IMG/VR virus record: IMGVR_UViG_3300009129_000047
Coordinates: 1 to 36,121 of that record
Source of the DNA: a virus
Direction: 5' to 3' (one strand)
DNA: 36,121 bases
Position numbers and translations under genes: made by a program
Notes under the pieces: generated by a model
The model's database searches: none
Told to the model about the DNA's origin: nothing
The model's input: the letters and a program-made list of their open reading frames with translations, nothing else
In this document: one piece after another, positions 1 to 36,121 of the stretch
How the letters are laid out: each line of letters begins with the position of its first letter
Position numbering within the stretch: the first letter of the stretch is position 1

Positions 1-34
1 GCGTTAAAATCTCTAGCAATAATCACGCCCAAAC
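1..34. repeat. terminal direct repeat, left copy
   Basis: The first 34 bases recur at 36088-36121 with a single difference (C at 26, T at 36113). This marks the two ends of the window as the same place in a circular or circularly assembled phage genome. The joined ends lie between the HNH nuclease gene and terS, where cos sites usually sit in phages of this type. Confidence 0.9.
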
Positions 35-108
35 CGTCCGGGTAGGAAATAAAACGCGAGCGCAGTTAGAAAGTTTTCATAAATGAACATTTGAGCAGTG
101 GAACGAAA
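35..108. other. untranslated leader of terS, possible terminase-binding region
   Basis: Non-coding stretch between the terminal repeat and the terS start. It includes CCGTCCGGG near 37-45 and an A/T-rich run. By position it is where the small terminase would be expected to bind DNA next to cos. No promoter is obvious, in keeping with read-through late transcription from 28.8 kb across the joined ends. Confidence 0.35.
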
Positions 109-555
109 ATGAGTGCAAAGAAACCAACGGCATTAAAGTTGCTGCAAGGCACCTATGATAAGAGTCGTGCTGTTGAGAATGAACCAGTTTATGACGCGCC
201 AGCAACAACGGAAGCACCCGAACATTTTGATGGCTTAGCATTGCTTAAATGGAATGAGCTAGCGCCGCTCTTAACCAAGACGGGCGTATTGACCGAAACC
301 GACTTACACAACCTCGAGGCTTTTTGTCTTGCTTATCAGCAATTCAGATTAGCTCAAAGATTAATTGATCAAGAAGGCTTTGTTGTTGATAGTGCTGGCG
401 GTGTTAAGAAAAACCCGGCTGTTACGGTTTCCCATGAGGCCCAAAGGAACATGCTTTCGTTTGGCGCTGCATTAGGTTTGGACCCTGCTTCGAGAACAAA
501 AATAAACGGCAAGCCGGAGCAAAAGAAAGCTAATCCTTTCGATAAGAAAAAATGA
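109..555 (+). CDS. terS: terminase small subunit, P27 family
   Basis: This is the DNA-recognition subunit of the packaging motor, which binds near cos and hands DNA to the large subunit. The 148-residue product opens MSAKKPTALKLLQGT; the KPTALKLLQG signature is typical of the P27/Terminase_4 family. A basic tail (about residues 130-148, many Lys) may contact DNA or TerL. A TTG at 91 lies in frame, but the ATG at 109 gives the family-typical N terminus and is preferred. The stop overlaps the start of terL by 4 bases (ATGA), so the two are translationally coupled. The HNH gene at the other end of the window completes the usual HNH-terS-terL trio. Confidence 0.93.
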   Translation: MSAKKPTALKLLQGTYDKSRAVENEPVYDAPATTEAPEHFDGLALLKWNELAPLLTKTGVLTETDLHNLEAFCLAYQQFRLAQRLIDQEGFVVDSAGGVKKNPAVTVSHEAQRNMLSFGAALGLDPASRTKINGKPEQKKANPFDKKK

Positions 556-2234
556 CGTATTACCAAAAAGCCGTTCAATACGCGTTTGATATTGTTGGCG
601 GTGAAATAAGATCGTGCAAAGCGGTTTATCAAGCTTGTGAGCGATTTATTAACGACATTGAACTTGCTGAAACTAAAGCTTTTAAATATTACTTTAATCC
701 AAGCCACGCAGATCATTTGTGCGAGTTTATCGAAAACTTGCCACACACTAAGGGCGCTTGGGCCAGTAAGAAAGAGCTAATAAAGCTAGAGCCATGGCAG
801 TGTTTGATATTATGCAACATTGGTGGCTGGCTAGAGAAAGGCACCGATAAGCGCAGGTTTAGGAAAGCCTATATCCAAGTGGCGCGAAAGAATGGCAAAT
901 CAATTTTTGCGGCTGGCATTGGCTTATATATGCTTACGGCCGATGGTGAGTTTGGCTCTGAAGTTTATTGCGGCGCAACCAATGAAAAGCAAGCTTTTGA
1001 AGTGTTTACGCCTGCTCGAATCATGTGTGAGCGAACACCGGATCTATTAGATCATTTTGGCGTTGATGTTTTTAAGCGCGTCATTAGCAGGGCAGAAGAT
1101 AACGCCAAGTTTGAGCCGGTTATAGGCAATCCACCGGACGGCGCAAGCCCACATTGTGGCATTGTTGACGAGTACCACGAACACCAGTCGAATATCACCG
1201 TTGAAACTTTTGAAACGGGTATGGGTGCGCGGGCAATGGAAGGTTCACCGCTTCTTTTGATTATCACGACAGCAGGCCACAACTTAGATGGCCCTTGCTT
1301 TGATGAATACCAGATATGTAAAAAGGTTCTGGAAGGTTCTGAAAAAGACGAAAGGTTGTTTGCGATCATTTACGAGCTTGACGAAAGCGACGAATGGACC
1401 GACCCGGAAAACTTAATAAAAGCTAACCCAAATTTAGACGTATCAGTTTCAAAAGACTTTTTGATTGATTCGTTAGAGGTCGCAAAGAAAGACACTAAGC
1501 GTCAAAACTCTTTCAAAACTAAACACCAAAACCGATGGGTTAACGCGGCCGCAAGCTGGCTTAACTTTGAAGAATGGCGCAAATGTGGCGAAGAGTTAAG
1601 CGAAGACGATTTTGTAGGCTGGGATTGCATACACAGCATAGACCTTGCCAGCAAGTGCGACATAGCTGCGTACGTTAAAACGTTTTTTAAATATCTCGAT
1701 GGAAAGTTGCATTATTACTGCTTTCCAAAGTTCTTTTTGCCTTCCGAGGCGGTTATAAGCGACAAAAGCGGCAAGTATGCAAGGTGGTTAAAAGCTGGTT
1801 ATTTAATCCAGACCGAAGGCCAAGAAATAGATTTTGAATTTATTAAAAAGCATATTTTAGAAGACTCTAAAAAGTTTGGTGCTTTAGAGGTTGCCTTTGA
1901 CCCTTGGAACTGCACAAAGATAGCTCAGGAATTAGCTGAAGAAGGTTTGCTTGTCGTGGAGTTTGGCCAAACCACTAAAAATATGAGCGGGCCTATGTAT
2001 GAATGTGAAGGCGCAATAAAAGCGGGGCGTTTTCATCATCCTGGAAATGATGCGTTTGACTGGATGGCGTCAAATGTTGTTGTGAAGCCAGACCATAACG
2101 ACAACATTTTTCCTAGAAAAGAAAGAGCGAGCGCAAAAATTGACGGCGCTGTATGCATGATAATGGGTGTTGCCCGCGCAATGTCTTACGAAGATAAGAC
2201 AACAGATTACACAGATGGATTAATGGTTTTATGA
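552..2234 (+). CDS. terL: terminase large subunit, HK97-like (Terminase_1)
   Basis: ATP-driven packaging motor and nuclease of 560 residues. The N-terminal ATPase has a Walker A-type motif ARKNGKS at about 111-117 and a Walker B motif GIVDEYHEH at about 203-211. The C-terminal RNase H-fold nuclease shows acidic residues in SIDLAS (D364), AFDPWN (D450) and KIDGA (D531), matching the three metal-binding aspartates expected. Length is normal for HK97-type TerL. It starts inside the terS stop codon and ends overlapping a small membrane protein gene by ATGA. It docks on the portal encoded at 2384. Confidence 0.96.
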   Translation: MTYYQKAVQYAFDIVGGEIRSCKAVYQACERFINDIELAETKAFKYYFNPSHADHLCEFIENLPHTKGAWASKKELIKLEPWQCLILCNIGGWLEKGTDKRRFRKAYIQVARKNGKSIFAAGIGLYMLTADGEFGSEVYCGATNEKQAFEVFTPARIMCERTPDLLDHFGVDVFKRVISRAEDNAKFEPVIGNPPDGASPHCGIVDEYHEHQSNITVETFETGMGARAMEGSPLLLIITTAGHNLDGPCFDEYQICKKVLEGSEKDERLFAIIYELDESDEWTDPENLIKANPNLDVSVSKDFLIDSLEVAKKDTKRQNSFKTKHQNRWVNAAASWLNFEEWRKCGEELSEDDFVGWDCIHSIDLASKCDIAAYVKTFFKYLDGKLHYYCFPKFFLPSEAVISDKSGKYARWLKAGYLIQTEGQEIDFEFIKKHILEDSKKFGALEVAFDPWNCTKIAQELAEEGLLVVEFGQTTKNMSGPMYECEGAIKAGRFHHPGNDAFDWMASNVVVKPDHNDNIFPRKERASAKIDGAVCMIMGVARAMSYEDKTTDYTDGLMVL

Positions 2235-2383
2235 AGCATTTAGCAGACGTTTTGTTTTTACTTGGGCTGCTTTTGTCTAGTTTTGGCATTTATCACGAGT
2301 TTTCACCCAATTATGCGGCGATTTTTAGCGGTTTAGTGCTGCTTTTAGTCGGTTTTTTCGCAGCTTTTAAGGTTAAAAAGTAG
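2231..2383 (+). CDS. small two-helix membrane protein between terL and portal
   Basis: A 50-residue ORF beginning MKHLADVLFLLGLLL and ending AAFKVKK. Its ATG sits in an ATGA overlap with the terL stop and its TAG is followed immediately by the portal ATG, so it is packed exactly between two certain genes. It is almost entirely hydrophobic, with two likely transmembrane segments (about 6-20 and 29-46) joined by a short polar turn. Small membrane ORFs are often seen at this place in related siphophages, but their role is unknown. It may affect lysis timing or simply be a moron. Confidence 0.75.
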   Translation: MKHLADVLFLLGLLLSSFGIYHEFSPNYAAIFSGLVLLLVGFFAAFKVKK

Positions 2384-4051
2384 ATGATTTTAGACCGTAT
2401 TTTTGGAACTGAAGAGCGAAGCGGGTTAAAACAGCCCGCCGGTTGGTTAAGTGAACTTTTTGCCACTGGATCGAATTATAGTGGTGTTACTGTAAACGAA
2501 AGTAATGCAATGCAGCTTTCCGCCGTTGCTTCAGCAGTCAATGTAATTAGTAACGGTATAGCTTCCCAGGCTTTGCGGCCTTTCTCTAAAAAAGCCGAAG
2601 TCACAAACCTGGCGCAAGATCACGCAACGTATAAGCTACTTTCAAAGCGCGCCAATGATCACATGAGCGCTTTTACGTTTATTCAGCTTTTGCAATCTCA
2701 TGCTTTACGATGGGGTAATGGTTTTGCTTGGATCGATTGGGGCCAGACTGGAAAGCCAAAAGCGCTTTGGCCTCTTAACCCTTCGGCGACTCAACTGCTC
2801 AGCAAAAATGGCCGCTTAATTGTTGATACGCTAATCGATGGGAAACAATTCTCTTTCCCTTATGAACAAATAATTCATATAAAAGCGCTGGGCAGCGATG
2901 GCTTGAACGGTGTTTCGCCGATCCGCCAACATGCGGAAGAGCTAGGCATCCAAATTGCTGCGCAGAATTTCGGCGCTGAGTTTTTCGGAAACGGCGCAAC
3001 GGTTCAAGGTGTTATACAGCACCCAGGGAAGCTTACAGAAGAGGCCAGAAAGGCGATTAAAGATAGCTGGTCTAATGCCTTTAGTGGTTCTGGAAATCGC
3101 CACAAAACGCCAGTCTTGCCCGATGGCATGGACTATAAACGCGTAGGCATTCCACCGGAAGAGGCGCAATTCTTAGAAACTCGTAAATACGGTGATACGA
3201 AAATCGCCCAAATTTATAACGTGCCACCACATATGATTGGCGATCTTTCTAAAGCGACCTTTTCGAATATCACCGAAGAAACTATGAACTTTGTTCGCCG
3301 CACGTTAAATCCTTGGTTTGTGCAGTGGGAACAAGAGCTTGATTATAAATTGTTTTCGACCATCGAACAGAATCGGCTTTTTGTAAAATTCGATAAAGCG
3401 GATATTTTGAAAGGCACACCGAAAGAAGAGGCAGAAAAAGACGTTTCTTTGATTAATGGCGGCATTTTGACGAGAAACGAAGCGCGAACGGCGCGTGGTT
3501 TAAATCCTATTGATGGCTTGGACGAGATTTTAGTCCCGTTAAATATGGTTGAAATGTCTGAAGCGGTTAAAGCTCAAGAACCGGAGCCAGAGCCAGAGCC
3601 AGAGCCAGAGAGACAACCAGAGCCAGAGCCAGAGCCAGAAGCGCAAGAGCAAAACAGCATCGACTTTGGGCCGTTAGTTCACCGCTTTGCTGAACAGCTT
3701 ACGAACGCGGAAAAAGGCGTATCTAAAAAAGATCAGCTTTTAAAATGGCGGAATGGTGACGCGTCCAAATTTATCGAAAGGCACCTAAAGCCTTTGGCTA
3801 AATCTTTAAATAAGCCAGCGGTACTAGATGAGTTTACACGCCAGTATAACGACATTGTTTTAAAAGCCGGTTTGCTGCTTGATGAGCAAATGATTGCTAG
3901 AACTCTTGAATCATTAATCAATGAGACTGATGAAGGGGGTTTGTTTCGTTTGACCGATGACGAGCAAAGACGCTTAGCAATCGCAGAAGCGCAAAAGCTC
4001 TACCCTGAATTGTCGAAAGAAGCTATTGAAGGCTTGGTGAATGAATCCTGA
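2384..4051 (+). CDS. portal protein, HK97 gp3-like
   Basis: Dodecameric vertex ring through which DNA enters and leaves the capsid. The core (about residues 1-395) fits the HK97/lambda-type Phage_portal family: [20 protein letters not shown] near the N terminus, [18 protein letters not shown], and [21 protein letters not shown]-like text in the middle. At 555 residues it is roughly 130 longer than typical. The excess is a Glu-Pro repeat linker (about 399-424) and an alpha-helical C-terminal domain. It starts directly after the small membrane gene and overlaps the next gene by 11 bases. The tail could be a scaffold or protease-interaction region (inference). Confidence 0.94.
3579..3642 (+). 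repeat. GAGCCA hexamer repeat coding Glu-Pro linker in portal
   Basis: Tandem GAGCCA units, interrupted once by AGACAACCA, encode an alternating Glu-Pro stretch. Such a repeat is prone to length change by slippage in whole codons. It separates the conserved portal core from an extra C-terminal domain. Confidence 0.9.
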
Positions 4052-4949
4052 ACTTAGAAAAGCGTTAGACAAAGAGCTTTTAGAAACCCGAAAAAAAGCC
4101 GTTTCAGGTGTAAGGGTTGAAGGTCTTGAAGATATGCTTGACCGCGCACAAATACCAGGCCCGCAAGGTCCGAAGGGCGAACAAGGCCCGCAAGGTCCGA
4201 AGGGCGAACAGGGCCAGAGAGGTGAGCAAGGCCCAAAAGGTGATAAAGGCGAACCAGGCCCGAAAGGTGAGCAGGGTCTAGATGGTAAGCAGGGCGAGCC
4301 AGGTCGAGACGGCCAAAAGGGTGATAAGGGCGATATTCCAAAGCACCAAACAAACGCGGGCAAGATAAGGTTCGAACAACCTAACGGCAAGTGGGGCGCA
4401 TGGGTTGCACTTAAAGGCGCTGGTTCCACGGTTTACATGGGCGGCGGCTCGTCCGCGCAGGCCACTGGATTCTTTGGTTTCATTGACTATAACGACACTT
4501 CAGGGCCTACTAGTCTGGTAGCAGATACATGGACTGATATCCCAAATAACGGATTAGGTGCTTTCACTAATAAGACATATAAGCCTGAGAAGATCAATGA
4601 AATTCTGGATACCAGTACAGGTTACCTAGACTTCACAGAATTACCTCTAGGTAGTGAGCTTGTCGTACGTAATGACTTTACTGTGACACCATCAACAAAC
4701 AATTGCTTACTTGAAGCAAGGTATTTGCTAGGTGATGGTGCAGGGGAGTATCCATTACAGTTCTGGTCTGAACGATTAGACAGTGGTAGTGGTATTCCTT
4801 ATCAACGAGTTACAAGCTTCCCCATCTACATGGGTGATTTAAACACACAACAAAACCCAGGAAAGATGCAGGTTAGACTTTCTACAGCAGGTAGTGTTGT
4901 GAACGCAGGTGTTTATGTCTCTATAAGGGTGAACCAAGGTGAGTATTAA
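4041..4949 (+). CDS. collagen-like fibre protein with C-terminal jelly-roll-like domain
   Basis: Predicted trimeric surface fibre of 302 residues. Residues 1-39 form a helical, charged N terminus. Residues 40-99 are twenty Gly-X-Y triplets (GPQ, GPK, GEQ and similar), a collagen-like triple helix. Residues about 135-302 are beta-rich ([25 protein letters not shown]) and end in a strand typical of trimeric C1q/TNF-like knobs; that fold is inferred, not proved. The ATG lies 11 bases inside the portal gene. The place between portal and protease is unusual for a fibre, so a head fibre or relocated receptor-binding protein is possible. Composition changes at about 4460: the front half resembles the rest of the phage, while the back half is CpG-poor. 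Confidence 0.75.
4158..4337 (+). repeat. collagen-type Gly-X-Y repeat, 20 triplets
   Basis: A 9-base periodicity encodes 20 consecutive Gly-X-Y triplets. The first two blocks are nearly identical copies of a 27-base unit starting GGCCCGCAAGGTCCG. The G- and C-rich strand also opens long false ORFs on the reverse strand. Confidence 0.95.
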
Positions 4950-6228
4950 AATCTATAAAGATTCATCAGCAAACGCTATCTTTATTGAAGATGCAAACGG
5001 GGTTCAATTCTTGAATAGCCTACAGGCCACTGTAACTAACGGCGCTTGTAATGTCCGTGATTTAGCTAAAGATATCGATATTGTAACTGAACAAGCTTAC
5101 ACTGAGTTTGTGGATGAAAATGACAATGCCTACGGTGCAGATTCCACAGATGTGTGTAATGCACTAAATACACTCTTCTCTGCGTCAGGTACGGCAGGTT
5201 CAGAGCTACCTAGTATCACTTCAAGCTTAGCAATAAGCCTAGTGCAAGGTGAGACTCTTAACTACGAGTTAACAGCAGACTATGGTGTAGGTTACGAGTG
5301 GGACTTATCAAATGTATCTGGTGTGACTACCGTAGAGGGTAACAACCGGAAGATCATTGGTGGTAGTTCCCTTACAGCAGGCTCTTATAACATCCCTGTT
5401 AAGGCTATCAACTATAACGGTGAAGATTCTGAAACTATTGTACTTACTGTTAGTACACCACCTTTTGCCAACACTAAGTCAGTTCAATTTAATAATCAGG
5501 ATTGGTTAGGTGCTAACGCTGGTATCTTGCAAAATGTTTTAGGACGTTCCAGTAACGGATCTGGATCTTCAGATGCTTGGTCTATTAGCTTTTATTGGAA
5601 GGGAAGCACAGCAAATCAAGGTCAAACGATCCTTTATTTTGGTGATAACGATGTGACCAATGGAGGTTACATTCAGTTGATGCAGATTAATAGCAGCGGC
5701 AATAAGTTGCTTAGGCTCAGATACGGCAGTAACAATAACAATCTGAGGATTCAAACCCCAGCGGGTGCTATAACCGCGAACACTTGGCATCATGTTTTAA
5801 TCACTTATGATGGAGGCGTTACTGGTTCTTCTTCTGGTGATCTATCTAACTACTATTCACGATTCAAAATCTTTATCGATGGATCGGAGCAAACTACTAA
5901 TAACAGTCATTCAAACTACGGTTACACTGCTTCGATTGATCCAGATAATTGGAGAGTGGGTAGATTCAGCTCTGGGAACTACATGCGAAGTGGTTCAAAA
6001 GTAGACGAACTTGCTATTTGGGACTCTGACCAGTCAGCTAATATAAGCGATATATATAATAGCGGCGCGCCCTTCGATTTAAGTACATTAACTACACAGC
6101 CTAAGCACTGGTGGCGAATGGGGGATGGTGACACATATCCATCCTTACAGGATAGCGGGACAGAGGCTAATTGTATATTTCAGATGTACAACATGACCTC
6201 TGCTGATATTGTTAGCGATGTTCCTTAA
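4939..6228 (+). CDS. LamG/concanavalin A-like lectin fold protein, putative adhesin
   Basis: A 429-residue protein with a GTG start overlapping the previous stop; AAGG sits just upstream. Residues about 1-75 form a small N-terminal domain ([18 protein letters not shown]). Residues about 90-172 look like an Ig-like or PKD-like beta sandwich ([17 protein letters not shown] ... IVLTVS). Residues about 180-400 carry LamG-3/ConA-like signatures: [38 protein letters not shown] and WWRMGDGD. Such domains usually bind glycans or decorate virions. It is paired with the collagen-like gene and is likely a partner in receptor binding. The front part is strikingly CpG-poor compared with neighbouring phage genes, which suggests acquisition from another phage. 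Confidence 0.8.
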
Positions 6229-6250
6229 TAAAAAGATTTAGGTGATATAG

Positions 6251-6373
6251 ATGGCTGGAAATATTGACATTAATTTAGGCGGTGTAGTTGATGGGCTATC
6301 TAAACCTTTAAATAGCCTATTTAGATCAGATGAAGAGAAGTCTAGAGCCAGACTAGCTATAAGCGAGAGATAG
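6251..6373 (+). pseudogene. N-terminal fragment of a second 3TM-type holin
   Basis: A 40-residue ORF (MAGNIDINLGGVVDGLSKPL ... SDEEKSRARLAISER) with a good ribosome site (AGGTGAT) ends 2 bases before the protease gene. The text resembles the soluble N terminus of phage 3TM holins, whose membrane part should follow but is missing. The intact holin at 29463 has the matching pattern LDKVVHTDEEKSDFWLKLL. In many phages a holin gene directly follows the tail-fibre genes, so this reads as the broken edge of a transferred fibre-holin cassette. It may still be translated. Confidence 0.6.
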
Positions 6374-6375
6374 AC

Positions 6376-6945
6376 ATGATTGAAATTGAAAGACGATTTT
6401 TTAAAAGCGAATTAAGAGCAGAAGACAGTAAGCCGGTTGCCGGTTATGGTTCTGTGTTTAACGCGCAATCTGAAGATTTGGGCGGTTTCCGCGAAATTAT
6501 TGCGCCGGGTGCTTTTGATGGTCGGTTAGACGATGATGTAAGGGCGCTATTCAATCATGATCCCAATTTGATTTTAGGCCGAACGAAATCAGGCACATTA
6601 AAATTAAGTGTTGATGATGAAGGTTTAAGATATGAGGTTGATTTTCCCAACACAACGCTAGCCAATGATTTGCGCACAAGCATACAGCGCGGTGATGTTG
6701 ATCAATCTAGTTTTGCTTTTACAGTAGATGAAGATGACTTTGAAGAGCGCGACGGCGTAATAATTCGCACGATTCACAAAGTTAAACGTTTATTCGATGT
6801 AAGCCCGGTAACTTATCCAGCTTACCCTGATGCGTCCGTGGGGGTTCGATCTCTTGAGAACTTCTTAAATAAGCGCGGCGCAAGCTCAGAAATCAAAGAG
6901 CTACACAAAGAACAGTTAGAGAAACTAAGAAATCCGAATTGGTAA
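6376..6945 (+). CDS. prohead maturation protease, HK97 gp4 family (S78)
   Basis: Serine protease of 189 residues that is packaged in the prohead and removes the capsid delta domain before DNA packaging. The motif AGYGSVFN opens the fold. FNHDPN supplies the catalytic His (H61), and DQSSFAF supplies the nucleophile Ser (S111 or S112), as in the U35/S78 family. SPVTYPAYPDASVGVRS is the usual C-terminal family text. It precedes its substrate, the major capsid gene, but a strong terminator hairpin lies between them. It would normally follow the portal directly; here 2.3 kb of fibre genes intervene. Confidence 0.95.
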   Translation: MIEIERRFFKSELRAEDSKPVAGYGSVFNAQSEDLGGFREIIAPGAFDGRLDDDVRALFNHDPNLILGRTKSGTLKLSVDDEGLRYEVDFPNTTLANDLRTSIQRGDVDQSSFAFTVDEDDFEERDGVIIRTIHKVKRLFDVSPVTYPAYPDASVGVRSLENFLNKRGASSEIKELHKEQLEKLRNPNW

Positions 6946-6981
6946 ACCGCGTTCCGTTGAACGATTGCCAAATCGAAAACA

Positions 6982-7004
6982 GCCCGCCATAAGCGGGTTT
7001 TTTT
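6982..7004 (+). terminator. rho-independent terminator before the capsid gene
   Basis: CCCGC, a 5-base loop, GCGGG, then seven T. It lies between protease and capsid genes in an operon that must be read through. This suggests either partial termination relieved by Q-modified polymerase or a stabilising 5' end for capsid mRNA. Confidence 0.75.
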
Positions 7005-7028
7005 ATGTCAAAAAAAATAGGTGACAAC

Positions 7029-8234
7029 ATGAAACTACAAGATTTACTACAAGAACGCGGTCAACTTGCAACGCAAATGCGGGACATGCACAAAACCGCA
7101 GAAAAAGAAGACCGAGGCTTTAGCGCAGAAGAACGCGAAAGCTGGGACAAAATGTCGGATAAAATCGACGAGCTAGACGGTCGAATCAAAGCAGAAGAAC
7201 GCGCTAGTTCTTTATCGGGCTACACTGCTGAAGATATCGAAGCAATGAAGCCTGAAGCTGTTCGAGAAAAAGAAGCTTCAGAAATTACCCAAGGCGATGC
7301 TTTCAGCGCTTTGTTACGTTCCACTGAAGTTGGTATGAATGGCCTTTCTGCTGAACAAAAACAAGCTTTAACGCGTGCGCAAGCGAAAGGCACCGATTCT
7401 GCTGGTGGCTATCTTGCTCCTGATGAATTTGCTAATGAAATCATTGTGGCTATGCAAGCATACGGCGGCATTCGTGGCGCTGCTAATGTTATGTCAACGG
7501 CTACGGGTAACACTTTAGATATCCCGACCAATGACGACACTAGCAACACTGGTTCAATTCTTGCTGAAAACACGCAAGACAGCGAACAAGATTTAACATT
7601 CGGAAACGTTCAAATGGGTGCATATAAATACACCTCGAATATTATCCGCGTTCCTGTTGAGCTTCTTCAAGATTCGGCATTTGATCTTGACGCTTACATT
7701 TCAAGTGCATTCGCTGAACGACTGGGCCGTGCTACTGCTGCACATTACGCAACAGGTACAGGTTCAAGCCAGCCACAAGGCTTGAGCGCTGCAACTTCAG
7801 GCGTCACAGCGGCGGCAACTGGCGCAGTTACTTACAATGAATTGCTTGACCTTAAACACGCGGTAGATCCTGCTTATCGTGGTAACGGCTCATTTGTTAT
7901 GAATGACGCCACTTTCCTTGCTGTTAAAAAGCTTGTTGATGGTAACAGCCGCCCGTTATGGCAGCCTGACATTGCACAAGGTACCCCAGGCTTGTTAGAT
8001 GGTTCGCCGTTTATCATTGATCAGGGTATGGCATCTATGGGAGCTAATGCTAAGCCAATTGTCTTTGGTGATGTTTCTGGCTATTGGATACGTGACGTTT
8101 CCGGTATTACTGTTCGCCGTTTGGTTGAGCGTTACGCTGATTATCATCAGGTTGGCTTTGTCGCAATCATGCGCACAGATGGCGCGATTGTAAATGGCAG
8201 CGGCTTACGCGCCATGACCATGGCCGCATCTTAA
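7029..8234 (+). CDS. major capsid protein, HK97 fold
   Basis: Shell protein of 401 residues. Residues about 1-65 (MKLQDLLQERGQLATQM ... DELDGRIKAEE) form the charged coiled-coil delta/scaffold domain removed by the protease at 6376. The HK97 fold starts near AKGTDSAGGYLAPDEF and runs to GAIVNGSGLRAMTMAAS, both typical of Phage_capsid (PF05065). An upstream in-frame ATG at 7005 abuts the terminator T-run; the ATG at 7029 has AGGTGA 5 bases before it and gives the normal start, so it is preferred. Terminator hairpins flank the gene on both sides. Confidence 0.95.
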   Translation: MKLQDLLQERGQLATQMRDMHKTAEKEDRGFSAEERESWDKMSDKIDELDGRIKAEERASSLSGYTAEDIEAMKPEAVREKEASEITQGDAFSALLRSTEVGMNGLSAEQKQALTRAQAKGTDSAGGYLAPDEFANEIIVAMQAYGGIRGAANVMSTATGNTLDIPTNDDTSNTGSILAENTQDSEQDLTFGNVQMGAYKYTSNIIRVPVELLQDSAFDLDAYISSAFAERLGRATAAHYATGTGSSQPQGLSAATSGVTAAATGAVTYNELLDLKHAVDPAYRGNGSFVMNDATFLAVKKLVDGNSRPLWQPDIAQGTPGLLDGSPFIIDQGMASMGANAKPIVFGDVSGYWIRDVSGITVRRLVERYADYHQVGFVAIMRTDGAIVNGSGLRAMTMAAS

Positions 8235-8253
8235 AAGCTGAGCAATAAACTAA

Positions 8254-8277
8254 GGGCGGCCTAGTGTCGCCCTTTTT
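8254..8277 (+). terminator. rho-independent terminator after the capsid gene
   Basis: GGGCGGC, loop CTAGT, GTCGCCC (7 pairs with one G-U), then five T and ATT. It stands 20 bases after the capsid stop. Together with 6982-7004 it brackets the most highly expressed gene of the operon. Confidence 0.8.
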
Positions 8278-8290
8278 ATTTGGTGGGTTT

Positions 8291-8521
8291 ATGAAAGTAG
8301 AAATGATAGTGGCTCAATGCGGGCCAGCAATCGACCGGAAGCCCAAAGATATTGTGGAAGTTTCCGAAAGAGAAGGGGCGGCACTAATTAAAAGTGGTGC
8401 AGCTAAGCCGGTTAAAAGTGCAAAAGTAGAAAAGGCTGTGATTAATGAAAATGAAGCTAGTGACGGAGCCAAAAAGCGAGCCGGTAAGCGTCCAACAATT
8501 AAAAAACCAGCTACGAATTGA
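8291..8521 (+). CDS. small basic protein between capsid and head-tail connector
   Basis: A 76-residue product starting MKVEMIVAQCGPAIDRKPK. Residues 1-45 match a pattern common in small proteins beside connector genes, a short beta region followed by VEVSEREGAALIKSGAAKPV, where the end reads 'residue choice, LIxxGAAxPV'. Residues 46-76 are lysine-rich and could contact DNA. An in-frame GTG at 8264 lies inside the terminator and is unlikely to be used. The gene overlaps the connector gene by 77 bases in another frame. Function is unknown; a head or neck accessory role is inferred from position. Confidence 0.7.
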   Translation: MKVEMIVAQCGPAIDRKPKDIVEVSEREGAALIKSGAAKPVKSAKVEKAVINENEASDGAKKRAGKRPTIKKPATN

Positions 8522-9002
8522 ACACAGTGAAGAAGACGAATTATTAAAAACTTACATTGTCGCCGCTCGTGAATATGCGGAGAGCGTAACCAGCAATAAG
8601 GTTTTAAAACAGCAATGGCAAATCGCTTTCGATGAGTTTAGCGATTCTATGGAGCTACCCATAAGACCATTGATTAGTGTTGAATCGGTGCAATATGTCG
8701 ATACGGACGGCGCAACACAAACGCTAGATGCTTCAATTTATAGCGTTGATGACTTTGACTTTAGGGCAAAAATAAACCTCGCATACGGGCAAGATTGGCC
8801 AGATACACGAGCGCAATCTAACGCTGTATTAGTTAACGCTACTTTTGGCAACAAGCAGCCCCCAAAGCGAATACAGCAGGCTATATTGTTGATGGCTTCG
8901 CATTGGTATGAAAACCGCGAGGATGCAACAGAGGCCAGCTTAAGAATAGTACCCCACGGCGCATTACGGCTTTTATCGGTTGATAATAACAGGCATTTTT
9001 AA
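8445..9002 (+). CDS. head-tail connector protein, HK97 gp6-like
   Basis: Adaptor ring under the portal, 185 residues. The N terminus (KLVTEPKSEPVSVQQLKNQL) is the hallmark of gp6/phage connector proteins, followed by HSEEDELLKTYIVAAREYAE helices and a C-terminal helix region (IQQAILLMASHWYENRE) also typical. Start may be ATG 8445 or ATG 8451; the latter gives the family-like MKLVTEP, the former has AAGG at a better distance. It begins inside the preceding gene, an overlap that suggests coupling. Confidence 0.9.
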   Translation: MKMKLVTEPKSEPVSVQQLKNQLRIEHSEEDELLKTYIVAAREYAESVTSNKVLKQQWQIAFDEFSDSMELPIRPLISVESVQYVDTDGATQTLDASIYSVDDFDFRAKINLAYGQDWPDTRAQSNAVLVNATFGNKQPPKRIQQAILLMASHWYENREDATEASLRIVPHGALRLLSVDNNRHF

Positions 9003-9004
9003 AC

Positions 9005-9331
9005 ATGCAGAGCGGCAAGCTAGATAAGCGAATAGAGTTTCAATCATTGACTGAAACCTCGGACGGACACGGCGGTTTTGTTAAATCATGGACAACTCAT
9101 TTCAAAAAGTGGGCAAGCATTGTTCCAGCTTCATGGGATGAATCTTTTAGAAATGATCAAGACTTTGCAACGCTTCGCGGTTCTATAACTGTTCGTTTCG
9201 ACCATCAAACGAAACGCCTAGATTCTAAATATAGGGCGGTTTATGGCACACGGGTTTTTGAAATCCAAGGTGTCGCAAACACAAACGAAGCTAACCGGCA
9301 AATACAGCTTAATTACTTAGAGCTTATTTAA
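9005..9331 (+). CDS. head closure / head-tail joining protein (SPP1 gp16-like)
   Basis: A 108-residue stopper protein that seals the filled head before tail attachment. LDKRIEFQSLTETSDGHGGFVKSWT is split here as LDKRIEFQSLTE and DGHGGFVKSW, both typical of the Phage_H_T_join family, as is the final strand block ending NYLELI. The stop TAA shares its last A with the next ATG, so it is coupled to the gp10-like gene. Order after gp6-like agrees with HK97-type neck modules. Confidence 0.88.
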   Translation: MQSGKLDKRIEFQSLTETSDGHGGFVKSWTTHFKKWASIVPASWDESFRNDQDFATLRGSITVRFDHQTKRLDSKYRAVYGTRVFEIQGVANTNEANRQIQLNYLELI

Positions 9332-9813
9332 TGGAAATGAATATAAGAGTTGAAGGCTTGCAAGAGCTTGAGCGGCAACTGGTAAAGCTTGGCGCTGAGA
9401 TGGGGCATAAGCAATTGAAAGGGGCGCTAATGAATGCCTCTCTGCCTGCTTTTAAGCGGGCCAAAAACTTAGCGCCTGGATCAATAAAAAAAGCTATTAC
9501 CAGGCGCTCCCATAGAAACGCTAGAACATTAAAAAGGACTATTTACGGGCGGGGCGTTTCTGGAAATTCGGCGGCGGGCATTTCTCTAGCGGTTATTTCT
9601 AAAAAGGCACCCCATGCTCACTTGGTTCATGATGGTACTGATGTTCGCTACACAAAAGGAAAAGGAAAAAAAAGACCTTATAAAAACGCCTTCAGGGGAA
9701 CAATGAAACCTAACCCATTTTTAATAAAAGCCTGGAATTCTGAAGGTAACGAAAAGGCTATTGAACGATTTGAAAAGAATCTTAAAAAGCGAATAAAGAA
9801 GCTAACTAAATAA
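9331..9813 (+). CDS. HK97 gp10-like neck/tail completion protein
   Basis: A 160-residue basic protein beginning MEMNIRVEGLQELERQLVKL. The family (HK97 gp10, PF04883) starts with the same 'V-G-ELxxxLxxL' helix and has a central APHAHLVHDGT motif, visible here at about residues 90-100, and a C-terminal NPFLIKAW motif. It acts at the head-tail interface. Start overlaps the previous stop and the stop overlaps the next start (TAATG on both sides). ATG 9337 is an alternative start. Confidence 0.9.
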   Translation: MEMNIRVEGLQELERQLVKLGAEMGHKQLKGALMNASLPAFKRAKNLAPGSIKKAITRRSHRNARTLKRTIYGRGVSGNSAAGISLAVISKKAPHAHLVHDGTDVRYTKGKGKKRPYKNAFRGTMKPNPFLIKAWNSEGNEKAIERFEKNLKKRIKKLTK

Positions 9814-10169
9814 TGTCTGCACAAACTATTTTAAACACGCTAACTGCTCACACTGGTTTGGCGGGGTTGGTCGCGTCTCGAATTTATAGGATACGCATTC
9901 CCCAAAACCCAACCTATCCGCTAATTCTATTTAGGGTTTCAGAAGAGCCACAAAACAGCCTTAGCAGCTCTAATGACATGAATTATGAAGCAGAGTTCGA
10001 GCTTTACGGCGCGAGCTTTTCAGAGTTAGAAAACATTAAAGCGCAATTGAAAGACGCGCTAACAAATGCAACAGATTTAAAGTCTGTATGTACAGCGGTG
10101 GCCGATGATGATTTTCAAGATGATACCGGCAACTATTCAATTTTTCTCGATTTTTCAATCTGGCTTTAA
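9813..10169 (+). CDS. tail terminator/completion protein (DUF3168-like)
   Basis: A 118-residue protein that by family caps the tail tube and joins it to the neck. It has the typical opening 'I-L-xAHTGLAGLVASRIYR', the central PTYPLILFRVSEEP and the late DDFQDDTGNYSIFLDFSIW strand. Position between gp10-like and tail tube genes matches lambda gpU/HK97 gp11-type proteins. Translationally coupled to the previous gene by TAATG. Confidence 0.85.
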   Translation: MSAQTILNTLTAHTGLAGLVASRIYRIRIPQNPTYPLILFRVSEEPQNSLSSSNDMNYEAEFELYGASFSELENIKAQLKDALTNATDLKSVCTAVADDDFQDDTGNYSIFLDFSIWL

Positions 10170-10200
10170 CGCCAATATTTAAAACTAAAGAGGTATAAAC

Positions 10201-10617
10201 ATGACGGCTTTAACGTCTCAAGGTGCTATTTTAAAAATTGGCGACGGCGCTGGATCTGAAGTATTTAACGCTATCGGCGAAGTGATTTCCGTGTCTGGCT
10301 TAGGCGGTGGTTCATCGACTGAAATCGATGTGACTAACTTGTCTAGTACGGGCAAGGAGTTTTTGATGGGCTTGAAAGATGAGGGCGAAGTTTCAGTTAG
10401 TCTAAGTCTTGACACTGGCGACACTCAGCAAACTTTGCTAAGAACTTCACGCGATTCAAACACATTAAAAAATTTTCAATTTGATCTGACTGACGCGGGG
10501 CCAACAACTATTAGCTTCTCGGCATACGTTAAAACCTTCAATATTGGCGTGGCTGTTGATGATAAAATAACTCTGGAAGTTGCTTTGCGTATTTCTGGCG
10601 CGGCTACTTGGGCGTAA
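10201..10617 (+). CDS. major tail tube protein
   Basis: A 138-residue beta-rich protein. It starts MTALTSQGAILKIGDGAGS and has the two-sheet tube pattern (VISVSGLGGGSSTEIDVTN, LDTGDTQQTLL, TISFSAYVKTF). It fits lambda gpV/TP901-like tube proteins, which stack in hexamers around the tape measure. A strong ribosome site (AAAGAGG) stands 8 bases before the ATG after a 31-base gap, consistent with high expression. Followed directly by the chaperone genes, as in most siphophages. Confidence 0.88.
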   Translation: MTALTSQGAILKIGDGAGSEVFNAIGEVISVSGLGGGSSTEIDVTNLSSTGKEFLMGLKDEGEVSVSLSLDTGDTQQTLLRTSRDSNTLKNFQFDLTDAGPTTISFSAYVKTFNIGVAVDDKITLEVALRISGAATWA

Positions 10618-10620
10618 TAA

Positions 10621-10995
10621 ATGGCACACTTAAACCTTGAAGATATTCTGAACGCTAAAGACACGGACGAGCAAAAAGTATTTATTCCCGAGTGGGGCAA
10701 TGAGGAAAGTTTTGTAATCGTTCGAAGCATGACAGCAGAGGCCCGCGACGCTTACGAGCAAAGCTTGTTCTCAACTAACAGTGAAGGCGATTTCGAAAGA
10801 AATCTTGATAATGCCAGAGCCAAATTAGTGTCTGCTTGCGTCATTGGCCCCGATGGTTCCCGCATGTTTAAAACAGATGCGCATGTTAAGGCCCTTGGCA
10901 GCAAATCGGCGGCGGTTGTAGATCGCATATTTTCAGCTTGCCAGCGGATTAACGCCATTTCTGAAAAAGACGTTGAAGAACTAGCGGGAAACTAA
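10621..10995 (+). CDS. tail assembly chaperone, short form (gpG-like)
   Basis: A 124-residue protein that coats the tape measure before tube assembly. KVFIPEWGNEESFVIVRSMTAEARDAYEQ is the recognisable core (about residues 18-46, read in pieces), a pattern found in gpG-type chaperones. Its last sense codons are GCG GGA AAC before TAA and contain the in-frame slippery heptamer GGGAAAC. A fraction of ribosomes should shift to -1 and continue into 10992-11324, giving the gpGT-like long form of 234 residues. Confidence 0.85.
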   Translation: MAHLNLEDILNAKDTDEQKVFIPEWGNEESFVIVRSMTAEARDAYEQSLFSTNSEGDFERNLDNARAKLVSACVIGPDGSRMFKTDAHVKALGSKSAAVVDRIFSACQRINAISEKDVEELAGN

Positions 10996-11054
10996 AAAAC
11001 CGGCCTACTCGTTTATTTCTGCATGAATATGCGGTGGTGATCGGGTGGCCGGTT
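10986..11054 (+). promoter_or_regulatory. programmed -1 ribosomal frameshift signal
   Basis: Heptamer GGGAAAC (10986-10992) is in the X XXY YYZ register of the upstream frame and directly precedes the stop. Five bases later AACCGGCC (10998-11005) can pair perfectly with GGCCGGTT (11047-11054). The 41-base loop contains a smaller hairpin, GCAT (11021-11024) with ATGC (11029-11032). Slippery site plus spacer plus stem is the classic arrangement for tail chaperone frameshifting. Confidence 0.88.
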
Positions 11055-11324
11055 CCTCTTTTAGAAAAGATCATGACTAGTCGTGATATAGCCGAAGCAA
11101 TGGCATATAACCGGCTGGCCCCGTTCGGTGAAAAGCGGGCAGATTTGAGGGCGGGAATTATTGCGAGCGTGATTGCAAATAGCAACGCGTCTAGCAAGTC
11201 AAAGACCTTTAAACCTCAAGATTTTATGCCCGATTTTTCAGGCAAACCGAAGAAAAAGAAATCAATGAAAGCTCAAATTTTAGAGGCGTTAAATTTTGGC
11301 AACTCTAGCAAGCCTAGCAATTGA
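10992..11324 (+). CDS. frameshift extension of tail assembly chaperone (gpT-like)
   Basis: Reached by a -1 shift at 10986-10992; no good independent start exists at its beginning. The extension (110 residues after the shift) begins LKNRPTRLFLHEYAVV. It continues with GWPVPLLEKIMTSRDIAEAM and APFGEKRADLRAGIIA, then KPQDFMPDF, the recognised pattern of T-domains (DUF4035-like) in HK97- and lambda-type phages. The C terminus is lysine-rich. In lambda the GT fusion recruits tail tube subunits to the tape measure. It overlaps the TTG start of the tape measure gene by 29 bases. Confidence 0.88.
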   Translation, partial: LKNRPTRLFLHEYAVVIGWPVPLLEKIMTSRDIAEAMAYNRLAPFGEKRADLRAGIIASVIANSNASSKSKTFKPQDFMPDFSGKPKKKKSMKAQILEALNFGNSSKPSN

Positions 11325-13104
11325 CCTGACCGCAAATAGTGCCCAAATGGTTTCTGAATTACAGAAAGCCAATAAGCGCTTAAACGGTTTTGCTAAACAA
11401 ACAGAAATGGCGGGACGGGTTTTAAAAACTGCTTTTGTTGGTGCAACAACTGGCATGTTTGCGCACATGGTCAAGGAATCAGTTGATGCCGCCGACCAGA
11501 TTGGAAAGCTTAGCCAGCGTTTAGGGATTTCTACCGAAGCACTTAGCGAACTGCAACACGTTGCCGATTTGTCGGGCGTTAGCTTTAACACTATGACGAT
11601 GGGCTTGCAGCGGATGACCCGCCGACTAAGCGAAGCAGCGGCAACGGGTAAAGGTGAGGCGGTACCTGCTTTGCAAGAGCTTGGCATTAGTGCTGAGCGT
11701 ATCGCTCAACTAGCACCTGAAAAGCAATTTGAAGTTATTGCAGACGCTTTGTCTGGATTAGCTAGTGAAGGAGATCGGGTTCGCTTAGCCATGAAGTTCT
11801 TCGACTCTGAAGGCGTGGCCCTTGTGCAGACAATGGGCGACGGTGCGCGCGGCATCCAAGCTATGCGAAAGGAGGCGTCTGCTCTAGGTAAAACATTATC
11901 GAACGAAGACGCCAAAGCGGCGGCTGATTTTAATGACCAGTTAACCCGAATGAATGCGCGGCTTGATGGAGTTACCACAAAGCTTGGTATTTCCATTGTT
12001 AAGCCTCTGAATGAGTTAGCCGAAGCTATAAATTTTGTTAGCGATGCCAAGCCCGCCGACCTATCGGAAGATTTAGATACTTTTGGGGATGCCGTTAAAG
12101 GGATTGGGTTTGCAGCTACGGCGGCGGCTCAGTCTTTGTCTGGCTTGGTTGTTATGATGTGGAATCTTAACCAGGCTAGGATTGAAGCTTATGAGGGCTT
12201 GCTTAGTTTAGATGGCGAAAAGCTAGGCAGCGCGGCGGAATTAGCGAAAGAATCATTTGCCGGGTTTAAGGAAGAGCTAAATGATATTAAACAAATTTAC
12301 TCTGAGCTTTATGGGGAGGGAGGCGTTGCTGTAAGCGGCGAAAACCCTGAAGGCGGCACTTCCGACAATCCTTTGGGTATACCTGGTCTTGGCGGGGAAG
12401 ATTCAAATGACGAACCAAACCCGATTGATAAGATTGAGGAAAGCTTATTCACACAAGAAGAGGTCTTGCAAGAGGCATATTTAAGACAGCGGGAAATGCT
12501 CATTGAAAATCTTTTGTTTGAGCAAGGCGAAAAAGAAAAATTTAGAAAGCTAGACGAGAAGCTTACACAGAAGTATTTAGACAACATTCTTAGGCAAACC
12601 TGGTTTCACAATCAAAAAACTCTCAAATGGGAAGCGCTAACAGGCAAACAGAAATACCAAGTTGCTGAAGGTACATGGAGAAAGTTAACGGCTGGCGTTG
12701 CCGCTGGCAATGAAACCATAGCCAAGATTAACAAAGCTTTTGCAATCAAAGACGCCATTGTAAATACATATCGCGGTGTGTCTCAATCGCTCGCTGCATA
12801 TCCCATGCCTATAGCGGCGGTATTTGCTGCTATGCATTTGGCAGCGGGGCTTGCAAATGTGCAACAAATTCGAGGCGGTGGTGGTGGTGGCGGTGGCGGT
12901 GGTGTTGCTAGCGCTTCAGTTCCAGCATTGACCACACCAACTAGCGACGATTCTTTTATTAATGAGCAAGAAGTACAACCAGAAAAAACCTTAAACGTTA
13001 ATCTGAACATCGAAGATGAAGCGCTATTAACTAAAAATCAACTACGCCAAATAGTGGACGAAATAAACGAAGCCGAAGAATCGAATGTGAGGATAAATAT
13101 ATAA
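11296..13104 (+). CDS. tape measure protein
   Basis: A 602-residue tail length ruler. It begins with TTG after AGAGGCG; the opening TLASLAIDLTANSAQMVSEL is typical of tape measure N termini. Then come long helical stretches (coiled coil around 360-430), a hydrophobic segment near residues 470-520 (NTYRGVSQSLAAYPMPIAAV, FAAMHLAAGLANVQQI) and a Gly run at about 529-538. By the usual 0.15 nm per residue rule the tail would be around 90 nm (inference). It is short for the family. The stop shares a base with the next ATG. Confidence 0.93.
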   Translation: MATLASLAIDLTANSAQMVSELQKANKRLNGFAKQTEMAGRVLKTAFVGATTGMFAHMVKESVDAADQIGKLSQRLGISTEALSELQHVADLSGVSFNTMTMGLQRMTRRLSEAAATGKGEAVPALQELGISAERIAQLAPEKQFEVIADALSGLASEGDRVRLAMKFFDSEGVALVQTMGDGARGIQAMRKEASALGKTLSNEDAKAAADFNDQLTRMNARLDGVTTKLGISIVKPLNELAEAINFVSDAKPADLSEDLDTFGDAVKGIGFAATAAAQSLSGLVVMMWNLNQARIEAYEGLLSLDGEKLGSAAELAKESFAGFKEELNDIKQIYSELYGEGGVAVSGENPEGGTSDNPLGIPGLGGEDSNDEPNPIDKIEESLFTQEEVLQEAYLRQREMLIENLLFEQGEKEKFRKLDEKLTQKYLDNILRQTWFHNQKTLKWEALTGKQKYQVAEGTWRKLTAGVAAGNETIAKINKAFAIKDAIVNTYRGVSQSLAAYPMPIAAVFAAMHLAAGLANVQQIRGGGGGGGGGGVASASVPALTTPTSDDSFINEQEVQPEKTLNVNLNIEDEALLTKNQLRQIVDEINEAEESNVRINI

Positions 13105-13862
13105 TGCCGGGTTTTATTTTAAGCGAAAACGTTTTATCCGATGCTACAATAATCGCCGATGATTCCATTTCTGGCTTCCCTGGCTCAAACTGTGTAGACG
13201 GCTTAACATCAACAAAAACGGCTTTTACTGGCGGTATTTTCGATACAAACCACATTGAGTTCGATTGCGGAGAGGATAAAGAGGTTGATTGTTTTGTAGT
13301 CCAAGGCCATAACGGAACAGATTTGAGTACATCTGATTTCAGGCTATATGCAAGCGACAACGGGGTAATTTGGACTCAGGTGTCAAACACAATTCGTTTA
13401 GAAGATAATAAATATATTGGTTATGATACATTTACTGCAGTTACACACCGATATTATAGAATTTGGTGCGTAATCACTGGGACGCTATATTTTTCAAATA
13501 TTTCGGTCGGCAAAAAGCTGGATTTAGAAAGATCGCAAAAGCATGGTTTTATCAAGCCTGATTTTGTCGATAGTGATAGCGTGACTGCTAATATAACTCG
13601 CGGACAAAATTTTAATGGCTTGACTGTTAAGCGGCTTCCGAAGCGAGCCAAGTTTGATCTTTTCTATTATTCTGATACCTTCTTTTCCGATTGGCCTAAT
13701 ATAGTCGCAGCAATGAAGCAGCGGCCAATCTATTTTTTGTGGGATGATAATCAAAAAGTTTTTTATTGTTGGCCGACAAAGAAAATGCCGCAGCCTTCTT
13801 ACGCCAAAAACATTAATAACTATTATAACGTGAAGCTTGATATGTCGGGGTTTATTGAATGA
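13104..13862 (+). CDS. tail-tip protein with F5/8 type C (discoidin-like) N-terminal domain
   Basis: A 252-residue protein. Residues about 10-140 show a galactose-binding-like beta sandwich: SNCVDGLTSTKTAF, a missing-arginine version of the discoidin 'A.D.d..T.w' pattern, then HIEFDCGEDKEVDCFVVQGHN and the paired strands RYYRIWCVI. Residues about 150-252 form a separate domain (FIKPDFVDSDSVTANITRG, IYFLWDDNQKVFYCWPTKK) resembling distal-tail associated proteins. It lies in the slot just after the tape measure, where distal tail proteins are encoded. It is coupled to both neighbours. A carbohydrate-binding distal tail protein is the best guess. Confidence 0.7.
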   Translation: MPGFILSENVLSDATIIADDSISGFPGSNCVDGLTSTKTAFTGGIFDTNHIEFDCGEDKEVDCFVVQGHNGTDLSTSDFRLYASDNGVIWTQVSNTIRLEDNKYIGYDTFTAVTHRYYRIWCVITGTLYFSNISVGKKLDLERSQKHGFIKPDFVDSDSVTANITRGQNFNGLTVKRLPKRAKFDLFYYSDTFFSDWPNIVAAMKQRPIYFLWDDNQKVFYCWPTKKMPQPSYAKNINNYYNVKLDMSGFIE

Positions 13863-15448
13863 CGTATCAAGCAAATAGAGACGCATTAAGCCGTGAGCCG
13901 CTTAATATTGTAGAGCTTGGACTAGATACAACAATAACGGAAGGTGGCACCGAGTATGTCAGTGATGGCTATACACCTATTGGCCAGCATTTTTGGCCTT
14001 GCATCAAATCAATTGAGTGGGTGCCTACTCGCGCTTCAAAAGACGGCGGTTTAGGTTATTTTGGGCAAATCGTTGTTAAGTGCGAAGATTTCGATTGGCC
14101 GAATGGGGAGGGATCATACTTTGGCCGATTGCTTGCTAGCAATCCTTACACTTTGAACCGACAACTAAAAGCGCATGTCGGCTATTTCTCTCCGGGTGAT
14201 GCTTTTAGCTTTTCTGACTTCCAAGAGCGTCGCTATTTTATAAAAAAGGTATCGGGGCCAGATCATAATCGAATTGTTAGATTTGAAGCCAGCGACGTTT
14301 TAAGCCAGTTAAAAGAATCGCAAATCCCCGCCGCTAGTTATGGCAACCTTGCAAGCTCATTAACTAATAGCGCAACCGGAACGATTAATATTGGAAACAA
14401 TGAAGGCTTTGACGCTTCAGGCGGCAGAGCCATTATAGGTGATGAATTAATATTATATAGCGGTTTGTCTGGTGCAGATTCGATAGTCGTCACAAGTAGA
14501 GGCATCGGCGGCACAGAATCGGAGTCTCATGATGCAGGTGACCCTGTAAGAAACATTTATTATTTCTCAGGTAATTCTGTTGATTGTATTCGTGAAATTA
14601 TCGAGAGCTATTCGGAAATCGATCACGCGTCATATATCCCTGATTCAGATTGGAACACAGAACGCGATGATTTTTTAAGTTCTGAAAACGTCGAAGTATG
14701 GGTGACAGAGCCGACTGAACTGGATAAAGTTATTGATAAAATCGGCAAACAAACATATACCAATGTATGGTGGGATGACGCTGCACAGGAAATCAAGCTT
14801 AAAGCCATTGGCCCAACGCTTACCAGTGCGACCGCATGGAATGACGACGAGAATATACTCGACGATAAAGTAACGATTAAACGCGATCAGCGCGAAATTA
14901 TTACACAAGTTTGGGTTTATTATGGCAAGCGAAATCAAACGGGCAGTGATGACGCAGATAATTACAAAGAGCTTTATATAAAAGTTGATGCTGAAGCCGA
15001 AACGGGGCTAGGCCAGCCTAAAATTAAAAAAATATTTGCTGATTATCTGCCCGCAAATGCAAGCGCAACTGCTTCAAAAATTGCTAGCCGAATCACTTCG
15101 CAAAACGCCACGCCGTTAGAGTTTATTCTTTCAGTCGATGCCCGCGACAGTGATTTAGACGTTGGTGATCCCGTAGATATTACAACAGACCTTTATCAAG
15201 GAACTGATGGACTGCCCCAGGCGGTGAAGCTTCGGGTTGTAGAAAAGGCCCAAGCCTTAAACAATCGATATAAATACAAAATGGTTTTTTCAGGTGTGGA
15301 GCAGGGCAACAGATACCCAGTAATAGCACCTAACACGGTTGTTGATTACGACAGCGAAACAATAGCAAATCAAAACAAATATGGATGGATAGCCGACGCT
15401 CTGGAAAAAGTTGGCGCGGCCGATGATGACCCCTATTTGATCCTTTAA
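13859..15448 (+). CDS. baseplate/tail-tip hub protein
   Basis: A 529-residue protein in the position of the tail hub, coupled to the previous gene by ATGA. Residues about 1-150 contain RRYFIKKVSGPDHNRIVRFEASDVLSQL-like text (read in pieces), typical of hub domain I, and DLDVGDPVDITTD near the C terminus resembles the hub 'dlePGDvVti' loop. Between them is an insertion (about 180-215: RAIIGDELILYSGLSGADSI) that looks like a small sheet often found in these proteins. It probably forms the central trimer at the tail tip. No enzymatic motif was seen. Confidence 0.72.
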   Translation: MTYQANRDALSREPLNIVELGLDTTITEGGTEYVSDGYTPIGQHFWPCIKSIEWVPTRASKDGGLGYFGQIVVKCEDFDWPNGEGSYFGRLLASNPYTLNRQLKAHVGYFSPGDAFSFSDFQERRYFIKKVSGPDHNRIVRFEASDVLSQLKESQIPAASYGNLASSLTNSATGTINIGNNEGFDASGGRAIIGDELILYSGLSGADSIVVTSRGIGGTESESHDAGDPVRNIYYFSGNSVDCIREIIESYSEIDHASYIPDSDWNTERDDFLSSENVEVWVTEPTELDKVIDKIGKQTYTNVWWDDAAQEIKLKAIGPTLTSATAWNDDENILDDKVTIKRDQREIITQVWVYYGKRNQTGSDDADNYKELYIKVDAEAETGLGQPKIKKIFADYLPANASATASKIASRITSQNATPLEFILSVDARDSDLDVGDPVDITTDLYQGTDGLPQAVKLRVVEKAQALNNRYKYKMVFSGVEQGNRYPVIAPNTVVDYDSETIANQNKYGWIADALEKVGAADDDPYLIL

Positions 15449-15479
15449 AACTTCCCCTTTTTTAATGTGAGCATTCCAT

Positions 15480-16427
15480 ATGGCAACATATAGCGCAGTC
15501 AGTGCGTCCGAAAAAGACGCAGACAGCCCAATAACAGTTGGCTTGATTGATAAGCTAGACCAGAACCCTCTAGCAATAGCAGAAGGTGCGAGCGGTGCAC
15601 CACAAATTCAATCGGCAGCGATTGCGGATAACTCAATAACAGCGGCTAAGATACCATCTAGCGCTGTTGGGCAAAGTGAAATTGCCAGCGGTGCTGTTCA
15701 TAGAAGCGAATTAGACACTTCAAGCGGCACGGTAACGCTTACCGGCTCAGCCGGTGATTTTGTTTTGCCTGGCGGGGAATATGGCTTTTATCCGCAAGTT
15801 CGAACGGAGACAAGCGGTGACGAATCTATCGCTCAAATAGCGTTCACTTTTGGCTCAACTTCATACATTACAAACATATTTCTGAACGGTCAAAGTTCTT
15901 CCGGCGGCAACCGGGATATGTATGCAAGGCAGCGCTATATAAACTCTAGCCCGCCGGTGGATATGGGCGATGGCAACGTCCCGCTTTTCTTTTTTGCAAA
16001 ACTTGATCTATCGGGCAAGGTTATTATGACTTATGCAGCTGACGCCCCGCCTTGGCTGTACAATGGACCAACCAATACACAACCGGATGTAGTGCTAAAA
16101 AACGGCATTAAAAAGAAGCTTGTGCGCTCTATCGATCCAGCGACAAAGCGCGTTACTAAAGAGTTGGTTAATTTTGATGCTGATATTAAAAACGCAGATA
16201 TGGAAATTATCCCACACCCGTTTGTTAACGATAAAAACGTTGGCACGATCATCTTGCTTGATCCGCCTGCGACTGAAGAACTGCTTGATTTGCACGAAGC
16301 GGGCGAAGAAGTTCACAAGTTAATCAAAGACGATTACATTCGCATAGGCAATGATAGTTTATCTCGATCATGTCCAAGCGGTGTCATGCCAGTTTCTTTC
16401 AGCTGGCGAGACACTATGTCAAGATGA
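15480..16427 (+). CDS. tail fibre-like protein at end of tail module
   Basis: A 315-residue protein beginning MATYSAVSASEKDADSPIT, followed by LIDKLDQNPLAIAEGASGAP. This opening is widespread in siphophage proteins encoded after the hub, normally fibre or tail-tip attachment proteins. A repeat-like region follows (AIADNSITAAKIPSSAVGQSE, AVHRSELD). A beta-rich middle and a mixed C-terminal part (EIIPHPFVNDKNVGTIILLD) complete it. It is the last gene of the rightward structural block; beyond it begins non-coding sequence. Enzymatic function was not seen. Confidence 0.7.
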   Translation: MATYSAVSASEKDADSPITVGLIDKLDQNPLAIAEGASGAPQIQSAAIADNSITAAKIPSSAVGQSEIASGAVHRSELDTSSGTVTLTGSAGDFVLPGGEYGFYPQVRTETSGDESIAQIAFTFGSTSYITNIFLNGQSSSGGNRDMYARQRYINSSPPVDMGDGNVPLFFFAKLDLSGKVIMTYAADAPPWLYNGPTNTQPDVVLKNGIKKKLVRSIDPATKRVTKELVNFDADIKNADMEIIPHPFVNDKNVGTIILLDPPATEELLDLHEAGEEVHKLIKDDYIRIGNDSLSRSCPSGVMPVSFSWRDTMSR

Positions 16428-16579
16428 CCGAAATAAATAGGAAGCACAAAGCGGTCAAAGCCACGCCTGTTTGAATTTTGAGCATTGTTTTATTTCTTGG
16501 CATGCCTTATAGACTTATGCTCCGTTAATAAATAGCAATTATTTCTTGGTCGGGGTAGATCTATTCATTCTATAAAATC

Positions 16580-16658
16580 AGCCTAATAACGCGAACAAAA
16601 GTAACGGTGTAATGCGGTCTCCATCGGTTGTAAGCTTCTATTTTATTAGGCTTTTTTG
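16580..16658 (+). terminator. inverted repeat plus T-run, possible late operon terminator
   Basis: AGCCTAATAA (16580-16589) pairs with TTATTAGGCT (16643-16652), followed by a run of T. The 53-base loop is long for an intrinsic terminator, so activity is uncertain, but the site is right for ending late transcription before int. It could also be part of the attachment site. Confidence 0.4.
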
Positions 16659-16704
16659 TGTTTATAAGGTATTGTTTCAACAACCAAAAACGCACATTCT
16701 TTAA

Positions 16705-16722
16705 ACCCCCCAGTTAGGGGGT
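16705..16722. repeat. ACCCCC/GGGGGT hairpin
   Basis: Perfect 6-base inverted repeat with loop CAGTTA. No T-run follows on the plus strand; on the minus strand it is followed by TTTAAAGAATG, so weak leftward termination after int is conceivable. Confidence 0.5.
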
Positions 16723-16776
16723 GTATGGGGAGTGTATGCATTGCGTGGCGCGGCTGCAGAGATCGATAGCCTAATA

Positions 16777-17817
16777 TTATCTTTCCAGCCTGATATTTCT
16801 GGTCTTGACGACTTCTTTTTTGCGCCTGTAACGTTGCGTCATTTTCATTGATTTATGGTCAAGCAGGCTTTGCGCAAACTCTAAAGAATCGGAATCACTG
16901 GCCGCTTTGGCTCTTAAGTCATGCTCTGTGAATCGCTCTTTTAGATCGGTTTTTGATAGCGCTTTATTCATGAATCTGCGCCATTTACCATTAAACGAAT
17001 CTGTGTAACCTTCATCGTTAATGTACGGCTGGCCTTTGGTGCCACAGAATAGCCACATAGACGAAATAGGGCGGGGCATTGCTTTGATGGTGTCAACGCA
17101 TTCTTTCAATGCTGGGTTCCACTCATAGACGCGGGTTTTGCCTTTGGTCTTAAGCCTGGCAGCTTCTATGCCTTCCTCTTTCAAATCCTGAAGCTTTATC
17201 GAAAGAATCGTACTCTTATCCATTCCAGTCATTAGCTTAAAAGCGATATAGAGAACCATCCAATCATCGGCAGCTTTAAGCGCTTCAAGCAATTCCCAGT
17301 CTTCGACATACCTATCACGAACATTATCCGACTTTTTAATGCTTAGCCCCATGGTTGGGTGTTGCCCGTTCTCGATTGCGCCCCATTCAATGGCCTTTGT
17401 AAACGTGTTGCTTAGCACTTTTAAATCCGTGTTCGCTGCGCTAATGCCATCCTGCTTGCGTTTGTCGTAGTATCTAAACGCCCACGCGCTTTTGAAATCT
17501 CTGATACGAACACCCCCAAACACTTTGCGAAGATTGGCGATTGCTCGTCTATGATGCTCTTGGGTTTTTGGTCTTACTGTTGGCGTATGCTCTAGCAAGT
17601 ATCGATCAAACAAATCACTCATAGTTTCTAAATCGCCATGACTATCGAGCATAGCGGCCCAGGTTCGATAAGCTTCTGTTTCGGTCTTGCCCAATGGAAA
17701 CCACTTTTTGCCTTGCCAGTTATGCTCTTGACCTGGTGGGACTATGTAATAAATGACGCCTTTATTTCTGCGCCATCTTGCTGGAAAATGCTTGTCGTGT
17801 ACTCGCTTTCTACCCAT
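16777..17817 (-). CDS. int: tyrosine recombinase (integrase), atypical active site
   Basis: Site-specific recombinase of 346 residues that should join attP and attB. It has an N-terminal arm/core-binding part (ETMSDLFDRYLLEHTPTV, then PKTQEHHRRAI) and a C-terminal catalytic domain. Visible catalytic motifs are EHDLRAKAA (H-x-x-R), LLDHKSMKMTQRY (His and the Tyr nucleophile) and a KTKGKTRVYEW beta-hairpin with Lys. The usual first Arg (TGxR) is replaced: the text reads LMTGMDKSTILSIKLQDL. ATG at 17817 follows GAGG by 6 bases; a TTG at 17829 is in frame but less likely. It is the last gene of the leftward operon, one base after the DUF4224 gene. Confidence 0.92.
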   Translation of the reverse strand: MGRKRVHDKHFPARWRRNKGVIYYIVPPGQEHNWQGKKWFPLGKTETEAYRTWAAMLDSHGDLETMSDLFDRYLLEHTPTVRPKTQEHHRRAIANLRKVFGGVRIRDFKSAWAFRYYDKRKQDGISAANTDLKVLSNTFTKAIEWGAIENGQHPTMGLSIKKSDNVRDRYVEDWELLEALKAADDWMVLYIAFKLMTGMDKSTILSIKLQDLKEEGIEAARLKTKGKTRVYEWNPALKECVDTIKAMPRPISSMWLFCGTKGQPYINDEGYTDSFNGKWRRFMNKALSKTDLKERFTEHDLRAKAASDSDSLEFAQSLLDHKSMKMTQRYRRKKEVVKTRNIRLER

Positions 17818-17818
17818 G

Positions 17819-18043
17819 CTAAGCCTCAAATACAGACCAATCTGGCCCTTTAGTTTTCTTGGTTCTTTCTCTATGCCCAGGGTTTAGAATATCCTCAACA
17901 TGAGAGCGCAACAATTTGATGGCGTTATCCTTGGCCACTTTGAAAGTAAAGCCGTTATCGATAAGCCACTGCCTTTGCTCGTTGAATCGCTTAAAGCCTG
18001 TAAGCTCGATAACTTCAGCTTTAGATAATGTTAGCCCTTGCAT
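17819..18043 (-). CDS. DUF4224-like small protein upstream of integrase
   Basis: A 74-residue product starting MQGLTLSKAEVIELTGFKR. 'LSKAEVIELTG..R...Q...L...G' is the DUF4224 signature, a small helix-turn-helix-like family nearly always next to phage integrases. It may act as excisionase or integrase partner (inference). The C-terminal part is basic (PGHRERTKKTKG). AAGGGC lies 7 bases before the ATG. The stop is one base from the int start, so the two are coupled. Confidence 0.82.
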   Translation of the reverse strand: MQGLTLSKAEVIELTGFKRFNEQRQWLIDNGFTFKVAKDNAIKLLRSHVEDILNPGHRERTKKTKGPDWSVFEA

Positions 18044-18046
18044 GGT

Positions 18047-18178
18047 TTAGCCCTTCGTATCTTTTTCTAGTTTATCAATGCGCTTTTTAATTTTGTCGTA
18101 TGCCACTAAGCCGCTAAACGTTAAATACAAGCCACTTGAGATTAATGCAATCAAGCAAATCCAACTAAATACAGTCAT
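18047..18178 (-). CDS. small single-pass membrane protein
   Basis: A 43-residue ORF, MTVFSWICLIALISSGLYL at the front and a charged tail KIKKRIDKLEKDTKG. One transmembrane segment (about 4-25) is followed by a short amphipathic helix. It begins within an ATGA overlap with the upstream gene stop and ends 3 bases before the DUF4224 start, fitting tightly in the operon. Function unknown. Confidence 0.6.
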   Translation of the reverse strand: MTVFSWICLIALISSGLYLTFSGLVAYDKIKKRIDKLEKDTKG

Positions 18179-18354
18179 GATTCTTTCTTTACCTCAACAA
18201 CCACTCTAAAATAAGAATATTTCTTTTTTGGATCATTCATTTTATTTTTATAATCAAGCGCTTCATCCACGCTATTAAATTCCTGAAAGCTATGTACGGC
18301 AGGATATCCGCCTATCGTTTCTCTAATCTCTTGAACTATATACACAACACTCAT
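18175..18354 (-). CDS. small soluble protein of unknown function
   Basis: A 59-residue ORF, MSVVYIVQEIRETIGGYPAV at the front and KKYSYFRVVVEVKKES at the end. The pattern 'strand, helix (SVDEALDYKNKM), strand' suggests a small alpha/beta fold. A good ribosome site (AAGGGG) stands 6 bases before the ATG. Its stop overlaps the next start as ATGA. It was too short for usual ORF cut-offs, but spacing and overlap support it. Confidence 0.65.
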   Translation of the reverse strand: MSVVYIVQEIRETIGGYPAVHSFQEFNSVDEALDYKNKMNDPKKKYSYFRVVVEVKKES

Positions 18355-18394
18355 CTTGCGCCCCTTATTGTTTCGCCTAACGTCTTTAAGTGGT

Positions 18395-18733
18395 CTAAAC
18401 TGCTTTTAGGTTTACTTCTGCAAGTAGTGCGGGCAAAACTGCACTCAAAGCCTTGTCGGGTTCTTCATGAAGGTACAGGCGTTCATTGCCCATAACCAAA
18501 GAACTTTTCACATAGTTTTCTGGTTGGATATAGTAGGGCGTTCCTTTTACGTGCAGTCCTTCAAAACATTGATCTAATAAGTTTTTTTCAAACTTAATGC
18601 CTTCGGGCTTAAAGAACTCTTTCACAGTTAGATTTTTTCTAACAATGTCGGAGTTTTTTTTAATTTCTTCACGCAGTAGCATGATCTCAACAAGGCTTTC
18701 AATGGCCTTTGCGTATCGATTTTTTTCTTTCAT
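18395..18733 (-). CDS. hypothetical protein, leftward early operon
   Basis: A 112-residue protein not recognised. It begins MKEKNRYAKAIESLVEIMLL with GGGAG about 9 bases before the ATG. The first 35 residues look like an amphipathic or coiled-coil helix. The middle (VKGTPYYIQPENYVKSSLVM) is strand-rich and ends with another helix (PDKALSAVLPALLAEVN). No membrane segment, signal peptide or metal-binding motif is visible. It sits among small accessory genes between SSB and int. Confidence 0.65.
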   Translation of the reverse strand: MKEKNRYAKAIESLVEIMLLREEIKKNSDIVRKNLTVKEFFKPEGIKFEKNLLDQCFEGLHVKGTPYYIQPENYVKSSLVMGNERLYLHEEPDKALSAVLPALLAEVNLKAV

Positions 18734-18775
18734 TTTCTTTATCTCCCAATGTCCGCAATAAAGACTTTGCAGACG

Positions 18776-18853
18776 TTAAACATGCGCGCCAAAATAAATT
18801 AACGCAGTCAATAAAGTGGCAGCAAGAACTACTACGCTTAGTTCACGCTCCAT
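18776..18853 (-). CDS. 25-residue membrane peptide
   Basis: MERELSVVVLAATLLTALIY followed by FGAHV. The start overlaps the previous stop as TAATG, and almost the whole peptide is one hydrophobic helix after a short charged N terminus. Such peptides resemble small membrane effectors or toxins, but nothing identifies it further. It may also be chance. Confidence 0.4.
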   Translation of the reverse strand: MERELSVVVLAATLLTALIYFGAHV

Positions 18854-19095
18854 TATTGCTTACTCTTCAAGTATTCTTCTGCGAATACATTTTCAATATT
18901 TATAAGTCCACGCTCACAAGCCTTATAAATAGTACTCTTATGTATGCCGGTTTTTTTGCTGATATGGGCGACAGTATTGCCGCCATATTTTTGGTTGACT
19001 TCTATCCAGTTATATTTCTTTTTAACCCTTTTTTTCTTTGGTTGGTCTGCATGTCTAGGGTAAAGATGGGCCAAGTCTGAATAAGTTAATTTCAT
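18853..19095 (-). CDS. small helix-turn-helix protein
   Basis: An 80-residue protein. After a basic stretch (QPKKKRVKKKYNW) comes VNQKYGGNTVAHISKKTGIH KSTIYKACERG (split here), a resolvase- or homeodomain-like helix-turn-helix in which 'TVAHISKKTGIHKSTIYKA' is the recognition unit. It starts 2 bases after the ssb stop. The ORF also extends upstream into ssb, but ATG 19095 avoids the overlap. Likely a DNA-binding regulator, perhaps controlling the leftward operon or excision. Confidence 0.7.
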   Translation of the reverse strand: MKLTYSDLAHLYPRHADQPKKKRVKKKYNWIEVNQKYGGNTVAHISKKTGIHKSTIYKACERGLINIENVFAEEYLKSKQ

Positions 19096-19096
19096 A

Positions 19097-19540
19097 TTAA
19101 AATGGTATGTCGTCGTCGAATTCGCTACTAGCCGCACCGGCTGCGCTTTGTTGTTGTGGCTGGGTGGGTTGTTGCTGATACCCATCTTGCTGCCCGTCTT
19201 GCTTGCTATCTAGCATTTGCATATCGTTTGCGACAATTTCTGTCGTATAGCGATCATTGCCGCTTTGGTCTTGCCATTTGCGAGTTGTTAGCTTTCCTTC
19301 GATATAAACTTTTGAACCTTTGCGAAGGTATTCGCCCATGATTTCGGCCAAGCGATTAAATGCAACTACGCGGTGCCATTCAGTTTTTTCTTGCTCCTGT
19401 CCGCTCGTTTTATCCTTCCAGCTTTCGCTAGTAGCAATGCTAATGTTGGTTACTGCATTTCCATTGGGCATGTATTTTGTTTCTGGATCGTTGCCCAGGT
19501 TGCCCAAAATGATTACTTTATTTATCCCGCGTCTAGCCAT
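19097..19540 (-). CDS. ssb: single-stranded DNA-binding protein
   Basis: Canonical bacterial-type SSB of 147 residues. The OB fold runs from [18 protein letters not shown] to about residue 110 ([32 protein letters not shown]). A flexible Gln-rich linker follows, ending in the acidic tip DDDIPF, which docks partner proteins such as exonucleases and helicases. Being encoded beside the YqaJ exonuclease suggests a role in phage recombination and replication. High similarity to gammaproteobacterial SSBs is a clue to host range (inference). Confidence 0.96.
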
Positions 19541-19543
19541 GAT

Positions 19544-19696
19544 CTAATTCACCTTTTCTATAAAGTTTTGGCACTTTTCGATTGCCTCGATTGCTGTTCG
19601 TTGAAACTCGCCGCGATAAATTTCCTTACCATCTTGTTTTAAAATCGGTAGATAGCCATAGCCGGAAACAAATCGAGCGATAAAATCATGATCCAT
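19544..19696 (-). CDS. small protein between ssb and exonuclease
   Basis: A 50-residue ORF, MDHDFIARFVSGYGYLPILK at the front, then QDGKEIYRGEFQRTAIEAIE and KCQNFIEKVN. It has one of the best ribosome sites in the window, AAGGTGG 6 bases before the ATG, and ends 4 bases before the ssb start. The text 'DGKEIYRGEFQ.TA.EAIEKC' resembles small phage proteins of unknown role commonly beside recombination genes. Function unknown. Confidence 0.72.
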   Translation of the reverse strand: MDHDFIARFVSGYGYLPILKQDGKEIYRGEFQRTAIEAIEKCQNFIEKVN

Positions 19697-19707
19697 AGGG
19701 GTCCACC

Positions 19708-20352
19708 TTAATGCACTGTGTAATTTAATGATTCAATGTTGCGGCGAGTTTCAGAAACAAAATCTAAAAATTTCGGAACGCGCTCGTCTATCATTTCAAA
19801 TTCGTCGCTGAGCTTTTCGGCGTAAATGCGACAAACATAAATTTGCTTATCTTGCGGGTAAGAAGGGCAGAAACTTATAAAATCCAGCCATTCGCGCCCC
19901 GTGTATTTTAAGTTTGCGTAACACTGCCATTTGTAAGTTGGATCGATTGATTGCCGCTTAACGTTGGCGTAATGAACTGGCGCAATTACAGATTTGATTT
20001 CAACCAAGCCGCAATCCAAAACCAAGCCATCTGGCGAGCAACCTATGAACTCGTCACAAAAGAAGCCGCCATTTTCAACAACACAAAATGTTTCTTCTTC
20101 GTATGCCATGCGTGCCAAAGGCTCTTGCTCGTGGCCGCGTTCGGTGTGAGCGTTGCTAAAGCCGCTTTCTAAAGGCTTGCCGGTAATCTGTTGTAAGGCT
20201 ATTTCAACAGCTAGTTTTTTAGCGCCATCACCAAAAGCCTTGCCATAGTTAGCCATAACTTTCCCCATGCTAGAACTAGTCAGTAAACCGGCTCGCATGT
20301 TTAGCCATGTATCAGTGTTTTGCTCTATGTCGTGAAAATTAAGTGTCTGCAT
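19708..20352 (-). CDS. YqaJ-type viral exonuclease (lambda Exo-like)
   Basis: A 5'-3' double-strand DNA exonuclease of 214 residues that makes 3' single strands for recombination. The PD-(D/E)XK core is visible: GLLTSSSMGKVM near residue 22, RGHEQEPLARMAY (E77), GCSPDGLV (D108), LVEIKSV (E118, K120) and KWQCYANLKYTG (Q143), as in the YqaJ/lambda Exo family. Length fits. It overlaps the upstream gene by 14 bases, suggesting those two act together, and it lies next to ssb. Confidence 0.92.
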   Translation of the reverse strand: MQTLNFHDIEQNTDTWLNMRAGLLTSSSMGKVMANYGKAFGDGAKKLAVEIALQQITGKPLESGFSNAHTERGHEQEPLARMAYEEETFCVVENGGFFCDEFIGCSPDGLVLDCGLVEIKSVIAPVHYANVKRQSIDPTYKWQCYANLKYTGREWLDFISFCPSYPQDKQIYVCRIYAEKLSDEFEMIDERVPKFLDFVSETRRNIESLNYTVH

Positions 20353-20863
20353 TTTGATTACACTCTGAAATAATCATTTGTTGGTGTTCGTCGGAAATTT
20401 CACAACGTTCCAGCACTGCATTAAAATGTCCATCTCTTTTGTATGCGGCTTTAGCGTTAGCCCAAAGCTTTGCGTTTTCTGGCGTAACTGATTTCTTCTG
20501 TTGCGCAGGTGGTTGCGGGCTAATCCGCAAGCCCTCGACAGTGTCACGACCAAAACGAACATTAGAATCAACATAGATAGTCACTTTGACTTCGTTCCAA
20601 TCGTCTATAAATGGTGACCCTGTTAGCTCTTTCATGACCTTTGAGTTGTGAGCATTTAAGATCATTGGTTTTAATGGCTCGCCTTGGCGTAACTCTTTTT
20701 CAACAAAGTAAGCCGTATTAAATGCGTCTTTTGTTTTCTTTGTTTGGTCGCCGTTCAGCTTTACGCTGTCAATAGTAAGAATGGTCGGCCCAACAATATC
20801 TGCGCTTGACAAATAAGGGGAGTTAAAAGCTTTTCTGTAATGTGTTTTTTGTGTTTCGTTCAT
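20339..20863 (-). CDS. conserved phage protein paired with the exonuclease, possible ssDNA-binding partner
   Basis: A 174-residue protein with the lines KAFNSPYLSSADIVGPTILT, PLKPMILNAHNSKVMKELTG, then DDWNEVKVTIYVDSNVRFGR and EGLRISPQPP. This 'KPMILN..NSK.L..L.GS...DW....VT.YV...V..G....G.RI.P' pattern is common in phages beside exonucleases or annealing proteins; its role has not been shown. A compact beta barrel with a helical tail (TPENAKLWANAKAAYKRDG) is likely. No RecT, Beta or Erf signature is present. It starts as ATGA over the previous stop and overlaps the exonuclease start. Confidence 0.72.
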   Translation of the reverse strand: MNETQKTHYRKAFNSPYLSSADIVGPTILTIDSVKLNGDQTKKTKDAFNTAYFVEKELRQGEPLKPMILNAHNSKVMKELTGSPFIDDWNEVKVTIYVDSNVRFGRDTVEGLRISPQPPAQQKKSVTPENAKLWANAKAAYKRDGHFNAVLERCEISDEHQQMIISECNQNADT

Positions 20864-21033
20864 TGTCTTAGCTCTTTTAGTTCAGATTGTGCGTGTAAAC
20901 GTGAAAGCAATGACGCGCTCTTGTCGCTGGCTTCGTTCTCTAGCCGTTCCGTCTCTATCGCCTTCATTCTCTGTCGGTGCTGCTCTTCTCGATTCGTAAT
21001 CTGAACAACCAACTGCCAATTTCTTGCACTCAT
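20860..21033 (-). CDS. small helical protein
   Basis: A 57-residue ORF from ATG 21033 (MSARNWQLVVQITNREEQHR) with GAGG 9 bases upstream. It is rich in Glu, Arg, Lys and Gln and likely forms one long helix. Its TGA overlaps the next ATG. An alternative TTG start at 21048 is unlikely. It shares 152 bases with the ORF at 20882-21136 in another frame; both have good context. Confidence 0.6.
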   Translation of the reverse strand: MSARNWQLVVQITNREEQHRQRMKAIETERLENEASDKSASLLSRLHAQSELKELRQ

Positions 21034-21136
21034 AATTTTGGACCTCAAAATCGGGTAACCAGGCTAAAAAAGCGAACACAACAACCAAAAGAACGCCGTT
21101 TAAAAACTCCTTTAAAATGCACGTTAAGTCTTCCAT
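20882..21136 (-). CDS. membrane-anchored small protein overlapping the next gene
   Basis: An 84-residue ORF whose ATG overlaps the upstream TAA (TAATG). Residues 1-30 (MEDLTCILKEFLNGVLLVVV, then FAFLAWLPDFE) form a clear transmembrane segment; residues 45-84 are highly charged and come from the stretch that also encodes the 57-residue ORF. Without it, about 100 bases would be empty in an otherwise gapless operon. The N-terminal part is the more believable. It may be a shorter gene with a late stop, or a genuine overlapping pair. Confidence 0.5.
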   Translation of the reverse strand: MEDLTCILKEFLNGVLLVVVFAFLAWLPDFEVQNYECKKLAVGCSDYESRRAAPTENEGDRDGTARERSQRQERVIAFTFTRTI

Positions 21137-21414
21137 TATGCCGCGACCCTGTGTTCAACTGCCCATGATTTAAAGGTGCGCTGCTTAGTAACTCGCGCCA
21201 CCTGATAAACAAGCTCAACGCCACAATCGTCTAGCCAGTGCACCTCAATGCTGCCGTTAGTTAACGTTTCGTAATCGCGCATCACGCCGCAGTGTTGAGC
21301 AAACAAAGCTGCCTCGATAACTGGTTTTAAAGGCTCGTCTTTTAGCGCCTCAACAAGTAGCAAAGTTTCCGTAGGCTCTTCTGTTTCGATAAGTGCGTAA
21401 GTGTAAGTTCCCAC
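21136..21414 (-). CDS. hypothetical protein, leftward early operon
   Basis: A 92-residue product if begun at GTG 21414 (MGTYTYALIETEEPTETLLL), where GGAGAG lies about 6 bases before it. An in-frame ATG at 21477 would run 60 bases into the upstream gene and is less likely. It contains FAQHCGVMRDYETLTNGSIE and VHWLDDCGVELVYQVARV, strand-rich text with two Cys, no membrane segment. Not recognised. It is linked to both neighbours by 1-2 base spacing. Confidence 0.6.
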   Translation of the reverse strand: MGTYTYALIETEEPTETLLLVEALKDEPLKPVIEAALFAQHCGVMRDYETLTNGSIEVHWLDDCGVELVYQVARVTKQRTFKSWAVEHRVAA

Positions 21415-21415
21415 A

Positions 21416-21673
21416 TCACTCTCCAATACCAAGCTTGATGGCCAGATCTGGATCTTGCTCGCAAACAGTTTTTGCAAATTTCTGGCGTAACATTGCTGAA
21501 GCGTAAGTGTTTGGCCATGCTCGGGAAGGTGCCCTTATTTCGCTAAGAAACTCATTGACGTAGCTGGGTGTTGATTCTGTTGTCTCCCAGCGCCCGCCGT
21601 TATCCTTCGACATGCCGAAATGATTCCAAAGGTCTGGCCATGAAAGTGTTGAAGATTTGATATAAGTTGCCAT
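21416..21673 (-). CDS. hypothetical protein, first gene of leftward early operon
   Basis: An 85-residue protein beginning MATYIKSSTLSWPDLWNHFG. It is the first gene after the leftward promoter, about 29 bases from the predicted start site, with AGGAAGCGGA ahead of the ATG. W- and S/T-rich N terminus, then TPSYVNEFLSEIRAPSRAW and a helical C terminus. First positions in early operons often hold N-like antiterminators or host-takeover proteins, but it lacks the Arg-rich motif of N. Not recognised. Confidence 0.7.
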   Translation of the reverse strand: MATYIKSSTLSWPDLWNHFGMSKDNGGRWETTESTPSYVNEFLSEIRAPSRAWPNTYASAMLRQKFAKTVCEQDPDLAIKLGIGE

Positions 21674-21708
21674 CGTTCCGCTTCCTGTTGTGTGCTTCGA
21701 TGGTTTAA

Positions 21709-21737
21709 AATATAACAGTACGTTGTATTTTGGTCAA
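21709..21737 (-). promoter_or_regulatory. leftward early promoter (PL-like)
   Basis: Reading leftward: TTGACC (21737-21732), 17-base spacer, TATATT (21714-21709). Near-consensus sigma70 promoter aimed at the genes from 21673 down to int. Predicted start near 21702. Confidence 0.85.
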
Positions 21738-21765
21738 CACGAAACGTGATATTGTGTGTGATATT
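21738..21765. promoter_or_regulatory. operator-like repeats upstream of PL
   Basis: CACGAAACGTG, an 11-base inverted repeat with 3-base centre (21738-21748), abuts the -35 box. Two copies of GTGATATT (21746-21753 and 21758-21765) repeat the half-site seen at the repressor/cro region in reverse orientation. Likely repressor or Cro binding sites. Confidence 0.65.
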
Positions 21766-21833
21766 ATTTCAAACGGTTGTTTGGATCGGGCTTTTATTGG
21801 CTTGAATGAGTGTTATTGCCTAATTGGATTTGC

Positions 21834-21839
21834 TATAAC
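21834..21839 (+). promoter_or_regulatory. extended -10 promoter for lipoprotein gene
   Basis: TGCTATAAC gives an extended -10 element (TGN then TATAAC). A matching -35 is poor (TGTTAT about 17 bases upstream). Position fits an independent promoter for the moron gene at 21871, 32 bases downstream. Confidence 0.5.
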
Positions 21840-21870
21840 AAAAGCTTACTAATCTAAGGGGATTGTTGTT

Positions 21871-22476
21871 ATGAATAGGTTTTTCTTAATGGTGTGTGTT
21901 TTTTGGCTCGCTGGTTGTGCAAATATGGCGGATTCTATGAGCGCTTTAGGCGGGGTTGGGGTGATAAGTGAAAAGGTTTCTGACTTTGATGGGTCTAGGA
22001 ATGTGAAATTGTCTCCCGCGTTCCTTTATAACCCAAATGCAGGCTTGCTTGGAATGAACACAAGGCTTGGCGCATTTTGGAATAGCGAAGCGCCTGGATT
22101 TGTTGCTCTCATTTTAGAAAACGATTCTGTATCGGGGTATGGTATTTCTTACATAAATTATGAAAGTATTGATATTAATATCGATGGGAAAAAGCTCTCG
22201 TTTGATACAGATGGTGGCACTAAGTTTGATAATAGCGGGTATAATACAGTCTCACGGACGATTTACACTAACAGTAAAAATTCTGCTACGGTTCCCGTTG
22301 AGACGTTAAAAGCAATGATAAACGCTAAAGATTGTCGGCTGAGAATTAATACTGGCAATGGTTATGAAACCGCTTACTTTTCAGAAGAAAAGACACCCGG
22401 CGGAAACAGCACCGCCAAGCACTTTTTGAGGAAGTTTATGGATAAAGTTGAAGGAAACAGCGCCGAAAGTATTTAG
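21871..22476 (+). CDS. lipoprotein, probable lysogenic conversion gene (moron)
   Basis: A 201-residue secreted lipoprotein: MNRFFLMVCVFWLAGC is a short signal peptide with lipobox LAGC (Cys16). Residue +2 is Ala, not Asp, so sorting to the outer membrane is expected. The mature part is beta-rich (VSGYGISYINYESIDINIDG, KKLSFDTDGG) with no recognised family. AAGGGGA lies 8 bases before the ATG. It has its own extended -10 promoter and a terminator, and lies opposite to both flanking genes, between the PL promoter and the repressor. Phage lipoproteins in such places can block superinfection or alter host surface (inference). Confidence 0.8.
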   Translation: MNRFFLMVCVFWLAGCANMADSMSALGGVGVISEKVSDFDGSRNVKLSPAFLYNPNAGLLGMNTRLGAFWNSEAPGFVALILENDSVSGYGISYINYESIDINIDGKKLSFDTDGGTKFDNSGYNTVSRTIYTNSKNSATVPVETLKAMINAKDCRLRINTGNGYETAYFSEEKTPGGNSTAKHFLRKFMDKVEGNSAESI

Positions 22477-22486
22477 TGTTGACGCA

Positions 22487-22508
22487 AAAGCCCCTTAGTT
22501 GGGGCTTT
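22487..22508. terminator. bidirectional terminator between lipoprotein and repressor genes
   Basis: AAAGCCCC (22487-22494), loop TTAGTT, GGGGCTTT (22501-22508). Eight-pair stem; T-rich on both strands (leftward GGGGCTTTTG). It should end both convergent transcripts. Confidence 0.8.
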
Positions 22509-22510
22509 GC

Positions 22511-23212
22511 TTAGTTGACCTCGCCACCACGCCATACCACCCGGCCTATAAAATCTATCTCCTTGGCTTCTTCTTCTGAAAATTCCCTATCAGAAAAAGC
22601 CGGGTTGTCAGATGCAAGCAAGACCTCGCCAAACTCTTGGACATATACTCTTTTCACTAATGGTTTTTCTTTAAAAATCAGAGCATAAACAGCGCCGTTT
22701 TCTATTTCGTTTATGTGCGATTCTCTTTTATCCACTAAAATTACGTCGCTTTGGCTTAGTGTCGGCTCCATTGATTTGCCGTTAACCATGGCAACTTTAA
22801 GCATTGACACATCTAAGCCCATGTATTCTATCCAGTCGGCCCTAAAATTAAGCGATTTAAGGAAGGCTGGCTCTTTCCCTAGCCGTGCGGCGTTCGCGTT
22901 CCCGGCATGATAAAAAGCATCAATCATAGGTATATCAACAAATGCGTTGTAATCAGCGATAGCAATATTTTCACTGAGCGGCAAAGGAATTGTGTCGCCG
23001 AATATAATTTGATCTACAGTTGACTTTAATGCCTTTGCTATTGTTAAAGCATCATCATAATTTGGCGACCGTTTGCCGCGCTCATAATTTGACACTCTCC
23101 CTTGGCTTTCCCACCCACAAAGCTCTGTCAGTTGCTCTTGAGTTAAGTCTAGGGCTTTTCGTCGTTCTTTTATTCTTTCGCCAATTGCTTGGGCTTGTGT
23201 TTTTGCATCCAT
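22511..23212 (-). CDS. CI/LexA-type prophage repressor with S24 peptidase domain
   Basis: Maintains lysogeny by blocking early promoters. The 233-residue protein has an N-terminal HTH (ERIKERRKALDLTQEQLTEL, then CGWESQGRVSNYERGKRSP) at about 12-50, a linker, and a C-terminal S24 domain. The predicted self-cleavage bond is Ala103-Gly104 (FYHAGNA). Catalytic Ser147 sits in NGKSMEPT and Lys187 in PLVKRVY. All parts for RecA-stimulated cleavage are present, so SOS induction is expected. It diverges from the cro-like gene; operators fill the gap. Confidence 0.95.
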   Translation of the reverse strand: MDAKTQAQAIGERIKERRKALDLTQEQLTELCGWESQGRVSNYERGKRSPNYDDALTIAKALKSTVDQIIFGDTIPLPLSENIAIADYNAFVDIPMIDAFYHAGNANAARLGKEPAFLKSLNFRADWIEYMGLDVSMLKVAMVNGKSMEPTLSQSDVILVDKRESHINEIENGAVYALIFKEKPLVKRVYVQEFGEVLLASDNPAFSDREFSEEEAKEIDFIGRVVWRGGEVN

Positions 23213-23221
23213 GTCTTACGT

Positions 23222-23293
23222 ATATCACACCTAAAATATTTTTCCTCGACGTTATGTGATTGACAAATATCACGTTGTGGTATTTAATATCAC
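23222..23293. promoter_or_regulatory. operator region between repressor and cro-like gene
   Basis: Repeats of the half-site (A)ATATCAC lie at 23222-23228, 23266-23273 and 23286-23293. The middle one forms a 19-base near-palindrome, AATATCACGTTGTGGTATT (23266-23284, one mismatch), that fills the spacer of the rightward promoter. The same half-site occurs at PL, so one regulator probably controls both. Confidence 0.75.
23260..23288 (+). promoter_or_regulatory. rightward early promoter (PR-like)
   Basis: TTGACA (23260-23265), 17-base spacer, TTTAAT (23283-23288). Consensus -35 and 5 of 6 at -10. Predicted start near 23295, 19 bases before the cro-like ATG. The near-palindromic operator occupies the spacer, so binding should block polymerase. 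Confidence 0.82.
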
Positions 23294-23313
23294 AAACTGT
23301 TGAGAAGTTAATT

Positions 23314-23529
23314 ATGGAAAACCAAATCAAGTTCTACCGCCGCCAACTGGATATGACCCAGCAAGACCTTGCGTTCGAGCTAGGCCAAAAGCAATCGTCA
23401 ATATCAAATTATGAAAACGGGCAAAGACAACCGGACATCGAAACAGCGAAAAGCATAATTGACGCTTTTTCAAAGCGTGGCTTGTCAGTAGGTCTTGATG
23501 ATCTTTTTCAAGCATCGGCGGCGATTTGA
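23314..23529 (+). CDS. Cro-like HTH regulator
   Basis: A 71-residue protein, essentially one XRE-type HTH domain: FYRRQLDMTQQDLAFELGQ, then KQSSISNYENGQRQPDIETA. The recognition helix is QSSISNYENG. It is the first gene after the rightward promoter with GAGAAG ahead of the ATG. By place it should compete with the repressor for the shared operators and favour lytic growth, although its sequence is XRE-like rather than lambda Cro-like. Confidence 0.85.
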   Translation: MENQIKFYRRQLDMTQQDLAFELGQKQSSISNYENGQRQPDIETAKSIIDAFSKRGLSVGLDDLFQASAAI

Positions 23530-23587
23530 AGCGATCACCATTAAAAAAACTGGGAGCATAACCCCAAGGCTGGGTGTGACAAATATT

Positions 23588-23791
23588 ATGAAGATTCAGA
23601 AAAGACAAAGAGGCCGACCAAGAAAGGCGGCTAATGAAAGGCACGAAAACAGACTCGAAATCAATTTGAACGACTTCTGGCTTGCTGAGCTTGAAGCTTT
23701 TGCTGCTGAGCATGATCTTCCACCCCGAACGGCTGCACGAATGTTATTAGTTGGAAAGCTTAAAGACCAGGGTAATACATTAATTGCGTAA
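23588..23791 (+). CDS. AT-hook plus ribbon-helix-helix regulator, CII position
   Basis: A 67-residue basic protein from ATG 23588: MKIQKRQRGRPRKAANERHE. RGRPRK is an AT-hook core that inserts in the minor groove. It is followed by NRLEINLNDFWLAELEAFAA, then EHDLPPRTAARMLLVG, a ribbon-helix-helix-like pattern (one strand, two helices). Upstream in-frame starts (23495) would overlap the cro-like gene and are less likely. The place matches cII of lambda, so it may set the lysis/lysogeny choice, but no direct homology is visible. Confidence 0.7.
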   Translation: MKIQKRQRGRPRKAANERHENRLEINLNDFWLAELEAFAAEHDLPPRTAARMLLVGKLKDQGNTLIA

Positions 23792-23809
23792 ATTTGAAGG
23801 CGCTGACGG

Positions 23810-23968
23810 ATGGATAAAAACAATAAAGCACCCCTAAAAAATGATGTTTTTGACGAGTTTACACCACAGGAACGGGCTTTGATTAAAGCGCGGCTTTTGG
23901 CGTGGGCGATAGAAAGGCGCGTTAAAAATATTTATCAGGGGATAAAAAATACTTTTTACATAGTGTAG
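23810..23968 (+). CDS. small protein before replication genes
   Basis: A 52-residue ORF, MDKNNKAPLKNDVFDEFTPQ, then ERALIKARLLAWAIERRVKN. GAAGG stands 9 bases before the ATG. It is acidic at the front and has a long helix at about 18-45, then a short hydrophobic end. It lies 19 bases after the AT-hook gene and before the hairpin at 23977-24006. Function unknown. Confidence 0.55.
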   Translation: MDKNNKAPLKNDVFDEFTPQERALIKARLLAWAIERRVKNIYQGIKNTFYIV

Positions 23969-23971
23969 GCA

Positions 23972-24006
23972 TAAAAAAACCGCAACGGTGGCAGCCAATG
24001 CGGTTT
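23972..24006 (-). terminator. leftward intrinsic terminator in front of replication genes
   Basis: AAACCGCA (23977-23984) pairs with TGCGGTTT (23999-24006), with a smaller GGT/GCC stem in the loop. Seven A on the plus strand (23973-23979) give a U-run when read leftward; no T-run follows rightward. It therefore ends leftward RNA, where no leftward gene exists. Confidence 0.65.
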
Positions 24007-24032
24007 CAATAAAACTTAACGTACAAGAGGAA

Positions 24033-24061
24033 ATACTAATGGTTGAAAAATCATTTTGCAA
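24033..24061 (-). promoter_or_regulatory. candidate leftward promoter of an OOP-like RNA
   Basis: Reading leftward: TTGCAA (24061-24056), 17-base spacer, TAGTAT (24038-24033), each 4 of 6 matches to consensus. A transcript would begin near 24026 and stop at the terminator at about 23972, roughly 55 bases. Spacing is exact, boxes only moderate. Confidence 0.35.
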
Positions 24062-24105
24062 GAAAAAAGGGGGTGGCTGGTGCATTACTATAAATTCAAT
24101 ATAGC
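24040..24105 (+). CDS. 21-residue leader ORF overlapping the replication gene start
   Basis: MVEKSFCKKKGGGWCITINS then I. ATG 24040 has a better ribosome site (AGAGGAAA, spacing about 6) than the GTG of the following gene, and the leader ends 26 bases inside it. It could couple or throttle translation of the replication protein. It might alternatively be chance. Confidence 0.4.
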
Positions 24106-25096
24106 CGACTACCGAAAAGATACGGTTCATTTAACTCGTGCAGAGCATGGTATTTACCGCGATTTAATCGATTGGTATTACATGGACGAAAAGCCAATTT
24201 CATATGATGTTGGTTTTATCGTTCGTCGTTTGCGCCTCGTTACAGAAGAAGATCAAGATGCATTGATCAACGTTTTAGCTGATTTTTTCACATTAACGGA
24301 TGATGGTTACCGTCATTTGCGGATTGATGAAGAAATAGCAGAATATCATAAGAAAGCCGACCTTAATAAAAAGAACGGCAAAAAGGGCGGCAGACCACCC
24401 AAGAAAAACCCAGAAGAAACCGAAAAAAACCCAAACGGTTTCCAGTCGGTTACCAAACGGTTTCCAGATGAAACCCAAACGGATGCCACTCATAACCCAG
24501 ATGAAACCCAGACAAAACCGAACCGTAACCCTAACCATAAACCATTAACTATTAACCAAGAACCATCTTTAAAAGACATATGTGCATCTGGCGATGCACC
24601 AGCGCAAGAGCAAGAAAGCATTCCACCTGTTGACCCACCCAAAAAAACCAAATGCAGGTTTGATGAGTTTTGGGCTGTCTATCCGAAAAGGCGAGATCGA
24701 AAAAAAGCCCGTGATTCTTGGAAGCGGAAAAAACTCGATTCAATCGCTGACGTGTTAATCAGCGATGTAAAAAACCGAATTGTTAACGATGGCCAATGGC
24801 TAAAGGGTTATATCCCGCTGGCAACAACGTACTTCAATGGGGAGCGCTGGAATGACGAGCTTGACCAACCAACTCAACAAAATCAAAAACAACATGCAAA
24901 CGGTAACGGCGGCGGAAGCGCACTCGATAAAGTGCTCGCAGGGATCAACGCCACCACCCAAGGAAACCATGCAGAAACTTTGGGTGATGATGACCCAGCT
25001 ATACGGACACCGATGGGTGAGCAGTTACGGGGCGGAAGTGGACCCGATGGGAGTATGGGCAGCGTCCTTGAGGGGGATTTCACAAGACATGATTAA
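24080..25096 (+). CDS. replication initiator, DUF1376-type (lambda O position)
   Basis: A 338-residue protein from GTG 24080, which has AAGGGGGT about 6 bases ahead and yields MHYYKFNIADYRKDTVHLTR. The 'YY...I.DY...T.HLT..EHG.YR.L' opening is the DUF1376/YdaU family (about 1-95), a winged-helix-like replication domain. A low-complexity linker (about 100-175, Asn/Pro/Thr/Lys) coded by repeated DNA follows. Then comes FDEFWAVYPKRRDRKKARDS with GYIPLATTYFNGERWNDEL, a C-terminal block found in phage replication proteins. The upstream TTG at 24056 is less likely. The last 80 or so residues overlap the P-like gene in another frame. Confidence 0.85.
   Translation: MHYYKFNIADYRKDTVHLTRAEHGIYRDLIDWYYMDEKPISYDVGFIVRRLRLVTEEDQDALINVLADFFTLTDDGYRHLRIDEEIAEYHKKADLNKKNGKKGGRPPKKNPEETEKNPNGFQSVTKRFPDETQTDATHNPDETQTKPNRNPNHKPLTINQEPSLKDICASGDAPAQEQESIPPVDPPKKTKCRFDEFWAVYPKRRDRKKARDSWKRKKLDSIADVLISDVKNRIVNDGQWLKGYIPLATTYFNGERWNDELDQPTQQNQKQHANGNGGGSALDKVLAGINATTQGNHAETLGDDDPAIRTPMGEQLRGGSGPDGSMGSVLEGDFTRHD
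24431..24545. repeat. iteron-like repeats inside the replication gene, candidate origin
   Basis: CCAAACGGTTTCCAG occurs at 24431-24445 and 24453-24467, with a partial copy CCAAACGG at 24475-24482: three units at exact 22-base steps. A second unit, CCAGATGAAACCCA, is at 24464-24477 and 24497-24510. A run of AACC-type repeats follows at 24521-24553. In lambda the origin iterons also lie in the middle of O. Confidence 0.6.
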
Positions 25097-25526
25097 TCAC
25101 GGCTTTAAGAAGCTGGTTAGCAAGCGCATGGAGTGGCCGCCAAGTGCGCCGGAATTTGCTGGCATGTGCGAACTAAGCGCAGAGGATTTTGATTTTCCAA
25201 CCGTTCAAGAGGCGGAAAAAAACATTTTCAACTATCGGCGCGAAGGGAATATCAAGCTAACACCTTTTGAATATACGCTTTACCGCAGAATGTCTGGCGA
25301 TTTTTACGACCTATCTAGAATGGATTCTAAGAGCTATTGGCGCGAAGTTAAGCGCTACTACCAAGAAGTCGAGAAACACGCTGTAAATGGCGGAGAATTG
25401 CTACAGCAGCCTGTTTTGGTCGAAGAAAAAGAAAAAGAGTTTGTTCCAGCAAGCAAAGAGTTTGCCCAAGCCAAGCTGGACGAAGCTAGAAGCTTTTTGG
25501 GTGAGGTGGTTATCGATGACAACTAA
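24852..25526 (+). CDS. helicase loader, lambda P-like
   Basis: A 224-residue protein that by family delivers host DnaB helicase to the origin. Clear P-family text is MQKLWVMMTQLYGHRWVSSY, then WAASLRGISQDMINHGFKKL and WPPSAPEFAGMCE ('RPFLPSPGQFVAWC' in lambda P). ATG 24852 has GGGGAG about 7 bases upstream; ATG 24969 (after AAGGAAACC) would give a 185-residue form beginning at the conserved core. From 24852 it overlaps the O-like gene by 245 bases. It overlaps the next gene by 11 bases. The C-terminal part is acidic and helical. Confidence 0.82.
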   Translation: MTSLTNQLNKIKNNMQTVTAAEAHSIKCSQGSTPPPKETMQKLWVMMTQLYGHRWVSSYGAEVDPMGVWAASLRGISQDMINHGFKKLVSKRMEWPPSAPEFAGMCELSAEDFDFPTVQEAEKNIFNYRREGNIKLTPFEYTLYRRMSGDFYDLSRMDSKSYWREVKRYYQEVEKHAVNGGELLQQPVLVEEKEKEFVPASKEFAQAKLDEARSFLGEVVIDDN

Positions 25527-25728
25527 AAGAATCACACAAAAACAAAAAATACTTAACCACTTAAAAAACGTTGGCCCAATTAACCCAATTATGGCGCTAG
25601 AGCTTTTTGGCTGCTTTCGCCTAGCTGCGCGCATTGACGAGCTGAAACAGTCAGGCTTGCCGATTAAAAAGCGGATGGTAACTAACAAGCACAACGTTTG
25701 CTTTGCTGAATATACGTTGGAGGCGTAA
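25516..25728 (+). CDS. small winged-helix/HTH_39-like protein
   Basis: A 70-residue protein starting MTTKRITQKQKILNHLKNVG, with GAGGTGG 7 bases before the ATG. 'TQKQ.IL..L...G.I....AL...G..RLAARI.EL...G.PI..R' is the HTH_39 family pattern, seen here entire. Probable small DNA-binding protein. It overlaps the helicase loader gene by 11 bases; a longer reading from 25387 is only an open frame. Confidence 0.82.
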   Translation: MTTKRITQKQKILNHLKNVGPINPIMALELFGCFRLAARIDELKQSGLPIKKRMVTNKHNVCFAEYTLEA

Positions 25729-25730
25729 CC

Positions 25731-25913
25731 ATGACTAAGTATCCAAAGTTCAAACCCGCGAGTCCTGGGGATTCTAAATTCGTCATTTTGTGGGATGAAG
25801 ACCGCGACTTGGGCCTGAAGATTCACCGCTTTGACTTGGCGCAAATTGCGGCAATGAGACGCAAAGCGGTCAAGGTTGCAAATGCAGCAATAAAAAAAGC
25901 AATGGAGGTGTAA
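25731..25913 (+). CDS. hypothetical small protein
   Basis: A 60-residue ORF, MTKYPKFKPASPGDSKFVIL, with GGAGGCGTAACC directly before the ATG; the following gene uses almost the same leader (GGAGGTGTAACC). The second half is a basic helix (AQIAAMRRKAVKVANAAIKK). No family recognised. Two bases separate it from the preceding stop. Confidence 0.7.
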   Translation: MTKYPKFKPASPGDSKFVILWDEDRDLGLKIHRFDLAQIAAMRRKAVKVANAAIKKAMEV

Positions 25914-25915
25914 CC

Positions 25916-26353
25916 ATGGCTCGATCAAAAAAACCAAGACGCAAGCAAAGCAAATACAACAAGGTTCGCCGTATCTTAACCGGCACAACTATGACTTGGA
26001 ATGTTGAAGACCCTTTGGCGGACGGTGTGCCAGTCCGTGGCCAGTTAGGTCATAAAGTGGCGGCTAATGTGATGGATATTCGAAGGGCAGCAAAAGAGAT
26101 TCAGGTTCTTGTCCAGCGCTACCCGTTTGAGTTTCGTGTTGATGTTGAGTGCGAATTTAAAGACCCGTTTGGCGTCACGTATTTCAAGCCATACGAACTG
26201 ATATGCAACGGCTTTATCAGTGGGGCAGATAAGTATTATTTCGATGCAGTAGAGGAAATTTTCGCAGGTGCAAACATGAGTCACTACGTCACAACGCATG
26301 TATGCATCACGATCCTTGGACCTATGAAAGAAATAAAACAGGAGGCCGCATGA
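25916..26353 (+). CDS. hypothetical protein with basic N terminus
   Basis: A 145-residue protein. Residues 1-20 (MARSKKPRRKQSKYNKVRRI) are strongly basic, suggesting nucleic acid binding. The rest is alpha/beta (VMDIRRAAKEIQVLVQRYPF, then ECEFKDPFGVTYFKPYELIC). GGAGG stands 9 bases before the ATG. The stop overlaps the next start (ATGA). Similar small proteins occur in rightward early operons of marine phages, but I cannot name the family. Confidence 0.68.
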   Translation: MARSKKPRRKQSKYNKVRRILTGTTMTWNVEDPLADGVPVRGQLGHKVAANVMDIRRAAKEIQVLVQRYPFEFRVDVECEFKDPFGVTYFKPYELICNGFISGADKYYFDAVEEIFAGANMSHYVTTHVCITILGPMKEIKQEAA

Positions 26354-26799
26354 TGCAAGCAGCGCACGGACAAGTTGTTGATGTTAAAAAAATACGCACT
26401 CGCCAAGTGGTGCAGATCATCACTGAAATACCGGCAGAGCATTACGCGCAAGCTGTTGCATTGCTGGACGATCACCAAGCTTTAATCACTCCTAGCAACT
26501 TAGATATTCCGTTTGGCGTGGTCGATGGTTCGGACAGTCCGAAGCCTAAAGGCCCGGAGCTAAAAGGCGGAGAGCTTTCAAAGTGGGCAGCTATGCGTTG
26601 CCAAGAGAGTGATTTTAGACGGTGGCTAGAACATAAGTTTATGCGCGAATGCAAAACTGAAACCGATGCTAAGCAATTGATTTGTGATTTTTGCGGGATT
26701 GAGTCTAGACGCGAATTAGATCACGACGCGAAAGCCAATGAAATATTCAAAGACATGATCATGCGCCCATGGTCAATTTATTGTGGGGGGCTAGCATGA
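26353..26799 (+). CDS. conserved phage protein, early operon
   Basis: A 148-residue protein from ATG 26353 (MQAAHGQVVDVKKIRTRQVV), GGAGG 7 bases upstream; ATG 26350 is an alternative with tighter spacing. The N-terminal half (QIITEIPAEHYAQAVALLDD) is a small alpha/beta domain. The C-terminal part contains LSKWAAMRCQESDFRRWLEH and CGIESRRELDHDAKANEIFK, a 'SR.ELD.D..A...F' motif shared by a group of phage proteins with unknown role. It lies among replication and nuclease genes. The stop overlaps the next start. Confidence 0.68.
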   Translation: MQAAHGQVVDVKKIRTRQVVQIITEIPAEHYAQAVALLDDHQALITPSNLDIPFGVVDGSDSPKPKGPELKGGELSKWAAMRCQESDFRRWLEHKFMRECKTETDAKQLICDFCGIESRRELDHDAKANEIFKDMIMRPWSIYCGGLA

Positions 26800-26984
26800 T
26801 GGATCTGCCACATATTGGACTGATTAGTTCTCTTTTGGTGTCACTGCTTTTTGGGGTTGCGCTAGTAGTGGTGCTCGTTATTGAGAATAGGGCGCTAAAA
26901 GTTGAGATTGATCGACAACAAAGGCGACTCGATGAGCTTTGGTCAAAGATAGAAAAAAGCAAATCGTTTTATATGAGGGCTTAG
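26796..26984 (+). CDS. membrane-anchored coiled-coil protein
   Basis: A 62-residue protein: one transmembrane helix at about 6-28 (LISSLLVSLLFGVALVVVLV) followed by a charged heptad-like helix (LKVEIDRQQRRLDELWSKIE). ATG 26796 overlaps the previous TGA and follows GGGGGG. It resembles small i-spanin-like or FtsL-like topologies but lies in the early operon, far from lysis genes. Function unknown. Confidence 0.65.
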   Translation: MMDLPHIGLISSLLVSLLFGVALVVVLVIENRALKVEIDRQQRRLDELWSKIEKSKSFYMRA

Positions 26985-26985
26985 T

Positions 26986-27414
26986 ATGGGAATTAAACGA
27001 GACGCCGCCGATGCCGCTTTTAGTGATTGTGTTAGGGAAAGGGCTGATTGGAAATGTGAAAACGATCTATGTGGAAAGCAATTTTCGGAAAGCGATAGAG
27101 GCTCACTACAGTGCGCACATATTTACGGCAGGCGAGCCAAATCGATTAGACAAGATCCTTTAAACGCTTTTGCGCTTTGCTACAAATGTCACCAGAGCTT
27201 TTCAGAGAATCCACTTGATTTTGAGCTTTTTGTAAAGCGGAAGCTGGGTGAAGGGGCGCTAAATATTTTGAATGAGAAGCGGCAAGGGCTGATCAAATAT
27301 AACAAACTTTTCATTAAAGACTGCGCAGCACATTACCGCGAACAATTTAAGAAAATGCGAGAAAAAAGAAAACAGGGTGCAACGGGTTATTTAGATTTTG
27401 AGGGGTTTTTATGA
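26986..27414 (+). CDS. HNH-type endonuclease, early operon
   Basis: A 142-residue protein, MGIKRDAADAAFSDCVRERA at the front. Zinc-binding pairs are C24/C29 and C65/C68. The HNH triad can be read as H45 (LQCAHIYGRR), N60 (DPLNAFALC) and H69 (CYKCHQ), with spacing normal for HNH nucleases, although the usual Asp before the first His is Ala. The place, among nin-region-like genes before Q, suggests a role in DNA processing or recombination. It differs clearly from the terminase-linked HNH at 35674. Confidence 0.75.
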   Translation: MGIKRDAADAAFSDCVRERADWKCENDLCGKQFSESDRGSLQCAHIYGRRAKSIRQDPLNAFALCYKCHQSFSENPLDFELFVKRKLGEGALNILNEKRQGLIKYNKLFIKDCAAHYREQFKKMREKRKQGATGYLDFEGFL

Positions 27415-27698
27415 GCGATTACGTAGAGCTTAGCAGATACCAAAAAGAAACTTTGCTCTTGGCTGTTCTTCTTCAGCTTGAGCACAACGGCCAGCAAATA
27501 GTGGTTAATGACCGATTTATTCGACAGGCGCAGAAAATGAGGGAGGCGGCAGGCAAATCAAAGGCTTGGGATTGGTGCTACAACCCGCTAGCCAAAACGA
27601 TGGAATATTTCACGATCAAGCCAAGAAAGAAAACCACGACATTAGAAAAGGCTTTTTCAGATCTGCTTGAACAAATTGAGGGCGCAAAAAGTGAGTAA
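27411..27698 (+). CDS. hypothetical protein
   Basis: A 95-residue protein coupled to the HNH gene by ATGA: MSDYVELSRYQKETLLLAVL at the front. A helical N terminus, then WDWCYNPLAKTMEYFTIKPR and another helix. No family recognised, no membrane segment or metal motif. It overlaps the start of the DUF3310 gene by 8 bases. Confidence 0.62.
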   Translation: MSDYVELSRYQKETLLLAVLLQLEHNGQQIVVNDRFIRQAQKMREAAGKSKAWDWCYNPLAKTMEYFTIKPRKKTTTLEKAFSDLLEQIEGAKSE

Positions 27699-27978
27699 TG
27701 ACAACGTAAATAACCCTAAACACTACACGCAGCACCCTAGCGGCATTGAGTGTATAGAAGTGACTGAATATATGGGTTTTAACCTTGGAAACGCTGTGAA
27801 GTACGTTTGGCGCGCCGATCTAAAAAATGATGCCATAGAAGATTTGCGCAAAGCTGCTTGGTATATCGAGCGCGAAATTGATAAGCGAGAGCATGACAGA
27901 ATCGAAGCAACAAAAAAGGCGATAGAGGAAGCTGAAAAAGCTATCCAGTCAATAGCTGAAATGAACCCATACGTATGA
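27691..27978 (+). CDS. DUF3310 protein
   Basis: A 95-residue protein from GTG 27691, GAGGGC 8 bases upstream. VNNPKHYTQHPSGIECIEVT, then GNAVKYVWRADLKNDAIEDL and KAAWYIEREID is a nearly exact DUF3310 pattern. This family of phage proteins is often annotated as nucleotide-kinase-like, without firm proof of activity. The C terminus is a charged helix. The TTG start at 27667 is disfavoured. Confidence 0.88.
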   Translation: MSNDNVNNPKHYTQHPSGIECIEVTEYMGFNLGNAVKYVWRADLKNDAIEDLRKAAWYIEREIDKREHDRIEATKKAIEEAEKAIQSIAEMNPYV

Positions 27979-28133
27979 TGTGCGGTGAGGCATGGCTGAA
28001 ATATGGTGACCCATGGAAACACGACAGAGCAACACAGGATCGATTGTCTAGCGCGGTACCTGATAAAAAACAAGAGCCGCGAATACATCAACCGAAAGTG
28101 GTTAAACAGCAACAAACACGCTTCGACTTTTAA
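27975..28133 (+). CDS. possible small overlapping ORF
   Basis: A 52-residue ORF from ATG 27975, overlapping the DUF3310 stop as ATGA (MMCGEAWLKYGDPWKHDRAT). The start context is better than that of the next ORF, which overlaps it in another frame for 131 bases. The Trp- and charge-rich text is plausible but not recognised. Either it is real and coupled, or it is just an open frame through which ribosomes reach the next gene. Confidence 0.4.
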   Translation: MMCGEAWLKYGDPWKHDRATQDRLSSAVPDKKQEPRIHQPKVVKQQQTRFDF

Positions 28134-28233
28134 AGAAAAATTAAGGGCAGCTTTGAATGATGAACAACAGCAACTTAATCAAACTAAAAGATCCAGACCG
28201 CGAGGAAATAGCGCGATTAACGGCAGAGTATGA
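28003..28233 (+). CDS. small helical phage protein before Q (DUF7696-like pattern)
   Basis: A 76-residue ORF: HRIDCLARYLIKNKSREYIN, then RKWLNSNKHASTFKEKLRAA. 'R..C.AR.L.......I..W...........L' matches a family of small helical proteins usually found just before antiterminator genes; the name is given with caution. An in-frame stop lies just upstream, so ATG 28003 is the first start. It has no good ribosome site, so coupling through the ORF at 27975 is likely. The C-terminal 25 residues overlap the next gene. Confidence 0.6.
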   Translation: MVTHGNTTEQHRIDCLARYLIKNKSREYINRKWLNSNKHASTFKEKLRAALNDEQQQLNQTKRSRPRGNSAINGRV

Positions 28234-28381
28234 AGCTAAAAATGGGCCGGTACAGACTAGCCCGTCTGTTTCGTGTCGCGCTGATGTTCCAAGCGATCAA
28301 TGGGCAAAAATGAGAAGAAACGCAGAAGTAAACGCAGCACGGCGCAGAATCAAATTAAACGAGGGTCAAGTTAATGCATAG
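28157..28381 (+). CDS. hypothetical protein before Q
   Basis: A 74-residue ORF, MMNNSNLIKLKDPDREEIAR, overlapping the previous one by 77 bases in another frame and the Q-like gene by 8. AGGGCAGC is upstream. Middle part QTSPSVSCRADVPSDQWAKM, end rich in Arg. Not recognised. ATG 28160 is an equally good start. Confidence 0.55.
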   Translation: MMNNSNLIKLKDPDREEIARLTAEYEAKNGPVQTSPSVSCRADVPSDQWAKMRRNAEVNAARRRIKLNEGQVNA

Positions 28382-28742
28382 TTTGGCGGTTGAGAACAAG
28401 CAGCAAGCAGACCAAAAATTAAGGCAGTGGGGTAACTGGGCGGCTGCTAACGGGGATTATATCGGGTTTCCTAATATGACCCCTTATCGCCGCCTGCAAG
28501 GGCAGTCGATAGGCTCAGCGGGGCTAACAGATGAAGAGGGCGCGCACATCGATGCTATTATTTCCGATTTGAAAGCGTTCAACGCTGAAGCCAGAGAGCT
28601 GGCGGTTTTTCATTACGTCCATGGGTTTGAGCTTCAAGATTTGAGGCGTTCAACGCTAAACGCGGGCAGAACAAAAGCAATTAAATTAAAGAGCGAGGTT
28701 TTAACGTGGGTGTGTTCGCGCCTATTCTTTAAGGCTGGTTAG
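28374..28742 (+). CDS. late antiterminator, Q-like (Phage_antitermQ type)
   Basis: A 122-residue protein. LRQWGNWAAANGDYIGFPNM, PYRRL, LTDEEGAHIDAIISDL and LAVFHYVHGFEL follow the pattern of type 1 Q antiterminators (PF06530-like), where 'WG.W.R...' opens and a helical DNA-binding C terminus closes. Q proteins bind at the late promoter and modify RNA polymerase so that it ignores terminators. Exactly this arrangement follows: promoter at 28779 and terminator at 28905. GAGG is near the ATG. Confidence 0.85.
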   Translation: MHSLAVENKQQADQKLRQWGNWAAANGDYIGFPNMTPYRRLQGQSIGSAGLTDEEGAHIDAIISDLKAFNAEARELAVFHYVHGFELQDLRRSTLNAGRTKAIKLKSEVLTWVCSRLFFKAG

Positions 28743-28778
28743 ATATACAGTGCTATATAAAATTATAGGCTGTACGTA

Positions 28779-28807
28779 TTGACAGGTGCGCACCTGGATG
28801 CTATCTT
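28779..28807 (+). promoter_or_regulatory. late promoter (PR'-like)
   Basis: TTGACA (28779-28784), 17-base spacer, TATCTT (28802-28807), directly after the Q-like gene. Spacer contains the perfect 14-base palindrome CAGGTGCGCACCTG (28783-28796), which touches the -35 box and is a candidate Q or regulator site. Predicted start near 28814. Confidence 0.85.
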
Positions 28808-28815
28808 TTTTGTAA

Positions 28816-28836
28816 TGCTGGAATAGTCCCCCAGCA
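28816..28836 (+). other. hairpin at 5' end of late leader RNA
   Basis: TGCTGG (28816-28821) pairs with CCAGCA (28831-28836), 9-base loop. It would form at the very start of the late transcript, where Q-dependent pausing happens in lambda. Confidence 0.5.
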
Positions 28837-28904
28837 AAAACCAAATCGAATTTACTGCAAATGAAAAGTTCGGCTTGGCCTCCTAGAGAGTTTGAAGTTT
28901 TAGG

Positions 28905-28936
28905 CCGCGATTCTTCCCCCGAGTCGCGGTTTTTTT
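28905..28936 (+). terminator. leader terminator downstream of late promoter (tR'-like)
   Basis: CCGCGA (28905-28910) pairs with TCGCGG (28924-28929), then seven T. About 120 bases after the predicted late start. It should stop transcription unless polymerase is Q-modified. Confidence 0.88.
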
Positions 28937-28951
28937 ATGCCTGGAATCTTT

Positions 28952-29377
28952 ATGTACACGGAAACTAAAAAACAGCTCGTTATTGACGAGGGCAGAAAAA
29001 ACCGTTTGTACAAATGCACGGCTAATAAGTTGACCATTGGTATTGGCTATAACATCGAGGACAACGGGCTACCTGATCACATAATCGATCAGCTATTTGA
29101 AGAAAGTTTTGATATTGCGCTTGGCGATGCGGTTAGCTTTGTTGGTGATCCTGGTATTTGGGAATTGCTCGATGAAGCCCGCCAAGGTGTGATTATAAAT
29201 ATGGCTTTCAATATGGGCCTGCCGACTCTGCGAGAGTTTAAGCGGTTCCGAAAAGCCATATTAAGAGGCGATTTTGACCAAGCTTCAGTCGAAATGTTAG
29301 AAAGCATGTGGGCGTATCAAGTGCCGGAGCGCGCAGAACGTTTAGCTGAAATCATGGCGTACGGTGCTGATGAATGA
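28952..29377 (+). CDS. endolysin, T4-lysozyme type (GH24)
   Basis: A 141-residue muramidase that cuts the glycan backbone of peptidoglycan. The catalytic row E13 (DEG), C22 (KCTANK) and T28 (LTIGIG) matches the Glu-8-Asp/Cys-5-Thr spacing; Cys replaces Asp as in P21-like endolysins. The end block WAYQVPERAERLAEIMAYG is typical ('R...R...E...W'). No signal peptide or SAR segment is visible, so release depends on a holin. ATG 28937 touches the terminator T-run; ATG 28952 with GGA ahead is the likelier start. Confidence 0.92.
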   Translation: MYTETKKQLVIDEGRKNRLYKCTANKLTIGIGYNIEDNGLPDHIIDQLFEESFDIALGDAVSFVGDPGIWELLDEARQGVIINMAFNMGLPTLREFKRFRKAILRGDFDQASVEMLESMWAYQVPERAERLAEIMAYGADE

Positions 29378-29466
29378 AGCTAAGAAATTGGGATTGGTTA
29401 GCCGTCGCTTTGTTTTTAAGTTTTAGCGGATTGATTTTGAACGGTTTTTATCAGGTTTTAGCATGA
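29374..29466 (+). CDS. 30-residue membrane peptide in the lysis cassette
   Basis: MKLRNWDWLAVALFLSFSGL then ILNGFYQVLA: a short charged start and one hydrophobic helix. It overlaps the endolysin stop and the holin start by ATGA on both sides, so it lies exactly in register with two real genes. Such a peptide could act as holin, antiholin or small holin regulator. Confidence 0.6.
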   Translation: MKLRNWDWLAVALFLSFSGLILNGFYQVLA

Positions 29467-29897
29467 GTATTTGGTCGAAGCTTTTTGGTTCTGACAAGGT
29501 AATCGAGGGCGTTTACAATGGTCTTGATAAAGTCGTGCACACAGATGAAGAAAAAAGCGATTTTTGGCTTAAATTACTTAAAGCATACGAGCCTTTTAAA
29601 ATTGCGCAGCGATATCTTGCGCTCATTATGTCTATTAGTTTTGTTTCCGCTCATTTGCTTGCTGTTCTCTTTTTCTCTTTTTCTCTTTTTTTTGATCCGT
29701 GCGCTAGCCAAATCTCAAAAGATGGGGAGCTAGTGGAGCAGACTTGCAAAGCTCAGCAGTTGGAGCGCGGAGCGGAAAAGATATTCGATAAAAATAACGA
29801 AGCCTTGGGGTTACCTTTAGCTTTAATATTAAGTTTTTACTTTGGCGGCGGTGCTGCCGAAGGTGTCGCCCGCTCAATAGCTGGGCGTAAAAAATAA
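29463..29897 (+). CDS. 3TM-type phage holin
   Basis: A 144-residue membrane protein. N-terminal soluble part (VIEGVYNGLDKVVHTDEEKS) and hydrophobic segments at about 50-77 (YLALIMSISFVSAHLLAVLF) and 113-131 (LGLPLALILSFYFGGGA), typical of the 'holin of 3TMs' family common in marine phages and gene transfer agents. It should open the inner membrane to the endolysin at a set time. Its N-terminal TDEEKS pattern is echoed by the fragment at 6251-6373. Confidence 0.82.
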   Translation: MSIWSKLFGSDKVIEGVYNGLDKVVHTDEEKSDFWLKLLKAYEPFKIAQRYLALIMSISFVSAHLLAVLFFSFSLFFDPCASQISKDGELVEQTCKAQQLERGAEKIFDKNNEALGLPLALILSFYFGGGAAEGVARSIAGRKK

Positions 29898-29922
29898 TAC
29901 TCAATCGAGGCGTAGCAAGTTA

Positions 29923-30324
29923 ATGGAAGTCACGCAACAATTACCGCAATGGTTCATCTATTTAGCGGGGTTGTGTTTTATGTCTGTTTTGAGTGGCTTT
30001 ATAAAATTAATATGGGATCGTCATAAGCGCGTAGAAACGCGGGTTGATGACTTAGAATCCAAAACCGATTTGCATATCACTGAAGATCGGCACCAAAAAG
30101 ATTTGGAACGAATTGCTGACGGCCACGAGCGCGCGTTAGAAAAGATAGCAGACAAGCACGACAAAGAATTAAATAGCGTACATCGAAGAATAGATGACAG
30201 TTTCGAGCGTTTAGAAACGAGAATTGCAGAATCTAATAAAACCGTTCACGGTCGATTAGATGATTTGCACATTGTCCTATTGCACATTGCTAATAAAACT
30301 AATTTCAACGCTGAAGTTGACTAA
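29923..30324 (+). CDS. inner-membrane spanin-like coiled-coil protein
   Basis: A 133-residue protein with a transmembrane helix at about 10-30 (FIYLAGLCFMSVLSGFIKLI) and a long coiled coil with repeats such as DLERIADGHERALEKIADKH. Position directly after the holin, with N-terminal anchor and long charged helix, fits an i-spanin, which works in outer membrane disruption. No partner lipoprotein (o-spanin) with lipobox was seen overlapping it. It may alternatively be a phage moron. Confidence 0.6.
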   Translation: MEVTQQLPQWFIYLAGLCFMSVLSGFIKLIWDRHKRVETRVDDLESKTDLHITEDRHQKDLERIADGHERALEKIADKHDKELNSVHRRIDDSFERLETRIAESNKTVHGRLDDLHIVLLHIANKTNFNAEVD

Positions 30325-30381
30325 AAATGGCGCTGAAATTAAACAGCGAAAATTAACTCCCTCAATTTCTGAGTGTCCTAA

Positions 30382-32547
30382 ATGAAACAATCTAATTTAG
30401 CGCGTTGTATCTCTGCTGAGTACGATGAGGCACGCGCGTGCGCGGAAATCGATAGCTATATGCAAATCGTTGAGCCTGCTTTAGAGATGGCGGCTAACGA
30501 CCCTAAGCATGCATTGACTGCTGATAAAGTCGATTATTGGTTAAAAGTAATCGACCCGCGTACCCGGACTTATGAGCAAGAGTTAGGGCTTTTTAATATT
30601 GCTGAAGGTATGCGCGCTAAGATTAATAAGCGTTGGTTTAGACTTCCAGAGCACCAAAAAACAAAGCGAAATTATGAGCGCATTATTAAGGCTGTTAAAA
30701 ACGGCGTTACCGGCTCTTTAGTTTTTTCTGGCGCGTATGGTTCTGTTTATGATTCACGATGGACAGACGGGATTGAGCCGGGTGGTGGTGGTGGTAGTGA
30801 TTTAAGCGCTAGCCAGTTATACATAGGTGTTCCAAGCTTTACGGCTGCAAACGCAACTTTAACAAGCGCCTGTGGTTTTCAGCCTTGGCCTTGGGACCCT
30901 CGCACAAAAGCGCATGAAGTACCAGCCGAATGGCCTAGCGCTGAAAGTACTGGCAATTATTTCATTGATTCTACTCACGTTAACGCGACGGACATAAACA
31001 ACCCTTACGGCTATCCAGATCAGCCTCGCGCAACTATTCCAGCATGGCCAGGACTTCAAAACTTGCCAGCGGGGACAATTATGGAGTTTGGCGGAGGAAC
31101 TTACGCGGCGGCAGACTTTAGAGGTGCGCAAGGCACGGCAGAAAACCCGGTATTTATCCGAGGCTCGGATGGGCTGGCAGTTACCGATATGCCACAGTTT
31201 CAAGGTAATGGTTCAGTACTATTTGAGGGTGCTAGCCACGTTATTTTTGAGCAGTTTAAGTTTGTTGGAGGTAATACATTAAATTCTGTTATATCAACAG
31301 CGTTTAATGGTGACTTTGGTGACACTTCGCACGTTGTTATCCGTGGTAATCATATTACTGATATTGATTACATAAATGGCGGGGGTGGAATAGTTGCTAT
31401 AAGTGCGGACGATAGAAGCGGCGGCTGTAAAACTGAAAATATTGTAATTTATAACAATACTATCCAGGGGATAGGTGAAAACCCAACTTGGTACACTCAT
31501 GACTATGATCACCATGGGGTCGCTTTTACCACTAGAACAGACGGAAACGAAGGTGTAGAAGGAAGGACAGAAGTTTCGAAGGTTTGGGTTCTTGATAACA
31601 CTATCACAGAAACCAGCGGTAACGGAGTGCAAATTGTTTCGGCTGGCTCACCTACCAAGGATCATCGTGACAGGGTTAGGTATATATGGGTCGCTGGCAA
31701 TACTACAGGATTTAGCCGTCAAGCTGGATTGTGGGCTAAACGGTGTAGTCATGTTGTTTTTTCTCAGAACACCGTAACCGATTGCAAGATGGAGTATTTC
31801 GCTGGTAATGGTCAGGCTTCCGGTTGCCAGTATGGTCCCACAGATGTTTGGTATATTGGAAACCGTTATCAGGATTGTCATTTCGGCATACAACAAACCG
31901 ATACGGGTAGCGACGCAACTTTTGGAAAGCTTTACTGTATCGCTAATATAATGTCCGGTTTTCGCCAAACTCAGGACCAGTCTGACGCTTGGCGTGATGG
32001 TACAGCCTTTAGTTTTACGTCCCACGGAAATATGGACCGCTATATAGTTGGTAATACTGTGTACAACGCTGTTAATGGTATTGCGGGTTCAAGTCCTGTT
32101 GGTGTTATGCAGTCTGCATCTAATATTTTTATTCTGCGTGACGGCACCATAGCAAGCCCCACCACCTCCACAAATGCAGGCAACTTTTACCAGTCTGGCA
32201 CGAGTGGAAATAATATTTCAGCGACTAATGATCAGTGTTACCGAAGTGATGGCAGTTGGGCGGCTTATATTAATGGGTCAAGCTATTCAACAGCCGAAAG
32301 CGTTAATGCTTTGATTGGTTACTCAAATCTATTGGATACAGACCCGCTTTTAACTGATCCAGCAAATGGCGACTTTTTACCGGGTGTTAGTTCGCCGGTC
32401 CTTAGCTCTGGAACATTTGTAACCCCAGACGGTACAGATGTGCGCCAAGTTCACTTAAATCAATACGGCCTAGATATTGGCTACGACTTCTTGAAAAGAC
32501 AAAGAAATATTGCGGCACCGGATCGCGGCGCAGTGGAGGCTGTTTAA
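30382..32547 (+). CDS. tailspike with right-handed beta-helix
   Basis: A 721-residue protein. Residues about 1-130 are helical (LARCISAEYDEARACAEIDS, YWLKVIDPRTRTYEQE), the likely virion-attachment part, ended by a Gly linker (about 133-139). Then comes a pectate-lyase-like beta-helix with rungs such as HVVIRGNHITDIDYINGGGG, NIVIYNNTIQGIG, VWVLDNTITETSGNGVQIV and VVFSQNTVTDCK. Such folds degrade or bind surface polysaccharide. His/Asp-rich loops (THDYDHHG) may form an active or metal site. The gene ends directly against the next ATG. Confidence 0.8.
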   Translation: MKQSNLARCISAEYDEARACAEIDSYMQIVEPALEMAANDPKHALTADKVDYWLKVIDPRTRTYEQELGLFNIAEGMRAKINKRWFRLPEHQKTKRNYERIIKAVKNGVTGSLVFSGAYGSVYDSRWTDGIEPGGGGGSDLSASQLYIGVPSFTAANATLTSACGFQPWPWDPRTKAHEVPAEWPSAESTGNYFIDSTHVNATDINNPYGYPDQPRATIPAWPGLQNLPAGTIMEFGGGTYAAADFRGAQGTAENPVFIRGSDGLAVTDMPQFQGNGSVLFEGASHVIFEQFKFVGGNTLNSVISTAFNGDFGDTSHVVIRGNHITDIDYINGGGGIVAISADDRSGGCKTENIVIYNNTIQGIGENPTWYTHDYDHHGVAFTTRTDGNEGVEGRTEVSKVWVLDNTITETSGNGVQIVSAGSPTKDHRDRVRYIWVAGNTTGFSRQAGLWAKRCSHVVFSQNTVTDCKMEYFAGNGQASGCQYGPTDVWYIGNRYQDCHFGIQQTDTGSDATFGKLYCIANIMSGFRQTQDQSDAWRDGTAFSFTSHGNMDRYIVGNTVYNAVNGIAGSSPVGVMQSASNIFILRDGTIASPTTSTNAGNFYQSGTSGNNISATNDQCYRSDGSWAAYINGSSYSTAESVNALIGYSNLLDTDPLLTDPANGDFLPGVSSPVLSSGTFVTPDGTDVRQVHLNQYGLDIGYDFLKRQRNIAAPDRGAVEAV

Positions 32548-34917
32548 ATGAGCTTACAATTGGCATCTGGTCAAGGTTCTAGTTTGCCTGAAATCTCTTT
32601 CGCGTATAACGCAGCTTTTACTATGCAGGTGTGGCAAAAGCTAGACGGCGGGGGATCAGGTGATCACAGGATAGGGAACACAAATGGCCGGTTTAACCAT
32701 TGGGGTTCGGCCTCTAGGTGGTATTCTCAGGCAGCATCAACTGACCGTTTAATCGCAACAACAAGCAACTCAAACAATACTTGGACTCACTACACGCTTG
32801 CTTCAGATGGGTCGACACTAAGGTTGTATATAAATGGAGTTTTGGATAATAGCGCAGCGGTTAATGCAAGTGATATAAATTATGGCGTTGACTTCCTTCT
32901 AACTCAAGGAGGCGGTACAACGCAGAAAATTTCAGAATTGCGTTTTTATAATGTTGAGTTGAGCGCTGGCAATATTTCCGGTAATTGGGACGCTCGTGAA
33001 TCAGACGGCGCAACGGGTTTGGTGAGAAGGTATCCGCTAAACGAGACTAGCGGAACTGTTTTAAATGACACGCAATCCAATGTAACACAGCAAAATGGCA
33101 CGCTAAATACTGGCACTTTTGATACAGGGGATAACCCATCATTTGCGGCTGCGTCGCCAGTAGTAAGCGCACCAACTTCAAGCGCGATTTATACAAACTC
33201 TGTAACTCTTGGCGCTTCTACTGATCAAGCCACAGGCCAAGCGTGGGTTGTATTCGATACTAGTGCGAACATGAGCGGCATAACAGCGGCGCAAATAAAA
33301 GCGGGCCAAAACACAAACTCGGTGGCGGCGGTCGGTGCTGCAACGATTGCGGATGTTTCAGTCGGAGGCTCTCCAATGTCGGCTGCGATAAGCGGCCTTT
33401 CAATGAGCACTGGCGAAACTTACACGTTTTCATGGGTTCAAAATAACGCGAACGGTGATTCAAATATTGTAACCAGTACCTTTGAGGTTGTTGGCTTAGA
33501 AATCAGCTCTATTGATACGCCGTTAATTGTTGGCAACTCTGCAACAATTGCAGTGTTAAAAGCTGGCACAACTCAAGGCTATGTAAACATTACAGACAGT
33601 GCAGGCACCCAGGTTGCAGCTGTGGTGACTGCATGGCCAACAGGTACGGGCGACGGGAATATTCAGTTCACTGCTCCCGACACAATAGCTAACGACCTTT
33701 TACCGGGAACCGTAACAGTTAAGGTCGAAAACTCGGCACAAAACGATTCAGATACAATCAATACCACGTTAAATATTAATGCTGGTTATCAGTATCACGT
33801 TGTGGTTAGCCAAGATACGAACGCAGATGACTATATAGATTCTTCGCCTTCACCGGTCGCAGGCGATAGTGTAGCGCTAGAGTCATTTTTAAGACTAACA
33901 AGCGACGATTCGGTAACAGCGTACCCAATCACACTAAACCCCGATGGTTTAACTTGGACAATTCCAAACACGGTACCTAATGGCTCGTATTACTTTGATT
34001 ACTATATTTATGACCAATCAGATGATACTTGGGGCGCTATAGCTCGAAAAACTGCAACTATTACCAGCCTAGATTTGGCTCCTGATCAATTCGATTTAGG
34101 TGCAGACGCAACAGACCAAGAGCCTAGCACGGTTATTGATCGAAGCTTTGTTATTGCTGGTGTAGATGCTGGTAACGATATAACTGTAACCGCCTCGGGT
34201 GCTGCTCAAGTTTCTACGGATGGTACTACGTTTGCTAACTCTATTGTTAGGCAAAACGGGCAAACCGTATATTTAAGGGTTTCGGCTTCTGCGACCTTTG
34301 GTGGTTCGGTATCGGCTGGCGCTGCAATTAATGGCGTTTCTGATAGTTTCACAGTAACCACTCGTGCGGCTTCTGCTCCTTCAATCACTACACAGCCTGC
34401 TAATGCGTCTGTAAGCGTTAGTGAAGCTTATAGCTTTACTGTTGTTGCATCTAATGCGCAAAGTTACCAATGGTATAACGCTGTTGATGATAGCGCGATA
34501 AGTGGTGCAACCTCTGAAACTTACGGCGGCACGGCTGTTTTAGGTGATGATGGTTCTAGTTTCTACTGCATCGCAACGGCAAGCGAAGGTGGCACGGTTC
34601 AAACTGTTACGGTTACGTTAACCGTTGTTTCTAACGCGGGTGTTTCTTTTGCTTCTCTTGGTGCTGCTATCAACTCAGCAACGCACCCAACAGCGGCAAG
34701 CGCTACACGAGCTAATGAAACCGGCGTCATTGTTCTCTTGATGAATGGTGCAACAGTGGTTAGCCGCACAACAAACAACACGACAGACGCAAGCGGAATT
34801 ATTAACGACATATCACTACCAGCCCAAACAATCGGCACTAACTTAACGTGCTTTGTATTGTTTGCGAATGGTGATGGTGTTCCAGGTTTTACTATAACCG
34901 TTTCGGATATTAGCTGA
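32548..34917 (+). CDS. multidomain adhesin with LamG and Ig-like domains
   Basis: A 789-residue protein. Residues about 1-175 form a LamG-like domain (FTMQVWQKLDGG, NTWTHYTLASDGSTLRLYIN, KISELRFYNVELSAG). Then come several beta-sandwich modules: about 205-315 (FN3-like, MSTGETYTFSWVQNNANGDS), 320-410, 415-510 and 520-605. An I-set Ig-like domain follows at about 610-700 (PSITTQPANASVSVSEAYSF, SYQWYNAVDD, GSSFYCIATASEGGTV) with a final C-terminal module. Starts straight after the tailspike, so they are probably built into the same tail-tip assembly. Ig-like domains on phage virions help to stick to host glycans or mucus. Confidence 0.78.
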   Translation: MSLQLASGQGSSLPEISFAYNAAFTMQVWQKLDGGGSGDHRIGNTNGRFNHWGSASRWYSQAASTDRLIATTSNSNNTWTHYTLASDGSTLRLYINGVLDNSAAVNASDINYGVDFLLTQGGGTTQKISELRFYNVELSAGNISGNWDARESDGATGLVRRYPLNETSGTVLNDTQSNVTQQNGTLNTGTFDTGDNPSFAAASPVVSAPTSSAIYTNSVTLGASTDQATGQAWVVFDTSANMSGITAAQIKAGQNTNSVAAVGAATIADVSVGGSPMSAAISGLSMSTGETYTFSWVQNNANGDSNIVTSTFEVVGLEISSIDTPLIVGNSATIAVLKAGTTQGYVNITDSAGTQVAAVVTAWPTGTGDGNIQFTAPDTIANDLLPGTVTVKVENSAQNDSDTINTTLNINAGYQYHVVVSQDTNADDYIDSSPSPVAGDSVALESFLRLTSDDSVTAYPITLNPDGLTWTIPNTVPNGSYYFDYYIYDQSDDTWGAIARKTATITSLDLAPDQFDLGADATDQEPSTVIDRSFVIAGVDAGNDITVTASGAAQVSTDGTTFANSIVRQNGQTVYLRVSASATFGGSVSAGAAINGVSDSFTVTTRAASAPSITTQPANASVSVSEAYSFTVVASNAQSYQWYNAVDDSAISGATSETYGGTAVLGDDGSSFYCIATASEGGTVQTVTVTLTVVSNAGVSFASLGAAINSATHPTAASATRANETGVIVLLMNGATVVSRTTNNTTDASGIINDISLPAQTIGTNLTCFVLFANGDGVPGFTITVSDIS

Positions 34918-35354
34918 TGGCTTTATTTGTTTATCCAGCTCAGCAGGGCGGTAATTTAATTGCCGCTCTCTATAACGCTGAATCAGGCACGCCCACCAAT
35001 GACGCGCCAACCATTAGCGGCTTGGCTAGTCATAGCATTGCTGAGAATGCGGCCTTTAGTGCTAACTACACAATTGATAACATGGACGGCGAAGTTCCAG
35101 CGCTATCGGGTGTTGATGCTGCGTTATTTTCATTGGTTAGTGTTTCTGGTGATGTTTACGCGCTATCGATGGCGGCTCAGAACTTTGAAGCGCCAAACGA
35201 TGCGGACGCGAATAATAACTATCAGGTGACTATTAACGCTAATGACGGCGTTAACCAGTTGGTCACTTTAGATGTTGTAGTCGCTGTTACTAACGTTAAT
35301 GAAGGCTTTTGGCAATTCGCGCCACCTAACAGCCGAATAGTGAGCTTTAGCTAA
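34917..35354 (+). CDS. cadherin-like domain virion protein
   Basis: A 145-residue protein. Residues about 28-130 form a cadherin-like repeat: NDAPTISGLASHSIAENAAF, LYALSMAAQNFEAPND-like text and VTINANDGVNQLVTLDVVVA, ending VTNVNE. 'NFE.P.DAD.NN.Y.V.....DG' supplies the expected calcium-binding acidic residues. It starts by sharing one base with the adhesin stop. Probably a further piece of the tail-tip adhesive apparatus that might need calcium (inference). Confidence 0.78.
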   Translation: MALFVYPAQQGGNLIAALYNAESGTPTNDAPTISGLASHSIAENAAFSANYTIDNMDGEVPALSGVDAALFSLVSVSGDVYALSMAAQNFEAPNDADANNNYQVTINANDGVNQLVTLDVVVAVTNVNEGFWQFAPPNSRIVSFS

Positions 35355-35677
35355 TGGAATCAGTTACACAAGATAAAGACGCGACGCTTAACTATTGGCT
35401 AAACTTTGGTTTTGTTGTTAGCCCTTTAACTATCAGTAGTGTCGAAATAGACCCAGATAGCCAAATGCCTATTGATAAGCCCTCTATCACTAGTATGGGT
35501 GTAAACACTTCAGAGCTAACAGATAGTGAAGGCAACACTTACCCTATAGGTACAGTTGTCGGTGTTGTTATTAGTGGCGGCTCATTGATGGAACGCTATG
35601 ACGCTGTGATCAGGTTGACACTCAATAGTGGCGAATCAGACGATAGAACGTTAAGCATAGATATAACAGACTTATGA
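35354..35677 (+). CDS. small beta-sandwich virion protein
   Basis: A 107-residue protein. DKDATLNYWLNFGFVVSPLT, then VISGGSLMERYDAVIRLTLN and GESDDRTLSIDIT match a common phage pattern ('KD.DA.LDY..D.....DTI', 'V..GG..G..Y.V...I.T..G...DRTL.I.V'), a compact Ig-like fold found in virion accessory proteins with no proven function. It is packed between the cadherin-like gene (shared base) and HNH gene (ATGA). Confidence 0.72.
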   Translation: MESVTQDKDATLNYWLNFGFVVSPLTISSVEIDPDSQMPIDKPSITSMGVNTSELTDSEGNTYPIGTVVGVVISGGSLMERYDAVIRLTLNSGESDDRTLSIDITDL

Positions 35678-36036
35678 CGGCTAAGCCGTTTAAGGTATGC
35701 GCAAAGGCTGGCTGCAATGCGTTAACTAAAGAGCGTTATTGCAGTAAGCATAAGAACGAAAGAAACGCACACGATAAGTACAGGCCCAACGCAAACGCGA
35801 GAGGGTACGATTATCAGTGGTCAAAGGTAAGAAGACTGCACCTTAACGCCAACCCTCTTTGTGTGTTCTGTTTAGAGCAAGGCATTGTTACAGAAGCGAC
35901 AGACGTTGATCACATCAAAAGCTTAGCCGATCATCCAGAGCTAAAGACAGACCCAACTAATCTAAGGTCACTTTGTCACTCATGTCACAGTAAGCGCACA
36001 TGGAGAGATCAGGGATTAGGTAAAGAAATATTTTAA
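35674..36036 (+). CDS. HNH endonuclease adjacent to cos/terminase
   Basis: A 120-residue HNH nuclease that in HK97-type phages works with the terminase to cut cos ends. Catalytic residues are D79-H80 (TDVDHIKSL), N96 (DPTNLRSL) and H105 (CHSCHSKR). Zinc Cys pairs are C63/C66 (LCVFC) and C101/C104. An additional N-terminal Cys/His finger (C9, C14, C23, H26) precedes. Since the window ends just after it and terS begins at 109, it completes the HNH-terS-terL set once the ends are joined. Confidence 0.93.
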   Translation: MTAKPFKVCAKAGCNALTKERYCSKHKNERNAHDKYRPNANARGYDYQWSKVRRLHLNANPLCVFCLEQGIVTEATDVDHIKSLADHPELKTDPTNLRSLCHSCHSKRTWRDQGLGKEIF

Positions 36037-36121
36037 TGTTCGCCCTTCCTTTGGAATATTCGACAACGAAAAGCAAAAGGGGGAGGGGCGTTAAAATCTC
36101 TAGCAATAATCATGCCCAAAC
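36037..36121. other. candidate cos/packaging region, right part, with right copy of the terminal repeat
   Basis: Non-coding sequence between the HNH stop and the window end. It holds a G-rich run at 36079-36089 followed by GCGTTAAAATCTCTAGC, which continues as the repeat at 1-34. G-rich tracts followed by an AAATCTCT-like core are common just upstream of P27-family small terminases and are often where cos ends map (family knowledge). The exact cut position cannot be read from sequence alone. Confidence 0.5.

Follow-up and report, generated by a model that had tools for sequence, protein, structure and literature searches.

What does a temperate phage gain from a secreted lipoprotein encoded in the middle of its immunity region? 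The question is raised by a 36,121-nt viral DNA (IMG/VR record IMGVR_UViG_3300009129_000047, analyzed in full and called the window below), in which a 201-codon ORF starting with ATG sits at exactly 21871-22476 on the plus strand. An earlier note, based on the letters alone, took this ORF for an autonomous outer-membrane lipoprotein moron that has its own extended -10 promoter and bidirectional terminator and belongs to no recognizable family. We found this account partly right: the gene and its lipobox are confirmed, the extended -10 is weak, and a family exists.

The lipoprotein gene and its neighbors in the immunity region

When the surrounding kilobase was shuffled 500 times by a Markov model, no ORF starting with ATG exceeded 175 codons, fewer than in the lipoprotein ORF; codon usage was not informative on the reading frame of the latter. 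Together with its homologues, described below, the ORF represents a real gene (Table 1). Its product begins with MNRFFLMVCVFWLAGC followed by AN, in which a basic n-region leads into a hydrophobic h-region and then into the lipobox LAGC, the latter followed by Ala at +2 as the note had read. Under the +2 rule, this Ala predicts sorting to the outer membrane, and the protein, having a lipobox within its type II signal peptide and a +2 residue other than Asp, is a predicted outer-membrane lipoprotein. The mature form has 186 residues, with C155 as the sole Cys besides Cys16, the predicted site of lipidation.

Table 1. Features of the lipoprotein locus and the adjoining immunity region of the window
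Feature	Position	Strand	Basis
PL-like promoter of leftward early genes	21709..21737	-	TTGACC-17-TATATT with TG
GTGATATT repeat pair at PL (21746-21753, 21758-21765), candidate repressor operators	21746..21765		octamer count
Candidate extended -10 TGCTATAAC, without -35; not significant alone	21831..21839	+	motif count, matrix scan
Ribosome-binding site AAGGGG, about ten bases 5' of ATG	21856..21861	+	sequence
Lipoprotein gene, PHROG 7678 family	21871..22476	+	ORF, profile match, homologues
Signal peptide and predicted lipid-modified Cys16 (LAGC, then A)	21871..21918	+	sequence; lipobox conserved in PHROG 7678 family
Hairpin between the stop codons of the lipoprotein and repressor genes, which are convergent; probably a bidirectional terminator	22484..22510		folding
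CI-type repressor (HTH_3 and Peptidase_S24)	22511..23212	-	domain matches
GTGATATT repeat pair at PR (23266-23273, 23286-23293, minus strand)	23266..23293		octamer count
Cro-like HTH protein	23314..23529	+	domain match

The gene does lie between PL and the repressor, as the note had it: it is divergent from the PL-like promoter, which drives the leftward recombination genes, and convergent with the S24-type repressor gene. Because both flanking genes are transcribed the opposite way, a rightward promoter is needed if the lipoprotein gene is used. The proposed extended -10, TGCTATAAC, is present but no better than chance, as the window has 40 sites within one mismatch of TGNTATAAT where 39.6 would be expected, and the sigma-70 matrix score upstream of the gene is not significant (p 0.38). 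Thus, the promoter is demanded by the orientation of the genes and not demonstrated by their sequence, and we do not consider it convincing.

The downstream end of the gene is better defined. Its stop codon is separated from that of the repressor gene by 34 bp, and this gap holds a hairpin of -19.9 kcal/mol (z -3.5) on the plus strand and -16.7 kcal/mol (z -2.6) on the minus strand. Since the hairpin is more stable than shuffled sequences on both strands, a bidirectional terminator is plausible, as previously suggested; its T-runs are short, and it is missing from the list produced by a strict terminator scan.

The octamer GTGATATT occurs in six exact copies in the window, compared to 1.1 expected, and the two pairs at PL and PR are good candidates for repressor operators. 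As the PL pair lies about 65 bp upstream of the -10 candidate of the lipoprotein gene, bound repressor need not silence this gene. The two other copies (1191-1198 and 3266-3273), inside the terminase and portal genes, are probably due to chance, though they match the candidate operators.

An empty-site comparison around the locus found that the sole contig sharing the repressor of the window is identical there, and that phages with the same recombination genes (L112-L131) carry a different immunity region. Among the early genes of the window, 20339-20863 encodes a 174-aa protein of PHROG 21613 and adjoins the exonuclease gene; these two proteins are common to 20 otherwise different viral contigs at 62-74% identity and probably form a recombination module.

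A lipoprotein family shared by phages and plasmids

Residues 32-196 of the window protein match positions 25-173 of the 174-position profile of PHROG 7678 (E 8e-19), and plasmid proteins found by tblastn are 41-46% identical to it, which overturns the view that no family is recognizable. Leaving aside the Glo control, six representatives were tested, and every one matches the same PHROG; they cover plasmid and phage members, those of Moraxella and Acinetobacter matching at 1e-65 to 1e-80. PHROG 7678 is itself a family of unknown function, and databases assign none to this lipoprotein family: scans of Pfam, NCBIfam, and PADLOC produced no credible hit, Pfam having no family for the window protein and none convincing for 17 members, and a defense-family search found no match, nor was there one to a characterized exclusion protein.

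Relatives of the gene are carried by large Shewanella plasmids and by small plasmids of 2.6 to 6.3 kb, mostly mobilizable, from Salmonella, E. coli, Klebsiella, Enterobacter, and Hafnia. The latter include plasmid pK of S. Enteritidis, whose gene product is 44% identical to that of the window; among the papers searched, none dealt with pK and its phage phenotype. Profile searches added a gammaproteobacterial metagenome-assembled genome, Shewanella indica, Pseudoalteromonas caenipelagi, two Mu-like viral contigs, and many Acinetobacter and Moraxella prophages, with Pseudomonas phage PaMx74 and Janthinobacterium phage Donnerlittchen as distant members, both carrying the gene near a DNA-ligase gene. 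The family is sporadic in genomes, being found in 5 of 296 from the order to which Pseudoalteromonas belongs, 6 of 108 from the genus itself, and 2 of 398 across the phylum; only 4 of 5,426 E. coli genomes carry it, all four on plasmids. Its distribution is that of an accessory gene.

The small carriers in Salmonella, E. coli, Klebsiella, and Hafnia are MOBP plasmids, in which the gene adjoins Mbe mobilization/exclusion genes, and conjugative systems use exclusion lipoproteins of the TraT/Eex type. The lipoprotein could therefore exclude mobile elements or toxins other than phages, either as a conjugation entry exclusion factor or as a bacteriocin immunity factor that covers a receptor. We regard such a role as improbable, since the small plasmids have no conjugative machinery of their own that would need protection, no colicin gene lies beside the lipoprotein gene among the plasmids inspected, and the phage members are located in immunity or tail regions rather than beside transfer genes.

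A lipobox is present in 33 of 35 non-redundant members, a count that includes one box reading LHGC (L075), and Asp at +2 in none. Three Moraxella members (L004:4920-5465, L035:7920-8465, and L017:7920-8465) have a type I signal peptide (TPSFA-KT) and lack the Cys of the lipobox; they resemble soluble periplasmic proteins, so that the lipid anchor is not universal. A tree splits the family, with moderate support, into a longer type of about 200 aa, found in plasmids, Mu-like phages, Shewanella, and Pseudoalteromonas, and a shorter type linked to tape-measure genes. The window protein is placed loosely near the former; it shares the profile match with PHROG 7678 but is of the longer type, not of the shorter branch.

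AlphaFold predicts a beta-sandwich with a C-terminal helix both for the window protein (pLDDT 83) and for the short branch (pLDDT 88). The structure search that the note had recommended for remote homologues returned, by VIA-align, the same best solved structure for both models, the Bartonella invasion-associated protein B, IalB (PDB 3dtd; Z 8.5 and 8.3, 129-130 residues), at scores barely higher than those that chance arrangements often reach but clear of the next rows (Z 5.3-5.8, mostly Ig-like). Foldseek E-values of the models are not significant, and the match has no sequence support: a sequence search of solved structures gave noise only, identity is 9%, and homology to the IalB family (PF06776), which is a bacterial chromosomal family, was not supported, with an hhalign probability of 0.2% against 25 IalB sequences and no Pfam hit. 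With neither Foldseek nor profile-profile comparison supporting membership, we call the fold IalB-like and do not claim that the protein belongs to this family.

The likeness to an envelope protein named for invasion favors the main rival explanation of the gene, namely that it is a lysogenic-conversion fitness factor whose product aids the host at its surface, in host interaction, or under stress, with no effect on other phages. Bor and Lom of phage lambda are described as such host-benefit envelope factors. Plasmid data point the same way: plasmids of similar type have been linked with fitness in poultry litter (PMC6118388), and a "macrophage stimulating factor" that could be the PHROG 7678 gene is listed on 4.7-kb ColE1-like Salmonella plasmids (PMC6118388, PMC7341144). 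However, the likeness to IalB is one of fold only, and members are known from marine and environmental bacteria as well as from virulent-looking phages, a range with no animal host in common. The exchange of unrelated lipoproteins at one phage site, described next, also suits an arms race better, and on balance we consider a pure fitness role unlikely.

Moron cassettes and lipoprotein exchange at the tape-measure site

In phages other than PaMx74 and Donnerlittchen, relatives of the window gene lie beside repressor genes or upstream of tape-measure genes. The repressor-linked setting is seen in the two contigs that we call Mu-like from our reading of their transposase and ATPase ORFs: the gene of L019 (start at 7950) has the same orientation as a CI-type repressor gene and overlaps the ORF that comes after it, and that of L020 follows an HTH repressor and a second lipoprotein. 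This second predicted lipoprotein (L020:7552-7935, 127 aa, LSAC), between the repressor and the PHROG 7678 gene, is unrelated. In phages of Acinetobacter and Moraxella and in L021, the gene mostly lies 53 to 177 bp 5' of a tape-measure ORF of 945 to 1,677 aa.

In the Acinetobacter loci, a hairpin with a T-run (ACCACCTTCGGGTGGTTTT) precedes the lipoprotein gene, a sigma-70-like promoter lies about 30 nt 5' of its ATG (p at most 0.01 in five of six loci), and a second hairpin with a T-run (the GCGGGTTTTTT terminator) follows it, 5' of the tape-measure ribosome-binding site. The gene of these phages is its own terminator-promoter-gene-terminator cassette, the textbook anatomy of a moron. Promoters in the Moraxella loci score at p 0.03-0.04. 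In L021, the best promoter candidate is followed by a hairpin with a T-run (TACCCTCAAATATGAGGGTATTTTT, L021:7910-7943) that runs right up to the start codon of the lipoprotein gene and is possibly an attenuator. The description of the window gene as an autonomous outer-membrane lipoprotein moron is supported mainly by its relatives, through their lipobox, cassettes, polymorphism, and adjacency to repressors, and not by the promoter of the window; moron anatomy is well supported and, in our judgment, very probably correct.

That three phage lineages have the gene in a fixed place 5' of the tape-measure gene could suggest that the lipoprotein takes part in tail assembly. However, it is absent from 45 of 46 Acinetobacter phage records with a shared tape-measure gene, and the gene has its own promoter and terminators at that site, a secretion signal, and relatives on plasmids and next to repressors. 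We rejected a structural role in the tail on this presence/absence pattern; it is largely refuted and has very little chance of being right.

The single record with a PHROG 7678 lipoprotein among these 46 has sister phages with three lipoprotein types unrelated to it at the same site. Inspection of 13 phages there found a predicted lipoprotein in nine, belonging to four unrelated mature types. The DNA of the type in Ab1656-2, PhabP_R1, and LPAB65 is 91.5% identical to the PHROG 7678 gene along 142 nt, a stretch that comprises the terminator, promoter, and signal peptide and stops two codons past the lipobox Cys. The Ftm type is 89% identical to another PHROG 7678 allele along 100 nt, and this stretch stops at the same place. 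At this Acinetobacter site, the terminator, promoter, and signal peptide are kept constant and the mature domain is exchanged. Keeping the lipid-anchored export format while swapping the mature domain fits what is expected of an arms race.

The interchangeable lipoproteins 5' of the tape-measure gene in Acinetobacter Vieuvirus phages are located at L138:1428-2108, L142:1608-2129, L137:1861-2238, and L046:7914-8423. HicAB-type and other toxin-antitoxin-like pairs also occur at the site (L137:262-941, L146:1386-1790, and L138:557-1323), making it a general cargo hotspot.

Published RNA-seq of A. baumannii prophages (PMC3978071) includes a "putative lipoprotein" of CP9, A1S_3759, 5' of the tape-measure gene, which was induced 4.4-fold while the flanking A1S_2019 and A1S_2018 rose 8.1- and 9.2-fold. 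This contrast would fit basal expression in the lysogen, but A1S_3759 may instead represent the unrelated 125-aa type seen in phage B1251, and a second case in the same study, A1S_3701, is without the contrast on its downstream side. With family membership uncertain and the A1S_3701 contrast absent, we did not count these data.

Superinfection exclusion as the proposed function

Known phage lipoproteins of the same format provide the closest analogies. Ltp of Streptococcus phage TP-J34 is a lipoprotein of the lysogeny module that blocks DNA injection (PMC3952083). Like the window gene, it is a moron-like lipoprotein gene beside a repressor gene, but its product is a Gram-positive membrane protein of another family, the Ltp family having no Pfam match to the window protein, and the window gene is convergent to its repressor gene. 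T5 Llp is a periplasmic lipoprotein that blocks adsorption by jamming the receptor FhuA (PMC9586334). Llp and Cor of T1/phi80-type phages are phage-encoded lipoproteins on the periplasmic face of the outer membrane, the location predicted for the window protein; they differ in being lipoproteins of about 60 residues with an intramolecular disulfide, whereas the window protein has 186 mature residues, one extra Cys, and a beta-sandwich. HK97 gp15 and Glo of Vibrio phage K139 are likewise moron or lysogeny-module exclusion genes. HK97 gp15 is a predicted inner-membrane protein (PMC10883804); Glo is periplasmic, its gene lies within the repressor operon, and it was rejected as a homologue for lack of sequence similarity to the window protein.

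We propose that the window gene is a moron, a self-contained piece of cargo inserted in the immunity region, and that it would encode a secreted, lipid-anchored outer-membrane protein that faces the periplasm and has an IalB-like beta-sandwich. Since the candidate operators at PL and PR leave its own start region free, the protein is most likely made in the lysogen of the window phage, where it would most likely shield its carrier from superinfecting phages by acting in the envelope. It may do so by hitting a receptor from the periplasmic side, as Llp does FhuA, or by blocking the DNA-entry step, as Ltp does by acting on the tape-measure protein. The case for exclusion is built on an envelope lipoprotein carried by competing mobile elements, its placement in immunity regions or moron cassettes, the exchange of mature domains, and the fact that known proteins of the same format, Ltp and Llp, exclude phages. 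Against it, carriage by plasmids and by PaMx74 and Donnerlittchen also fits any generic envelope benefit, defense-family searches gave no match, the window promoter has no statistical support, and the lipid anchor is not shared by all members. Weighing these, we give a probability of about one half to the reading that the lipoprotein, expressed in the lysogen and facing the periplasm, keeps competing phages from entering in the manner of Ltp or Llp, from whose families it differs.

The window gene represents a new family within a kind of phage cargo that is already known. More tentatively, PHROG 7678 might be an unrecognized class of superinfection-exclusion lipoproteins with an IalB-like fold, shared by temperate phages and small mobilizable plasmids and representing, in Acinetobacter phages, one of several interchangeable mature domains that are swapped downstream of an unchanging promoter and signal peptide beside the tape-measure gene. 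If exclusion is the true function, a widespread unannotated family would explain part of the phage resistance of its carriers, meaning the small plasmids of Salmonella and E. coli and the prophages of Acinetobacter and Moraxella. It would also bring a new fold to the small set of lipoproteins that are known to stop phages from entering, and the Acinetobacter site would offer a ready collection of such proteins.
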